From: Okeania sp. SIO2C9
GTDB lineage: Bacteria > Cyanobacteriota > Cyanobacteriia > Cyanobacteriales > Microcoleaceae
Length of the DNA: 59,823 nucleotides
Reading direction: 5' to 3'
Assembly: GCF_010672455.1 (NCBI RefSeq)
Contig: NZ_JAAHGO010000016.1
Span: 93,397 to 153,219 of the forward strand
Positions 1 through 59,823 of the stretch are shown here, in pieces. Within the stretch, counting starts at the first letter, position 1, and every line of letters starts with the position of its first letter. The notes beneath the pieces are model-generated. The model was not told where the DNA came from. It did no database searches and saw nothing but the letters and a program-made list of their open reading frames with translations. Position numbers and translations under genes: made by a program.

Positions 1-981
1 TTGCGAGGTAGTTTCAACTTCTGTGTTTGAAGTTTCTGGAGAATACCCTGCACCTTCAAACATCAGTTGCACAATTTGTTCGTAAGCAAATACCCACGCA
101 TTCTTGAGTTCTGAATTCCAATCTTGCTGAAGATACTGTTCTAAAGTCTTCAAAAATGCTTCCCCAACTAGAGAATAATGTTGCGGAAGAGTTCCATAAT
201 TAATATGACGGGCACCAAGAGCGCGCAACACCTGTGCTAAAACCTCTGGTTGGCGCAGACTTTCGACTACTAACACTAAGGAATTAAGCAACTTTTTTTC
301 TTGCTGTTGTATATCAGTATTCGCAAATAGTGGTTTTGCCTCTGGGTATGCTGCAAATAGATTTTCATAGAAACTGGCAGCAAATTCTGCTCCACGGGGT
401 TTGATTTTTTCAAAGCTGGTTTCAATGAGTTTTATTGGGGAAGTGGGGGTTGGTTGTGGGGGTGGAGTTGGTATAGCTTGAACTTCGGTTTCGGTGTTCT
501 TGATGTGGGGGTTTTCCTTGGTCTGGGTTTCAGTTTCTGTAGTCTCAGTAGTGGGCGATCGCTCCTTCTCCGGTGGATAGTTTGCACCTTGCAACATCAA
601 TTTTGCCATCCCACGATAAGCATATATCCAAGCTGCTTTTACTTCTGGGGTCCAATATTCCCCAAGATACTGCTTTAATGTTTTTAGTAGTGCTTTACCT
701 ACAAGGGGATAATGTTGTTGTAGCACCCCATAATTAATGTGGCGAGTTCCCAATGCTTGCACGACTTCTTTTAGTATCTCTGGATGACGCAAATTTTCGA
801 CTATCAGTATTAAAGCATCAAGCAATTTTTTTTGTTGCTTTTGTATGTCAGTATTAGCAAATAGTGGTTTAACTTCTGGATATTCTGCAAATAAGTTTTC
901 GTAGAAACTGGCGGCAAATTCATTAGCATCAAGTTTAATTTTCTCAAAACTTTTTTCTATAATTTCAATTTTTGATTGCAT
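1..981 (-). CDS. Tandem-globin protein, C-terminus beyond window edge
   Basis: Open frame of 327 codons from ATG at 981 to base 1 without a stop, so the gene is cut by the window edge. It encodes two globin domains of the single-domain/flavohaemoglobin-like type. Domain 1 spans about residues 1-135, with the CD-corner Phe in PLFANTD (about 41) and a likely proximal haem His at 81 in RHINYGV. Domain 2 spans about 183-315 and repeats the same blocks (EFAASFYENLF, PLFANTDIQ, RHINYG), with His at 259. The domains are joined by a Thr/Pro/Glu-rich linker of about 45 residues. Close similarity between them indicates internal duplication, and more domains may lie beyond the edge. Expected to bind haem and O2, NO or CO; whether it senses, stores or detoxifies cannot be told. 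A MITE (family RH) lies 30 bases upstream of the start. Confidence 0.85.
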   Translation of the reverse strand, partial: MQSKIEIIEKSFEKIKLDANEFAASFYENLFAEYPEVKPLFANTDIQKQQKKLLDALILIVENLRHPEILKEVVQALGTRHINYGVLQQHYPLVGKALLKTLKQYLGEYWTPEVKAAWIYAYRGMAKLMLQGANYPPEKERSPTTETTETETQTKENPHIKNTETEVQAIPTPPPQPTPTSPIKLIETSFEKIKPRGAEFAASFYENLFAAYPEAKPLFANTDIQQQEKKLLNSLVLVVESLRQPEVLAQVLRALGARHINYGTLPQHYSLVGEAFLKTLEQYLQQDWNSELKNAWVFAYEQIVQLMFEGAGYSPETSNTEVETTSQ

Positions 982-1010
982 TTTTTATGTAAAATTTATA
1001 TATTAACTAT

Positions 1011-1132
1011 TAGACATCTCCAAAAATAAAAAATAAAATCAATTATCGTACAGAAATTATCAGTTCTTTCCCCTCCTGGGGGGGGAGGGGTAGGTTCCCT
1101 ATTCCCTATTCCCTCTTTTCTGGAGATGTCTA
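1011..1132. repeat. Family RH inverted-repeat element, copy 1
   Basis: Bounded by TAGACATCTCC and its complement GGAGATGTCTA. The interior holds AAATAAAATCAATTAT and a CCCTATT heptamer run. Other copies are at 2643, 51609 and 54050. No coding capacity; MITE-like. Confidence 0.75.
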
Positions 1133-1385
1133 TTGATTATTATAGATAATTGTTTTCAGTATCAAATCACACATTAACTTGTGATGGTTCTGCCAGAAAT
1201 TAAGAATAGCTTGAAAGAGAAAAATAGAAATCTCCAGAAACTACACATAATAGATCATTTTTTATGTCTTTTTTTATAAATTTTCTTCCTTATTCCCAGA
1301 TAAGCTGTTGTCTACTTTTGCAAAAAGTCTATTCTTTTTCAGAGATGTCTAATGTAGATAAAAAAAAGATAAAAAAGATTTAATT

Positions 1386-1530
1386 GTTACTTTTGTAACA
1401 GCTATATTATTTTACAGTTAAAAACTGTAAAGTGTTGTAACAATTACGATTTTGATCGTAATAAATTTTACTCTAGTTTGACAGTTGGTCTAACCTATAA
1501 ATTACTATGGTTTGACAATACGTCTAACTT
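1386..1530 (+). promoter_or_regulatory. Palindrome cluster and phased direct repeat upstream of 1561 gene
   Basis: Three perfect inverted repeats occur in 77 bases: GTTAC-4-GTAAC (1386-1399), TTTACAGTT-3-AACTGTAAA (1411-1431) and ATTACGAT-4-ATCGTAAT (1443-1462). Two direct copies of TTTGACA followed by GTCTAAC start at 1477 and 1511, 34 bases apart, about three helical turns. The TTGACA hexamers could be -35 boxes. GAGG at 1552-1555 is the likely ribosome binding site of the gene at 1561. Likely operators; the binding proteins are unknown. Confidence 0.5.
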
Positions 1531-1560
1531 ATTAATTTGAGGTAATGCAACGAGGTAAAA

Positions 1561-1872
1561 ATGATGAATAATTTGCAAAAATATAGTATCCGATGCACAC
1601 TCACTTTCGGCGACATTTATGGCCAAATTATTGTTTGGTTAATAGTGGTATTCTTGAGCATAGCTGGAGGAGTTGCCCTTTGGACTAGCAGTAGCCAAGT
1701 TTATGCTCTAGGAGCTATTGCTTTAATCGTGGTTTTGTCTCTACCCTTCCTACTTTTTGCTTTTGTAACTACCCTATTAAATCATATTGAAGTACTTTCA
1801 GCAGAACCTAACGAAGAAGAAGAGTCTCAAACGTCAATGTCTGGTCAGCAAGCAGCAACTTCTCTAGGCTAA
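1561..1872 (+). CDS. Small two-helix membrane protein, unknown function
   Basis: 103 residues. Two hydrophobic helices are visible (about residues 22-43 and 49-73), so it is probably an integral membrane hairpin, with an acidic Ser/Gln-rich tail. Start at the first of two adjacent ATG codons, with GAGG 5 bases upstream; the second ATG is equally possible. It stands alone between long noncoding stretches and has an unusually elaborate upstream region (palindromes at 1386-1462, phased repeats at 1477-1530), which suggests tight regulation. I do not recognise the family. Confidence 0.65.
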   Translation: MMNNLQKYSIRCTLTFGDIYGQIIVWLIVVFLSIAGGVALWTSSSQVYALGAIALIVVLSLPFLLFAFVTTLLNHIEVLSAEPNEEEESQTSMSGQQAATSLG

Positions 1873-1888
1873 ATGTTTTGACTTTGGT

Positions 1889-2134
1889 AAGCATTTCCTA
1901 CGGAATGCTGCGCAAACAGCGGTCAGCGGTCAGCTATCAGCTAGTTTCCTATGGTCAGAACTGCGTTATCAGCTTTATTACTTTTAGTGGACAATTTAAG
2001 CTTGTTGTTCTTGTGCTTCAATTCTTTGTTCAAAAATGTAGTAGAAGTTAAGCAAATACTTGGTTCATTCATTAAAAAGCTAAGAGCTGACTGCTAATAG
2101 CTGTGAGCTTCCGCATTCGGTCAGGAAATGCTTA
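1889..2134. repeat. Inverted-repeat element with GTCAGCT heptamers
   Basis: Left end GTAAGCATTTCCTACGGAATG and right end CATTCGGTCAGGAAATGCTTAC are complementary over most of their length. The inside carries GGTCAGC/TATCAGC-type repeats on both flanks. Noncoding. Confidence 0.55.
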
Positions 2135-2198
2135 CTGACTTTGAATTGAGCAACACCGAAAACTAAAGTTCTCATTTAATTCGAGGCACTTAAAAAAT

Positions 2199-2237
2199 AA
2201 AAAACCTGCCTGCTTAATGAAACAGGTGGGTTTTTTA
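2199..2237 (+). terminator. Rho-independent terminator-like hairpin
   Basis: A 12-bp stem (AAAACCTGCCTG paired with CAGGTGGGTTTT, two G-U pairs) with a 10-base loop, followed by six T. It could end transcription from the small membrane gene, though 330 bases downstream of its stop. Confidence 0.65.
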
Positions 2238-2261
2238 TCTCAGAAAAAGTACTAATAACTG

Positions 2262-2410
2262 GGCGTTGCTGATTCTAGGTATGATGCAAGCCCCCCTAAC
2301 CCCCCAATGCGTGGGGGGAATAAAACTCTAAAAGTCCCCCAATGCGCGGGGGATGCGCGGGGGCTTGACTAGAACCAAACAGCGCATTCATACTTTAATT
2401 CCGCAACGCC
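2262..2410 (+). mobile_element. Family RM MITE, copy 1, with 8-bp target duplication
   Basis: 149 bp with ends GGCGTTGCTGATT and GCAACGCC. Flanked on both sides by AATAACTG, a perfect 8-bp direct duplication. The middle contains CAAGCCCCCCTAACCCCCC tracts. Same element as 4763-4912 in opposite orientation. No transposase inside, so non-autonomous. Confidence 0.85.
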
Positions 2411-2459
2411 AATAACTGATAAATGAAATGACCTGTCCGAAAATGATATAAATACCTTT

Positions 2460-2640
2460 TTTTGACATACTCCCGACGTTGTGCTTGAGCGACAACGCGG
2501 GATTCTTCAACCCGCACGCGGAGTTGCAGTTTATACAGAGGTGATGCCCTCCCCCTGTGTTCTTATATTATAACATAGTCGCTTTCCCATACGACGTTCC
2601 CGACGAGGAGAACGCGGGACTTCTCGCTATTTTTTGTTAA
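2460..2640. mobile_element. IS200/IS605-type end remnant
   Basis: Begins TGACATACTCCCGACG and folds into a hairpin with CAACGCGGGATTCTT. A second block reading CCCGACGAGGAGAACGCGGG lies at 2600-2622. This resembles left ends of cyanobacterial IS200/IS605/IS1341 elements from memory. No transposase is left. Confidence 0.5.
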
Positions 2641-2642
2641 AT

Positions 2643-2777
2643 TAGACATCTCTAATGATAAATAAAAAATAAAATCAATTATGGAACTAGATATATAAAT
2701 TATTTCCCCCTACTCTGTACGGACGTTGCATGCAACGTCCCTACTACTCCCTACTCCCTTTTTTCTGGAGATATCTA
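2643..2777. repeat. Family RH element, copy 2
   Basis: TAGACATCTCT at the left and GGAGATATCTA at the right, with the same AAATAAAATCAATTAT block as copy 1. It ends about 45 bases before the sdhA start and may contribute to its promoter. Confidence 0.7.
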
Positions 2778-2823
2778 TTTGGTATAAAATAATAAAAGCA
2801 TAAAACTATTAGATATTTACTTA

Positions 2824-4551
2824 ATGTTAGAACACGACGTAATCATAGTAGGTGGCGGTCTAGCAGGTAGCCGCGCTGCGGTAGAAATAGCTCGCAAAAA
2901 TCCCAGCTTAAATGTGGCAGTTGTTGCCAAAACTCACCCCATTCGTTCCCACTCGGTAGCAGCTCAAGGTGGAATAGCAGCTTCCCTCCAAAATGTAGAT
3001 CCTGAAGATAGTTGGAAAGCACATGCTTTTGATACTGTAAAAGGTTCGGACTATCTCGCTGACCAGGATGCAGTAGAAATTTTGGCAAAAGAAGCGCCAG
3101 ATGTAATTATTGACCTCGAACATTTAGGGGTATTATTTTCTCGGTTGCCAGATGGTCGCATTGCTCAACGTGCTTTCGGCGGTCATTCCCACAACCGCAC
3201 TTGTTACGCTGCGGATAAAACTGGTCACGCTATTTTGCATGAATTGGTAAATAACCTCCGACGTTATGGGGTGCATATTTATCAGGAATGGTATGTAATG
3301 CGCTTGATACTCGAAGATGGTCAGGCAAAAGGTGTGGTTATGTACCATATTCTGGATGGTGAAATTGTTGTCCTGCGAGCAAAGGCAGTAATGTTTGCCA
3401 CTGGTGGTTATGGTCGAGTATTTAATACCACTTCCAATGATTATGCTTCTACTGGGGACGGTTTAGCAATGGCAGCAATAGCTGGTCTTCCTCTGCAAGA
3501 TATGGAGTTTGTACAGTTTCATCCTACAGGTTTATATCCAGCAGGAGTTTTGATTTCTGAAGCTGTGCGCGGTGAAGGTGCTTATCTGATTAATAGTGAT
3601 GGCGATCGCTTTATGAAAAATTATGCTCCTAGTCGCATGGAGTTGGCACCCCGCGATATTACTTCCCGTGCTATTACTTTGGAAATTAGTGCTGGTCGCG
3701 GAATTAATATGGATGGTACTGCGGGTGGTCCGTTTGTTTATCTCGATCTGAGTCACATGGGGCGGGAAAAAATTATGAGTCGAGTACCGTTTGCTTGGGA
3801 AGAGGCACATCGTCTTGTAGGTATTGATGCGGTGAACGAACCGATGCCAGTACGTCCCACTGCTCATTATTCTATGGGTGGCATTCCTACTAATACTGAT
3901 GGTAGAGTTTTTGCTAGTGCTGATAGTTTGGTGGATGGGTTGTTTGCTGCAGGTGAATGTGCTTGTGTTTCGGTACATGGGGCGAACCGTTTGGGAAGTA
4001 ATTCTTTGTTGGAATGTGTGGTATATGGGCGACGGACTGGGGCAGCGATCGCTGATTTTGTAGAAGGTCGAAAGTTACCTGATGTTGAGGAAGAACCTTA
4101 TATTCAGGAGGCGCGGTCACAAATTCAGGGTTTGTTAGATCGTTCTGGAGAATATAGGATTGATTTTTTACGGCAGCAATTTCAGGATACGATGAGCGAA
4201 CATTGTGGTGTGTTCCGTTCTCAAGATGTGATGGAGCAGGGGATGAGAAAATTGGAGCAGTTACAGGAGCAGTATCAGGAGGTTTATTTGGATGATAAGG
4301 GTAAGTGCTGGAATACGGAGATTATTGAGGCGTTGGAGTTGCAGAGTATTATTGTGGTGGGTGAGACAATTTTAAGTTCGGCGTTGAGTCGTCAGGAAAG
4401 TCGCGGTGCTCACAGTCGGGAAGATTTTCCGCAACGAAATGACGAGCAGTTTTTACAGCATACTTTGGCATATTATTCGTTGGCAGGAATTGATATTAAT
4501 TATAGACCTGTGGCAGTTACAATGTTTGAACCACAGGAACGGAAGTATTAA
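2824..4551 (+). CDS. sdhA: Succinate dehydrogenase/fumarate reductase flavoprotein subunit
   Basis: 575 residues, full length for the family. Oxidises succinate to fumarate (or the reverse) with covalently bound FAD, as the catalytic subunit of complex II at the thylakoid or plasma membrane, feeding electrons to quinone through SdhB. Visible: dinucleotide-binding GGGLAG (10-15), RSHSVAAQGG with His43 as expected FAD attachment, HNRTCYAADKTGH, QFHPTGLYP, the active-site block RPTAHYSMGGIPTNTDGR, and GANRLGSNSLLECVVYG binding the adenine side. No SdhB or membrane subunit lies nearby, as is common in cyanobacteria where sdh genes are scattered. No good Shine-Dalgarno precedes the ATG. Two inverted copies of the RM element flank it. 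Confidence 0.95.
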   Translation: MLEHDVIIVGGGLAGSRAAVEIARKNPSLNVAVVAKTHPIRSHSVAAQGGIAASLQNVDPEDSWKAHAFDTVKGSDYLADQDAVEILAKEAPDVIIDLEHLGVLFSRLPDGRIAQRAFGGHSHNRTCYAADKTGHAILHELVNNLRRYGVHIYQEWYVMRLILEDGQAKGVVMYHILDGEIVVLRAKAVMFATGGYGRVFNTTSNDYASTGDGLAMAAIAGLPLQDMEFVQFHPTGLYPAGVLISEAVRGEGAYLINSDGDRFMKNYAPSRMELAPRDITSRAITLEISAGRGINMDGTAGGPFVYLDLSHMGREKIMSRVPFAWEEAHRLVGIDAVNEPMPVRPTAHYSMGGIPTNTDGRVFASADSLVDGLFAAGECACVSVHGANRLGSNSLLECVVYGRRTGAAIADFVEGRKLPDVEEEPYIQEARSQIQGLLDRSGEYRIDFLRQQFQDTMSEHCGVFRSQDVMEQGMRKLEQLQEQYQEVYLDDKGKCWNTEIIEALELQSIIVVGETILSSALSRQESRGAHSREDFPQRNDEQFLQHTLAYYSLAGIDINYRPVAVTMFEPQERKY

Positions 4552-4762
4552 GTAGGATTTTAGGAGTCAGAAATCAGGAGTCAGGAGTCAGAATGAATGG
4601 CTTTAATACCATTTTTTAGAAAGTCTTTTAACCAGACTTACTCTTTGTAAAATTGTTTTTTCAAAATGGTATTACCAATGGATAATTGATAATTGATAAT
4701 TAGAGATAGTTTTCATTATCCATTGTTTATTGTTCATTGTTCATTATCCATTAATGAATTCT
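4552..4762. repeat. Heptamer-repeat spacer after sdhA
   Basis: Contains AGTCAGG/AGTCAGA runs and GATAATT/TTCATTATCCATTGT runs. No gene seen. Confidence 0.6.
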
Positions 4763-4912
4763 GGCGTTCCTGAATTGAAGTATGAATGCGCGATTGTTTG
4801 GTTCTGCTCAAGCCCCCTAAATCCCCCAAAATTGGGGGACTTTTAGAGTTTTATTCCCCCCACGCATTGGGGGGTTAGGGGGGCTTGCATCATACCCATA
4901 ATCAGCAACGCC
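4763..4912 (-). mobile_element. Family RM MITE, copy 2, with 8-bp target duplication
   Basis: 150 bp, reverse orientation relative to 2262-2410. Ends GGCGTTCCTGA and CAGCAACGCC, flanked on both sides by TGAATTCT (8 bp, perfect). It carries the same CCCCCCACGCATTGGGGGG and TTTTAGAGTTTTATT blocks. Confidence 0.85.
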
Positions 4913-4967
4913 TGAATTCTTCTTGCTTCTTCCTTCTTGCTTCTTCCTTATTATTAACAAAAATATT

Positions 4968-5282
4968 ATGACAATTTCAATTGCAGCAGAACCTATTCCT
5001 TTGACGATAAATACGAATGGTGTAGCTCTAGTTGCTGGAACACGAGTTACCCTAGATAAAGTTGTTTATGTTTTTCAACAAGGAGCAACAGCAGAAGAAA
5101 TTTGTTTGGCATATCCATCATTAAATTTAGCAGATGTTTATGCAGTTTTTGTCTATTATTTAAGGCATCAAGAAGAAGTAGAAAAGTATTTGCAGGAACG
5201 ACAAAAAATAGCACAAGAAGTACGTCGAAAAAATGAGGCTAAATTTCACTCTCAAGGAGTACGCGATCGCTTAATTAATTAA
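4968..5282 (+). CDS. DUF433 family protein (antitoxin-like)
   Basis: 104 residues from ATG at 4968. An upstream in-frame ATG at 4923 lies in a TTCTTGC-type repeat and is unlikely to be used. DUF433 core: TINTNGVALVAGTRVTLDKVV, then a helical segment with GATAEEICLAYPSLNLADVYAV. This is the winged-helix-like fold found in many VapB-like antitoxins, usually paired with a PIN-type (DUF5615) toxin. No toxin follows here, so it is an orphan or has a partner elsewhere. A basic/charged C-terminus (LQERQKIAQEVRRKNEAK) may bind DNA or partner. Family assignment firm, function inferred. Confidence 0.8.
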   Translation: MTISIAAEPIPLTINTNGVALVAGTRVTLDKVVYVFQQGATAEEICLAYPSLNLADVYAVFVYYLRHQEEVEKYLQERQKIAQEVRRKNEAKFHSQGVRDRLIN

Positions 5283-5506
5283 GATTTTTCCCAGCTCTAA
5301 AATATCTATAAAAATATGTCACAATACTTATATTATGGCTAGTGACTAAAAAATTAAACCCCTGTTTTGGATTGGGGATTCATATTAAATCCGCTTAATT
5401 CAGTATAAAAAAAATTTTCATCTTCATCCAAGAGCAAATGTTTCTAAATTCTCTTCCCTCCTGACTCCTGAGGACTGACTCCTGACTCCTAGATTAACTA
5501 TCTAAT

Positions 5507-5533
5507 TACACCGATGCTACCGGATTTGATATC
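5507..5533. repeat. Family RA element end fused to toxin pseudogene
   Basis: ATTACACCGATGCTACCGG followed by ATTTGATATC is the right end of family RA, seen complete at 36279-36449. It supplies the ATG and first codons of the downstream toxin reading frame. No matching left end is nearby. Confidence 0.65.
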
Positions 5534-5879
5534 ATTAAAAAATTTAAGAGAGTTTCCCGAATCTGTAAAAGATGAGATTGGATTTGCTTTGTATTAAGCA
5601 CAAGTAGGTAGTAAATACATAAGTGTTAAACCTCTCAAAGGTTTAGGTGGAGGGATAATTGAAATAGTAGAATACTTTGATGGAGATACTTATAGAGCTG
5701 TTTATACAGTAAAATTAAAAGGTGTTATTTATGTTATTCATGCTTTTCAGAATAAATCAAAAAAAGGGATAAAAACACCTCAAAAAGATATTGAATTAAT
5801 TAAGCAACGACTAAAAATAGCCCAACAACATTTTGATGAATCGTTGATAAATAATCAAGAGGATAATAATAATGAGTGA
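5514..5879 (+). pseudogene. RelE/HigB-type (phage Gp49-like) toxin, broken
   Basis: Frame starting at ATG 5514: the first six codons (MLPDLI) derive from the RA element end, then LREFPESVKDEIGFALY, a TAA stop at 5595-5597, and AQVGSKYISVKPLKG, EIVEYFDGDTYRAVYTVKL, VIYVIHAFQNKSKKGIKTP, ending TGA at 5877-5879. The blocks match the Gp49-like/HigB toxin family of mRNA interferases (PF05973), normally about 110-120 residues. The gene is doubly damaged: the native N-terminus is replaced by a mobile-element end, and one codon (probably Leu TTA to TAA) is nonsense. It overlaps the antitoxin start by the usual few bases. Confidence 0.75.
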
Positions 5880-6150
5880 TGAAATTTTAGTAACTGCAAG
5901 TAGTGGCAATGTGTTTGCCGATCTAGGTATTAATAATGCTCAAAAAAGTCTAGCTAAGGCAAAAATTGCTAATCGTATATGTGAACTAATTAATAAACGT
6001 CAATTCACTCTTGCTACAGCATCAGAATTATTAGGTATTAGTGAATAAAAAATTTCGAGACTTATCAATGGTCTGTTACCAGAATTTGATTCTGAGCAAT
6101 TATTTCAGTTTCTCAATTATCTAAATCGAGATATTGAGATCTTAAAATAA
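5872..6150 (+). pseudogene. XRE/HTH antitoxin partner, broken by stop codon
   Basis: ATG at 5872 overlaps the toxin stop, the classic toxin-first HigBA arrangement. The product reads MSDEILVTASSGNVFADLG, then KAKIANRICELINKR, then helix-turn-helix TLATASELLGISE. A TAA at 6046-6048 interrupts, after which the recognition helix continues KISRLINGLLPEFDSEQ to a final TAA at 6148-6150. The family would repress its operon and neutralise the toxin. Translation stopping at 6048 would lack most of the DNA-recognition helix. Confidence 0.7.
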
Positions 6151-6159
6151 GAAACAATT

Positions 6160-7190
6160 CAGAAATAGAAATTTGATACTAACGTTGGGTGTGACTCTTC
6201 CCACCCCCGACAAATTTTCCCAGAAATCAGAAAATACTAATTCAGAAATAGAAATTTGATACTAACGCCGGAGTAGACTCTTCCCACCTCCGATAAATTT
6301 TTCCCAGAAATCAGAAAATACTAGGCAAAAACTTCTATTGCGTATTGGGCAATAGAGACAAATCAGAAATAGAAATTTGATACTAACGCCGGAGGTGACT
6401 CTTCCCACCTCCGATAAATTTTTCCCAGAAATCAGAAAATACTAGGCAAAAACTTCTATTGCGTATTGGGCAATAGAGACAAATCAGAAATAGAAATTTG
6501 ATACTAACGCCGGAGGTGACTCTTCCCACCTCCGATAAATTTTTCCCAGAAATCAGAAAATACTAGGCAAAAACTTCTATTGCGTATTGGGCAATAGAGA
6601 CAAATCAGAAATAGAAATTTGATACTAACGCCGGAGTAGACTCTTCCCACCCCCGATAAATTTTTCCCAGAAATCAGAAAATACTAGGCAAAAACTTCTA
6701 TTGCGTATTGGGCAATAAAGACAAATCAGAAATAGAAATTTGATACTAACGCCGGAGTAGACTTTTCCCACCCCCGATAAATTTTTCCCAGAAATCAGAA
6801 AATACTAGGCAAAAACTTCTATTGCGTATTGGGCAATAAAGACAAATCAGAAATAGAAATTTGATACTAACGCCGGAGTAGACTTTTCCCACCCCCGATA
6901 AATTTTTCCCAGAAATCAGAAAATACTAGGCAAAAACTTCTATTGCGTATTGGGCAATAGAGACAAATCAGAAATAGAAATTTGATACTAACGCCAGAGG
7001 TGACTCTTCCCACCCCCGATAAATTTTTCCCAGAAATCAGAAAATACTAGGCAAAAACTTCTATTGCGTATTGGGCAATAGAGACAAATCAGAAATAGAA
7101 ATTTGATACTAACGCCGGAGTAGACTCTTCCCACCCCCGATAAATTTTTCCCAGAAATCAGAAAATACTTAGCAAAAACTTATTCGTATT
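6160..7190. repeat. Tandem array of 121-bp two-hairpin units (nine copies)
   Basis: Units start (CAGAAATAGAAATTTGATAC) at 6160, 6243, 6364, 6485, 6606, 6727, 6848, 6969 and 7090. The first is shortened to 83 bp, the next seven have a 121-bp period and the last is partial. Each unit has hairpin 1 (CGGAGGTG-8-CACCTCCG in copies at 6364 and 6485, with variants elsewhere) and, in full units, hairpin 2 (CTATTGC-7-GCAATAG). Copies are otherwise nearly identical. There are no spacers, so it is not a CRISPR, and no open frame crosses it. It could be transcribed as a structured noncoding RNA or be a protein-binding array. Confidence 0.85.
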
Positions 7191-7344
7191 ATTTGAAAAT
7201 CAGTAGTAAAATCAAATAGTCATTTTTTCTATTACCCAAAAACTCTCCTCTAATTACCTTTCAATATTTTCCATTCCATCAAAAAGTAAAATTTCCGTTC
7301 AGACCCCAAAAGTAAATATCATTTATCTATCTATATAAATTAAG

Positions 7345-8010
7345 ATGCTAAAAGCAATTTTGTTTGACCTCGATGGCACCCTAGCAAATACAGACCCTTT
7401 GCATTACGAAACCTGGAAAGAAATTTTAAATAATCACGGAGTAATAATTGACCATAATTCTTATAAACAATATATTAGTGGTAGAACTAATCCAGCAATT
7501 ATTCAAGATTTACTACCACAACTATCAACTACAGAAGCAGAAGAACTAGCAAATTATAAGGAGGAAAGATTTAGAGAAATTGCCTTAAATTTAAAACCAA
7601 TGACAGGATTATTAGAATTTATTGAATGGGTAGAAAACCAAAAACTTCAGAAAGCAGTTGTGACAAATGCACCTCCAGAAAATGCTGAATTTATGTTAGA
7701 TGTTTTGCAGCTAACAGATACTTTTCCATTAGTAATATTAGGTGGAGTAATGACTGTAGCAAAACCAGATCCTGCACCTTATAAATTATGTTTAGAAAAA
7801 TTGGAAATTTCCCCAGAAGAAGCAATTGTTTTTGAAGATTCTCGTTCGGGAATTAAGTCGGCGGTAGGAGCAGGAATTTATACAGTAGGAGTTGCTTCTA
7901 CCCATGAACCTGAATCTTTATTAGAGGTGGGAGCGAGTATTGTTATTAATGATTTTAGTGATGAAAAATTACATAAACTTTTAGATATTTGGAATATTTC
8001 TGGTATGTAG
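7345..8010 (+). CDS. HAD-superfamily phosphatase/phosphomutase (beta-PGM-like)
   Basis: 221 residues, typical for HAD subfamily IA. Motif I DLDGTL with nucleophile and acid/base Asp pair, helical cap (about 15-80), motif II Thr in VVTNAP, motif III Lys in KPDPAPYKLCL, motif IV VFEDSRSGI. The cap and the motif I context resemble beta-phosphoglucomutase and its phosphatase relatives, acting on a soluble phosphorylated sugar or similar metabolite. The substrate cannot be assigned. It stands alone after the 121-bp repeat array. Confidence 0.85.
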   Translation: MLKAILFDLDGTLANTDPLHYETWKEILNNHGVIIDHNSYKQYISGRTNPAIIQDLLPQLSTTEAEELANYKEERFREIALNLKPMTGLLEFIEWVENQKLQKAVVTNAPPENAEFMLDVLQLTDTFPLVILGGVMTVAKPDPAPYKLCLEKLEISPEEAIVFEDSRSGIKSAVGAGIYTVGVASTHEPESLLEVGASIVINDFSDEKLHKLLDIWNISGM

Positions 8011-8322
8011 AAATAAGTTTTTAACCTTGTAAATTGGTTTTAGCTTAATAGGGTTTCATATCAAATCCGGTAGCATTAGTATAATTCATAATTAGGGAAA
8101 AATAGTCAATATTGTAGAGGCAAACGGCTGTTTTCCCCTACTGACGGTAGAATTATATTACTCCAAAGCCAGCGGATTTTATCTCACATAAGTCAAAAGG
8201 AAGTTTAAAAAAACTAAAGTTATGATGGTAAATATAAATCCTTAGTTACATAAAAGCTAAAAATGTTTATTTCCAAGAAGTATTAGTTTATGAAAAGGAG
8301 ATAAAACAATGACTGGCGAACG
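8011..8322. repeat. Spacer with family RA element (8049-8187)
   Basis: An RA-type element reads ATATCAAATCCGGTAGCAT at the left and AGCCAGCGGATTTTATCTC at the right, about 139 bp. It is the same subfamily as 40858-41000 (shared TATTGTAG and AGAATTATA blocks). No gene seen. Confidence 0.65.
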
Positions 8323-8500
8323 TCATTTCAGTTATCAGTTATCAGTTATCAGTACCGACCACTAAAGCTGGAGGCTTGAAATACTGAACTGAATATTCTC
8401 TTGGTCGATTGGATATGGCGAGGGGACCTCGCCATCCCTCGACCGCTTTTTCATCCCCTTAAAAGGGGAGACTTTGGACTTCATTTTTTGGTAATATAAA
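8323..8500 (+). repeat. Family RK element, copy 1
   Basis: Starts with CATTTCAG plus GTTATCA heptamers, then GGCTTGAAATACTGAACT, TCTCTTGGTCGATTGGATAT and CATCCCCTTAAAAGGGGA. Related copies at 14782-14996 and (reverse) 56228-56424; partial ones at 43117 and 45343. The copy here follows the 3' end of the NACHT gene and the one at 14782 precedes the sigma-like gene. Confidence 0.7.
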
Positions 8501-8516
8501 AATTGGAAAAAGAGTA

Positions 8517-11500
8517 TTATTTTTGCTGATTATTGTATCGCCATGCCAAACGTTTCTGGAGTAATCTATGAATAAATCGATAACCTCCTCCAACTCGCTG
8601 AAGTAACATTTTTTCCGTGGCATAGTTGAGGAAGCGGGCGTAATTCCAGGGGGCTTTTTTTGTGAGGAAAAAGATAATGCGGAGGATTAAGTGTTGAATA
8701 ACAGACATCCCAAGTATTATGAACGCAAAAAATGGCAAAAATTTTGACAGAAACAATAATATACCGCTAATTAATTCAAAGTTATTTGATTTTGAAAATA
8801 GAACCATAATTACTGAAATAGGAAGTATTATTATTGTCAGAAATATAGCATTTAGTAAACTTCGCCAAATTCCTTCATTGGGATATGTTTTATGGTTGAA
8901 TTCTTGAGTTTCTAGACCTCCAAAGATTATCAGTATTACAGGACTCATGATAACCAGTATAATTGTTGGGAAAACCAAGAAGAAAATTGGCATTAAATTG
9001 AAAAATACAAAGAATATAAACAATCCTAAATTCATCTCATCAGGACCATCCTCAAAAAAAGCTAATAAAAATAACAATGAAAATAAAGAGGATAATATTT
9101 GATATCCCAAAAATATTTTATTCTGAAACGCCTTTTTTATCCCCATAAATAATTCTTTTCTATGTATTGTAAATATCTGTTTGATCCTGATTGGTATTAA
9201 CAAAATTGTTCTGCAAGCTTCTTGGTACTGTTTCCAAGAAAATTTCATTACTTCTGTTGTAGCAGGATTTTCGTAAAAACCATTGTTTTTGTCATCAGTA
9301 TTAATAGATAATGCTGCAATTACGTTTATAAACGTAACGTGTGTATTTTTAAAGATAAACCAGCTAAAACAGCCATAAACTAGAGCTAAAATCACCTTAT
9401 AAATTCTTTTATCCCTCTTACTATCCAACCAAATAGGTTCCAACCTCTCAATCAAAAACTCAGTCAATGAATGCTTCTCCAACCCAGACGCCAACCATCC
9501 CAACCACTCCAACGTCCTCCCATCACTAGGCATCCCCTTCTCCCCATAAAACCGACTATCAACCCTACGCTCCAACATCCGACACACATAAGCATCCAAC
9601 AAAAAATCCAACCGCTCATCCCTTCTCAACTCACCCCACCTCCTCAAAGAAACCTCCGCTACAACCACCATACTCAAAAACAACGGCACCCTCACAAACT
9701 CCAACAACTCCACATCACCCCTCACCCACTCCCATAACTCACCCTTACCAAACCCCAACAAATAACCCTCCACCTGAGAATCACTCAAAGGCAACAAACA
9801 AACCGCCCCATTCAAACACAACCCACCCCCAACAGACTCATACTCCTCCAACCGACTACAAACCACCAAAAACCCAGGACGACACTCCCCCAACAAAAAC
9901 CTATTTATCGCCTCCACACACAAACCCTGTCGAGACGACTCCAACTCATCCAAACCATCCAACATCGGTAACAACTGCTTACCCTCCACCAACCTTTTAC
10001 CAATATCCCGACTCACCCCATACTTCCAGCGCAACTCCTCCACCAACCATTCCTCAATAGACTGCTTCTCATCCCTCCAAGAAGACAAATTCAAAAACAC
10101 AGGTATCCCCAATTCCCCATCCATCTGAGCACGAATCACCAACTCCTGACCCAACTCCAACAACGTCGTTGTCTTCCCAGACCCAGGAGCACCCAATATT
10201 AACAACCGACCTCCAACCACAGAGTCATCAAACACATCAATAATATCCGCATCACCAGATAATTTCAGAGTCGGGCGATCGCCTATTTTCACACTCACAT
10301 CCCAAATACGTTTTACCTGTTGAGGTTGAAACTGTTTCGGAACATTAATTAACACTTCCATTTGATTATGCAAAGACTGACTCAAACGTGCCACTACTTC
10401 ATATTTAACCGCCTCCAATAAATTCTTCCGGTTACGCAACTGTTGACGAGTCAGTAAATTCTCCAAATTACAGTCAGCACCACCAACTCTACCCCCACTT
10501 CTACCCCGTAGTTGACTCCAAGTAGGAGGTGTAACTTTGCCATGATGAACTATTATTGGTAATTGAGTAATTCCTGGTAATTTTTGTTCAATTTCTGGAT
10601 GTAATTCTTGTAATTTTTGTCTAGCTTGTTCCATGGAAGTATAGACAGAATTATTATTAGTAAAAGAGGTGAGAAAGTATTTAAGAAATAGAGGAGCAAC
10701 CTGGTCTGGTGTAATTTCTCGCCAGATAATAATAGTAATGCCAATATCTGCTAATTGTTGAGCCAAACCCAAACCATCACAGGAATTAAAAATAGCCAAT
10801 TGTAAACCTTGTTGTTTAGCAGTAATCAGAGTATTTCTAATTTCTTGGAAGTCTAAATATTCTTGAGAATTTAGATGAATAATACCAGAGTGTTGTTGAT
10901 GAGTTTGACTGTGACCGGAAAAGATGATTATATCCCAAGGTTCATCCCATAGTTGTGCAAAATCTTGTCGTTTAAGTTCTTGATTTGATTGAGGTAAAAA
11001 TTTAGGTATAGCTCCTCTTCTTCTAAGTTTTTGAATTAAGTCTTTGTCTTGGGAAATGTTGATACCTGTATTGTCTCCGAGGATGCCTAATATTTTGACT
11101 TGCCTGGGTATTTCAGAGATAATATTTGGGGTATTTTTTCCTTCGGAAAAGCTGAGTATAGTTTCGATTATCGAATTTTCTGGTAGGGTTATTTTTCCCC
11201 AAGGTAGTTTATGTAATATTTCTGCTGTGTGGGTGTCTGAAATATTTTGAGTGTTGATAATGAGGATGATTTTTTCAGTATTGGGTAAGAGATTTTTAAT
11301 AGGGGAAAACCAAATGTTAATTTCTTGGCAGAGTCTTTGATAATAATGGAAACATTCGGAGCTAGAAATATTGGTAATTTGGTTTTTTTTAAATCCTGCT
11401 CTGGGGGTGGGGGTGAGAGAAATATATTGTTTTTGCCAGTTTTTATATAGGTTGGAAATTTTGGGTGCTGCTATTAAGGTTATAGGAATTTTTGGGGTGT

Positions 11501-11576
11501 TATTTGATTGGATAGTTAGATGAAAGCCTTCTTGAAAGTTGCCAGAGTTGAAGTAGATTGTGATTTGATTTTCCAT
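8517..11576 (-). CDS. CHAT-NACHT-transmembrane protein (NLR-like)
   Basis: 1019 residues, three parts. (1) Caspase-like CHAT peptidase domain, about 155-345: candidate catalytic His222 in IIIFSGHSQ and Cys266 in AIFNSCDGLGLA. (2) NACHT STAND NTPase, about 455-700: Walker A LGAPGSGKTT (461-470), Walker B LLPMLDGLDEL (535-545), then VCSR sensor. (3) About 715-985 contains several hydrophobic helices, then a conserved-looking tail YATEKMLLQRVGGGYRFIHRLL. NACHT proteins are oligomerising signal switches and several bacterial ones defend against phage; CHAT domains are proteases. I infer an NLR-like sensor-executioner at the membrane. Last gene of a minus-strand run after the sigma-like and DUF1822 genes. 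The NACHT-coding stretch 9430-10270 is strikingly G/T-rich on the coding strand, unlike its flanks. Confidence 0.9.
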   Translation of the reverse strand: MENQITIYFNSGNFQEGFHLTIQSNNTPKIPITLIAAPKISNLYKNWQKQYISLTPTPRAGFKKNQITNISSSECFHYYQRLCQEINIWFSPIKNLLPNTEKIILIINTQNISDTHTAEILHKLPWGKITLPENSIIETILSFSEGKNTPNIISEIPRQVKILGILGDNTGINISQDKDLIQKLRRRGAIPKFLPQSNQELKRQDFAQLWDEPWDIIIFSGHSQTHQQHSGIIHLNSQEYLDFQEIRNTLITAKQQGLQLAIFNSCDGLGLAQQLADIGITIIIWREITPDQVAPLFLKYFLTSFTNNNSVYTSMEQARQKLQELHPEIEQKLPGITQLPIIVHHGKVTPPTWSQLRGRSGGRVGGADCNLENLLTRQQLRNRKNLLEAVKYEVVARLSQSLHNQMEVLINVPKQFQPQQVKRIWDVSVKIGDRPTLKLSGDADIIDVFDDSVVGGRLLILGAPGSGKTTTLLELGQELVIRAQMDGELGIPVFLNLSSWRDEKQSIEEWLVEELRWKYGVSRDIGKRLVEGKQLLPMLDGLDELESSRQGLCVEAINRFLLGECRPGFLVVCSRLEEYESVGGGLCLNGAVCLLPLSDSQVEGYLLGFGKGELWEWVRGDVELLEFVRVPLFLSMVVVAEVSLRRWGELRRDERLDFLLDAYVCRMLERRVDSRFYGEKGMPSDGRTLEWLGWLASGLEKHSLTEFLIERLEPIWLDSKRDKRIYKVILALVYGCFSWFIFKNTHVTFINVIAALSINTDDKNNGFYENPATTEVMKFSWKQYQEACRTILLIPIRIKQIFTIHRKELFMGIKKAFQNKIFLGYQILSSLFSLLFLLAFFEDGPDEMNLGLFIFFVFFNLMPIFFLVFPTIILVIMSPVILIIFGGLETQEFNHKTYPNEGIWRSLLNAIFLTIIILPISVIMVLFSKSNNFELISGILLFLSKFLPFFAFIILGMSVIQHLILRIIFFLTKKAPWNYARFLNYATEKMLLQRVGGGYRFIHRLLQKRLAWRYNNQQK

Positions 11577-12553
11577 GATTTTTTTAAGAAATGAACTGCT
11601 TTGATATTGAAAGAAATTAGTAGGTTGGGTTGCGCTACCGCTTAACCCAACAAAACTTCTTGATTATTGTTAGGTTTATCCTCCGGATAAGCTCCGCTAA
11701 CCTGCCTCAACCTCAGCTACAAAGTCTGCTCCAAAACAAATGGATTTAATATTATTTGGTTTGAAAAAGGCAGAAGGCAGAAGGCAGGAGGCAGGAGGCA
11801 GAAGGGAAAATTGCTTACAAATTGCTTCCTCCTTCCTGAAGCTAAACTAGAAAATTTTCAACTATTTCTGCATCATCTAAAATGACTTTTACAGAAAAAC
11901 ATTTACCAGAAATTTCACTAAATTCTAACTGAATTAATTGGTCTGCTTCCCTAGTATCAATGTTGGGTTTATCCTCCGGATAAGCTCCGCTAACCTGCTT
12001 CAACCTCAGCTACAAAGTCTGCTCTAAAACAAGTGGATTTAATATTATTTGGTATCAATAGTAGAAGTAGATTATGATTTAGTTTTCCATGTTTTTTTTG
12101 GGAAATGAACTGCTTTGATATTGAAAGAAACTAGTAGGTTGGATTAAGGGGTAGCGCCACCCAAAAAAACTTCTTGATTATTGTTGGGTTTATCCTCTGG
12201 ATAAGCTCCGCTAACCTGCCTCAACCTCAGCTACAAAGTCTGCTCTAAAACAAGTGGATTTGATATTATTTGGTATCAATAGTAGAGGTAGATTGTGATT
12301 TGATTTTCCATGTTTTTTTTGGGAAATGAACTGCTTTGATATTGAAAGAAACTAGTAGGTTGGATTAAGGGGTAGCGCCACCCAAAAAAACTTCTTGATT
12401 ATTGTTGGGTTTATCCTCTGGATAAGCTCCGCTAACCTGCCTCAACCTCAGCTACAAAGTCTGCTCTAAAACAAGTGGATTTGATATTATTTGGTATCAA
12501 TGTTGGGTTTCCTGCGTCAACCCAACCTACAAATTGCTTCCTCCTTCCTGAAG
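11571..12553. repeat. Mosaic tandem duplications of the NACHT gene 5' region
   Basis: Module 1 (TTTTCCATG, through GAAATGAACTGCTTTGATAT, to TTCTTGATTATT) contains the native NACHT start at 11571-11671 and recurs at 12085-12184 and 12305-12405. Module 2 (GGGTTTATCC to TTATTTGGT, about 95 bp) occurs at about 11672, 11963, 12184 and 12405. The last two composite units are a 221-bp tandem repeat. A GCAGAAG heptamer run lies at 11768-11802. Each module 1 repeats the first codons and ATG of the NACHT gene, so start and leader sequences are triplicated. Confidence 0.8.
11847..11954 (-). pseudogene. Duplicated 3' fragment of the DUF1822 gene
   Basis: About 35 codons ending in TAG match the last codons of the gene at 12554: ADQLIQLEFSEISGKCF and VKVILDDAEIVENFL, differing by several substitutions (Pro to Ser, Gly to Ala). 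Divergence indicates an old duplication whose upstream part was deleted and replaced by the module 2 repeat. Confidence 0.8.
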
Positions 12554-13477
12554 CTAAACTAGAAAATTTTCAACTATTTCCCCATCATCTAAAATGACTT
12601 TTACAGAAAAACATTTACCAGGAATTTCACTAAACTCTAACTGAATTAATTGGTCTGCCACCCTAGATTCTACTTCCTCAATATCTGATTCTAATTCAAT
12701 TTTTAATCTTAAACCAGGAGGCAAATATTCTTGTTCATCAATAGGATAAACTTGCACTAATACCCCTACTTCCGCATCTAATTCCGGCTGAATAGTAACA
12801 ACTAAAGCGACTTTTTGCCGATTTAAAAGTAAACCAAAATCTATAATTTTTGCTCTTTTAACCGTATCAACAGAACTACTTTTAGCAAAACCTAACTTTG
12901 GGGTTAAAACTGCTTCAGGAGATAACCAAATTGCCTCAAAAATTCCAGCAAACCAATTACCTAAATTAACCAAAGGATTCTGGGGTAAAACTTCCTGTTT
13001 ATTTTTCTCCAGAAACTTAAATAAATTATCCAGAGGTTGTAATTCTGCCAGAGATATTTTTTCCGGTAAATCATTCTTAACTGCTGGATAAAATCCTAAA
13101 ATTTCCACCTTATCTAAACTTTGCTGAAATTGCACCGCCACATAACCAATAAAATTTTCAGCTATATCTAAACTGGCATAAAAATCTGTTTCTCCAGGCA
13201 AAATAGGCATACAAAATAACTGCCGATTTTCTACTATCAAATCAGTAGCATTGAATAACCCACTCAGAAGCGGATTAAAACTATTAGTCTGTTCTAAATT
13301 AGTCTCAAATTCTAACCACTTCAGTAAATGAGAAACAGCAGAAACAGCCAAAATATTTAAGTAAACTTGTTTAGCTATTTCTGGATGAGATTGTTGGGCA
13401 GCTAACGCCGATGCTTTTTGATGTATTTTAATATCCAAAGGTACAATAACCGGACGTAATTGAGTGTAATTATTCAT
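12554..13477 (-). CDS. DUF1822 family protein
   Basis: 307 residues from ATG at 13477 (MNNYTQLRPVIVPLDIKIHQKASALAAQQ region). A longer frame opens at 13555 but crosses an AATTTAG heptamer run, so I prefer 13477. Family hallmarks: N-terminal PLDIKIHQKASALAAQ, short helical stretch, EFETNLEQTNSFNPLLSGLFN, then beta-rich half with FYASLDIAENFIGYVAVQF and GVLVQVYPIDEQEYLPPGLRLKI. DUF1822 is a cyanobacterial family of unknown function. From memory it is often next to sigma-like and CHAT genes, as here. It sits between the sigma-like gene and the CHAT-NACHT gene, all on the minus strand, so it may be an adaptor or regulator of that module. No catalytic residues evident. Confidence 0.8.
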   Translation of the reverse strand: MNNYTQLRPVIVPLDIKIHQKASALAAQQSHPEIAKQVYLNILAVSAVSHLLKWLEFETNLEQTNSFNPLLSGLFNATDLIVENRQLFCMPILPGETDFYASLDIAENFIGYVAVQFQQSLDKVEILGFYPAVKNDLPEKISLAELQPLDNLFKFLEKNKQEVLPQNPLVNLGNWFAGIFEAIWLSPEAVLTPKLGFAKSSSVDTVKRAKIIDFGLLLNRQKVALVVTIQPELDAEVGVLVQVYPIDEQEYLPPGLRLKIELESDIEEVESRVADQLIQLEFSEIPGKCFSVKVILDDGEIVENFLV

Positions 13478-13486
13478 GTTCAAGAA

Positions 13487-13864
13487 TTTAGAATTTAGAA
13501 TGTATAATTTAGAATTAATAATTACCTCTTCTTTAAAATAAGAGGATTGGATCAAAGGATTTTTTTCTCCATGATTTTTCAGTAAATTTATCCTAAAAAA
13601 TGTTTACTAGACCTGTTGTCAAGAAAGGCAGAGAGCATAAGGCAGAAGGGAATATTGGTTCAAAGGGAACTTGTTTATACCATTTCTCCATAAAGTTGCA
13701 TTTAATATCAAGACGAGAATAGTCAGTGCAATAAGGTCTGAGCAACAATTATTAAGCGCAGTTTTAGAAAAAATTGGTATTAGCAATTCCTGGATTAAAT
13801 TGTTGGAAAACTATAGTAAATTTATCCTAAAAATGTTGACTATACCTGTTGCTAAAGTAAAAAA
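13487..13864. repeat. Spacer with direct repeat, no gene
   Basis: TAAATTTATCCTAAAAA plus TGTTKACTA-ACCTGTTG occurs at 13578-13618 and again at 13819-13856, about 240 bp apart. AATTTAG heptamers lie at 13487-13520 and TTGCCTG heptamers at 13904-13930, inside the 3' end of the sigma-like gene. No supported gene. Confidence 0.55.
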
Positions 13865-14767
13865 TTAAAACAAATTATCCATTTTCTCATGCTTCTCTTT
13901 TCTGTTGCCTGTTGCCTGTTGCCTGTTGCCTATTTCTGCAATAAATCTACTGTAATAATCCAAATTATTCTCAATATCCATAACAATTTCCCGTAACAAA
14001 GGCAAACATTTACGTTGCCAATGAGCCTTCAAAGTTTGATAATTAATTCCCTGTTCTTTAGCAAAACTTTGCCATGTTTTTTTCGGTTCCGCAGCAACTA
14101 AAGTTATCCGCTTACTACTTTTTTTAATAGTTAAACCTTTGCGACCTCTAACAATAACCCAATCTTCCTTAACTGTGATTTTTTCCGCGCGATCGCTCAA
14201 ATAAAAATATTGCACAATAGCTTGAGCATTACAGTTAGGATAATTTTGTGGATGACAACTACTTAACTTCCCCTCTGGATCTGTTTCGATATACAATTCC
14301 AAAATTAAACCCTTGTTTTGAGTAGTTTGACTTTCTTCCTGCTGCATCAAACTATCCAAAGAGTCTAAAGTCAGATAAGTAAAACCATCATCAGATAAAT
14401 TTTCAATCCATTCTCCCTCATCCTTATCTGGTTGCGTGACATTCAGACTCAGTTCCTGACCATGGCGACAGTATAAGTCAAGAATGTCATATTTGAGAAA
14501 CCCATTCACCCACCTAACATAATGCTCCCGCAACATCGAAGCAGAAACTTGGTCAATATCTGAGCGATCGAGAAACTGTGCCAAATTTTGTCTGACATCA
14601 AATAAAGTATTATTGAGCGCCTCCAAATAATTTGGGTGAGCATCTCTGCGAATACCAGGGAACCGAGGAGTTAGACTTAATAAACTGCCCACTGTTTGCT
14701 GATATTTCAGACTTCCGGTCGGATAGTTACAGATTTTTTGTAAGAGTTGTTTAAGTTGTTCGTCCAT
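13865..14767 (-). CDS. Sigma-70-like (ECF-like) transcription regulator
   Basis: 300 residues from ATG at 14767 (MDEQLKQLLQKICNYP); an in-frame ATG at 14782 borders an RK element and is less likely. N-terminal half resembles cyanobacterial sigma-like proteins: HPNYLEALNNTLFDVRQNL and YVRWVNGFLKYDILDLY. C-terminal half has the family-typical DPEGKLSSCHPQNYPNCNAQAIVQ segment and a helix-turn-helix at TWQSFAKEQGINYQTLKAHWQRKC. Expected to direct RNA polymerase or act as a degenerate sigma. It precedes the DUF1822 and CHAT-NACHT genes in the same direction and probably controls them. The last ~25 codons (GNRQQATGNR) are TTGCCTG heptamers read as protein, a repeat extension of the coding region. 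Confidence 0.7.
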   Translation of the reverse strand: MDEQLKQLLQKICNYPTGSLKYQQTVGSLLSLTPRFPGIRRDAHPNYLEALNNTLFDVRQNLAQFLDRSDIDQVSASMLREHYVRWVNGFLKYDILDLYCRHGQELSLNVTQPDKDEGEWIENLSDDGFTYLTLDSLDSLMQQEESQTTQNKGLILELYIETDPEGKLSSCHPQNYPNCNAQAIVQYFYLSDRAEKITVKEDWVIVRGRKGLTIKKSSKRITLVAAEPKKTWQSFAKEQGINYQTLKAHWQRKCLPLLREIVMDIENNLDYYSRFIAEIGNRQQATGNRKEKHEKMDNLF

Positions 14768-14781
14768 TACTCTAGACGCCA

Positions 14782-14996
14782 TTTCAGTTATCAGTTATCA
14801 GTTATCAGTTATCAGTACCTCTGCGCAGCATTCCGCAGGAAAGTCAGAGGCTTGAAATACTGAACTTTATTTTCTCTTGGTCGATTGGATATGGTTAGGA
14901 AACCCATCCATCCCACCCTTCGGGAAGCTGCGCTAACGACCCCTTTTTCATCCCCTTGAGGAGGCTTAAGACCTTATTTTTTGGTTAAAGATAAAA
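14782..14996 (+). repeat. Family RK element, copy 2
   Basis: GTTATCA heptamers (14787-14813), GGCTTGAAATACTGAACT, TTCTCTTGGTCGATTGGATA, CATCCCCTTGAGGAGG. An embedded GCGCAGCATTCCGCAGGAAA module lies at 14824-14843. It supplies the upstream region of the sigma-like gene. A TTTTGAC heptamer run follows at 15057-15090. Confidence 0.7.
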
Positions 14997-15138
14997 AAGC
15001 CTCTGAATATACAGTCGAAAGCTTGTCAAAAAATTATGCCAAAAATAACTTCTAACTTTTGACTTTTGACTTTTGACTTTTGACTTTTGACTTCATTAAC
15101 TAGCGTTCCTGAAATGTAATGGTAAGTAGCTGAAGGTA

Positions 15139-15261
15139 AAGCAATGTGCCCTGGCTTATGTACAAATTACAGGAGGTGTCCAATAGCTAAAACTTTACAT
15201 TATAAGCTTTTTATCCCCCCTGTTGCCTGTTGCCTGTTGCCTGTTGCCTGCGCACGGCGCT
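15139..15261 (+). repeat. Family RG element, copy 1
   Basis: Left AAAGCAATGTGCCCTGG, internal TACAAATTACAGGAGGTGTC and CAATAGCTAAAA, TTGCCTG heptamers at 15225-15250, right end CGCACGGCGCTATA. Other copies at 24480, 28147 (reverse) and 48474. The following 15322-15430 holds four GGGGAGGGCGAATACCATT units, each about 35 bp. Confidence 0.7.
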
Positions 15262-15509
15262 ATAAAATTGAAAAACTTATGTTTTGCGTTGATACTTAAT
15301 CTACAGGACTTACCCAGAGACTCTACTTATGGGGAGGGCGAATACCATTCGCCCCTACAGATGGGGAGGGCGAATACCATTCGCCCCTACAGATGGGGAG
15401 GGTGAATGCCATTTGCCCCTACAGATGGGGTCTAATTTGATATTTTACGTAAGTCCAGATCTAAAAATTATTACCATTCAACAACGCCAATTATCCAAAT
15501 TGTCCAAAA

Positions 15510-17042
15510 ATGAACTTAATCAGCAAACTATTTTCCAAAATTAACATCCCTAAAAATATCCGCTTTCGACCCAAAAACCTCCTCTGGGTTTCCCTAATAA
15601 TATTTGGACTAACCCTCACTCAAATCTACACCTATCTACCAACCGCCACTGCTCAACAACCCTCCTCCTTTTCCCCCAGAGAATTTCGAGGAGTATGGGT
15701 AGCATCCGTTGCCAATATTGACTGGCCATCCCAACGAGGTCTATCTGTTGCGCAACAAAAATCAGAATTACTCAACATCCTCAACCGGATGCAAGAACTT
15801 AACCTCAATGCTTTAGTCTTGCAAGTTCGACCCAATGGAGACGCTTTGTATGATTCTCCCATCGAACCCTGGAGTGGTTGGTTATCAGGCAAACAGGGAA
15901 CCCCACCACAACCATATTACGACCCACTAGAATTTGCGATCGCCGAAAGTCATAAACGCAATATCGAACTCCATGCTTGGTTTAACCCATACCGCGCTCA
16001 ACTTAGTCCCAATGATGGTTCCTTTGCTGGAAATCACATGGCGGTCAAATATCCCCAATATGCTTATAGATACGGCAACAACATTTGGATGGACCCAGGG
16101 GCGAAAGTTATTCAAGACCAAACTTTCAACACTATTATGGATGTAGTCCGTCGTTATGACGTTGATGCCATTCACTTTGACGACTATTTCTACCCCTACC
16201 CTAAACGGGGACAAGAGTTCCCCGACTACCAAACCTATAACGCATACAAAGCATCTGGCGGTACCCTCTCTTTATCTAACTGGCGACGACAGAATGTGAA
16301 TAATATGGTGCAACGTCTTTACCAAGGTATTCACGCTGAGAAACCTTATGTAAAATTTGGCATTAGTCCATTTGGCATTTATCGCCCAGGGAACCCTCCT
16401 GGTATTGTCGGGTTAGATCAATATGAAAGTTTATATGCTGACGTAAAATTATGGATGGAGCAGGGTTGGGTAGATTATTTAGCACCGCAACTTTATTGGC
16501 GAATCGACCCCCCTCAACAAAGTTATCCAGTTTTGTTAAATTGGTGGTTACAACAAAACCCACAACGTCGTCATATTTATGCGGGAAACTATTTAAGTCA
16601 GTTGCAAGGTGCGGGTTGGTCAGTATCTGAGTTTGAGAGACAAGTTGCTATTTCTCGTCAGAGAGCAAGTCAACTTTCTTTAGGAAATATCTTTTTTAGT
16701 ATGAAGATGTTTCGAGATAATTTTGCAGGTGTGAATAATGTGTTCAAAAGTTCAGTTTATCCGACTCCAGCATTACCTCCAGCGATGCCGTGGTTAGATA
16801 ACCAACCTCCCGCACCACCTACAGGAATACAAGTTAATTCTGATGTTATTAGTTGGAGTGCTGATAATACTGGAGATGTTCGCTCTTGGGCGTTGTATCA
16901 GCAAAATGGTAATCAATGGTCACTTGTACAAGTATTAAATTCTGCTACTAATGCGGTGAGAGTTACCCCAGGAACTTATGCTTTACGAGCAGTCGATCGC
17001 TTGGCAAATGAAAGTGTAGAAGAAGTGGTAACGGTGCAGTAA
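15510..17042 (+). CDS. Secreted glycoside hydrolase-like protein (GHL10/DUF187)
   Basis: 510 residues. N-terminal signal/anchor: basic start (KLFSKINIPKNIRFRPKN), hydrophobic LLWVSLIIFGLTLTQIYTYL, then TATAQQ as probable cleavage region. The catalytic-like TIM-barrel of the GHL10 family (PF02638) follows: EFRGVWVASVANIDWPS, LNALVLQVRPNGDALYDS, IELHAWFNPYRAQ, DAIHFDDYFYPYP, FGISPFGIYRPGNPPG, DYLAPQLYWRID, IYAGNYLSQ. A C-terminal ~75-residue beta domain looks fibronectin-like. Predicted to act on cell-wall or sheath polysaccharide in the periplasm or outside. The start ATG follows an A-rich stretch without a clear Shine-Dalgarno. Confidence 0.9.
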   Translation: MNLISKLFSKINIPKNIRFRPKNLLWVSLIIFGLTLTQIYTYLPTATAQQPSSFSPREFRGVWVASVANIDWPSQRGLSVAQQKSELLNILNRMQELNLNALVLQVRPNGDALYDSPIEPWSGWLSGKQGTPPQPYYDPLEFAIAESHKRNIELHAWFNPYRAQLSPNDGSFAGNHMAVKYPQYAYRYGNNIWMDPGAKVIQDQTFNTIMDVVRRYDVDAIHFDDYFYPYPKRGQEFPDYQTYNAYKASGGTLSLSNWRRQNVNNMVQRLYQGIHAEKPYVKFGISPFGIYRPGNPPGIVGLDQYESLYADVKLWMEQGWVDYLAPQLYWRIDPPQQSYPVLLNWWLQQNPQRRHIYAGNYLSQLQGAGWSVSEFERQVAISRQRASQLSLGNIFFSMKMFRDNFAGVNNVFKSSVYPTPALPPAMPWLDNQPPAPPTGIQVNSDVISWSADNTGDVRSWALYQQNGNQWSLVQVLNSATNAVRVTPGTYALRAVDRLANESVEEVVTVQ

Positions 17043-17322
17043 TTCAGAATTTAGAATTTAGAATTCAGAATTTAGAAGTTGTTTTTGTAACCAGGACTTT
17101 GAGCAACCTTACAAATAGAACCTAAATTTTCCTACAGCGCTTTTCAAAATTAGTAGACCGAAAGTAGAGACGTTCTATGCAACGTCCCTACTATTTGTAA
17201 CCAATATTGATCGAATCTTTGTTATATCAATTAATCATAAAAAACTTTCTTCCCTCCTGACTCCTGAGTCCTGACTCCTCCGTTGTTTATTTATAACTAT
17301 TCAACCGAACATAACATTAAAT
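17043..17322. repeat. Spacer with heptamers and family RC end
   Basis: AATTTAG heptamers follow the stop (17043-17070), CTGACTC heptamers lie near 17258-17280, and the RC-type end TATAACTATTCAACCGAACAT sits at 17291-17311, right before the next gene. No gene. Confidence 0.6.
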
Positions 17323-17931
17323 ATGGCTTTCAGTGATTTTAAGACAATTTCGGATGTACAAAAAAAGTATAGAATTAAATATTCAGAAGAGAATTTAATA
17401 ATTAGTCAAGAATTATTGCCTTCAGACAGTTTGATCGAAGACTTTGAATTTAACAAAGAAAATATAGACTTGTTTGCTTCAGAAGCATCTCGCAGTGAAA
17501 TTATAATCTCGCCACTATTGCGTGAAGTTTATAAGAAATATTATCAGAAGTATTCATTTTGGATTCGCAAAAGTATTTCTTACGATGAAATTCTCTCTGG
17601 AACACCTGACTATATTTTTTCACGACGTTCTGAACTTGGTAAAACTGTATTAGAAAAGCCTATTGTTATTGTTGTTGAAGCCAATAAAAATGATTTTGAG
17701 TATGTTTGGGGGCAATGTCTGGCGGAGTTATTCGCGTCACAGAAAATAAATGATAATTTTTTAAAGGGAGTATATGGAATAGTGACAGATGGTAATTTGT
17801 GGCAGTTTGGAAAGCTTGTAGCAGACAATTTTATCAAAGATTCTGGGAATTTCACTATCGATAATTTGCCAAGAGTTTATGGTGCTTTGGAAAAGCTAGT
17901 TCAATTAGTAGAAGAGGATGATGAGAAATAG
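17323..17931 (+). CDS. PD-(D/E)XK nuclease-like protein, unknown role
   Basis: 202 residues. No named family recognised, but the core fits the PD-(D/E)XK fold: helix with SPLLREVYKKYYQKYSFWI, then GTPDYIFSRR (Asp), strand KPIVIVVEANKND (Glu-x-Asn-Lys in place of E-x-K), helix FEYVWGQCLAELFAS and strand GVYGIVTDGNLWQFGKL. This resembles N-terminal domains of type I restriction subunits and related cyanobacterial nuclease-fold proteins. Stands alone, without methylase or helicase, so a restriction role is not supported. The Asn in the E-x-N-K site could mean reduced or altered catalysis. Confidence 0.6.
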   Translation: MAFSDFKTISDVQKKYRIKYSEENLIISQELLPSDSLIEDFEFNKENIDLFASEASRSEIIISPLLREVYKKYYQKYSFWIRKSISYDEILSGTPDYIFSRRSELGKTVLEKPIVIVVEANKNDFEYVWGQCLAELFASQKINDNFLKGVYGIVTDGNLWQFGKLVADNFIKDSGNFTIDNLPRVYGALEKLVQLVEEDDEK

Positions 17932-18100
17932 GATAATTTGTAGGGGTTTGGTCCGCAAAACCCTAGAGTTCCCTGTTCCTTATTTTCTCTATTCACTCAA
18001 AATATTAATGGTTGTTAAAAAACCAGGTTTCTGCTGATTAACGAAAGCTCATATTCGAGAGTCAAAAACATCTATCAACCAAGGACTGATATTTTGATAA

Positions 18101-18829
18101 TTACCCAAATAAGGGTTTACCAAGACCAGAGCAAGCATCCCCAGTTAACTTAACTAATTTATCTTGTTTCCTATGTGGATTTTCTTCTTTTATAAGAGTA
18201 TTATATTCATCTTGAAAATTTTGATTCACTGTTTTAAAGTCTATAATATTCAAGAATTGAGACTTTTCATTATCACGTATACCATAAACAAAAAGACAAA
18301 CAGGTTCTTCATTTCTACTGGCCTGAATAAGTCGTGCAAGAAGCGTTTGAGAATTTCTTTTTGATATGGGTTTGGTAATATCAGGAATTGTGCCTTCGTA
18401 GTCTACATTTTTAAGAACACTAATATCTTTCTCTGGAGATACACCTTTATTTAGCATTCGATCCGTAGGTTGATGGTCTGTATAAATCATAGAAGTTTGT
18501 TCAGATTTTCCTTTTAATCTCTGAACAAAAAAAGCTCTGAGTCCATCTGTTCCATCTTGTTCAGCAAAATTATAAGATGTTTCTGACCATCCTGTGATTT
18601 TGACCAAAACCGACCCCGATTTATAATTGCTAATATCTATTGGAGGATGGATAATTGCTTGAAATTCTACAAAATCAACAACAAATCCTATGATAGAAAT
18701 CATAATACTAGCAATAGTAGCAACAACAAATACCGTACTATTTCTACGGAAAGATTCAATAAATCTGTGCAAGAAATTTTTTTGATTTGCTTGAGTGTTT
18801 TGATTGTTTGGATTTTGTGAAGTAGTCAT
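18101..18829 (-). CDS. Single-pass membrane protein, unknown function
   Basis: 242 residues from ATG at 18829 (MTTSQNPNNQ); another ATG three codons upstream is possible. An Asn/Gln-rich N-terminus is followed by one membrane helix (about 34-55, STVFVVATIASIMISIIGFVV), then a soluble domain of about 185 residues with SGSVLVKITGWSETSYNF and EPVCLFVYGIRDNEKSQF strands. A likely periplasmic or cytoplasmic domain tethered to the membrane. I do not recognise a family. Neighbours are unrelated and separated by repeats. Confidence 0.6.
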   Translation of the reverse strand: MTTSQNPNNQNTQANQKNFLHRFIESFRRNSTVFVVATIASIMISIIGFVVDFVEFQAIIHPPIDISNYKSGSVLVKITGWSETSYNFAEQDGTDGLRAFFVQRLKGKSEQTSMIYTDHQPTDRMLNKGVSPEKDISVLKNVDYEGTIPDITKPISKRNSQTLLARLIQASRNEEPVCLFVYGIRDNEKSQFLNIIDFKTVNQNFQDEYNTLIKEENPHRKQDKLVKLTGDACSGLGKPLFG

Positions 18830-18838
18830 CAGTTGCAC

Positions 18839-19099
18839 CTAAAGTTTAAATTTGGGCGTTAGTAAATCAAGAGGTAAAAATTTAAAGGTCATCCAAAGCG
18901 ATCGCCCTGAATACCCGACTAAGAATGTTACCCCTAGCAAAAAATCATCTCTTTAACCGCTAATACCAACAGCTGAGTGTTTGTTCAGGATAAAACAACT
19001 AAAAGGCAAGACGCTCATTCTACAAAACTATTCAGGAAAAACAACGTGCATACAGAGCAGTATAAATGCTCAAGGAAAGAGGAATTAATCCGGATAATG
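18839..19099. other. Intergenic, no supported gene
   Basis: Holds a GCGATCGC octamer at 18899-18906 and low-complexity sequence. A reading frame here encodes repeat-derived peptides and is not accepted. Confidence 0.5.
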
Positions 19100-19396
<297 letters not shown>

Positions 19397-19570
19397 AGCA
19401 TTATTCCAAAAATTTAAAATTCTTGGTAGGGGTTTGGTCTCCAAACTCTCTAGTAATATTGTTGGTAGTTTTACATAGTAATGGTATACAGGAATAAGAA
19501 ATACCAGGAACGGGAGCAAGATGCTCCCACTACTATTCCCTATTACCTCTTTTCTATATATTTATCAACC

Positions 19571-20332
19571 ATGCAAAAAAATCAACTCAAACAAAAACTC
19601 AAAAACGGCGAAGTCGTACTCGGTCCTTTTATGAATTGTGCTTACCCTGCATTCATAGAAATTTGTGGTCTAGCAGGATTTGATTTCGCAGTTATCGATC
19701 TCGAACACGGACCTCTAAATATTTTAGTTGCAGAAGACCTTTGTCGTGCTGCTGACTGTGTTGGTATTGCACCTATTGTTAGAGTCAGCAAAAATGATGC
19801 TGCACAAATTCAACGTGCTCTTGATATTGGTAGTGCGGGTGTACAAGTTCCACAAATAGAAACAATAACCGATGCAGAAATAGTAGTGCAAAGTGCTAAA
19901 TATAATCCCATTGGTTGCCGTGGTTTATCATTTGGAACTCGCGCTGGAGTTTACACTTCAGCAGGTAGTAATATTACCGATAAATTGAATGCAGAATCTT
20001 TAGTTGTTGTTCATGTGGAAGGTACAAAAGGAGTCGAAAATCTGAGAGAAATTGTTACAGTTCCTCATATTGATGTAATTTTTCTCGGTCCTTACGATTT
20101 ATCTCAATCTTTAGGTATTCCTGGTCAAGTTGATGATATTCGAGTAGTTGAATTAATGCAAAAAGCAGTAGAAATTATTCGGAGTTCTGGAAAAGCTGTT
20201 GGTACTTTTACTAATAATTCAGAGACTGCAAAAAAATGGATTGATTGTGGAGTGCAGTATATTGGATTAGGTATAGATGTGAGTATTTTCTTACAAGGTT
20301 GTCAAGCTTTGGTCAGAGCTGTAAAAGGTTAA
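19571..20332 (+). CDS. HpcH/HpaI family aldolase (class II, metal-dependent)
   Basis: 253 residues from ATG at 19571. An in-frame ATG at 19481 adds 30 residues through repeat-like sequence and is rejected. Family motifs: FDFAVIDLEHGPLN (catalytic His), IVRVSKNDAAQIQRALDIGSAG, RGLSFGTRAG, VHVEGTKGVENL (metal Glu), DVIFLGPYDLSQSLG (metal Asp). These enzymes cleave 4-hydroxy-2-oxo acids (hydroxy-keto-heptanedioate, 2-keto-3-deoxy sugar acids) to pyruvate and an aldehyde. Substrate unknown. Soluble, probably a hexamer. No pathway partner adjacent. Confidence 0.9.
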   Translation: MQKNQLKQKLKNGEVVLGPFMNCAYPAFIEICGLAGFDFAVIDLEHGPLNILVAEDLCRAADCVGIAPIVRVSKNDAAQIQRALDIGSAGVQVPQIETITDAEIVVQSAKYNPIGCRGLSFGTRAGVYTSAGSNITDKLNAESLVVVHVEGTKGVENLREIVTVPHIDVIFLGPYDLSQSLGIPGQVDDIRVVELMQKAVEIIRSSGKAVGTFTNNSETAKKWIDCGVQYIGLGIDVSIFLQGCQALVRAVKG

Positions 20333-20379
20333 TTTTTACTTGGGAAGGAAGAGGGAAGAAGGAAGAAGGAAGAGGGGTG

Positions 20380-20531
20380 GTGGTGCATAGTAATGGTAGA
20401 GAGAGTGTGGGGAGATGGGGAGATGGGGAGATGGGGAGATGGGGAGATGGGGGGATGGGGAGATGGGGAGATGGGGGGATGGGGAGTGTGGGAGAAATTA
20501 AAAAATATATATCTTCACCATTACCATGCAG
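20380..20531. mobile_element. Family RB element with GGGGAGAT octamers
   Basis: Left GGTGGTGGTGCATAGTAATG and right CCATTACCATGCAGGACTACC are imperfect inverted repeats. The interior is a run of the octamer GGGGAGAT. Related copies are at 28718-28880 and single ends at 42764 and 53418. Confidence 0.65.
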
Positions 20532-20649
20532 GACTACCGGAAGAGGGAAGAGGAAAAAAGTTAATCTAAGAATGTTATCAATAATTGGAGTGACTAAAAG
20601 ATTTTACAGGAAATGTCCCTTTGACTATATAGTATAAAAACGATTCATT

Positions 20650-20680
<31 letters not shown>

Positions 20681-20735
20681 ATAAATAGCCTAGCTATTTT
20701 TAGCCAACATTTATTCAATTAGTATTAGACTTGTT

Positions 20736-20903
20736 GGCGTTGGTAACTTGAGGTATGATGTTTTGTCCGGATAAGAGCGCAAACAAAAAAACTTTCTCCC
20801 TCTACTATTCTTTCTTCTTTTTTCTTTCCTCCTGACTCCTGAGTTCTGACTCCTGACTCCTAAATAATTAAGATTAATATCATACACGCCCTTCACCAAC
20901 GCC
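20736..20903. mobile_element. Family RD element, copy 1
   Basis: Bounded by GGCGTTGGTAACTTGAGG and CACCAACGCC. Contains TTTTTTCTTTCCTCCTGACT and CTGACTC heptamers. 168 bp. Copy 2 is at 29034-29204. Confidence 0.7.
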
Positions 20904-21028
20904 ACATTTTTTAACAAAAATTAATGCTTTGTATAATACTTAGCAACAGTTCTCAGAAATCTGAGCTATATTAAAAATATAGTTGTATAAAACTAAAATT
21001 TTGCTCTATAAAATAGGGATAAATATTT

Positions 21029-21694
21029 ATGCAAAAAGTTTTAGAGTCTATTCATTTAGATTACGCTTTTATGTTTACCTATAAAAAGGTAAATTCTATC
21101 AGTATGGAAGGCTTTGAAAAGTTTTTTTCTGACCTTCCAGTTGACCCTTACATGAAAGCAAAATATCGTTATAGAAGACTTTCTCGTTTTATTGTCTCTA
21201 GGGAAGAATTAATAAAACAACCTCATGGCTATCTTTTGCAAAGTAAAAATTATAATCCTCTAGCAGGAGACATTAAGAGAGAATTTGCCGAATTAGATGA
21301 CAGACTTATTGTCTTAGATAACTTTAAAAAAATGATTTTAGCTTTCTGCGATTCCTGCAAACTACATCCAGAAGCAGATATTGGAGTTCATCAAATAAGA
21401 ACTATTTGTTCGCCTAATAATTCAGGTAATCCAGCACCGGAAGGTATTCATAGAGATGGCACAGATTTTATTGGCATATTTGCAGTAGATCGACATAATA
21501 TTCAAGGAGGTGCAACCCATCTTTATGCTGCGAAAAAACAAAAACCTGTGTTTAGTAAAATTCTCAATCCCGGGGATTTATTATTGGTAAATGACCATGA
21601 ATTTTTCCACTTTACAACTCCGATTAAACCTGTAACTGAAGAAGCAGGATATCGGGATGTATTTGTTTTGACTTCTCCAAGTTTGATTCATTGA
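21029..21694 (+). CDS. 2OG-Fe(II) dioxygenase family protein (PF10014-like)
   Basis: 221 residues. The 2-oxoglutarate/iron dioxygenase fold is supported by the facial triad: His-x-Asp in EGIHRDGTDFIG (about residues 145-149) and distal His in VNDHEFFHFTTPI, plus Arg in GYRDVFVLTS for 2-oxoglutarate. The HRDG spacing and GGATHLY motif match the family that includes bacterial L-isoleucine 4-hydroxylase, which hydroxylates free amino acids. The substrate here is unknown. It is preceded by 335 bases of repeat-rich sequence and followed by A/T-rich DNA; no biosynthetic gene is adjacent. Confidence 0.8.
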   Translation: MQKVLESIHLDYAFMFTYKKVNSISMEGFEKFFSDLPVDPYMKAKYRYRRLSRFIVSREELIKQPHGYLLQSKNYNPLAGDIKREFAELDDRLIVLDNFKKMILAFCDSCKLHPEADIGVHQIRTICSPNNSGNPAPEGIHRDGTDFIGIFAVDRHNIQGGATHLYAAKKQKPVFSKILNPGDLLLVNDHEFFHFTTPIKPVTEEAGYRDVFVLTSPSLIH

Positions 21695-22665
21695 ATAAGA
21701 GAGAAATAAGGATTAAAAATAGAGATTTATTCTTTGGATAAGTTGTCTGTATATTTGTTGTGAAATAAGAGGAAATTAAACTTATTATATTGTCATAATT
21801 ACCTTTTCCCAATAGTATCAATATTCTTTTTATCCACCTTCATTCTAAGGGGATAGGAAATAATAAATCTCACTGTTTAATCCCCCATTAATTAAATTTA
21901 ATACCCCACCTTCACCTCCTATACATTAATTGGAATGAAAATTTACCGAAAAATTAATAATTCAATAATTCAATAATTCAATAATTCGCGCCTTGAAGCC
22001 TCCCCTTTCAAGGGAAAAAAAATAAATTTTTTCGGAGTTGGTCAATCCTCTTCCTTTTAGGGATAGGTAATTATCAATTATCCATTATCAATTATCCATT
22101 ATTGAAAGCACTTTTTAGGATAGTAAGGTACACTTTAATATTAATATTTACTCCCTGCTCCCTATTGCTCCAGAATTTTGTACCCGATCAACTCCGAAAC
22201 TGCTGTAACTCTAACTCAATAATTGCTAAAACTCCCGAATTCATCTTCTTGAAAAAGAGGATATTAATACCAAATTTATATAAAGTTGCGTAGGATAATA
22301 TTTTGATCGGAGTTGACTGTAGAGCGAAATAGACAATATCAGTGAATAAATTTCATAATTCTGTTCAGCCTAACATATAATTGGTATAAACTAAACATTA
22401 TTTTGATATAACAATCAGAAATTATTTCTAACAAATCTAAGGATATATAAAAACTCTGAAACTTTTACCCCTATTCACTGTTCCCTCACAGGAGTCGGCA
22501 TTCCCATGGCGAGGAGACCTCGCTCCCGTCCGACCGCTTGCGTCTGTCGCACCCCGCGGGGTCGCACCGCTGTTCCCTAAATTAAAAGATATTTTTACCT
22601 ACAACTAAAATAGGATTGCTGTATAATTTTTAAAGATGTAAATTTTCTTATGAAATCAAATAAAA
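21695..22665. repeat. Long spacer with RL-type element and AATAATTC octamers
   Basis: AATTTACCGAAAAATTAATA, then AATAATTC octamers (21958-21985), CCTCCCCTTTCAAGGG, AATCCTCTTCCTTTTAGG and a TCAATTATCCATTA run form an RL-type element at about 21940-22105. GGCGAGGAGACCTCGCTCCCG lies at 22508-22528. No supported gene; a 63-codon frame at 22102 appears repeat-derived. Confidence 0.55.
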
Positions 22666-23448
22666 ATGGAACGATACATACAAATATTAAAATTATTTTG
22701 GGGGACTGCGATCGCTGCTGAATTAGAATACCGCTTCAATTTTTTTATAGCAGCAATCAGCAGTTTAGGGAATTTATTAGGTAGCTTATTTGGGTTATTT
22801 TTATTTTATAGAACAGGCTATAAATTTGATGCTTGGAATTGGGAAGAAGCTTTAATTGTCTTAGCAATTTTTACTATTTTACAGGGTATATCTGCTATTT
22901 TTTTGACTCCAAATCTGAATCGCATTGTCACACACGTACAAGAAGGTACTCTAGATTTTGTACTACTAAAACCTATCAGTAGTCAATTTTGGCTTTCTAC
23001 TCGTACAGTTTCTCCTTGGGGAATACCAGATGTAATTTTTGGTATTCTGTTATTGGAATATGCTGGTAGTAAATTAGGCTTAGGAATAGATAATTATTTG
23101 TTTAGTTTAGTACCCCTAGTCTGTGGGATAATTACTCTTTATAGTCTGTGGTTTATTTTGGGTTCAACAAGTATTTGGTTCGTAAAAATTTACAATGTGA
23201 CAGAGGTCCTGAAAGGCTTATTAGAAGCAGGAAGATACCCAATGGGAGCCTATCCCAATGCTTATCGTTTCTTTTTTACTTTTCTAGTACCAGTTGCATT
23301 TTTAACAACAATTCCAACTCAAGCAATCTTAGGTAGAATTGGAGGAACTTGGATAATAGTTTCTTTTATTTTGGCAAGTGGGTTATTATTTGCTTCTATT
23401 GGATTTTGGCGGCTGGCTTTGCGCTACTATACCAGTGCTTCTAGTTAA
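22666..23448 (+). CDS. ABC-2 type transporter permease (PF06182-like)
   Basis: 260 residues with six predicted membrane helices (about 28-48, 58-76, 108-145 region, 148-170, 200-220, 230-250). N-terminal ERYIQILKLFWGTAIAAELEYRFNFF and the loop HVQEGTLDFVLLKPISSQFWLSTRT match the ABC-2 family permease group usually encoded in pairs with an ATPase. No ATPase or second permease is adjacent, so partners must be elsewhere. Substrate unknown. In cyanobacteria this is a conserved orphan permease. Confidence 0.85.
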   Translation: MERYIQILKLFWGTAIAAELEYRFNFFIAAISSLGNLLGSLFGLFLFYRTGYKFDAWNWEEALIVLAIFTILQGISAIFLTPNLNRIVTHVQEGTLDFVLLKPISSQFWLSTRTVSPWGIPDVIFGILLLEYAGSKLGLGIDNYLFSLVPLVCGIITLYSLWFILGSTSIWFVKIYNVTEVLKGLLEAGRYPMGAYPNAYRFFFTFLVPVAFLTTIPTQAILGRIGGTWIIVSFILASGLLFASIGFWRLALRYYTSASS

Positions 23449-23557
23449 TAAGTAGGTGGGCAAAATTATTTGGATATTTATACTGAGATATATTTTCTGC
23501 CCCCTATTCTTTACTTCTAAATGTTAAATTAATGTTGCAGAGGTACTTAATTTAGCT

Positions 23558-24292
23558 ATGGAACCAAATCAACTTTTAAGTGAACTTGAGGAAAGTTTAG
23601 AATCTGAAGAGTTACTACAAGAAATAGAACAACAGCAACAGCAGGAAGAACAACTTTCTGAAGAAACAAAATTTTCACAGAAACGTCTAATAATTTTATT
23701 GTTATCTATTCTCATGATAGAAGTAGGCATCGTCGTCTATGCTCTACAAGCAAGTCAAAAAATAGTAATTATTTCTCCTGAAGAACAAGCTCTTTTAGAA
23801 CAACAAAAAGCTGAAAAAGATTTAAAAGATGCTAAAAAACTAAATGTTCAAGGTAAGAATATGGTTAAATATCCACCACTTCCTCTAGCGACTTGGGAAG
23901 AAGCAGAAGCAAAGTTACTCGAAGCAATTAAATTATTAGAAGAAATTCCTGATGATACTACTGTTGAAAAAGAGGCGAGTAAACAGCTTCAAACTTACCG
24001 CCAAGATTATAATAATCTCCGAGAACAACTTATTGTAGAAAAAACAGCAACTTCTAAGTTAGTTACAGCTAAAAAGTTAGCCACAGAAGCAAGTGTAATT
24101 GTGCAAAACCCACCTCATCCACCGGAGGTATGGCAAGAAGCTCAAGCTCAATGGCAAGAAGCTATAGATTTACTGCAAGAAATACCTCAAGATACTTTTG
24201 TTGCTGCTGAAGCAGTAGAAAGATTAGATGTCTACCGTATTAACTATAGAGCAGTTAGTAGTAGATTAGCAAGGGAAAAAGAGTCAAACTAA
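23558..24292 (+). CDS. Membrane-anchored coiled-coil repeat protein, unknown function
   Basis: 244 residues. A Glu/Gln-rich N-terminus (ELEESLESEELLQEIEQ) precedes one membrane helix (about 45-64, KRLIILLLSILMIEVGIVVYAL). After it a helical segment is followed by two related units, each with PPLPLATWEEAEAKLLEAIK or PPHPPEVWQEAQAQWQEAID and then LLEEIPDDT or LLQEIPQDT. These look like degenerate TPR-like or helical-hairpin repeats, about 75 residues apart. No family name. It follows the ABC-2 permease by about 110 bases in the same direction, so possibly co-transcribed. Confidence 0.7.
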   Translation: MEPNQLLSELEESLESEELLQEIEQQQQQEEQLSEETKFSQKRLIILLLSILMIEVGIVVYALQASQKIVIISPEEQALLEQQKAEKDLKDAKKLNVQGKNMVKYPPLPLATWEEAEAKLLEAIKLLEEIPDDTTVEKEASKQLQTYRQDYNNLREQLIVEKTATSKLVTAKKLATEASVIVQNPPHPPEVWQEAQAQWQEAIDLLQEIPQDTFVAAEAVERLDVYRINYRAVSSRLAREKESN

Positions 24293-24357
24293 TTTGGACT
24301 GAATAATTAGTAGTCGGATAGGGTCGCCGTTGCATTGGCGACGTATAGTCAGGAGTT

Positions 24358-24770
24358 ATATCAAATCCGGTAGCATCGGTGTAATTAGATGGTGAGATGG
24401 GGAGATGGGGAGATGGGGAGTTAGAGAGATAGGGAGATAGGGAGATGGGGAGATAGGGAGATGGGGAGTGAGAGAAATATAGCAATGAGCTCTGGTATAT
24501 TTACAAATTGCAGGAAAGGCCAAATAGCTGAAAGTCTTATATTATCGGCAATTTATTCCCCCTGTTGCCTGTTGCCTGTTGCCTGTTGCCTGCGCACAGC
24601 GCTATATTTGGTAATGGTTGAAGATGGAAGATTTTTTTATACCGATTTACTGAAAAAAACAACTAAAAAGTCGCCCGCTTATGGGCGAGACTTCAGACCC
24701 AATTTTTCGGTGAAGCAAAAATACGAACCCTTTAGGGGATTATATAGGTATTATATCAAATCTGTTTGAT
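24358..24770. mobile_element. Family RA element interrupted by family RG insertion
   Basis: Left ATATCAAATCCGGTAGCATC and right region TATATCAAATC enclose GGGGAGAT octamers. At 24477-24479/24604-24606 an ATA duplication brackets an inserted RG element (24480-24603). Deleting it restores GAGAAATATTTGGTAATGG, identical to uninterrupted RA copies at 36330. Confidence 0.85.
24480..24603 (+). mobile_element. Family RG element, copy 2, nested
   Basis: 124 bp, left TAGCAATGAGCTCTGG, right GCGCACAGCGCT, TTGCCTG heptamers at 24562-24591. It has the best-defined ends of the family because the host element is known. Confidence 0.85.
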
Positions 24771-24879
24771 TGGACATAAAAAAAATCTCGAATCGTCATA
24801 ACTGCTAAATCTTTGTGATTCTCTCTCCTCCTCACTTCTAAAGACTTAACTAATCTATAAATGTTTAACCTGATTTGAT

Positions 24880-25190
24880 ATTAAACCTCTGCATAAATTA
24901 AAATTCAACAATCTTTTTACAAGGATTTAAGTGAATTATCGGAGATGTCTATAGTGAAGCAAAAATACGAACCCTTGAGGAGATTACATAGTATTAAACC
25001 TCTGCATAAATTAAAATCTAACAATCTTTTTACAAGGATTTAAGTGAATTATCGGAGATGTCTATAGTGAAGCAAAAATACGAACCCTTGAGGAGATTAC
25101 ATAGTATTAAACCTCTGCATAAATTAAAATCTAACAATCTTTTTACAAGAATTTAAGTGAATTATCGGAGATATCTATTCTATGAATTTC
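24880..25190. repeat. 113-bp tandem repeat upstream of mscS-like gene
   Basis: ATTAAACCTCTGCATAAATT starts at 24880, 24993 and 25106: period 113 bp, about 2.7 units. Each unit includes CGGAGATGTCTA, the RH element terminus, so the array probably grew from an RH end. It ends about 150 bases before the channel gene and may affect its promoter. Confidence 0.8.
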
Positions 25191-25341
25191 GCAATATTTG
25201 ATTCCATTGTTGTAACGGATAAAAATTGCTATAATTGACTTGAATAAAATAATTTAGAAAAATTATTGTTTTAGGTACATTAGAGTTCAATTTTTTTGGA
25301 TCTAAAAAAACAACTAAATAACTAACTAGGAATTGTGCAAA

Positions 25342-27039
25342 ATGTTGGCAGTACAAAATTTTTTGCTAATAGTAGCAGAAATAGGTTTGTTACTCGTGAT
25401 TTTCGGTGTAATTAATTGGTTAGCTGGAGAAATTTTAAAACAACTAACCAAAGCTGTTTCAAGTAAGAAAATTAGAATTACAATTCAAAATATCGAAAAG
25501 AATATCCAGACTGTATTAACCCTGAGTGCTGGATTACTCGGTATACTGATATTAGGATTTAATAGTTGGTTAATATATCAAGGAGAAAATCTACTAGAAT
25601 ACACCAAATCATTTATTAATAGTATTCCCAAAGAATTCTGGGAAAATCTAGGTATGGGAGTAGGCAGAAGTTTGTTTTTGTTACTCTTGGTAGCTATTAC
25701 CCAACCTTACATCCAACGTTTAATAGATAACCTGTCCGACCGCACCAAAAAATTTCAATATATTACAGCTAACGATGAAAGTATAGAATCTTTCTTTAAC
25801 TTTCTTAGTCTCAACCTAATTAACATTATTTGGCTGTTGAGTCTAACCTTATGTACTCAATTTATCCAACTACCAGAAGTAATTCCGCAATATATGTATA
25901 TTGCTCTGAGGATATATATCATTATTGCAGTAGGCATACTTCTGGTCAAAGCCAACATCATAATTATCGACACACTAGATGCTCTGAGCGAAAAATACTC
26001 CAGTCCTAACAAACTGCTGCGCTTATATGATAGCCTCCGCCATCTCATCCCCTTGTCAAAACGATGTCTTGAGTATGTAATTTACTTGTCTATGGCAAGT
26101 TTGGTGTTTCAGCAACTAGAATTTATTGCCTATCTAGCAACTATTGGACCTAAAGTTATTCAGATCGTCGGCATATTTTATACTAGCCGTGTGATTGAAG
26201 AAATAGGCAAACTTTTGGCCAGAAAATTTCTACTTGGTGACGACAAAGAATTAGATGAAATTGACAGAAAGAGACGAGAGACTCTCTTACCATTATTCGA
26301 GAGTACCCTCAAATATCTAACCTACGTTGGTGCAATTATTGCTATTCTCAATGTCCTCAACATTGACTCTACTCCTGTACTTGCAAGTGCTGGTATTCTT
26401 GGTCTTGGTATTAGCATGGGAGCACAGAGTATTGTTGAAGATTTAGTAGCTGGGTTGTTTAATTTATTTGAAGGCTACTACTTAGTAGGTGATTTTGTGG
26501 AAATTGATGATATAAAAGGTTATGTGACAGCGATCGAACTTAAAACTACCCGTATTCGTTTTGAGGATAAAGACTATATTATTCGCAATGGCGAAATTGG
26601 TAGTATTGTTAACCATTCCAGATATAGTGAGGCAGTCGTAACAGTTAATGTTGCTTATAATGCTAATCTCGAACACGTTTACAAAGTTATAGAAGCAGTG
26701 GGGGAAAAATTAAAGCAAGATAATGAGGATGTTTTAGAAGCGACTGAGGTAAACGGGGTTGAAAAGTTTGATAGATATCAGTTAGTAATTCAGACGACCA
26801 CACAAGTTAAACCGGGCACAAACGAAGATATAGAAATGTATTTGCGTAAAATGATTGTAGATGCTTTTGAAGAAGCAGGGATTGAAATTCCCCATCGTGG
26901 CGATCGCAAAAGTAAGAAGAGTCTAGAAGATCAAGACCTGGAGGATAAAGAGGAAGAGGAGGAAGAGGATGAAGAGGATGAAGAGGATGAAGAGGAGAAA
27001 GAAGATCAAGAGGATGAAGAGGATGAAGAAGATGAATAA
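25342..27039 (+). CDS. MscS-family mechanosensitive channel with acidic tail
   Basis: 565 residues from ATG at 25342, preceded by AGGA. A TTG three codons upstream is possible. About seven membrane helices, then the conserved MscS pore and beta domain: ASAGILGLGISMGAQSIVEDLV, FNLFEGYYLVGDFVEI, TTRIRFEDKDYIIRNGEIG, and IVNHSR. C-terminal alpha/beta domain, then about 35 nearly all acidic residues (EEEEEDEEDEEDEEEK type), encoded by GAGGATGAA repeats. The family releases solutes on hypo-osmotic stress. The acidic tail is unusual and could bind cations or a partner. Confidence 0.9.
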   Translation: MLAVQNFLLIVAEIGLLLVIFGVINWLAGEILKQLTKAVSSKKIRITIQNIEKNIQTVLTLSAGLLGILILGFNSWLIYQGENLLEYTKSFINSIPKEFWENLGMGVGRSLFLLLLVAITQPYIQRLIDNLSDRTKKFQYITANDESIESFFNFLSLNLINIIWLLSLTLCTQFIQLPEVIPQYMYIALRIYIIIAVGILLVKANIIIIDTLDALSEKYSSPNKLLRLYDSLRHLIPLSKRCLEYVIYLSMASLVFQQLEFIAYLATIGPKVIQIVGIFYTSRVIEEIGKLLARKFLLGDDKELDEIDRKRRETLLPLFESTLKYLTYVGAIIAILNVLNIDSTPVLASAGILGLGISMGAQSIVEDLVAGLFNLFEGYYLVGDFVEIDDIKGYVTAIELKTTRIRFEDKDYIIRNGEIGSIVNHSRYSEAVVTVNVAYNANLEHVYKVIEAVGEKLKQDNEDVLEATEVNGVEKFDRYQLVIQTTTQVKPGTNEDIEMYLRKMIVDAFEEAGIEIPHRGDRKSKKSLEDQDLEDKEEEEEEDEEDEEDEEEKEDQEDEEDEEDE

Positions 27040-27741
27040 CCAACGCCGCAAATTAAGCTGAAGCTAACGGGATATAAAAAATTTGGAGCAAAATACAGCA
27101 TTGCTGAATCAAGGTATGAAAATAAAAACTGAAGAATATCAAATATTTGTCATTCAATAGTTTAACAATCGCCAAAAAATACAAATTATATCAAGTCCGG
27201 TAGCATCAGTATTGTCAGGTAAGAGTAAGGAAGAAGGCTTTAGTTATCTAGGAGAGGGAGAAGAAGGCTTAAAAGCCTGAAAAACCCTAAATTTCCTGTA
27301 GATATTCACTCTAACTTTTACACAAATGATACCAGCGGACATAATATCGTACCCAAAATTAGCAATGCCCAAAAGACTAATTAATATATATGTCCGGTTG
27401 AATAGTTATAAATAAAGAGGGAGAAGTCATACCCAAGAGGAGAAGACAGTTTTTTTATATCCGAACATGATATAAGTCAGACTCAAAAGATTTAGGATTG
27501 TGATTTTGGATGATTAAAAAACCTGGTTTGTTCCCCATAATATCATGTCCGGTTGAATACTTATAAATAAGGGAAGGGATTAGAGAGCGGGGAGCAGGGA
27601 CGAGGGAACGCGGAGAATAGGGAGATTTGCCCTGTGTAAGAGGATAGGTTTTTTTACCGCTAATTATCTGGACTTGATATAAGCAGGTTCACTAGTCAAA
27701 ACACAAATAAAATCTATCTTGTGAACTATCACTTAGCAAAA
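27040..27741. repeat. Spacer with family RC elements, no gene
   Basis: Two RC elements: 27387-27473 (ATATGTCCGGTTGAATAG to CGAACATGATAT) and 27540-27680 (ATATCATGTCCGGTTGAATA to TCTGGACTTGATAT). An RA-like pair (TATATCAAGTCCGGTAGCATC, 27190) precedes them. No gene. Confidence 0.65.
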
Positions 27742-28104
27742 TCATTTTAGCAGTCGTTTCACTGTGCTGATCAGTTCTCGTGGTTGAAATGGCTTGGCGA
27801 TGTAAGCATTTGCACCTTGTCTAATACCCCAATAATGGTCAAAATCTTCTCCTTTAATAGAACAAAAAATTATTGGTAAATCTTTTGTCGAGGGACTCGC
27901 TCTGAGACGACGGCAAACTTCATAACCGTTAATATCTGGCATCACAATGTCCAAGATGATTAAGTCAGGTTTATGTATTTCTATTTGCTCCAATGCTTGT
28001 AGTCCACTATGAGCAGACGTCACCTTGAGACCACTTTTTTTTAAGAGGTTGATAATCATTTGCCGGTGAGAATTTTGGTCGTCCACTACCAAGATTTTAC
28101 TCAT
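27742..28104 (-). CDS. Single-domain response regulator (CheY/PatA-type receiver)
   Basis: 120 residues: a receiver domain only. Phosphoacceptor Asp52 in LIILDIVMP, acidic pair DD8-9, switch Ser82 in IIFCSIKG, Lys104 in YIAKPFQP. Without an output domain it would act by protein contact, for example in a phosphorelay or chemotaxis/pilus motility network. No kinase is adjacent; a receiver-kinase hybrid lies at 56503. The gene starts at ATG 28104 after short upstream sequence containing an RG element. Confidence 0.9.
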   Translation of the reverse strand: MSKILVVDDQNSHRQMIINLLKKSGLKVTSAHSGLQALEQIEIHKPDLIILDIVMPDINGYEVCRRLRASPSTKDLPIIFCSIKGEDFDHYWGIRQGANAYIAKPFQPRELISTVKRLLK

Positions 28105-28146
28105 AATTAACTTTGTCTATATTTTTATTCTATGATTGACTACTGA

Positions 28147-28287
28147 TATAGCGCTTTCCTACGGAATGCTTGCGCAAACGTGCAGGGAACAGGCAACAGG
28201 CAATAGGGAGAATAAAAAGCTTATCATATAAGATTTTAGCTATTAGGAAATTCCTGCAATTTGTAAATATACCAGCACGTACTGCTA
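28147..28287 (-). mobile_element. Family RG element, copy 3 (reverse)
   Basis: TATAGCGCTTTCCTACGGAA to CAGCACGTACTGCTA. It contains CAGGCAACAGG, the complement of TTGCCTG heptamers, and an embedded TTCCTACGGAATGCTTGCGC module. Confidence 0.7.
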
Positions 28288-28671
28288 CATATCGCAAGGA
28301 ACGAGTTGGTTTTTGACATAGATTGATGATGAATCTTAGACAGAGAAATGCTTTTTCCACTGTTGCCTGTTGGCTTTTTCCTACTTTTTTTATATCAAAA
28401 TTAAATAATACCAATTAAAATTGACCAAATTGATCTAAAATTGAGTACACAATATCAATTTGGAGAAAGAATGTTACGAATAATCAGGGCAGTTAAAAGA
28501 CACGTGCAGGAGATGTCCCTTGGACTAAAAAGATAAATTCCGACCTAATAAATGGTATCGAACCTATTTATTATGACTCTTGACTCTATCTTCCTGACTC
28601 CTGACTCCTAAGAAATAACCTAGTTATTTGTAGCAAATATTTATTAAATTGGTATATCATCTGCTATATCA

Positions 28672-29013
28672 TATCAAATCCGGTAGCATCGATATAAAAA
28701 TAAAATCTTTTGGGTGGTGGTGCATAGTAATGGTAAAGGAAGTGTGGGGAGATGGGGACCCACCCGCGCGCCCCTCCCAGGAGGGGAATGTGGGGAGATG
28801 GGGAGTGTGGGAGATGGGGAGATGGGGAGTGTGGGAAAAATTCAAAAATATATATCCTCACCATTACCATGCAGGACTACCATCTTTTGAAGGTAGTAGT
28901 CAGGTAGGAGAGCCGTCGGATTGGCGACGTACAGGAGTTAGGAGGAAAAACAGTTATAAAGATTTCGGGCATTGGTGAAGATGGACAATATTTTTATACC
29001 TAATTAAACGGAT
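28672..29013. mobile_element. Family RA element with RB element inside
   Basis: Outer ends ATATCAAATCCGGTAGCATC (28674) and AAACGGATTTGATTTC (to 29013). Inside, GGTGGTGGTGCATAGTAATG (28713) to TACCATGCAGGACTACCATC (about 28883) is an RB element with GGGGAGAT octamers. Confidence 0.6.
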
Positions 29014-29033
29014 TTGATTTCATTATAGAAAGG

Positions 29034-29204
29034 GGCGTTGGTAATTTGAGGTATGATATCATGTCTGGATAAGAGCGCGATAGAACTCCATGACCTTTAC
29101 GCGACCAAAAAACTTTATCCTTCTACTCGGGGTTTCTTCTTCTTTCTTTCCTCCTGACTCCTAAGCAATTAAGATTAATATCATACACGCGCTTTACCAA
29201 CGCC
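29034..29204. mobile_element. Family RD element, copy 2
   Basis: GGCGTTGGTAATTTGAGG to ACCAACGCC, 171 bp, same interior order as 20736-20903 (GGTATGAT, GGATAAGAGCGC, TTCCTCCTGACTCC, AATTAAGATTAATATCATAC). Confidence 0.75.
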
Positions 29205-29245
29205 GTAGCACAGTCAAACTTTTTTAATTATGCTACCCAATCCTA

Positions 29246-30775
29246 TTATTGCGATCGCCCTTGGCCTAAGGTAGAAATATACACAACGGCTTCATCTACA
29301 GGAATACCTAAAATTTCATTCACATGATCGTCAAAGAAACCACCGATACCACTAACACCTAAATTAAGATAAATAGCTGCTAAATTTAGCCTTTGCCCAA
29401 GATGGCCTGCATCTGCATGGAGGTAACGGTAAACGCGATCGCCATATTTTGCTACAGCTTTTTTGAGGTCGGCGGTATGAAATAGCACAACAGCAGCATC
29501 TCTCCCTAACTCTTGACCCAAGCACAGAAAATGTAGCTCTTGTCGGAAATTTTTAAACCTAATTTGCCGTAGCTCTTGAGCTATTGGAGCATAATAATAA
29601 CAACCTTCTTCTAAACCATCTACTCCTGAAACAGCAATAAATGTTTCGATTAAACTTAGGTCAAAATAATCAGGGTTACGATCTAAGTCTTGATTAATAT
29701 AATGATGGGGTTGATAGGTAAAATCTAATACAGCTAATAGTTCTTTTAAAGCAATTGGTTCCCCAGTATACACGCGAGTAGAGCGTCTTTTAAGAATTGT
29801 TTTTCTTAAAGCTCTTAAGTCTTTGCCCCATGAGATAGAGGGAGTGACAGTGGAGACTTTTGTACAGAATGGAAAGTTGTATTTATCTTCTGAGTATTCA
29901 GGAGTTTCTCTTGTTTTCCAATTAGGCACTTTTGGAGAATTTGAGTTGATGTGAGCAGCTTGATGTAAATATTTTAGCAGCTCGCCATCTGGAATGAGAG
30001 GATAATCTGTTTGAGTGCTAGAAGGTAGAGCACTTTCCCATTGTGAGAGATTTTGTTCAATATCTAGTAGATCTGCCAGAGCGATAATAGCGATCGCCTG
30101 TTCTTCTTGAGTATCTAGATAAAGCATTTGATTTATTGCTTCATCGGTAAACCCACCAATTAGGTGAGGTCGGTAGTTGGTGAAAGCAGAAGCTAATTCA
30201 ATATTACCTAGTAAGTGACCTGTATCTAAAAATATTCTTCTATATGCTCGGTCTTCGTAACGCCAAGCAGAGCGATAGAAAATAGTAGTTATGGCGATCG
30301 CTAATTTTGTATTTTCTAAAGCTGGATGCCAAAAACAAGCATCTTGCAATTCTGGCCAGATTCTATTATCCCAAAATCTGAGCAAGGAATGAGTTTTGGC
30401 CTGATAATTATATAGTCCGGCAGGTAATAGAGGTGTACCACGGGAAATTAAATAAACCTCCGCAGGATACAAACCTCCAGCAGAGGGAGCAGCTCTTAAG
30501 TAATGATTTCCCATCATTGTTGCCACTTTACCAGTTAAGCCATAGCTACATAAAAATAAATTAGATAGCCTTTCTCCTTCTCCTAAATCTTTTTCTGGAT
30601 CAATTTGTTCTTGCAGATAGGGTTTGAGGTCAATAGTTGTCCCGACTTTATATTCTTTGAATGGTATTGGTTGTTTTTCCCAGTCTATTTGGTGATTCTT
30701 ACTTCCTATTGTTTCTGGGTCGTATTTTGTCCGCTCATGGTAATGTTGAGCGATGGATTGTTTAACTTCCGTCAT
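29246..30775 (-). CDS. SagB/ThcOx-family oxidoreductase, two nitroreductase domains
   Basis: 509 residues: two nitroreductase-fold halves, as in SagB-type dehydrogenases. Half 1: APSAGGLYPAEVYLISRG, RIFLDTGHLLGNIELAS. Half 2: LKRRSTRVYTGEPIALKELL (FMN-site Arg-Ser), GAPIAQELR region, HADAGHLGQRLNLAAIYLNLG, GIGGFFDDHVNEILG. SagB enzymes oxidise azoline rings in peptide natural products with FMN. The cyclodehydratase (YcaO) and precursor peptide genes that accompany biosynthetic SagB are absent nearby, so this may be a stand-alone reductase. Ends near the RD element at 29034-29204. Confidence 0.85.
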   Translation of the reverse strand: MTEVKQSIAQHYHERTKYDPETIGSKNHQIDWEKQPIPFKEYKVGTTIDLKPYLQEQIDPEKDLGEGERLSNLFLCSYGLTGKVATMMGNHYLRAAPSAGGLYPAEVYLISRGTPLLPAGLYNYQAKTHSLLRFWDNRIWPELQDACFWHPALENTKLAIAITTIFYRSAWRYEDRAYRRIFLDTGHLLGNIELASAFTNYRPHLIGGFTDEAINQMLYLDTQEEQAIAIIALADLLDIEQNLSQWESALPSSTQTDYPLIPDGELLKYLHQAAHINSNSPKVPNWKTRETPEYSEDKYNFPFCTKVSTVTPSISWGKDLRALRKTILKRRSTRVYTGEPIALKELLAVLDFTYQPHHYINQDLDRNPDYFDLSLIETFIAVSGVDGLEEGCYYYAPIAQELRQIRFKNFRQELHFLCLGQELGRDAAVVLFHTADLKKAVAKYGDRVYRYLHADAGHLGQRLNLAAIYLNLGVSGIGGFFDDHVNEILGIPVDEAVVYISTLGQGRSQ

Positions 30776-30989
30776 ATTCTTGTTAGGTTTTATTAGATTT
30801 AGATATAGTTATGATTTTGACATTTCTGAATGAAAATTTTACAAATCTTAAAAAAGGATTAGAATCGCAGTAATTTTTATAAGGCCATCTTAATATTAAG
30901 CTTAATAAAAAAGTGGGTATTTATACTCACAATTTCATATATAAATGATAGTTATCAACTGCTAATCAACTAGCTCTAAAAATATTAAG
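30776..30989. other. Divergent promoter region, no gene
   Basis: About 210 A/T-rich bases between the divergent SagB-like and pentapeptide genes. No clear operator seen. TTAATATTAAGCTTAATA at 30889-30906 is a short palindrome. Confidence 0.4.
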
Positions 30990-31511
30990 ATGGAGAAAAT
31001 GAGTGCAGAGGAATTACTGGCAAGATACGCGGAGGGTCAAAGAGAATTTTGTGACATTGATTTGAGTAATATTGAATTATTTGAGGCTGATTTAGAAGGA
31101 ATTAATTTAAAAGGTTGTGATTTAACAAGAGCTTATATGCCTTATGCAAATTTGAATCAAGCTAATCTTAAAGGATGTAATTTGCAAGAAGTAGAAATGG
31201 GAGATATTAAACTGTATCAAGCTAACTTATCTAATACCAATATTTCTCAGGGAAATCTATCGAGAGCTAATTTACGTAATGCTATTCTGAGTGGTGCAAA
31301 TTTGAATCGAGCCAATTTACAAGGTGCAAATTTATATAATGCGGACCTCACAGACACAGATTTAAGCCATGCAGATTTAAGAAAAGCTAATCTAGAGAAG
31401 GCAAAATTAGATAATGCTAAATTGGGATGGTGTAATTTATTTCGAGCTAAAAAAGTTGATTTATCTATGGCAGAACACAATGACACTACTATTGGACCTA
31501 ATGGGTATTAG
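30990..31511 (+). CDS. Pentapeptide repeat protein
   Basis: 173 residues. Most of the protein is A(D/N)LXX pentapeptide repeats (for example ANLNQANLKG, ANLSRANLRNAILSGANLN, ADLSHADLRKANLEKAKL), building a right-handed quadrilateral beta-helix. N-terminal EELLARYAEGQREFCDID is a typical leader of cyanobacterial members. ATG at 30990 is taken; a second ATG at 30999 has GGAG 4 bases upstream and is an equally good start. Function of such cytoplasmic proteins is unknown except for gyrase-protecting members. Confidence 0.9.
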   Translation: MEKMSAEELLARYAEGQREFCDIDLSNIELFEADLEGINLKGCDLTRAYMPYANLNQANLKGCNLQEVEMGDIKLYQANLSNTNISQGNLSRANLRNAILSGANLNRANLQGANLYNADLTDTDLSHADLRKANLEKAKLDNAKLGWCNLFRAKKVDLSMAEHNDTTIGPNGY

Positions 31512-32054
31512 AAGGTAATTAATAATTAATAATTAATAATTAATAATTACCTCTGTTGAAAATTATTAGGATTGGTAGAAAGGGTTTTTTTAACTAGCTA
31601 TTAGCTAAAAGCTATCGGCTATCAGCTATTAGCTAGGGTTGAAATTCCTGGCTGATAAAACTCTTATGGTATCTTGACTTTGATTAAAATTTTGAGCCAT
31701 GGAGTCGTCCGTGGGATAGAGGCAATAGGAGAAAAAGGTTGAAAAATATTCCCATACTCTTCAATGATGAAGATGAATATATATCTTCTTAGAATCGGCT
31801 GAATTCGGTATAAAAAAATGTTTCATCTGAGCCCCATTGCCAAATCTTTCTAGATTTCCCTATCTCCTCATATCCCCACACTCCCCAGTAGATGGGGATG
31901 ACCAGTGCCACTTCATGGAAGCAAGATACGAGCAAGGGAGCAAGATGCTCCCACTGCTTTTGTCCTCGATCAAAATAATTACAATAAACCACCATGACAA
32001 TGCACCACCACCTGGCTTATAGAGTGTAAAGTAGAAAATTTTACCGATATTTGA
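31512..32054. repeat. Spacer of heptamer runs and RA/RB fragments
   Basis: TAATAAT heptamers (31514-31545) and GCTATTA/GCTATCA runs (31595-31635) come first. Then an RA-type fragment (CGGCTGAATTCGGTATAAAA, 31796) runs through ACACTCCCCAGTAGATGGGG to ACCATGACAATGCACCACCA, an RB end. No gene. Confidence 0.5.
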
Positions 32055-32099
32055 TACAATAGAAGTTTTGCATAAATAATATATAGTTGCAGATAGGAG
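32055..32099 (+). promoter_or_regulatory. ilvC -10 element and ribosome binding site
   Basis: TACAAT at 32055-32060 is a candidate -10 box; no canonical -35 is seen. AGGAG at 32095-32099 lies 9 bases before the ATG. Confidence 0.45.
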
Positions 32100-32108
32100 A
32101 CAAAAATA

Positions 32109-33107
32109 ATGGCCAAAATGTACTATGATACCGATGCCAACCTGGACATCTTAAACGACAAAACTATTGCCATCATTGGTTATGGTTCCCAAGGTCATGC
32201 CCACGCCCTCAATCTCAAAGATAGTGGCTCAAAAGTAATTGTAGGACTATATCCAGGTAGTAAGTCTGCCCACAAAGCAAAAGAAGCAGGTCTAGATGTT
32301 TACCCAGTAGACCAAGCTGCCGAAAAAGCAGACCTAATTATGATTCTTTTGCCAGACGAAGTGCAGAAAACCGTCTATAAGAACGAAATTGAACCTAATC
32401 TCACAGAGGGAAAAATTCTAGCTTTTGCCCACGGCTTTAATATTCATTTTGGTCAAATTATTCCCCCATCAAACGTAGATGTCGTCATGGTTGCTCCCAA
32501 AGGACCTGGACATTTGGTTAGACGGACTTATGAACAAGGAGAAGGAGTACCCTGTTTATTTGCCATCTTCCAAGATGCTTCTGGTCAAGCACGCGATCGC
32601 GCTATGGCTTATGCTAAAGGTATAGGTGGCACTCGCGCAGGTATCCTCGAGACCAGCTTCCGGGAAGAAACTGAGACTGACCTCTTTGGTGAACAAGCTG
32701 TTCTCTGTGGTGGCCTAAGTGAATTAATCAAAGCTGGTTTTGAAACTTTAGTAAATGCAGGTTATCAGCCAGAATTAGCTTACTTTGAATGTCTCCACGA
32801 AGTCAAACTAATTGTCGATCTCGTTGTTGAAGGTGGTCTGGCAAAGATGCGCGACAGTATCTCCAATACTGCTGAATTTGGGGACTATACTCGCGGCCCT
32901 CGCGTCGTTAATGACCAAACTCGTGCCGAGATGCGGAAAATCTTAAGCGAAATTCAATCTGGTCAATTTGCCCGCGAATTTGTCATGGAAAATCAAACAG
33001 GCAAACCTGTATTTACTGCTATGCGTCGCCAACAAGCAGAACACCCTGTGGAAGAAGTGGGTAAAGACTTACGCGCTATGTTTAGCTGGCTAAAAAAACA
33101 CGGTTAA
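32109..33107 (+). CDS. ilvC: Ketol-acid reductoisomerase (class I)
   Basis: 332 residues, full length for short-form class I enzymes. Isomerises and reduces 2-acetolactate or 2-aceto-2-hydroxybutyrate with NADPH and Mg, the second common step to valine, leucine and isoleucine. NAD(P)-binding [35 protein letters not shown], metal and substrate residues in [20 protein letters not shown] and [18 protein letters not shown], and [16 protein letters not shown]. Start ATG has AGGAG 9 bases upstream. Single gene, no other ilv gene nearby, usual for cyanobacteria. Confidence 0.97.
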
Positions 33108-33464
33108 AGAAGGAGTCAGGAGTCAGGAGTCAGGAGTTAGAAGGGAAGAAAGAAGAGGAGGAAAAGGAGAAAGTTTTTTGTTCGCGCTCTTACCTGGACA
33201 TGATATCATACATCTTCTCACCAACGCCAATTTTTGTAGTCTTAAAAGAAGAACTTCTGACTCCTAAATATAATTATACCAATGCTACCGGGTTTGATAT
33301 AATATTAAATCCGGTTATGAAAAACTAATTTTTCCAAATCCTTCTAACCCTTCTGCCTCTCTTGGTGCGCATTCCCTTGCGTCTGACGCCGACGCGGGGT
33401 CGCACCGCTTCTGCCTTCTGCCTTACCTTCACAATAAATTTCTCTTCGCGCACCAAATTTAGTA
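33108..33464. repeat. Spacer with RC/RD and RA ends, no gene
   Basis: AGTCAGG heptamers, GGACATGATATCATAC (33200) with TCACCAACGCC, and ACCAATGCTACCGGGTTTGA (33279) are truncated ends of families RC/RD and RA. CTTGCGTCTGACGCCGACGC lies near 33380. Confidence 0.5.
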
Positions 33465-34322
33465 TTACTTGTAAACCAAAAAGCCAGTTATTGCATCCAT
33501 AAGTGGTTCTGGTTCATCAACCCTGATTAAATGACCACTATTTTCAAAGATTCTTAGATCGGCATTGGGAATAGCTGAAGCAATTTCTTCTGACAATTCT
33601 GGAGGACAAATCCAATCATGTTTTCCTGCTATGATTAAAGTGGGAGCTGTTATTTTATCTAGCTCATCAAGCACATTATAAGAACGTAAAAAACCACCAA
33701 ACGCAACATTAATAGCATCGGGAGATAAAATAGTTCTGTTCCAACTTTTTCCTGATGTTTCTGGTTTATAAGTTAATGAATACATGGGCATCATTACTTG
33801 AAAATATTCTTGCAGTTGAGCTTCATTCTCAAATTTACCATCCCATAAAAATTGAGCGATCGCTTGTTGTTCTTTTGTTCCTTTTTTGGCTAAATTAACT
33901 TTTGCCAGTTCCAAAAATCTAGAACTTCCAGCAGTAGCAATAACAATTAAAGATTGAACATTTTCTGGATAACGCACTGCATAACTCAGAGCAACCATTC
34001 CTCCATAAGAAGTACCAATAATCACAATTTTTTCTAACCCTAAATATTGGCGCAATGCCTCCATATCTTCTACATTATTTTCGAGAGTATAAGTTTCTTT
34101 TGGTCCCCTCGCCGATCGCCCTTGTCCCCGGTGGTCAAAATATACTAATTGTAATTTTTGACTCAAAGGAGAAAAGGTAGGTTTATAGGAAGTATGGTCT
34201 GCACCAGGTCCACCATGAATTACAAAAGCAACAGGTTTTTCTCGCATCCGCTCCCCATCTGGCACTAGGGCAGCACCTTCAACATCAAAATAGATTTCTG
34301 TATCTCTGATTTTAGCTAGCAT
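33465..34322 (-). CDS. Alpha/beta hydrolase, proline-iminopeptidase-like (S33)
   Basis: 285 residues from ATG at 34322 (MLAKIRDTEIYFDVEG); an upstream in-frame ATG at 34382 would add 20 residues. Complete triad: oxyanion HGGPG (about 35-39), nucleophile Ser in GTSYGG, Asp in AGKHDWICP, His in NSGHLIR. The HGGPG and DHRGQGRS motifs place it with proline iminopeptidases and related S33 peptidases/esterases. Soluble; substrate unknown. Confidence 0.85.
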   Translation of the reverse strand: MLAKIRDTEIYFDVEGAALVPDGERMREKPVAFVIHGGPGADHTSYKPTFSPLSQKLQLVYFDHRGQGRSARGPKETYTLENNVEDMEALRQYLGLEKIVIIGTSYGGMVALSYAVRYPENVQSLIVIATAGSSRFLELAKVNLAKKGTKEQQAIAQFLWDGKFENEAQLQEYFQVMMPMYSLTYKPETSGKSWNRTILSPDAINVAFGGFLRSYNVLDELDKITAPTLIIAGKHDWICPPELSEEIASAIPNADLRIFENSGHLIRVDEPEPLMDAITGFLVYK

Positions 34323-34562
34323 TTCGTTTAAAAAAATAGAGTTTAAAATGAGATTTTTTCTGATGATATTATTCACCAGCATACAAAAATAATAACTTGC
34401 TTGAAGAAGGAGTCAGGAGTCAGTCCTCAGGAGTCAGGAGAATGGGGTCGATGGGGATTCTCACCCCACCACCAACATCTGCACCGTGCAGACGCTGGGG
34501 TATTAAACCCATAAGGGATAAAGATAATACCAATTTGAGCGGGAGGGAACAGAATATCCTGA

Positions 34563-34813
34563 TTATATCAAATCCCTTTAATTCGGTATAAAAAAATCTT
34601 CCATCTTCAACAATTACCAAATATTTCTCGATCTCCCCATCTCCCTGCCATAAGAATCTAATTACCGAAAAATTGTGGGTATGCGCCTCCCCTTTTAAGG
34701 GGATAATAAAAAAAAATTTTCATGAATTTGTCAATCCTCTTCTTTTCAAGGAGAGGTAATTATTCATTATTCATTATTAATTGTTGAAACCGATGCTACA
34801 GGATTTGATATAA
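34563..34813. mobile_element. Family RA element with RL element inside
   Basis: Outer ends ATATCAAATCCCTTTAATTC (34563) and CGATGCTACAGGATTTGATA (to 34813). Inside, CTAATTACCGAAAAATTGTG (34669) to TTATTCATTATTAATTGTTG (34787) is a family RL element with a TTATTCA heptamer run. Confidence 0.65.
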
Positions 34814-34919
34814 ATTGCATAACCCCTCAACTTCAAGAAATATATTGAATTGTATAACCAAAACTGGTTACTTTCTGACTCGTCCATTAATTTAATGTTT
34901 CTCTCTGGAGGTCAAAAAC

Positions 34920-36032
34920 ATGAAATTTTCTGTAGTCATCTTTAAAAGTGCTTTTTGGACAATTTCTCTATCTCTAGCATTAATGCTATATTCTTTGCCA
35001 AGTTTGGCTTTAACTGTCCAGGATGTACCAAACCCCCGACAAAACTACGGTGGTTGGGTGACAGATATGGCTGAAATACTCAGCACTGACACAGAAGCTA
35101 AACTCAACAAAATGATTTCAGACCTGGAAGCAAGCAATGGTTCAGAAATTGCAGTTGTCACTGTCTCAGAAACTCAACCTGCTGCAACTCCAAAAAAGTT
35201 TGCTACTGAGTTATTTAATTATTGGGGAATAGGTAAAAAAGATCGAGACAATGGGGTGTTGTTTTTGGTTTCTCAGGGCGATCGTCGTGTGGAAATTGAA
35301 ACTGGGAAAGGAGTACAGGAAATTTTGCCAGATGCTAAAGTTAGCAACTTGCTCGATACTAACATTATCCCAAAATTTAAGTTAGGATTATTTGAAAGTG
35401 GTGTAGTTGTAGGTACAACAGCATTAGTAACATCACTAAAAACTGTGAAATATAGTCTAAAAAGTGGGAAATATAGTCTAGCTGAAACTTCAGTTTCTCA
35501 AAATGACACACTTATTATGGGCATCATAATTACTATTTTACTGGTATTGGTGTTTCTGACAATTCTTCTAACAATTATGATTTACATTAATACCAGAAAG
35601 ACGTCGAGAAGCAGTTATACTCCTCGTAGTTATAGTAGTTACAGTAGCTATAGTGGAGGCAGTAGAAACAATGGTAGTGATAAGCACACTCAAAGAAGTA
35701 GTCATCGCTCCAGAGATACGAATGATAGTGATCATGATAGTAGTAGTGATGATGCTAGCTTTGGTGGAGGTAGTAGCGATGGTGGAGGGTCAGGAAGTAA
35801 TTGGTCTGAAACCACTAGCAGCATTAGTTCTGAAAACTTTGGTGGTGGCAGTAGTAGTGGTGGAGGAACTGGTAGTAGTAGTTCCAGTAATTATAGTGTG
35901 ACTAGCAGCAGCAGTTCTGGAAACTATAGTAGTAGCAGTAGCAGTAGTAGCAGTTCCAGTGGTAGTTATGATAGTTATAGTAGTAGCAGTTCTGGAAGTG
36001 ATAGTAGTGATAGTGGAGGTTCTTATGACTAA
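34920..36032 (+). CDS. TPM-domain membrane protein with Ser-rich tail
   Basis: 370 residues. Signal peptide (about 1-31, ending SLALTV), then a TPM domain (about 38-178): VTDMAEILSTDTEAKLNKMI, SEIAVVTVSETQ, YWGIGKKDRDNGVLFLVSQGDRRVEIETGKGV, LPDAKVSNLL. A membrane helix follows (about 200-223), then a 145-residue Ser/Gly/Asp-rich tail made of SSS, GGGSS and SYSS runs. TPM proteins act in thylakoid photosystem II maintenance and other processes. The Ser tail is encoded by AGTAGT/AGCAGT repeats, so its length may vary. Confidence 0.85.
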   Translation: MKFSVVIFKSAFWTISLSLALMLYSLPSLALTVQDVPNPRQNYGGWVTDMAEILSTDTEAKLNKMISDLEASNGSEIAVVTVSETQPAATPKKFATELFNYWGIGKKDRDNGVLFLVSQGDRRVEIETGKGVQEILPDAKVSNLLDTNIIPKFKLGLFESGVVVGTTALVTSLKTVKYSLKSGKYSLAETSVSQNDTLIMGIIITILLVLVFLTILLTIMIYINTRKTSRSSYTPRSYSSYSSYSGGSRNNGSDKHTQRSSHRSRDTNDSDHDSSSDDASFGGGSSDGGGSGSNWSETTSSISSENFGGGSSSGGGTGSSSSSNYSVTSSSSSGNYSSSSSSSSSSSGSYDSYSSSSSGSDSSDSGGSYD

Positions 36033-36036
36033 TATG

Positions 36037-36131
36037 ATCAGGACTTACGCAAAGAAAGTATATATGGAGTTTCGGTGCGTTACGCTATCGCTAACACACC
36101 CGACCAATAGCGTTTATGCGTAAGTCCTGAT
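36037..36131. mobile_element. Family RE element, copy 1 (95 bp)
   Basis: Perfect 15-bp inverted ends ATCAGGACTTACGCA and TGCGTAAGTCCTGAT enclose 65 bp. Identical ends and length to the copy at 37062, but a different interior. Confidence 0.85.
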
Positions 36132-37061
36132 GATGTCCGGATAATTAGCGTTATAGTTGTGCTTTAGCATCCCAAGTCTAGCAGCGCTAAAGCGCAACTA
36201 CGAGCAACTATTATGACGAATAATTAAGGTTTAAAGCCTCTGTTTTTAGTCAATCCTCTTCTTTTCAAGGAGAGGTAATATCAAATCCGTTTAATTCGGT
36301 ATACAAAAATGTTCCATCTTCAACCATTACCAAATATTTCTCTCACTCCCCATCTCCCCATCTCCCCATCTCCCCATCTCCCCATCTCCCCATCTCCCCA
36401 TCTCCCCATCTCCCCATCTAATTACACCGATGCTACCGGATTTGATATAATTGTTAATTAGGGCTTGCTGATTAAATATAAAAGCATTGACTGATATTGG
36501 TTTGAGGCGATTTATGTCTGAAAAAAGTATGAGCTTTTCACAAGCTATTGTTACAAAAGTGAGAATTTTCACCGAAGCAAAAGCTGAAAAATCACTCTGA
36601 CTATTTTTTTTGCCACTGACTCTGTAATTCCCATTTATTCTACGCCCTAACTACTCCCTACTCCCTACCCCCTACCCCCTACCCCCTACCCCAGCAAAAA
36701 TACTTTCCATACGCAAACCCTAATTATTAATAATTAATAATTAATTGTTTCTAGCTTCAGTAATAATTTTCATTGCATAGGAGTCAGCTACTAACTTGTT
36801 TGCCTCTTCAATTACTTTAATATCTGGTGTAACAGTTTATTTTGGCACAGACTCATCAAAATTAATTAGAGTTTTAATGCGTTGATAAGATTGAAATGCC
36901 AGAAGTCAGAAGTTAGAAGTTAACCCACCCCTAACTCCTCCCAACCCACCCCTAACCCCTCCCAGGAGGGGAGGGGAAGTAGGGGATTTGAGCCCCGCTC
37001 CAAAAATATTTCGCCTTAAAAGGCGGGGTGGCGCGACCCATGTTATTTTGATAAAGAAATA
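36132..37061. repeat. Spacer with RA element and heptamers
   Basis: GTTGTGCTTTAGCATCCC to AGCGCTAAAGCGCAAC (36155-36197) is a short inverted repeat. A complete RA element lies at 36279-36449 with CTCCCCAT octamers. A CCCCTAC heptamer run is at 36664-36692 and CACCCCTAAC tracts at about 36920. No gene. Confidence 0.65.
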
Positions 37062-37156
37062 ATCAGGACTTACGCAGTACTGCTATATATGGTGCATAAT
37101 TTGGTCATAATTCAAGATATCACCACTATAATTAGTGTCGTTGCGTAAGTCCTGAT
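37062..37156. mobile_element. Family RE element, copy 2 (95 bp)
   Basis: Same 15-bp terminal inverted repeats as copy 1. Flanked by AATA on the left and AATA on the right, a possible 4-bp target duplication. Confidence 0.8.
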
Positions 37157-37598
37157 AATATTTCCTTACATTCAATTCCGTAACAGTTAAAACCCGAGGT
37201 AATTATCCATTATCCATTATAAATTAATGAACGTCACCTTAGTTTGCTCCCAGTCTTTGGCTTAATGCTAGAGAAGGTGGCACCAAGTGGCATTATCGCT
37301 GAAACAACTGATATATATAGCTTTAATGCGCTTATTGCCTAAGTTAACACAGTACCGATTCTAGCTTGTGTCAGAACTTTTTCATCAAACTGGGACAGAA
37401 TTTAGGAGTTTTGGACTCAGAAATTAGGTCAAATCAGGGAAAGTTCCGACTCTAAAAACTATATAGAACTTTTCGGTCGAGCATGGCACTTCATGGTAGC
37501 TTCTCTACCATTGCGCCTTAGAGTGAATTATCAATTGCGATCGCTTCATTCAAAGTTTAGCTAGAGTAACAAAAATGTCATCTCCCCCGATTTTTTTT
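37157..37598. other. Intergenic, no supported gene
   Basis: Contains a TTATCCATTATCCATTA run (37205) and unique-looking sequence after it. Nothing codes convincingly. Confidence 0.4.
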
Positions 37599-37823
37599 TC
37601 AACTCTCTAACGCAACCCATTCATAAAATTCAATCATTTCTGACGAACAGTTGCAGCAACTAGCACATTTTTCTCCTTCCATCAGACGAATTCTTCCTTT
37701 ACGAATTAGTCGTTTGAGTAAAGGACGCATAGCATTAGTATCCATCTGAAAATGCAAAGCTAACTCAGCTAAGGATATCTTGCCACATTTTTCTAAATGA
37801 CCTTGAATATCAGTTAAAATCAT
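37599..37823 (-). CDS. feoC: FeoC-like iron-uptake regulator
   Basis: 74 residues from ATG at 37823 (MILTDIQGHLEKCG); a frame from 37856 would add residues from a repeat. Winged helix: ISLAELALHFQMDTNAMRPLLKRLIRKGRIR. A Cys cluster CASCCNC follows, which in FeoC relatives binds an Fe-S cluster or iron. Last gene of the minus-strand feo locus, about 210 bases after feoB. It would adjust FeoB level or activity with iron supply or oxygen. Confidence 0.8.
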   Translation of the reverse strand: MILTDIQGHLEKCGKISLAELALHFQMDTNAMRPLLKRLIRKGRIRLMEGEKCASCCNCSSEMIEFYEWVALES

Positions 37824-38033
37824 AATAGAGAATAGAGAATAGGGAATATTCAGCAATTAACAATGAACAATTAATAATTAATAATTATTAATTATTTGGT
37901 AATTGATAATTTATGGATAAAAATTGATTTGATTTGGGATTTTAGGAGAGGTCTATTAGGAATCCACAACCAATTGATTCTGTTTCCTGTCTTCTGACTC
38001 CTGACTCCTGACTCCTGTCTCCTGACTCCTTCT

Positions 38034-40364
38034 TTAACTAATTTGTTGCTGACTTTTTAACCGAACGGGTTGAGCTAATTTCATCATAACCAAGGTACAA
38101 CCCGTAAATACCAATGAACCTACAATCCAAATCAAGGAAAAGGCTGGATGTTGTCCAAAGGTACAAACTTGATAGAAGACAGTAGCTACAATGTAGGCTA
38201 ATCCTGTTGTCCATAAGGCCACAAACAGCATCCATCCCATATTAGTTTCTCGATAAACAGCAGCCGTTGCTGAAACGCAGGGGAAGTAGAGCAGCACAAA
38301 TAACAAATAAGAAAATGCTCCTACTTTGCCATCAAACCGCTTCACCATTGCCCCAAATGTTCCTAACTGTACTTCCTGTTCCTCAGCCGCCGTTTCTACA
38401 TCTTGAGTCTCTCCAATATTTAACCCCAGGGGATCGAGTAGTTGATTCGGTAAATCGGCTAAATTAGCAGGAATGCTAGCAAATGCTTCTCCAATACCTC
38501 CCCAAAAGCTAAAACCTTCTGACTCAGTTTCTGCATCGAGATTATCTTCTTTCGCTAATTGTCCGTAAATCGAATCTAGGGTTCCCACCATAGCTTCTTT
38601 TGCAAAGACTCCAGTGAAAATTCCCACCGTTGCTGGCCAGTTTTCCTCTGTAACTCCCATGGGAGCAAAAATAGGGGTGACAGCTCGACTGGTACTACTG
38701 AGAAGAGATTTTTCGCTGTCTTGGTTCCCAAAAGATCCGTCCATACCAATAGAGTTTAACAATCCCAAAACTATCACCATCAAGACAATAACTTTGCCAG
38801 CTTTCCACAAAAATGCTTTTAAGCGTTCCCAGGTTCGGATTAACACCCCTTTCATTCGGGGTAGATGGTAGGGCGGTAATTCCATGACGAAATGACTTAC
38901 TTCTCCTTTGAGAAGGGTATTTTTCATCACAAGTCCTGTAAAAACTGCTGCCAAAATGCCCAAAAGATAAAGTCCAAACACAATATTTTGTCCGCCTATA
39001 GGGAAAAAAGCTGCAGCAAACAGAGCATATACGGGAAGTCTCGCTCCACAGGACATAAAAGGATTCATCATAATAGTCATTAGGCGATCGCGGGAATTTT
39101 CTAAAGTCCGTGTAGCCATAATTGCTGGAACATTACAGCCAAATCCCACTAACATCGGTACAAAGGATTTTCCTGGCAATCCCACTAACCGCATTAACCT
39201 ATCCATCACAAAAGCAGCTCGCGCCATATATCCTGAATCTTCCAGAATTGATAAAAACAGGAACATAAACCCAATTACGGGGATAAAAGTGGCAACAGTT
39301 TGAATCCCTCCCCCAACTCCATCAGCTAAGAGAGCAATTAACCACCCTGGTATACCCATTCCTTCCAGAAGATTAGCTAAACCATCAACAAAAATCGTGC
39401 CCGCAGCAATATCAAAGAAATCAATAAAGGTAGCACTGACGTTGATAGTAAACAGAAACATGATATACATGACTAAAAAGAAAATGGGAACCCCTAGCCA
39501 ACGATCGAGGACAATACGGTCTAAGCGATCGGAAATTGTACTACTGGCTTCACCAATGCGTTCGGTAGCTCCTTCTGTTAATTGGCGAATAAAACCATAA
39601 CGACTGTCGGCAATGATGATATCAATATCTTCCCCCAATACCTGATGGATTTGGCGACGATTTTTAACCACAATTTTTACCAAGTCTTTACCTCCTAATT
39701 CTGGGGCAACTTGGTCTTCATATTGCAGTAAATTTAAAGCGGTCCAGCGAGGTTCAACAATGCGTTTGCTACTGTTTTCAATGATGTAGGGAACCAATTC
39801 TGCTAAGGCATCTTCAATCACTGCTGGATAAGCAACATAGCTCGGCGAACGATTGATATTTTTCACCAGTTCACCTACTGTATTCAATAAGGGTTTGATT
39901 CCTTCTTCTCTAGCAGCATTCATGGGGATAACTGGACACCCTAACCGTTCTCGTAAGAGATCGGCATTGATGAAAATACCTCGGTCTTGGGCTACATCCA
40001 TCATATTGAGGACAACAATCATTGGTAGCCTCATCTCCATGATTTGCGTTGTTAAATAGAGATTACGCTCCAAATTTGAGCCATCAATGATATTAATGAT
40101 TAAATCGGCTTCCCCAGCAAGCAGGTAATCCCGCGCCACCAGTTCATCCATCCCGGTTCCCTCTTCTTCTACGTCGAGAGAGTAAACTCCAGGTAAGTCT
40201 ACTAGGGTAATTTCTTTTCCTTGGTGTTGAAACTGACCTTCTTTGCGGTCTACAGTTACGCCAGGCCAATTACCTGTCCGTTGGTTGGCTCCTGTTAGGG
40301 CGTTAAAAAGGGTTGTTTTCCCACAATTGGGATTACCAATGAGGGCAATAATCGGTTTTAGCAT
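38034..40364 (-). CDS. feoB: Ferrous iron transport protein B (GTPase-permease)
   Basis: 776 residues, usual length. N-terminal cytosolic GTPase: G1 GNPNCGKTT (10-18), G3 DLPGVYSLD, G4 LNMMD. Helical GDI-like domain (about 170-270), then membrane part with paired gate regions: GVGGGIQTVATFIPVIGFMF, VGFGCNVPAIMATRTLE, and GVFAKEAMVGTLDSIYG. Transports Fe(II) across the inner membrane using GTP. The Cys in GCNVP is the family's candidate iron-coordinating residue. An insert between feoA and feoB (TnpB remnant plus repeats) separates it from feoA by about 1.2 kb. Confidence 0.96.
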   Translation of the reverse strand: MLKPIIALIGNPNCGKTTLFNALTGANQRTGNWPGVTVDRKEGQFQHQGKEITLVDLPGVYSLDVEEEGTGMDELVARDYLLAGEADLIINIIDGSNLERNLYLTTQIMEMRLPMIVVLNMMDVAQDRGIFINADLLRERLGCPVIPMNAAREEGIKPLLNTVGELVKNINRSPSYVAYPAVIEDALAELVPYIIENSSKRIVEPRWTALNLLQYEDQVAPELGGKDLVKIVVKNRRQIHQVLGEDIDIIIADSRYGFIRQLTEGATERIGEASSTISDRLDRIVLDRWLGVPIFFLVMYIMFLFTINVSATFIDFFDIAAGTIFVDGLANLLEGMGIPGWLIALLADGVGGGIQTVATFIPVIGFMFLFLSILEDSGYMARAAFVMDRLMRLVGLPGKSFVPMLVGFGCNVPAIMATRTLENSRDRLMTIMMNPFMSCGARLPVYALFAAAFFPIGGQNIVFGLYLLGILAAVFTGLVMKNTLLKGEVSHFVMELPPYHLPRMKGVLIRTWERLKAFLWKAGKVIVLMVIVLGLLNSIGMDGSFGNQDSEKSLLSSTSRAVTPIFAPMGVTEENWPATVGIFTGVFAKEAMVGTLDSIYGQLAKEDNLDAETESEGFSFWGGIGEAFASIPANLADLPNQLLDPLGLNIGETQDVETAAEEQEVQLGTFGAMVKRFDGKVGAFSYLLFVLLYFPCVSATAAVYRETNMGWMLFVALWTTGLAYIVATVFYQVCTFGQHPAFSLIWIVGSLVFTGCTLVMMKLAQPVRLKSQQQIS

Positions 40365-40568
40365 TAGTTTTGAAGATTACAATTGAGAATTTGTTTTGAC
40401 AGTAGTTTTCGTTTCGATAGATAACAGTAGGAGCGAATGGCGATTTGCCCTTACAGGGTTTTGGTTATGAGTGAAGTTCTCTCTCGTTATAATCTCTGAT
40501 TTAACGAGAGCTTCTAAAACAGAGATAATTGAATCCAAATCTCAGAAGTTTCTTGTCTCACAGGCTGA

Positions 40569-41412
40569 CTAACGTCTTACGCCTCCACAAGCAGACAAGA
40601 TGATACCCACCTCGTTTAATGCTTTATTTAATATGTTGATTGCTGCATTCTCGTCCCTATCTAAAACTGTTCCACATTGAGGACAAGAATGAGTTCTCAC
40701 TGATAAAGTTTTAGGTACTTTGTGACCACAATTACTACAATGCATGTGATGTATTGTGAGGATGTAGGGGCGAATAGCCATTCGCCCCTACCTACATGAA
40801 CACCTTAAATAATTAATAATTAATAATTAATAATTAATAATTAATAATTAAAGAATCATATCAAATCCGGTAGCATCGGTGTTATCTAATCTTTAAAGAT
40901 AAGAGTCTATATTGTAGGGGCGAATTGCCATTTACCCTTACCGATTGTATGACGATCAACAGAATTATACTACTCCGAAGCAAACGTATTTGATATCATT
41001 CATTATTCATTATTCATTATTCATTGTTAATTATTTACCTACATCATAAATTGATTTTGAGAGTTTAGTGTTTTTAGCTAAACCTCTAATGTTTAGGTCT
41101 TCTACAGCAATTAAATCATACTCTTTAACTAATTTATGAAATGAAAATTTTCTCTTTGTCTAGCAATACGTTGATGCAATCTAGCTATTTTATTTTGTGC
41201 CCCCTCCAGTTATTAGAACCAATTTCTTTTCTGTCTACTTTCCGTTGTTTTCTAGCTAAATTAGATTGAGATTTTCTATAGAAGTTGGGAACAGAAACAG
41301 TTTCTTCAGTATTGGTAGTTAAAAACTCTTTCAAACCTACATCAATGCCTACAACTGTTGGACAATAGTTACAGCAGTTTGCGTGCGTTATTGTTGTACA
41401 TCTGCGGAGCAA
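40569..41412 (-). pseudogene. TnpB (IS605/IS1341-type) remnant, deleted and frameshifted
   Basis: 5' piece, 41412-41045: RuvC-I motif VVGIDVGLKEFLTTNTEE, then QSNLARKQRKVDRKEIGSNN, a frameshift near 41185, IARLHQRIARQRENFH in another frame, a second frameshift, and KEYDLIAVEDLNIRGLAKN (RuvC-II). 3' piece, 40781-40569: zinc-finger CSNCGH-CPQCGT and RuvC-III DRDENAAINILNKAL. Between them about 25 codons are missing and an RA element with repeats (40800-41040) is inserted. TnpB is an RNA-guided nuclease of IS200/IS605 elements. Dead relic inside the feo locus. Confidence 0.85.
40800..41040. mobile_element. RA element and heptamer runs inside tnpB remnant
   Basis: TAATAAT heptamers (40806-40848), then ATATCAAATCCGGTAGCATC (40859) to AAACGTATTTGATATC (41000), subfamily of the 8049 copy, then TTATTCA heptamers (40998-41024). 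Confidence 0.75.
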
Positions 41413-41531
41413 GTGCGGGAACTATATTGCTGCTTTCATACAACAAAGCCTATCAAACCTTATTTTTGACTTTTAATTTTTAACTTGCCCATAGCACTAT
41501 ACTTGCGGAATCCCAAAATTTAGCTACCCAT

Positions 41532-42164
41532 CTAAACAGCCTCGACTATTAAAGCATCTGACTCTTCTTTGCGTAAGCTCAGATGAAAATCTCTGACTAA
41601 AATCTCTATTGGGTCTCCCAAAGGTGCTATCCGAATCACCTCAAATTTGACGCCAGGGGTCATCCCCATCGACAACAGTTTTTTCTTATAGCCTCGTTTT
41701 ACTTGGTTGTAACCCACAACTCGGCCTTCAGTTCCCTCTGACATTTCTCGCAACAATATTGTCTTTGTTTGATTTTTCATGTTTTCTCCTTGAGTTGAAG
41801 ACTGGTCACTCACTAAAATTTTGTTAGCCATTCCTGAACCCACACCGATCCGGTTATCTTCTATGGCGACTAGAACCGAACCACTAGGTTGAGCGCTGAC
41901 AATTTGCAATTGAACCCCTGGAGTTAATCCCATTCCTAAGAGGCGATTAATTCCTCCTTTTCCCTGAAAACCAACTAACCAAACCTTTTGTCCAACTGTT
42001 GTTTGTGATAGGGGATAGGGGTTATTATCCTTAACTGTTGCCCTAACTTCATCCGTATCAATTTGACGATTACTCAACTCATTAAAAAAGTCAATTCTCC
42101 TATCTATGCGATGACTAGAGATAGAGAGAAGGTTTTCATTTGTGTGATTCACTTTCCAATCCAT
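41532..42164 (-). CDS. feoA: FeoA protein with two FeoA domains
   Basis: 210 residues: two FeoA (SH3-like) domains in one chain. Domain 1 about 53-120: TTVGQKVWLVGFQGKGGINRLLGMGLTPG. Domain 2 about 135-208: REMSEGTEGRVVGYNQVKRGYKKKLLSMGMTPG. A 45-residue basic/acidic leader precedes them. Codon 129 is an ATG with AAGGAG ideally spaced upstream (start would be at 41780), so domain 2 may also be made alone as an 82-residue FeoA. Assists FeoB in Fe(II) import. Gene order feoA-feoB-feoC is conserved, but a transposase relic lies between feoA and feoB. Confidence 0.92.
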   Translation of the reverse strand: MDWKVNHTNENLLSISSHRIDRRIDFFNELSNRQIDTDEVRATVKDNNPYPLSQTTVGQKVWLVGFQGKGGINRLLGMGLTPGVQLQIVSAQPSGSVLVAIEDNRIGVGSGMANKILVSDQSSTQGENMKNQTKTILLREMSEGTEGRVVGYNQVKRGYKKKLLSMGMTPGVKFEVIRIAPLGDPIEILVRDFHLSLRKEESDALIVEAV

Positions 42165-43276
42165 ATCAAGCTTCTTAAAATACTAAGGTTTTACAATCAC
42201 TTGAATTTGATTTATTTTTTAATCATTTTTTTTAGTTAAAATTTAATTAAAAAATTTCTCATTTAGATGCCACATTCCGCAGGTTTTGTCTAGATAAAGG
42301 GGTTTTAAAAAGTTAACACACTATTGGCAGTGTATTACTATTTGCATTTACTCTATCAGTAGCGCTCAAAGGCAAAATACAAACCCTACCAATAGTGGTG
42401 CGGAATGTCGGGTTGAAAAATTGCTAAAACTTTAGATATAGCAATCATTCGTTTATGGTATTTTTTATGATTTGATAGCTACAAGCTTGAAAGAGCAAAG
42501 ATTTTCACGATTTTAACACTCTATAAACTGATAAGTCTACCAGTAATTAATTAGAGGTAATTGCGGTAATTAATTTAACCTGCAACTTCAATTAATTAAA
42601 AAAATATAAGAAAATATTTAGTAATTAATTGATTTTTTTTTTCATTAATGCTTACCATACTATCAAAATTAATTGAAAATTTCCCCTGATTAAATTAAAA
42701 AATGATTAAGAAATGGGTCTGAGAATATGAACCCATCCTATTAATAGGAGTTATACAAAACATAAGTGGTAGTGGTGCATAGTAACGGTAGAGAGTGTGT
42801 GTGGGAAGTGTGGGGAGTGTGGGGAGTGTGGGGGGCAAAAATTTTGTCTACAGTTCTCAAAAAAATGTACTTTTCAATACACTTTTCTCCTAAAAAAGTC
42901 ACTCCAAGACTTCAACATAACTTATATATAATGTCTACGTTTCATGTTAAGAAAGATGTTGATAAAGCATAGGGGGATAATAAATAAAAATTTTTATGAT
43001 TAGTCAATCCTATCCGCTTTCAAAGAGAGTTCAAGAATTTAGAATTCAGAATTTAGAATTTAGAATTACTTCTCCTTGAAAAGAAGAGAATTGGGTTAAA
43101 AGGAATTTTTTCTTCTCTTGGTCGATTGGATCTGGTTAGGAAACCCATCCATCCCACCCTTCGGGAAGCTGCGAAGATCGACCGCTTTTTTTCCTTAAAA
43201 GGGGAGGCTTTATACCTGAATTTTTCGGTAATTATTAATTATTAATTATTCATTATTAATTGTCAAATAAACTCCT
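42165..43276. repeat. Divergent feo/P-type ATPase spacer, nested inverted repeats
   Basis: About 1.1 kb. A MITE-like element at 42272-42410 has outer ends ACATTCCGCA/TGCGGAATGT and inner ends CACTATTGGCAG/CTACCAATAGTG. RB end at 42764 (GGTAGTGGTGCATAGTAACG), AATTTAG heptamers (43030-43066), and RK partial element 43117-43232. No convincing Fur box found by eye. No gene. Confidence 0.6.
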
Positions 43277-45202
43277 ATGAATCAAAAAAACTTTTCTCTA
43301 TCTCAATACCTCCAACTTGCTAAATATTATCCAGAAGCATTTGCTGCAGGAACTTGTGCTTTACTGATTTTTTTGAGTTGGTTTTGTTTAGAAATTAATT
43401 GGGTTGGTTTAGCACTATTAATTTTAGCAACAGCTTATTTAATTGGTGGTTATGAAAGTGCTAAAGAAGGTATAACAACTCTCTGGTCAGAAAAAGAATT
43501 AGATGTTGATTTATTGATGATTGTTGCTGCTTTGGGAGCTGCTGCTTTAGGTTTATGGCAACAAGAATATCACTTAATAATTGATGGAGCAGTGCTGATT
43601 TTAATTTTTGCTATTAGTGGTGCTCTAGAAACTTTTGCTATGGAGCGAACTGAACGTAATATTCAAAAATTAATGGCTATTACTCCTGATACTGCCAGAT
43701 TAATAGTTGATAATCAAGAAACAGAAATTCCAGTTAATCAATTAAAAATGGGAGATTTTATTTTAGTTAAACCTGGAGAACTTATCCCGACTGATAGTAT
43801 TATTATTGAAGGCAGTAGTACTATTAATCAAGCTCCAATTACAGGAGAATCTATACCCGTTGATAAGACTGTAGGAGATGAAGTTTTTGCAGGTACATTA
43901 AATGGTAATGGTGTTTTAAGACTACAAGTAAATAAATCTCCAGAAAGTAGTTTAATTCAGCGTGTAATTCGTTTAGTTGAACAAGCAAAAACTGAAACTC
44001 CACCCTCTCAAAGATTTGTGGAAAAATTTGAGAAAATTTATGCCAAAGTTATAGTTATTTCAGGTCTATTACTCGGAATTTTACCGCCATTTTTATTAAA
44101 TTGGAGTTGGGAAACAACAATCTATCGAGCCTTAATCTTTTTAGTAGTTGCTTCTCCTTGTGCTTTAATGGCAGCAATTATGCCCACTTTATTATCTGGC
44201 ATTGCTAATGGAGCTAGACAAGGAATTTTATTTAAAAATGGTGCTCAATTAGAAATGATGGGAGAAATCAAAGCGATCGCCTTTGACAAAACAGGAACTC
44301 TGACTACTGGTAAACTACAAGTTGTTGATATTATCCCTAGAAAAGGTAAGTCAGAAAATGAAGTTTTACAGTTAGCTGCTGCCCTAGAATCTTGTTCTGA
44401 ACATCCTATTGGAAAAGCTATTACTCAAACAGCAATTACAAAAAATATTCAGTGGCAAGTAGCAACTAATGTCACAGCAAAAACTGGCGAAGGAATTACA
44501 GGTATTGTTAATAGTGAAATTATTACAGTAGGCAAAGAAAATTTAATTAAGTCAGAAGTAAATAATTTTAGTTCCTACTTTTTAGAGGAAAGTAACCGCC
44601 TCCAAAAGCAGGGAAAAACAGTGATTTTTGTTGCACAATCACAAGAAATTATTGGCTTAATATCTGTTGCTGATACTGTCCGTTTAGAAGCTAGTCAAAT
44701 GATAAATAAACTCAAGTCTATGAATATCAAATCTATAGCTATGCTGACAGGAGATAATCAACAAACTGCTGATAGTGTTGCTCAAAATCTTGGTATAAAT
44801 CAAGTCTATTATGAATTATTACCAGAAGATAAATTAATGGTAATTAAACAGTTGCAACAACAAAATAGAAATGTAGCAATGGTAGGAGATGGTATTAATG
44901 ATGCTCCCGCTTTATCCCTAGCTACAGTTGGTATTGCTATGGGTAATGCAGGTAGTGATGTTGCTTTAGAATCGGCAGATATTGTGTTAATGGCAGACCG
45001 CTTAGAAAAATTAGTAGAAGCTATAAATTTAGGTCGTCGCGCTAACCGTATTATTAAACAAAATATTACTTTTGCTATTGGGTTTATTTTCCTATTATTA
45101 GTGGCTAACTTTACTGGAAATATAAATATGCCTTTTGGGGTACTTGGTCATGAAGGATCTACAGTTTTAGTAACATTAAGTGGTTTACGTTTACTAAAAT
45201 AA
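43277..45202 (+). CDS. P1B-4-type heavy-metal P-type ATPase
   Basis: 641 residues. No N-terminal HMA or Cys-rich domain. Actuator TGES (189-192), metal site VVASPCALMAA (SPC at 293-295), phosphorylation DKTGT with Asp337, nucleotide-binding His-Pro in CSEHPIGKA, hinge GDGINDAPAL, last helix LGHEGSTVLVTLSGL. SPC in helix 6 plus HEGST in helix 8 is the signature of the P1B-4 group, exporting Co(II), Zn(II) or Fe(II) (for example CoaT and Fe exporters). It lies head-to-head with feoA, so a role in iron homeostasis is a reasonable inference, cobalt or zinc being the alternatives. Confidence 0.92.
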   Translation: MNQKNFSLSQYLQLAKYYPEAFAAGTCALLIFLSWFCLEINWVGLALLILATAYLIGGYESAKEGITTLWSEKELDVDLLMIVAALGAAALGLWQQEYHLIIDGAVLILIFAISGALETFAMERTERNIQKLMAITPDTARLIVDNQETEIPVNQLKMGDFILVKPGELIPTDSIIIEGSSTINQAPITGESIPVDKTVGDEVFAGTLNGNGVLRLQVNKSPESSLIQRVIRLVEQAKTETPPSQRFVEKFEKIYAKVIVISGLLLGILPPFLLNWSWETTIYRALIFLVVASPCALMAAIMPTLLSGIANGARQGILFKNGAQLEMMGEIKAIAFDKTGTLTTGKLQVVDIIPRKGKSENEVLQLAAALESCSEHPIGKAITQTAITKNIQWQVATNVTAKTGEGITGIVNSEIITVGKENLIKSEVNNFSSYFLEESNRLQKQGKTVIFVAQSQEIIGLISVADTVRLEASQMINKLKSMNIKSIAMLTGDNQQTADSVAQNLGINQVYYELLPEDKLMVIKQLQQQNRNVAMVGDGINDAPALSLATVGIAMGNAGSDVALESADIVLMADRLEKLVEAINLGRRANRIIKQNITFAIGFIFLLLVANFTGNINMPFGVLGHEGSTVLVTLSGLRLLK

Positions 45203-45440
45203 TAATCATTATGACTATAAAGCTTAACTATATTAATAAATATTTGTAAGCCAACTTCCAGATCCTCCAAACAGTTGAGTTAGGAGGTCTCTACATTTTG
45301 TTACCGAATAATTAATAATTAATAATTAAATAATTCTGGTTTAAAGTCGACCCTTTTAAGGGAAAAAAGCGGTCGATCTTCGGAGCTTCCCCGTTGGGTG
45401 GGATGGCGAGGAGACCTCGCTATATCCAATTGTAGCTGTG

Positions 45441-45947
45441 TAGACTTCTGCCATTAAGCCATTGCATGATGAGCTGTCGTTGCGACTGGGTTTTGGTCAT
45501 ACCCTTGAAGAGTGGTTTGAGGAATGGGAAACAGGTGATCCGTCGTTCACTCTTGCAGGGATAAATGACACCGGACAACAAACCACATCTCAATTGTCAA
45601 CTCGACAATACTACAAACAAAGGACAAGAAGTGGAAGTATGCCGTTTGGGCGACAGTCTATAGAACCCATTTGGTATCTTTATAAATATCAAGTTTTTTT
45701 AGCTAGGAGTCAGGAGACAGGAGACAGGAGACAGGAGGTAAGAGGGAAAAAGGAACAGGGAAGATGTGGGGAGAGATAATACAAAAAATTCAACACTCCT
45801 TCTTCAGATTTTTTCTCAAAATTAATGCGCGAAAAGACTTGACTACCATAATTATATAGATCTCAAATGGGTTCTATAGCGACTCCTGATGCGGGCACAG
45901 GAACTGCTACAACAGCAATAGGTGATAGAATTATAAAGATTGTTTGA
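45441..45947 (+). pseudogene. Unknown gene remnant split by family RI element
   Basis: Open frame from the stop at 45441 (TSAIKPLHDELSLRLGFGHT, TLEEWFEEWETGDPSFTLAG) enters an RI element at 45658 and is resumed after 45879. Removing the element plus one TATA copy fuses QSI to ATPDAGTGTATTAIGDRI and an in-frame TGA at 45945. GC content of the frame is well above its surroundings. The 5' end meets an RK fragment (45343-45432), so it is also truncated there. Protein family not recognised. Confidence 0.5.
45658..45879. mobile_element. Family RI element, copy 2
   Basis: Ends TATAGAACCCATTTGGTATC and AGATCTCAAATGGGTTCTATA, about 21-bp terminal inverted repeats with one or two mismatches. GACAGGA heptamers inside. 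Same interior as 19100-19396. Confidence 0.8.
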
Positions 45948-46130
45948 AAGCTATACTGGCGATCGCTACTCCAAATTAAAAACTTTATTGGCCATCAAGA
46001 AAATATTTTAATTTGTAAAGCAATTGAGCTATTTATAGCGATCGCCTAACTCATTGGTGGCCAACATTTCCTAGCTAGAGTTTGTTCCGAACTTTCTAGG
46101 GAATTACTCTAGAAAATACTTCCGATAAAA

Positions 46131-46751
46131 ATGTTTGATGCCACCCATGAAATTTTGAATGATGGTCGTGTTCATAAATACACAGTGACTCAAAATAGGC
46201 AACCAATACCATATAGTGAGGTTTTAAACTTATGGCAGTATGAGTCAAACTTTCGCTCTTTCTTCATTTCACTTTTATCTGAGTCTCCCTTTTCTGCCTA
46301 TCGATGGGAAACACCATCCATTACAAAAGATACCTCAAAGCGTCAATTTGAATTTGTGTTGTTGAACTCTCCAGGGTTAGCACGCAACCCAGACAAAAGG
46401 ACATTTAGTGATTATTTCACAACCGACGATCTTAACAATGGAATTGTTGTATTTGAAAATTTAGGCAAAGATGCAATACTTGTAGCTCCATCTCCCAGGG
46501 ATTCAAATCCCTCCTGGGGAGGAACTGCGTTTTCAGCTTATTCCCATCTAGCAGCCTTCATTCGCGGTGCGCCAGATGGTCAAAAACAGGCATTGTGGCG
46601 AATTGTGGGACAAACTGTGCAACAAAAGATTTCAGACCACCCGCTTTGGGTCAGTACAGCAGGTGGCGGAGTGGCTTGGCTTCATGTTAGATTAGATTCT
46701 CGACCAAAATATTACGGATACAAAATATACAGTTTATCAGATCGAGTCTAG
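46131..46751 (+). CDS. DUF6940-like conserved protein
   Basis: 206 residues. Conserved blocks as I recall for this family: SEVLNLWQYESNFRSFFISLL, SPFSAYRWETPSI, FEFVLLNSPGLARNPD, LAAFIRGAP, STAGGGVAWLHVRLDSRPKYYGY. Found in cyanobacteria and other bacteria; no biochemical role known to me. The invariant His/Arg/Tyr near the C-terminus might be functional. Isolated gene between repeats; stop at 46749-46751. Confidence 0.65.
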   Translation: MFDATHEILNDGRVHKYTVTQNRQPIPYSEVLNLWQYESNFRSFFISLLSESPFSAYRWETPSITKDTSKRQFEFVLLNSPGLARNPDKRTFSDYFTTDDLNNGIVVFENLGKDAILVAPSPRDSNPSWGGTAFSAYSHLAAFIRGAPDGQKQALWRIVGQTVQQKISDHPLWVSTAGGGVAWLHVRLDSRPKYYGYKIYSLSDRV

Positions 46752-46792
46752 ATTTGATAGTTGCTGAATGTTAGAACAACAAAAATAGGAAT

Positions 46793-46910
46793 CATATCAT
46801 GTCCGGTTGAATACTTATAAATAACCATGAAGGAGTCAGGAATACCTCCTCAGGAGTCAGGAGGGAAGAAGAAAGTTTTTTATCACGCTATTAAACGGAC
46901 ATGATATCAT
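46793..46910. mobile_element. Family RC element, complete copy
   Basis: ATATCATGTCCGGTTGAATA to TTAAACGGACATGATATCAT. AGTCAGG heptamers inside. Lies just upstream of the tRNA gene. Confidence 0.7.
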
Positions 46911-46976
46911 AGAAAAATAATAGCTCTTCCTATTGCCAATTTGAGACTTAAGATGCTATTGTTAATATCAGTATGA

Positions 46977-47049
46977 GGGCGCGTAGCTCAGTGGATAGAG
47001 CACCAGATTCCGGTTCTGGGTGTCGGGGGTTCGAATCCCTCCGTGCTCG
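46977..47049 (+). tRNA. trnR: tRNA-Arg (anticodon CCG)
   Basis: 73 nt cloverleaf: acceptor GGGCGCG/CGTGCTC (two G-U pairs), D-arm GCTC-GAGC, anticodon stem CCAGA/TCTGG with loop TTCCGGT (anticodon CCG at 47010-47012), T-arm GGGGG-TTCGAAT-CCCTC, discriminator G. The 3' CCA is not encoded. Decodes CGG arginine codons. Confidence 0.95.
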
Positions 47050-47202
47050 TTTTGAAGTATACATAGTATTTGAGCTATTTTATCTCAACGTTGGTTGAAG
47101 ACCCGCGCTCTCCCGAAGGGGAGCTAGGGCATGTTTGCGGAGCATTCCGCAGGAAAAACCAATCAATTTTGCGGTTTTTTCAATAGTGTGTTAGACTTAA
47201 AA

Positions 47203-47395
47203 TATGGCTGCTGGGCTAGCAGTGTCAGTCTATGGAGCGACTGTAAGACCGAAAAGAGGCTCGACCTTGGAGGCTGGTGCATTGTTAGCGCAGCTCCTCT
47301 GCAAGAGGCAGCAGAAAGGCCTAAGAACGCGATGGTTAGGAATCCCGCGCTGTCTCGTAGAGCAGCGTTGGGAGGATGTCAAGGTATGGCTATAT
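47203..47395 (+). mobile_element. TnpB 3' end and IS605-type right end remnant
   Basis: A frame starting 47204 encodes AGLAVSVYGATVRPKR, close to a C-terminus seen in cyanobacterial TnpB proteins (a Cys is Tyr here). It is followed by GGAATCCCGCGCTG and GGGAGGATGTCAA, the right end of IS200/IS605-type elements. In intact elements the guide RNA (omega RNA) is transcribed from this right end; here no intact TnpB exists, so at best an orphan RNA. Confidence 0.6.
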
Positions 47396-47657
47396 TCAAC
47401 TCAAAAGCTTTTTTAGTAAGCCTTTTAGGTTTTATTATTTTCCGATAAAATATTGCTCAACAATTAAACTATTTGGTCTAGCTCTGACATTTTTTACTTA
47501 ATTTTCACCCAGACCCAGAAATTAAAGAAATCAAATGAAAATGCACTGAGTTTACATGAGCATTTTTTATAGATATATAGTTTTTTGATAATAAAAAATT
47601 TTTTCTTGTTTTGAAAAGAGGGCCGAATATTACCTAGAGGTAGAAATATTTTTGTTT

Positions 47658-47784
47658 ATCAGCGGTTTTCATTTGGGTAGACCACAGTGGGGGCGATTCG
47701 CGTTTGCGGAGCATTCCGTAGGAAATCGTCCCTACAAAGTTTTGTTTGTGAAGATGTGGTTCATCAAGAGCGAAAAGCGCTGTA
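47658..47784. mobile_element. Family RF element, long variant
   Basis: CAGCGGTTTTCATTTGGGTA to GAGCGAAAAGCGCTGTA. Compared with the 106-bp copies, its middle GTTCCATGGAAC is replaced by TTCGCGTTTGCGGAGCATTC and adjacent bases, a REP-like module. Confidence 0.75.
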
Positions 47785-47809
47785 TTTTATATCATGTGCC
47801 CCCTTCATA

Positions 47810-48222
47810 TAGAATCCGGTTATATAGTATATGTTCATTATTCAATCTCCCCATCTCCCCATCTCCCCATCTCCCCCAACAATACAATTAAGTATTCAAC
47901 TGGATTTGATATTACTCGTTATATAGAATCCGGTTATATAGTATATGTTCATTATTCAATCTCCCAATCTCCCCATCTCCCCCAACAATACAATTACAGC
48001 AGTTTTCTAGTTTATGAGGTACAAAGTTTTATTGCTCTAGGGAACAGGGAACAGGGAACAGGGAACAGGGAATATGAGAATAGCTCTACAAGTGTACCTC
48101 ACTATCCTCAAAAGTGCTGTAAGTATTTAACCGGATTTGATATTACTCATTACTCATTACTCATTACTCATTACTCATTAATCCTCAGTAATACGATAAC
48201 TAATTACCCGGATTCTATATCA
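47810..48222. mobile_element. Family RJ element with duplicated half and nested insertion
   Basis: Ends ATATAGAATCCGGTTATATA and ACCCGGATTCTATAT. The left half is duplicated (second start near 47928). At 47995-48121 a 127-bp element (TACAGCAGTTTTCTAG to AAAAGTGCTGTA) sits in CAATTAAGTATT; removing it with one TA restores the sequence of the copy at 51125. TACTCAT heptamers at 48155-48180. Confidence 0.8.
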
Positions 48223-48295
48223 GGGGAGCTACGCTTACGGTATAATAGTTATAATAGGGCTTCGTAGTTTTGCTCTATCCCTAATACATAAGTAT

Positions 48296-48420
48296 TTTCA
48301 ACAATGAATAATGAATAATGAATAATTACCTCTCCTTGAAAAGAAGAGGATTGACAAATTCATGAAAATTTTCTTTATTATCCCCTTAAAAGGGGAGGCG
48401 CATACCCACAATTTTTCGGT
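48296..48420. mobile_element. Family RL element, copy
   Basis: ATGAATA heptamers (48305-48325), CTCTCCTTGAAAAGAAGAGG, ATTGACAAATTCATGAAAAT, CCCTTAAAAGGGGAGGCGCA, CCCACAATTTTTCGGTAA. Reverse-complement copy at 34669-34787; another at 50925-51125. Confidence 0.65.
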
Positions 48421-48473
48421 AAGAGCTAAAGCACAACTACAAACAAAAACTTTATTATAAGTATAGCAATGTG

Positions 48474-48600
48474 CGCTGGCATATTTACAAATTACAAGAG
48501 GTGTTCAATAGCTAAAAGCCTTATATTATCGGTTTTTTATTCCCCCTTCCGGAGCTGTTGCTTTCCGGAGCTGTTGCTTTCCGGAGCTGCGCACAGCGCT
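48474..48600 (+). mobile_element. Family RG element, copy 4
   Basis: TAGCAATGTGCGCTGGC to GCGCACAGCGCT. The repeat block here is TTCCGGAGCTGTTGC units instead of TTGCCTG heptamers, showing the block is replaceable. Confidence 0.75.
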
Positions 48601-48741
48601 ATAATTATCCTAAAATTATATTATGGCGGTTTTCAGAAAGATAGAACACACTCCTAAGAATAAAAACCCTTGTAGGGATTTCCATAGAACTCCCTACTGT
48701 GGTATACTAAGGGTGAAAACTGCTATAAGATTACTATATCC

Positions 48742-50640
48742 TTATTCTATTGGTGCTGTTTCAGCTTCCGGTGGCATCACTTCAATAGGTATACCTTCCT
48801 CCTCTTGCCCATCCTGAGTTGGTAATGTTTCTCCAATGGATGTGTTTTCTGCTTCTGCTGACTTTGCTGTACTACAGTTAGAACTATCAAAATTAAATTC
48901 ATACTGATAAAGTTTTGAGCGATCGCTACTGGAAAAAGATTGATTATTGACTGCACCTATAGCTGCTTCATCCAACACTGAATGACCACTTTCTAGCAAT
49001 AACTTTGGTCCATTAGTAATACTGCCATCTGGACTAACTAATACCCCCACAGTAGCTTTACCTTCTAACTTTTGCTCGCAAGCTGCTTCTGGATAAGCAT
49101 CAGCAATAGTTGTAGGTTCAGTCAAATTATCTTCTTCTAATTCCAATTCTATTGCCCACTGCAAATAAGTACCCACAGCACCTAAAGCAATATCTCTTGA
49201 TTCTGATTCTTCATTGACAGCAGCATATTCTTGCTTTTGTTGCTGTAGTTTTGCTAACAGTGAACCTTTAAATTCTGCTTGCTGCTGTATTGATGGGGAT
49301 GGTTCAGGTTGCTGCTGTACTGGTAGGGATGGTTCAACATTTGTTATTACTGGTGTTGGTGGTTTTGTTTCTTCGACAGTAGCAGCAGCCACATTTTCTT
49401 CAGGTGTTGGAGATGATTGAGGGACGGGAGTAGTTGCAGTAACTGTTTGTTGCTTTTGTTGTTCAAATTTTTCTAATAATGAACCTTTAAACTCTTTTGG
49501 TGTTTCTGGTGTGGGAGATGGTTTAGGAGTAGGAGCAACAGGAGGAGTTTCCTGAACCTCAACTTCTGGTTGAGACTTGTTAGTTTCAGTTGGTGCGGGA
49601 GTGACAACAGCTACTTTTTGTGGTTGTTTGATTTCCTCTGCTATATCCTGAATAGTTTTTCCTTCTCGTAACTGCCTAACTATTGGTGCTTCTGGCAGTC
49701 TGCCTTTTTTTGTAGGGTCTGGTGTTGGAGGAGTTGGAGGTATTTGAGGAGTTGCTGTTGCTATAGGTTTTTTCTCTGTTTGAGTTTGAGTATCGGTATC
49801 ATTTTTATCTGGAGCAATAGCAATTTGATTTTCAACTTTATCTTGGTAACGTCGTGGAGGCAATTTTAAATTAGCTGAGTATGACTCTCCAGTTGAGTTT
49901 TCAACTATAGAAGTTTGCTCTTGAGGGTCGATCTCTAGAGTTGGACGACGTGATAAACCTGATTCATAGACTTTATCTGTCAAGTTCAAATTTTTTCTCA
50001 GTTGATATTCATCTATTTGATTTTGATTTGATTGTTGTTGTGGGTCAACTCGAAATATCTCTGCTGGTTGACTATTTGTACTAGGTAGTGGGGGTGGAGA
50101 TATTGGTGTTGTTGGTAATGACGACCTACCTGGTATAATAGATGGATAATTGTAGGAAAATTCGCTTGGGGATGGATTTCTGGGCAACCTAGAGACGGAA
50201 GGAGTGGATCTTGAGCGGGTAGAAGAGGATGAGGTAGTAGAATCTTCTGGTGGTAATTCTGGTAAGTTGTAATCTGAAGGGTCTACAGGTATTGTTGGTA
50301 ATTCTGAGGATGATGATTCGGGGACAACAGGTAGTTCACTGGGAGATGGTGGTGAAATAGGGGATAAGTTGGATGGTGTTGGTATGGTTGAGAATGTAAT
50401 TTCTGGTTCTTCTGGTTGAGGGAGGAGTTCGAGTTGTTCTGGTGTTAATTCTATTAATCCTACTGTTGGTGGTAATTTGGCTTTCTCTGAGAATAGGGAT
50501 AATTTTGGTAGGTTAATTCCTAATATGGCATGGATGCCCAAAGAGGTGAAGAGTGCTATCCATATTGGTTGACGGAGGGTGTCTATGATGGAAGGTTGTT
50601 CTATCGGTTGATTTAGGTCTAGGGAAGAAAAGTCAGACAT
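48742..50640 (-). CDS. TonB-like envelope protein with proline-rich linker
   Basis: 632 residues. Short cytoplasmic N-terminus, one membrane helix (about 25-45, PIWIALFTSLGIHAILGINL), then about 430 residues rich in Pro, Ser, Thr, Glu and Gln, including two FKGSLL-KxxQQKQ units. C-terminal TonB-like domain (about 530-605): EGKATVGVLVSPDGSITNGPKLLLESGHSVLDEAAI. TonB-family proteins span the periplasm and energise outer-membrane uptake. No ExbB/ExbD or receptor gene nearby. AGGAG precedes the ATG by about 10 bases. Possibly part of iron or cobalamin uptake, given the feo locus elsewhere in the window. Confidence 0.75.
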   Translation of the reverse strand: MSDFSSLDLNQPIEQPSIIDTLRQPIWIALFTSLGIHAILGINLPKLSLFSEKAKLPPTVGLIELTPEQLELLPQPEEPEITFSTIPTPSNLSPISPPSPSELPVVPESSSSELPTIPVDPSDYNLPELPPEDSTTSSSSTRSRSTPSVSRLPRNPSPSEFSYNYPSIIPGRSSLPTTPISPPPLPSTNSQPAEIFRVDPQQQSNQNQIDEYQLRKNLNLTDKVYESGLSRRPTLEIDPQEQTSIVENSTGESYSANLKLPPRRYQDKVENQIAIAPDKNDTDTQTQTEKKPIATATPQIPPTPPTPDPTKKGRLPEAPIVRQLREGKTIQDIAEEIKQPQKVAVVTPAPTETNKSQPEVEVQETPPVAPTPKPSPTPETPKEFKGSLLEKFEQQKQQTVTATTPVPQSSPTPEENVAAATVEETKPPTPVITNVEPSLPVQQQPEPSPSIQQQAEFKGSLLAKLQQQKQEYAAVNEESESRDIALGAVGTYLQWAIELELEEDNLTEPTTIADAYPEAACEQKLEGKATVGVLVSPDGSITNGPKLLLESGHSVLDEAAIGAVNNQSFSSSDRSKLYQYEFNFDSSNCSTAKSAEAENTSIGETLPTQDGQEEEGIPIEVMPPEAETAPIE

Positions 50641-51736
50641 ATCAGGAAACTCCTATAACGATCGATAAAATAAATAATAGAGTTGCAATTTGCATTTTAA
50701 CATTCTCAATATGGATAATAGAGAATGGGAGAAAGTTGCTATAGCAATTCCCAACAAGTGTGAGATAAAAAATTCATTTATTTATAACTGTTCAACCGGA
50801 CATTATATAATACAAATATCAAAAATTTTGCTACATTTTCTTGGGTGAGGGGGAGCGTATGAGCAGGGGAGGAGGAGAGTCATCGGATGGGCGACGTACT
50901 ATGGAGCAACCTTCAACCTTCAACAATGAATAATGAATAATGAATAATGAATAATTACCTCTTCTTTTCAAGGAGAGGATTGACAAATTCATGAAAATTT
51001 TTTTTCACAGGAGTCGATGGTCGGACAGCTCCGAGACCTCGCCATCCCATCCTAGGTCATGCTGCGCAAACGACCGCTTATTATCCCCTATCCAAGGGGA
51101 GGCGCATACCCACAATTTTTCGGTAATATAGAATCCGGTTATATAGTATATGTTCATTATTCAATCTCCCCATCTCCCCATCTCCCCATCTCCCCCAACA
51201 ATACAATTAAGTATTCAACTGGATTTGATATTACTCGTTACTCGTTACTCGTTACTCGTTACTCGTTACTCGTTACTCGTTACTCCTTACTCCTCAGTAA
51301 TACGATAACTAATTACCCGGATTCTATATAAGACCGGAAAATCGAGAAATATTTGGTAATGGTTGAAGATGGAACATTTTTGTATACCGAATTAAACGGA
51401 TTTGATGTCAATTTATTGAAATATTGAAAAAGAATATAGAGACCTTCTATGGGAGGTCTCTACAGAGGTTACTGGAAAAAGTATTACAGCGCTTTTCGCT
51501 CTTGATGAACCACATCTTCACACATCAAACTTTGTAGGGACGTTCCATGGAACGTCCCTACTGTGGTCTACCCAAATGAAAACCGCTGTAATTTCTGAGG
51601 ATATCTAATAGACATAGGCGTAAAAATCAAAAACAAAATCAATTCTTATCCATAAATCATCAATTATTCTTCCCTGTTCCCTGTTCCCTCTTTTAGAGGA
51701 GATATCTAATGTCTGACTATTACCAAAGAGCGATCG
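50641..51736. repeat. Spacer of RL, RJ, RF and RH elements
   Basis: RC end at 50778-50812, RL at 50925-51125 with a GGTCGGACAGCTCCGAGACC insert, RJ at 51125-51330 (TACTCGT heptamers 51234-51285), an RA end at 51359-51410, RF at 51485-51590 (reverse, 106 bp), RH at 51609-51708. No gene. Confidence 0.8.
51485..51590 (-). mobile_element. Family RF element, 106 bp, reverse
   Basis: TACAGCGCTTTTCGCTCTTG to TGAAAACCGCTGTA, with the palindrome GGGACGTTCCATGGAACGTCCC in the middle (two halves of one hairpin). Also at 53783 and 54681. Confidence 0.85.
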
Positions 51737-53347
51737 CTAATTTCTGATCGAGAAATCGTCTGCTTCTAACAATGGACTACCTGTTAAAGTTGCAAATTGA
51801 GCACCATTACCGAAACCACTTGCACTACCATTAGGATTATAGAATAAGTTACCATTGCTACTGTTGTAAACAATTACTCCATCTGAGGTTGCTGCCGCAG
51901 CATCACTATTAACTACATCAAACTCATCTGATATGCTGAAACCTGTTCCTGAGTCACTGTTGATAGCGGTGAAACTGTTGCGGTCTAGAAGAATTATGTC
52001 TCCTGGTGTTTGGGAAAAATCAGTAATTTCGTCTATACCAAAATCCTCTGGTTGAAATGCTTCATTACTATTAAAGATAAAGCGGTCAACACTGGCACCA
52101 CCTGTGAGTACATCGTTTCCTGCTCCACCATTGAGGCGATCGCGACCAATACCTCCTAGTAGAGTATCGTCCCCTGTTCCTCCTAACAAAATATCGTTAT
52201 TAGAGTTACCTACCATCAGGTCACCACCAGCTCCTCCAAGTAGTTGATCGCTACCACCAGCTCCACTTATCTCGTCATCACCATTACCACCACTAGCAGT
52301 GTCTTGACCGCCACCACCATTCACGGTATCATCACCATCGTCACCGTTGAGGCGGTCGTTACCAGCGCTTGCAGCAACGAAGTCATCACCATTACCAGCG
52401 TTAACTGTATCATCACCAGCGCCAGGATCGACGACATCATTTCCATTGCCAGATGCGATACCATCGTCTCCATCACCACCATCAAAGAATTCATCTATCT
52501 CTGCTTCTGGGTCATCGCTAGCTAAGAAGTCATTACTCTCACTGCCAGGAATTTCTAGCAAAATACCACTGCCACCGCTATCTGGATCGCCTATATCTAA
52601 GTTGCTAGTATTCAGGTTAGCAATAAACAGACCTGAATCTAAGACTTGGTCGCCAGTATCAGCAACGCCGAACTTAACGGTATTTTCTCCCTGTTGGACG
52701 GGGGCAAAAACAGTTAGTTTAGAGCTGACTCCATCATATTCGATGGGAAGAATATTATTGGCATTATCAATGAAGTTGCCTAATGAGAGATTATTGCTGA
52801 TAACACTTAAAGGTTGAGTAAGATCGTTGTTGAACAATGCAACATTGTTTCCATTAACAAAGACTCCTGCTACATCCACAAAGGAGGTGTCGGAAAACTC
52901 AGGAAACTCATCAGACCCAAAAATTAAATCAAAGGTTATAGACCTGACGGTGGGGTCTTCGATTACAAATTCAAACTCTAGTATGTTTGCATCCAGGACT
53001 TGGCCAGCTCCAGAAAAAGCACTGCTGGCCACAGCTTGAAGGTCTGGATCGGAGTTCCCCAATTGTTCAACACTATAACCAATTTCAGTATTTTGGTCGG
53101 GTGGGGAGCCATCGCCAGAAGTCAGCAAGATGCCTGGATCGATTCCTAAAGGCAGAGTACCATCATAAAATGAGGATTGACCAATGCCATTTGGGGAGGT
53201 GCCACCAACGCTAGGGGAGAGTGTAACAACCGCACCTTCAAAATTTATAGAATCAGGTATGACTGTCAAGCTAGCTCCTGGGTCTACAATTGCATCTACT
53301 AGGTCTTGGACTGTGTCTACTGTTGGATCGAATTCTACGAATGCCAT
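51737..53347 (-). CDS. Secreted RTX (Ca-binding) protein with choice-of-anchor L domain
   Basis: 536 residues, acidic, no cysteine pattern noted. N-terminal half is a choice-of-anchor L-type domain: VTLSPSVGGTSPNGIGQSSF, FDLIFGSDEFPEFSDTSF, DVAGVFVNGNNVALFN. About 285-420 is RTX nonapeptide repeats (GGDGDDGI, GNGNDVV, GAGDDTV, GGAGGDLM, GGIGRDRL) that bind calcium and form a parallel beta-roll. No N-terminal signal peptide; such proteins usually leave by a type I secretion system. Likely an extracellular or cell-surface protein. Confidence 0.9.
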   Translation of the reverse strand: MAFVEFDPTVDTVQDLVDAIVDPGASLTVIPDSINFEGAVVTLSPSVGGTSPNGIGQSSFYDGTLPLGIDPGILLTSGDGSPPDQNTEIGYSVEQLGNSDPDLQAVASSAFSGAGQVLDANILEFEFVIEDPTVRSITFDLIFGSDEFPEFSDTSFVDVAGVFVNGNNVALFNNDLTQPLSVISNNLSLGNFIDNANNILPIEYDGVSSKLTVFAPVQQGENTVKFGVADTGDQVLDSGLFIANLNTSNLDIGDPDSGGSGILLEIPGSESNDFLASDDPEAEIDEFFDGGDGDDGIASGNGNDVVDPGAGDDTVNAGNGDDFVAASAGNDRLNGDDGDDTVNGGGGQDTASGGNGDDEISGAGGSDQLLGGAGGDLMVGNSNNDILLGGTGDDTLLGGIGRDRLNGGAGNDVLTGGASVDRFIFNSNEAFQPEDFGIDEITDFSQTPGDIILLDRNSFTAINSDSGTGFSISDEFDVVNSDAAAATSDGVIVYNSSNGNLFYNPNGSASGFGNGAQFATLTGSPLLEADDFSIRN

Positions 53348-53782
53348 AATATTTTCTAACTCCTAAAAAAAAATTAACAACTAAATTTGCACAAATTAAT
53401 GTTGAGTTAAATTTTCGGTAGTCCTGCATTGTAATGGTATGGACAGTGGGAGGATCTTGTTCCCGTTCTAAGTGTTGTTTGTCTCTACCTGCTATTCTGT
53501 CTACAGAACCACCAAATTGTCTATTCTAGGGGATCGAATTTTGTACATTTGGTACAATTAACAATTATCCCCAGCTCTCACCACAGCAAAGTCTAAAGCT
53601 CACAGGTATGCCGAACAAAAGGCAGCAAGTTTAAATTGCCCAGAGTTTTATAAATAAGAATTTTTTACTCTTGATTATTTATTAGCAGATCCCATAAAAT
53701 TGACTTTGCTATGGCCTATTGTTTTCACAGATAATATATTTCTTAGCTAAACCGAGGTTATGCAAAAAAGAAATTTTTTAAT
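53348..53782. other. Intergenic, RB end, no gene
   Basis: GGTAGTCCTGCATTGTAATGG (53418-53438) is an RB-type end. Otherwise unique-looking sequence without supported frame. Confidence 0.45.
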
Positions 53783-53888
53783 TACAGCGGTTTTCATTTG
53801 GGTAGACCACAGTAAGGACGTTCCATGGAACGTCCCTACAGGATTTTGCTTGTGAAGATGTGGTTCATCAAGAGCGAAAAGCGCTGTA
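53783..53888 (+). mobile_element. Family RF element, 106 bp
   Basis: TACAGCGGTTTTCATTTGGG to AGCGAAAAGCGCTGTA. Inserted at TA, with flanks TTTAAT and AAGAAG. Confidence 0.85.
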
Positions 53889-54049
53889 AAGAAGTCAAGG
53901 GTATTAACCCAAACTCAACTATTACAGTATATTTGCTTATTTATGTGGTACAACTGACGGGGTAAATATTTTGGCGTTGAGTCGTGGTAATGATTTTGAG
54001 ATTAACTTTGGACGCAAAACATAAGTTTTTCAATTTTACCTTCAGCTAA

Positions 54050-54196
54050 TAGACATATCCAAGAATAAAAAATCAAATCAATTATCCCAATAGATACATC
54101 AATTATTTCCCCTCCTGGGAGGGGGAGGGACGTTGGGGTGGGTTCTCTACTGCCTACTGCCTACTGTCTACTCCCTATGGGTGGAGGAGATGTCTA
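54050..54196. repeat. Family RH element, copy 4
   Basis: TAGACATATCCAAGAATAAA to GGAGATGTCTA. Contains CTACTGCCTACTGCC units and a G/C-rich GGGAGGGGGAGG block. Confidence 0.7.
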
Positions 54197-54217
54197 ATTA
54201 TCATGACATTTACAGCG

Positions 54218-54676
54218 TTGACATCTCCAGGGGTTGAAACACCCTGGATTCTGTGGTTAGTCCACCCCCATTTGGGACGGGGCGAATAAATGTGCGGAAG
54301 TAAATTCCGCACGCAGCCCCTCATAAATCCACATTTGCTTAAAGCCTGAAGGGCAGACTTCTATACTACTCGGCATAGACCGAAATCTAGCTGTGAGCTT
54401 ACTTTCAGAGTGGTTTTACTCAAGTTGGAGCAATAAATCGCTGCTTTAGCTGCATTGCTTGCTTTTCCTGCGGAATGCTGCGCAAACAGCCGTCGTAGGA
54501 AGCATCGTCCCCGTCTCCTGTCCGCCGGAATCTCACCGCAAAGCGCGATCTTGTCATGGCGACAAACCTTGTTCTTAGTTGATATTTCTAGTATAGCAGA
54601 ATTTGACTCCGGGTTAAAACCCGCGTGTCGTTATTCAACCAGGGGATAAATCTTCCGGGAACTTTCCTCCCGACGT
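54218..54676. mobile_element. Degraded IS200/IS605-like ends
   Basis: Blocks GACATCTCCAGGGGTTGAAA, CACCCTGGATTCTGTGG, and later GTCCGCCGGAATCTCACCGC, GGGAACTTTCCTCCCGACG recall IS200/IS605-type termini. No reading frame for a transposase. Confidence 0.4.
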
Positions 54677-54680
54677 TTTT

Positions 54681-54782
54681 CAGGTTTTCATTTGGGTAGA
54701 CCACAGTAGGGACGTTCCATGGAACGTCCCTACAAAGTTTGATGTGTGAAGATGTGGTTCATCAAGAGCGAAAAGCGCTGTA
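54681..54782 (+). mobile_element. Family RF element, 5' slightly truncated
   Basis: CAGGTTTTCATTTGGGTAGA to GCGAAAAGCGCTGTA. Same interior palindrome as the other copies. Confidence 0.8.
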
Positions 54783-55210
54783 AGCAACGCCAAATATTTT
54801 GGTAGTGGTGTACAAGTAGTGATTTTTGTAGTTTTGTTTCTGACAGTGAAAGGGATTTACTTATAAATATCACTACATCTACAGGACTACCAATATTTTT
54901 TGCTTGTTCGAGATCCGGCCAACCCATATTCCCTACTCCCTACTCCCTACTCCCTAAAATCATCAATATATGTGCTTCTTCTAAAAAGTAGGAAACTGCT
55001 GTATATCCATTCCTTAGGCAAAAAAAAATTTTTATGGTACATGAACTGTAGTGTATATTGCAAAATAGTCTACAGGTAAAGTCCTTGGCTAAACCATTTA
55101 TATCATTACTCTGGAGTAATAATAATATTAATGATATATTTTGAGAAAATCTCAGGATTGTTATATATTTATGTATGAATATATGCAAAAAATGTTTGAT
55201 TATCTGACAG
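54783..55210. other. Spacer with CTACTCC heptamers, no gene
   Basis: CTACTCC heptamers at 54930-54955 and an A/T-rich promoter-like region before 55211. No gene. Confidence 0.4.
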
Positions 55211-56101
55211 ATGAAAGAATTTTATACCTGGAAAAAATACCGCTGTGCTTACGAATTTTATCCTCATAAAGAAGGAGACTGTTCTACTATACCTTTACTA
55301 TTACTGCATCCTATTGGAGTAGGTTTATCTAAAAATTTCTGGCATAGATTTTGTTGTTTATGGCAGGAGCAAAGTTTACTAAATCCTATCTATAGTCCAG
55401 ATTTATTAGGGTGTGGTGAAAGTGATATGCCATCTGTGGCTTACTATCCTATGGACTGGGCTGAACAATTACAATATTTTTTAGAGAAGGTTGTACAAAG
55501 ACCAGTAATTTTAGTTGTACAAGGTGCTTTGTTTCCTGTGGCTGTATCTCTGGTAAAACTACAGCAAGAATCAAGTTTAATTAATGGTTTAATATTATCG
55601 GGTCCGCCTCAGTTGGAATTGATGACAAAGGCTGATTCACCGATTAACCAAAAGTTGAGATGGAATCTTTTTTATTCACCTATTGGTAAAGTTTTTTATC
55701 GCTATGCACGCAGTCGAAAATTTTTAGATTCTTTTTCAAAAAAGCAATTATTTGCTCATGAAGAGCGAGTAGATGAAGAATGGTTAGATACTTTAGAAAA
55801 AGGGGCAAAAAATCCCAAAAGTCAATATGCTGTTTTTTCTTTTTTAGCAGGGTTTTGGAGACAGGATTTTAGTCAAGATATTGCTCAAATTAATCAACCT
55901 ACTTTAGTATTAGTAGGAAAGCAAGCATCAACTATTAGTAAAACTGAGCAAATTGAAGGGCCAGAGCAAAGAATTAATAGTTATTTAAAGTTGTTGCCTC
56001 AAGGAGAGGGTTGTCAAATATCAGGGCGAAATGTTTTACCTTATGAATCAACAGAAGAGTTTATTAAAGCTGTTAGTAATTTTTTACAAAAAATTAGTTA
56101 A
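55211..56101 (+). CDS. Alpha/beta-hydrolase-fold protein lacking the catalytic triad
   Basis: 296 residues with the hydrolase fold: LLLLHPIGVGLSKNFW, YSPDLLGCGESDMP, the elbow region VILVVQGALFPVAVS. At the elbow the nucleophile position is Gly105 instead of Ser; the acid position reads LVGKQASTIS without Asp, and the His position reads GRNVLPYES. All three triad residues appear absent. It may be a non-catalytic binding protein or use other residues. Start ATG at 55211, no strong ribosome binding site. Isolated gene. Confidence 0.75.
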   Translation: MKEFYTWKKYRCAYEFYPHKEGDCSTIPLLLLHPIGVGLSKNFWHRFCCLWQEQSLLNPIYSPDLLGCGESDMPSVAYYPMDWAEQLQYFLEKVVQRPVILVVQGALFPVAVSLVKLQQESSLINGLILSGPPQLELMTKADSPINQKLRWNLFYSPIGKVFYRYARSRKFLDSFSKKQLFAHEERVDEEWLDTLEKGAKNPKSQYAVFSFLAGFWRQDFSQDIAQINQPTLVLVGKQASTISKTEQIEGPEQRINSYLKLLPQGEGCQISGRNVLPYESTEEFIKAVSNFLQKIS

Positions 56102-56227
56102 TCGTTTGATAATTTATTGAAGAAAGCAGAAGGCAGAAGGCAGAAGGAAAAATTGTTTATGAATAGTCTTCGACAAGCCACTTTGTGTCTACAAAACTCA
56201 AACAATTTTAAGCACCCTCGTTGACCA

Positions 56228-56424
56228 AGAAATCAGGTATCAAGTCCCCCCTTTCAAGGGGATGAAAAAGCGGTCGATCTTCGGAGCTTCCCCGTTGGGT
56301 GGGATGGATGGGTTTGCTAACCATATCCAATCGACCAAGAGAAAATCAACTTCAATATTTCAAGCCTCTGACTTTAGGCAGAGGTACTGATAACTGATAA
56401 CTGATAACTGATAACTGAAATGAC
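56228..56424 (-). repeat. Family RK element, copy 3 (reverse)
   Basis: Reverse-complement of the 14782 copy: CCTTTCAAGGGGATGAAAAA, CCAATCGACCAAGAGAAAAT, then GATAACT heptamers (56397-56420). Confidence 0.75.
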
Positions 56425-56502
56425 AGTGGGGTATTAAACCCGCATTCATAAAAGATAAAATTAATCGCAAAATTTATCGAATGTAGAATAGGTATAAATC
56501 AA

Positions 56503-57849
56503 ATGGATAAAGTCGCTAATAGTATTGAAAAGAAGGATAAAAAAACTACTATTTTAATTGTGGATGATAATCCAATCGATTTGAAATTGGCAATTACTGT
56601 TCTGGAGAGCTATAACTTTAAAGTCTTAGTATCTGTAGATGGTGAAAATTGTTTAAAACAAGCAATAGAAAGTAGCCCAGATATTATTTTGTTAGATGTT
56701 TTAATGCCTATAATTGACGGTTTTGAAATTTGTAAACGCTTAAAAGCAATCCCAGAAACTAGAGATATTCCTGTGATATTTATGACTGCTTTATCAGATA
56801 TAGAAGATAAAATTACAGGATTTGAATTAGGAGCTGTAGATTATGTTACTAAGCCAATCATAATAGATGAGGTTTTAGCAAGAGTAAAAGTACATATACA
56901 GCTGCGACAATTAACTGAAAAATTAAAGAATAAAAATGTACTGCTGCTAGAAGAAATTACACAAAGAAAAGCAGCAGAAGCAAAGCTTAAAGAAACATTG
57001 CGACAGTTAAAAACAGCTCAAAAACAGATTATTGCTAAAGAAAAACTTGCGTACTTAGGTACTTTAACTTCAGGCATTGCTCACGAACTGTGTAATCCTC
57101 TTAATTTTATTCAAAATTTTGCTCAACTTTCTACAGATTTAGTTGAGGAACTCATGGAAGAATTAGCTTTAGAAAGTAATAAAATGGAACCAGAAAAATT
57201 TGAAGAATTTCAAGAAATTATTAATGATATAAAACAAAATTCAGATAGTATTTATCAACACGGTAAAAGAGCAGAAAAAATTATTAAAGGTATGATAAGA
57301 CATACACAAATTGACCACAATAGCTTACAACTTAGCGATATTCATAATATGCTAAATGAGTCATTGCACTTGAGTTGTCAGAAGCTGTGGGAAAAAGAGA
57401 ATGTTCCGATGACAATTCAGATTAATTACGATGAGTCAATTAATAAAATTAAGTTGTCATTTTCTGATATATTTCAAGCTTTTATGAACATAATTGATAA
57501 TTCTTGCTATGCTCTCAAAACTAAGTTAGAACAACAGGAAACTGCTAATCAAGATTTTAATCCTACCCTATCTGTACAAACCTATAATTTAGGAGAAAAA
57601 GTAGCAATCCATATCAATGACAATGGTATAGGAATAAGCTCAAAAGTTAAAGATAAAATTTTCGACCCTTTTTTCACTACTAAATCTCCTGGAGAAGGAG
57701 TAGGTTTGGGTTTATCTCTCGTTCATCAAATTATTGTTGAACAACATCATGGCAGTATTAAAGTGGAAACTAAAGCGGGAAAATATGCTGAATTTATTAT
57801 TGAAATTCCCATGACTGATTCTAGAAATTTTCTACCAGAGCAAGACTAA
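56503..57849 (+). CDS. Receiver-histidine kinase hybrid
   Basis: 448 residues. Receiver domain (about 15-133) with Asp65 in IILLDVLMP, TA100-region TALSD and Lys117 in YVTKPI. Coiled-coil linker (about 134-180), then HisKA with His194 in LTSGIAHELCNPLNFIQN, and HATPase_c with N box NIIDNSCYALK, G1 NDNGIGIS and G2 GVGLGLSLVHQI. The receiver-first, kinase-last order is typical of cyanobacterial phosphorelays. It passes phosphate to an unknown regulator; the single receiver at 27742 is a remote possibility. Followed at 8 bases by the DUF4129 gene, possibly co-transcribed. Confidence 0.92.
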   Translation: MDKVANSIEKKDKKTTILIVDDNPIDLKLAITVLESYNFKVLVSVDGENCLKQAIESSPDIILLDVLMPIIDGFEICKRLKAIPETRDIPVIFMTALSDIEDKITGFELGAVDYVTKPIIIDEVLARVKVHIQLRQLTEKLKNKNVLLLEEITQRKAAEAKLKETLRQLKTAQKQIIAKEKLAYLGTLTSGIAHELCNPLNFIQNFAQLSTDLVEELMEELALESNKMEPEKFEEFQEIINDIKQNSDSIYQHGKRAEKIIKGMIRHTQIDHNSLQLSDIHNMLNESLHLSCQKLWEKENVPMTIQINYDESINKIKLSFSDIFQAFMNIIDNSCYALKTKLEQQETANQDFNPTLSVQTYNLGEKVAIHINDNGIGISSKVKDKIFDPFFTTKSPGEGVGLGLSLVHQIIVEQHHGSIKVETKAGKYAEFIIEIPMTDSRNFLPEQD

Positions 57850-57857
57850 ATTTAAGT

Positions 57858-58469
57858 ATGTCTGAAAATTCATTTGAAAAAGATAGTTTAGGTTGGCAAT
57901 TCCACAAGTTACAACAAAAATTTGGCGAATGGTGGGAAGTTCAAACTTCTCAAACAGCAGCTAAATTACCAGGGGTAGATTTGCCTTATTGGTGGGATAA
58001 TCCCATAATATTAATGATTGCTAAAGCAATGGCGTGGCTACTTTTTGCTTTTCTGTTGAGCTGGGTAGCTATACAAATAATTAGACTGTTAAATCCTTAT
58101 ATTTATAGTCTTCGTAATAAAATCAACTTAACAACAAAAATTAGAACAGAATCTCAACTAGAATTATCAGTAACAGCTTGGTTAAATCAATCACAAAAAT
58201 ACCAAGAAATAGGCAATTATCGAGAAGCTTGTCGTTGTTTATATATGGCAATGTTACAAGGATTACATGACCGGGGTATTATTTGTGATCAACCTAGTCG
58301 CACTGATGGAGAATATTTAGAATTAATTCAGCAGTTATCTCAGCCTAAACCATATCAAAAATTATTCATTACTCATCAGCAATTATTATTTGGTAACTTA
58401 GAAGTTTCTGCTGCTGTATTTGCAGAATGCCAGCAAGCTTATCAACAAATCACAGATGAAAAAAACTAA
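57858..58469 (+). CDS. DUF4129 domain protein
   Basis: 203 residues. A Trp-rich N-terminal segment (GEWWEVQ, LPYWWDN), one membrane helix (about 51-72), and a C-terminal DUF4129 helical domain (QSQKYQEIGNYREACRCLYMAMLQGLHDRGI, RTDGEYLELIQQL). DUF4129 usually occurs in clusters with MoxR AAA ATPase, DUF58 and transglutaminase genes. Starts 8 bases after the kinase stop and overlaps the next gene by 14 bases, so translational coupling is likely. Function unknown. Confidence 0.85.
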   Translation: MSENSFEKDSLGWQFHKLQQKFGEWWEVQTSQTAAKLPGVDLPYWWDNPIILMIAKAMAWLLFAFLLSWVAIQIIRLLNPYIYSLRNKINLTTKIRTESQLELSVTAWLNQSQKYQEIGNYREACRCLYMAMLQGLHDRGIICDQPSRTDGEYLELIQQLSQPKPYQKLFITHQQLLFGNLEVSAAVFAECQQAYQQITDEKN

Positions 58470-59580
58470 AAAATTTTGGATATTTGGAGCGCTCGCTCTA
58501 ATATCAATTATGATAATTACTGTTTTTTTTGCTCCAGTAAATAATCAATTAAATAGCGGTTCTACTTATAGTCGTGCCCCAGATGGATATGGTGCATGGT
58601 ACAATTTTATGTTAGAAAAAGGCGCGGATATTCAACGCTGGGAAAAACCATTTATAGATTTAGAAAATACTCAAGATATCAACTCATCAGTCACTCTATT
58701 ACAGGTTAATAGTCAACTAGAAAATCGAGTAATTAATGCTCGGATAAAAAATTGGGTAAAATCTGGGAATATTTTGGTAATTTTAGGCATTAAAAAACAG
58801 GTAACAAAGGCAGAATTTACTACTATCCATGATACGGAAGTAGGAAAAGTTGAAATAGAAACAAGTCGCAGGACAATAAAAATTGAGCAAAAAGAAGAAG
58901 AGAATTTATTAGGCGATCGCTACGGTGCTATAGTTTGGCAAAAACAGTTTGGCAAAGGAAGAATTATCTTAGCTACTACTCAATATTTAGCTGCTAATGC
59001 TTATCAAGATATACCTGGAAATTATGAATTTTTAGCTCAACTTGTTACTCAAGGTCAACAACGAATTTTAGTAGATGAATATATTCATGGTTATAAAGAC
59101 CAAGAAGTAATTAAGGAAGAGTTGGGAGAAAGTTTAGTAAATTATTTGATTGAAACTCCCTTATTTCCAATTTTTATTCAGGGTTTAATTATTTTAGTTA
59201 TCCTAATTTTTGCTCAAAATCGTCGTTTTGCTAAACCGATAAAATTATCAGCACCAATAGTTGATAATAGTCAAGCTTATATTCAAGCTTTAGCAGGGGT
59301 ATTACAAAAAGCAGAAAGTCGGGAATTTATTTTAGAAACTACAGGGAAAGAGCAAAAAATTAAACTGCAAAAGAAATTAGGATTAGGACAGAATATAGTT
59401 GAAGATAAATCTTTGATAGATGCTTGGATACAACAAACTGGAGAGTCATCAATAGAATTAGAAAAAGTCCTAAAAATTCAATCTCAAAAGCGAAAAATTA
59501 CCGAATCAGAGTTATTAAATTGGTTAGATAAGTGGGAGAAAATATTTCAAGTTGAAAATAAAGCAAAAAGGGATGTTTGA
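58456..59580 (+). CDS. DUF4350 domain protein
   Basis: 374 residues from ATG at 58456; a longer frame from 58420 exists but the overlap with DUF4129 and MKKTKKFW favour 58456. Membrane helix at 8-27 (WIFGALALISIMIITVFFAP), the DUF4350 soluble domain with YSRAPDGYGAWYNFMLEKG and KSGNILVILGIKK, then ILVDEYIHGY and a second helix at about 250-270. Usually beside DUF4129 as here; both belong to a conserved cyanobacterial cluster with a MoxR-type ATPase expected downstream. Confidence 0.85.
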   Translation: MKKTKKFWIFGALALISIMIITVFFAPVNNQLNSGSTYSRAPDGYGAWYNFMLEKGADIQRWEKPFIDLENTQDINSSVTLLQVNSQLENRVINARIKNWVKSGNILVILGIKKQVTKAEFTTIHDTEVGKVEIETSRRTIKIEQKEEENLLGDRYGAIVWQKQFGKGRIILATTQYLAANAYQDIPGNYEFLAQLVTQGQQRILVDEYIHGYKDQEVIKEELGESLVNYLIETPLFPIFIQGLIILVILIFAQNRRFAKPIKLSAPIVDNSQAYIQALAGVLQKAESREFILETTGKEQKIKLQKKLGLGQNIVEDKSLIDAWIQQTGESSIELEKVLKIQSQKRKITESELLNWLDKWEKIFQVENKAKRDV

Positions 59581-59823
59581 CCGTAAAATTTTGGTCTCAA
59601 AATTTGATTGATATAGTAAATGCCTTGATATTTAGGACTTATGAAATAACTGTTTGCGTAGCACTCCGCAGCAGAAACAACGCAAGAGCAATAATAAAAC
59701 TTCTTCTTTCTTCCTTCTGCGATAAGATGACTTTTGGCAAATGGTACAAAATCAGATAAAAACGGAAGATAAACCATAAAACTTCTTCCCTCTTCCCTCT
59801 TCCTTCTTCCTTCTTCCTTCTGC
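59581..59823. repeat. Terminal spacer with TTCTTCC heptamers
   Basis: Contains a REP-like module (GTTTGCGTAGCACTCCGCAG, 59653) and ends in TTCTTCC/CTCTTCC runs. No gene. Confidence 0.5.

Follow-up and report, generated by a model that had tools for sequence, protein, structure and literature searches.

Three minus-strand genes of the cyanobacterium Okeania sp. SIO2C9 (contig NZ_JAAHGO010000016.1), encoding a sigma-like protein, a DUF1822 protein and a protein that joins a CHAT protease to a NACHT NTPase and membrane helices, form a real and widespread module. Its best explanation is a signal-gated sigma switch, a reading given roughly even chances of being correct. The kind of module is not new and has already been predicted in print: EACC2-caspase proteins with variable C-termini were described beside ECF sigma and DUF1822 genes by Kaur, Iyer, Burroughs and Aravind (eLife 2021; PMC8195603), and section 9 of that paper bears out the similar cyanobacterial neighbourhoods that a sequence-only reading of this DNA had pointed to. 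Added here are the near-invariance of the sigma-DUF1822 pair beside a variable CHAT gene, the modelled fold of type A DUF1822, and the interchangeability of the CHAT sensors. No paper testing the function of DUF1822/EACC2-CHAT genes was found among the open-licence literature.

Organization and co-inheritance of the three genes

All three open reading frames claimed for the cluster are present in the window, the whole stretch of 59,823 nucleotides that was analysed. The sigma-like gene, of an ECF-like class termed type A, lies at 13865..14767 (-), with an alternative ATG at 14782, five codons further upstream. The DUF1822 gene, encoding the proposed anti-sigma partner and CHAT substrate, occupies 12554..13477 (-) and specifies 307 aa from its likely ATG; its longest frame spans 12554-13555, and the start at 13477 is the probable one by comparison with the Okeania ortholog L076. 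The CHAT-NACHT-membrane gene, at 8517..11576 (-), encodes 1019 aa (ORF listing, Pfam and alignment) and is flanked by DUF1822 and HAD hydrolase genes. That the genes follow each other holds for order and strand, but the gaps in the window are larger than usual and contain duplication scars. Measured from the likely starts, 387 bp separate sigma from DUF1822 and 977 bp DUF1822 from CHAT, compared with 209 bp and ~220 bp (151 bp if the longest frame is taken) in L076; across the sampled loci the sigma-DUF1822 gap is at most 124 bp in 55 of 58 pairs. By sequence comparison, the scars between DUF1822 and CHAT extend over 11546..12551 (-) and include a copy of the DUF1822 3' end at 11816-11954 (96%), tandem units of ~221 bp, and the beginning of the CHAT gene, copied twice at 12060-12145 and 12281-12366 (90% and 92%). 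Upstream of the cluster, a 56-bp block at 14984..15039 (-) is 96% identical by blastn to the sequence immediately upstream of the L076 sigma gene and is a candidate promoter region, with ~205 bp of extra sequence standing between it and the sigma gene in the window. No minus-strand terminators were found inside the module (8000-15600), and a scan for promoter-like sites over the same interval was uninformative (32 sites vs 23.4, sd 4.7, in shuffles).

These scars, a paralog with stops in sigma and no CHAT match within a 20-kb stretch (C223), and a 74%-identical copy with three stops (G149) would suit a neutral or decaying assembly, in which the window copy would have survived as a remnant by chance. 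Such decay is highly improbable for the window copy, in which the frames are open and the motifs intact. Values of dN/dS (NG86) against L076 are ~0.27 for sigma, ~0.22 for DUF1822 and ~0.35 for CHAT, and therefore all three genes look to be kept by purifying selection.

Whichever direction is counted, the three families co-occur far more often than expected by chance, so on this point the idea of a module stands. Among 43 DUF1822 genes in ten genomes, 35 have a sigma gene (0.03 expected) and 28 have a CHAT gene within 3 kb (0.05 expected), 24 of these genes having one within 1.5 kb. At 58 of 60 sampled loci the gene immediately upstream of DUF1822 is sigma-like, the longest frames overlapping in 8 of the 58, and at 34 of the 60 the gene immediately downstream is CHAT. 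Further loci give 35/40 for sigma-DUF1822 adjacency and 29/40 for CHAT, and pairs lacking an adjacent CHAT are common among them. Sigma and DUF1822 are thus a near-invariant pair, with CHAT as the variable third part. Within the order, DUF1822 occurs in 92 and EACC2-CHAT in 93 of 100 sampled genomes, often in several copies. The three proteins also co-diverge, most strongly sigma with DUF1822, for which the partial Spearman coefficient, a statistic that here retains species relatedness, is 0.49 in type A (43 trios) and 0.56 in type B (15 trios). Controlling for sigma, DUF1822-CHAT reaches 0.24 in type A and 0.09 in type B; controlling for DUF1822, sigma-CHAT reaches 0.21 and 0.41. No naturally fused sigma, DUF1822 and CHAT proteins turned up among the ORFs of the loci examined.

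The sigma-like protein and its DUF1822 partner

The sigma-like identity proposed from the sequence is supported by fold and profile. In its AF2 model the window protein is a divergent ECF-type sigma-like protein, with a sigma2 domain (residues ~1-106) that resembles sigmaE and SigW and a sigma4 HTH (~232-267). A beta-hairpin insert between the two domains, predicted with low confidence at 14096..14176 (-) (residues 198-224; AF2), is present in the window and L076 proteins and in no other of the 27 alignment rows listed out of 54. The protein misses the Pfam sigma cut-off, with no family at E 1 or at 0.1. Neither the sigma nor the DUF1822 model had a PDB match with E < 0.001 in Foldseek; for sigma a kinetochore protein came first and sigma chains were a minority among the 50 matches listed. 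Evidence for both folds comes from the VIA second look and the viral library, not from this Foldseek comparison. Between the type A and type B families of sigma, hhalign finds a 30-column match only (probability 10), and a shared origin inside the sigma superfamily is consequently plausible rather than directly demonstrated. A shared promoter motif upstream of type A sigma genes was sought in 47 regions (near-copies removed), with nothing convincing. Upstream of type B sigma genes GCATAATT occurs in 6 of 37 regions vs 2 of 600 controls, a lead only, uncorrected for multiple tests or kinship.

The DUF1822 protein matches its Pfam family at E 1.2e-54. Type A DUF1822 models as a probable restriction-endonuclease-like domain (12992..13369 (-), residues 37-162) followed by an Ig/FnIII-like beta sandwich (12557..12868 (-), residues 204-307), and not as a TPR protein. 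The AF2 model (pLDDT 87) is mostly beta and has no tandem helical hairpin repeats, and TPR is not among the 19 Pfam families matched by 57 type A members; this verdict covers type A, with the window protein as the model. One plasmid match of DUF1822 (H6) overlaps a feature annotated as a tetratricopeptide repeat protein. PD-(D/E)XK nucleases are marked by a catalytic D-(D/E)-x-K pattern and its spacing. These residues are gone in the window DUF1822 and unconserved in the type B alignment: D79-E88-R90 is present in 53 of 57 type A proteins and reads D-F-M (F88, M90) in that of the window, whereas all 41 aligned type B proteins have gaps at positions 88 and 90, with A at position 79 in 29 of them. 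For these reasons DUF1822 is not favoured as an active nuclease effector. Type A proteins do not differ clearly in length with an adjacent CHAT (median 324, n=46) or without one (314.5, n=10); in type B the lengths are 464.5 (n=16) vs 388 (n=25), a difference probably confounded by subtype.

The models bear on the published reading of these same neighbourhoods (PMC8195603, section 9), an auto-processing conflict system in which the variable domain senses, the caspase/CHAT domain cleaves itself, the ECF sigma factor is the transcriptional output and DUF1822 serves as an adaptor, not as an anti-sigma substrate. Varied CHAT partner domains agree with it. Kaur et al. label DUF1822 as TPR and propose caspase auto-activation (PMC8195603), whereas the type A model, nuclease-like plus Ig-like, does not bear the TPR label out. 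DUF1822 is also tied more tightly to the sigma gene than CHAT is, and it is often paired with sigma where no CHAT adjoins; this suits a partner of sigma more than an adaptor of CHAT. Auto-processing is judged rather unlikely. An anti-sigma role is suggested for DUF1822 by its near-invariant sigma partner and its modelled nuclease-like and Ig-like domains.

The CHAT protease, its sensor domains and the defence question

The catalytic dyad, NACHT domain with intact Walker motifs and multi-helix membrane region claimed for the largest protein are all confirmed by Pfam, motifs and hydropathy. Its constant N-terminal half, an EACC2-like region plus the CHAT protease, corresponds to 10527..11576 (-) (residues 1-350). 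Pfam places CHAT at residues 194-325 (E 1.3e-5), with GHS at 221-223 and NSCDG from 264, containing His222 and Cys266, and NACHT at residues 458-606 (E 1.6e-6; 9759..10205 (-)), with Walker A GAPGSGKT from 462 and a Walker-B-like LLPMLDGLDE from 535. Hydrophobic segments mark the membrane region at residues 820-972 (8661..9119 (-)), the part of the protein most divergent from L076 by alignment, with a weaker segment at 621-644. A search of genome contigs with the whole protein returned two loci, L076 and L077, the latter lying at the end of a contig and retaining just the C-terminal portion of the gene.

Gly221, His222, Asn264 and Cys266 are invariant in 48 of 48 aligned CHAT proteins, drawn from 67 DUF1822-adjacent ones after close copies and incomplete sequences were removed by hand. 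Across seven aligned proteins of the same genome His222 and Cys266 are again invariant, and an N-terminal region common to these sister proteins, compared without an EACC2 profile or structure, has W47, W89 and W126 invariant in all seven. Other domains in the 48 relatives are CHASE2 (29), Peripla_BP_6 (8), pentapeptide repeats (4) and NACHT (3); domain order was viewed for a subset, and in L043 the pentapeptides precede CHAT. CHAT proteins thus carry interchangeable sensor domains. The published EACC2-caspase systems have the same three families in the same neighbourhood and a constant EACC2 and caspase part joined to C-termini that vary, CHASE2, STAND NTPase and multi-TM forms among them (PMC8195603). 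The window likewise has a CHAT domain with a His-Cys dyad, a variable C-terminal part (NACHT and membrane helices) and adjacent ECF sigma and DUF1822 genes.

The sequence-only reading had assigned the module to defence or programmed death, for which no specific support emerged. In such a module NACHT would sense a phage product, and the protease, freed membrane helices or nuclease-like DUF1822 would kill the cell. NACHT and caspase-like domains are known from systems of immunity and cell death (PMC8195603), DUF1822 is modelled with a nuclease-like fold, and DUF1822 relatives are present on 20 plasmid records. As in bNACHT/NLR-like antiphage proteins, a NACHT NTPase with intact Walker motifs is fused to an effector-like domain; the window protein differs in its membrane helices and sigma/DUF1822 cluster, and no curated antiphage model matches it. 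For the three proteins PADLOC returned only the mad8 P-loop (E 3.4e-4) and NCBIfam only EruA (E 0.16), weak P-loop matches beyond which no antiphage model was found. Among 10 other window ORFs PADLOC gave one match, SduA (E 1.3e-4), which covers the receiver domain in a response-regulator/histidine-kinase protein; the remaining scanned ORFs are ordinary metabolic, transport or signalling genes. A defence island is, weak matches aside, unsupported by PADLOC/NCBIfam for the three proteins and for the 10 other ORFs. The absence of the active-site-like residues from the window DUF1822 and their lack of conservation in type B, the CHASE2 or binding-protein-like domains of the sister proteins and the number of EACC2-CHAT matches, as many as 21 in a single genome, also weigh against a suicide module, which is regarded as improbable.

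A putative signal-gated sigma switch

The data support the three genes with their intact motifs, their inheritance together, a sigma fold, the near-invariant pairing of sigma with DUF1822 and the exchange of domains on CHAT; from these parts we infer a switch. At rest, the ECF-like sigma protein would be held by binding to the co-encoded DUF1822, acting as a cytoplasmic anti-sigma factor, and the CHAT protease would be latent, fused to an exchangeable sensor. Because the sensor half of the window copy consists of a NACHT NTPase and membrane helices, a signal would probably drive NTP-dependent assembly at the membrane. Assembly would activate the His222/Cys266 protease, which would cut DUF1822, perhaps in its variable interdomain linker, or itself, and the freed sigma protein would redirect RNA polymerase towards a putative regulon. 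A putative role of DUF1822 as the protease substrate is consistent with the data and is the favoured reading.

The gene order of the RseA/sigmaE and RsiW/SigW systems is likewise that of a sigma factor and its dedicated partner, and it is these sigma factors that the window sigma2 model resembles. RseA holds its sigma factor until proteolysis (PMC10028731). In contrast to RseA and RsiW, type A DUF1822 is modelled with no membrane helix and no recognisable anti-sigma domain, and the window protease is encoded in the same cluster. A precedent for a CHAT protease that cuts the inhibitor of an ECF sigma factor is provided by Csx29, Csx30 and CASP-sigma (PMC10028731), and the same protease-inhibitor-sigma logic is possible in Craspase (Cas7-11, the TPR-CHAT protein Csx29, Csx30 and CASP-sigma) and in the window. 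Unlike Craspase, the window CHAT gene has no adjoining Cas7-11 (gRAMP) gene at its locus, DUF1822 has no detectable similarity to Csx30, and the trigger would be NACHT/membrane rather than a guide RNA. The DUF1822 sequence had no match in the PDB at E 1, a missing row there being no proof of absence; Csx30 is not among the Foldseek matches listed, which carries no weight. The resemblance to Craspase appears to be works-like only, and the window module is not regarded as a member.

More broadly, and somewhat more tentatively than the switch itself, DUF1822 proteins may be cytoplasmic anti-sigma factors of a new family in cyanobacteria, in which a degenerated nuclease fold is combined with an Ig-like domain. 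Their paired ECF-like sigma factors would be released when CHAT proteases, whose sensors are interchangeable (CHASE2, periplasmic-binding, NACHT-membrane), cut DUF1822. If this is true, Craspase would be no more than the RNA-guided branch of a general CHAT/anti-sigma/sigma architecture, often multi-copy, in most sampled genomes of the order. A falsifiable circuit of sensor, protease, anti-sigma and sigma would make the gene family a defined signalling system, and would connect regulated transcription with cyanobacterial caspase-like proteins, which are usually seen as agents of death or defence.

The window locus and its Okeania relatives

The host genome of the window (10.9 Mb in 317 contigs) carries three minus-strand genes at this locus: a sigma-like gene (13865-14767), a DUF1822 gene (12554-13477, with the listed ORF reaching a TTG at 13555), and a gene for a 1019-residue CHAT-NACHT-membrane protein (8517-11576). 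Pfam matches in the trio are to CHAT, NACHT, and DUF1822, and no Pfam family was recognised in the sigma-like protein of the window. The His222/Cys266 protease dyad and the Walker motifs of the CHAT-NACHT protein are intact. Full-length orthologs of all three genes, in unchanged order, are present in Okeania sp. SIO3B5 (L076), with protein identities of 92% for sigma, 91% for DUF1822, and 81% for CHAT; the greatest divergence, in an alignment judged by eye, is in the membrane region of the CHAT protein. Because dN/dS values (NG86, window versus L076) are approximately 0.27, 0.22, and 0.35 for sigma, DUF1822, and CHAT, respectively, all three window genes look to be under upkeep.

Tandem duplication scars lie between DUF1822 and CHAT (11546-12551), where the 3' end of DUF1822 recurs once and the start of the CHAT gene twice, one of the latter repeats reading MENQITIYLYY before a stop; the corresponding spacer is far shorter in L076. 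A second stretch of the same genome, L016 (G000:C223:251000-270999), contains at 9554-11390 a sigma-DUF1822 pair paralogous to that of the window, in which the sigma gene (49% identity) has two in-frame stops and the DUF1822 C-terminus is altered. No CHAT match was found across this 20-kb stretch, which looks like a module in decay.

Co-occurrence across the Cyanobacteriales

Of 100 genomes sampled from the order, 92 contain DUF1822 and 93 contain EACC2-CHAT, the constant N-terminal half of the CHAT protein. Sixty loci, one per genome, were sampled from 60 of the 92 DUF1822-positive genomes by taking the first-listed place (in G002, a lower-listed place further away from the contig end); only the best-scoring matches were listed, ranked by score, and the sample therefore favours high-scoring DUF1822 genes. 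In 58 of the 60 loci the gene directly upstream of DUF1822, in the same orientation, is sigma-like; 14 DUF1822 genes, 11 of which belong to these loci, supplied the upstream neighbours that seeded the type B sigma profile. Type A sigma proteins, as in the window, span ~200-320 residues and type B ~380-630, with a few truncated. Measured between longest frames, the sigma-DUF1822 gap is at most 124 bp in 55/58 and negative in 8. EACC2-CHAT is directly downstream in 34/60 loci and anywhere within the stretch in 38/60. Among 19 control stretches, sigma and CHAT each matched in one and DUF1822 in none. Forty further loci, picked because their DUF1822 frames are short and in part taken from genomes already sampled, contain sigma in 35 and CHAT directly downstream in 29.

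Each profile was also searched separately in ten genomes picked for few contigs, which overlap the 60-locus sample. With 45 DUF1822 rows merged into 43, and with weak rows left out (13/50 for CHAT, at E > 1e-30; 4/27 for type A and 24/44 for type B sigma), a sigma gene occurs within 1.5 kb upstream in 35 of 43 DUF1822 loci versus 0.03 expected, and CHAT within 3 kb downstream in 28 of 43 versus 0.05 expected. In the reverse direction, DUF1822 is found within 3 kb of 26/37 EACC2-CHAT genes and of 37/41 sigma genes, the latter figure leaning high because the sigma profiles were built from DUF1822-adjacent genes. The DUF1822 and CHAT figures, based on Pfam and on seven own-genome CHAT proteins, are free of neighbour-built profiles.

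Plasmid records with DUF1822 relatives number 20 (Nostoc, Tolypothrix, Anabaena, and others), seven of them typed conjugative; in L197, L198, and L199 the gene immediately upstream of the DUF1822 relative is annotated as a hypothetical protein. The string GCATAATT occurs upstream of type B sigma genes in 6/37 regions versus 2/600 control regions, and also within a conserved block upstream of the sigma genes in the window and L076.

A nearly invariant pair and a variable, probable sensor-protease

Sigma and DUF1822 form a nearly invariant pair, with CHAT as the variable third part: among the 60 loci CHAT directly follows 18/20 type A pairs and 15/38 type B pairs. Distance matrices of the three proteins, in correlations that still include species relatedness, are correlated to a degree reached in 0/500 permutations (8/500 for type B DUF1822-CHAT). 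The strongest link is sigma-DUF1822 with CHAT partialled out (0.49 in 43 type A and 0.56 in 15 type B trios); DUF1822-CHAT with sigma partialled out gives 0.24 and 0.09, and sigma-CHAT with DUF1822 partialled out 0.21 and 0.41, respectively. Such a link is expected of a sigma/anti-sigma pair, and other stable partners would give the same. Five type B pairs (L080, L081, L083, L088, L094) are followed by small proteins instead of CHAT, each with 3-4 hydrophobic segments, perhaps an alternative control of the pair. A DUF928 gene, whose product has an N-terminus resembling a signal peptide by eye, follows CHAT in the three loci scanned (L097, L104, L119; Pfam E-values between 2.4e-63 and 2.4e-58), and the annotation of L197 (NZ_CP151101.1) places one after a CHASE2 gene; no DUF928 gene lies behind CHAT in the window.

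The CHAT protein has shuffled domains and is a probable sensor-protease. Own-genome relatives of its EACC2-CHAT part are fused to periplasmic-binding, nSTAND1, and pentapeptide domains, with the pentapeptides coming first in L043. The NACHT-membrane half has four own-genome relatives, of which C157 carries an AAA_35 domain ahead of this half, C251 carries another CHAT, C302 is short, and C246 has an N-terminus with no domain assignment. Domains in 48 of 67 DUF1822-adjacent CHAT proteins include CHASE2 (29), Peripla_BP_6 (8), pentapeptide (4), and NACHT (3). CHAT-NACHT fusions recur in at least 10 of 61 genomes among the matches listed (G000, G138, G149, G103, G152, G106, G112, G125, G123, G115), and stretches were examined for eight of these. 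In L205, L207, L208, L210, L211, and L212, sigma and DUF1822 precede the CHAT-NACHT gene on its own strand, either immediately or within a CHAT array (L210 and L212 have a broken CHAT frame), giving 8/10 CHAT-NACHT loci with the window and L076 included; L206 holds only a DUF1822 piece at the edge of the stretch, and L209 does not extend far enough to judge. Several EACC2-CHAT genes are arrayed behind a single sigma-DUF1822 pair in L207 (G112) and L208 (G125), which suggests that multiple sensors feed one sigma factor.

A proposed mechanism and its precedents

By analogy, the favoured reading is that DUF1822 may be both an anti-sigma factor and the CHAT substrate: the CHAT protease would cut DUF1822, the proposed anti-sigma partner of the sigma protein. 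In Craspase (PMC10028731), the CHAT protease Csx29 cleaves Csx30, an inhibitor that binds the ECF sigma factor CASP-sigma; the likeness is one of function, not descent. No earlier proposal of this role for DUF1822 was found in the open-licence literature on DUF1822, EACC2, and CHAT with sigma or CHASE2. The sequence-only reading had offered defence as one role for the module, and this gained no specific support. Kaur et al. (2021; PMC8195603) already describe the gene set and the idea of C-termini that vary, with STAND and multi-TM among them, and the window locus is a further member of that system. What is added to it are the co-occurrence statistics, the finding that sigma and DUF1822 pair almost invariably, a revised, model-predicted fold for DUF1822, and a more sharply defined, testable mechanism.
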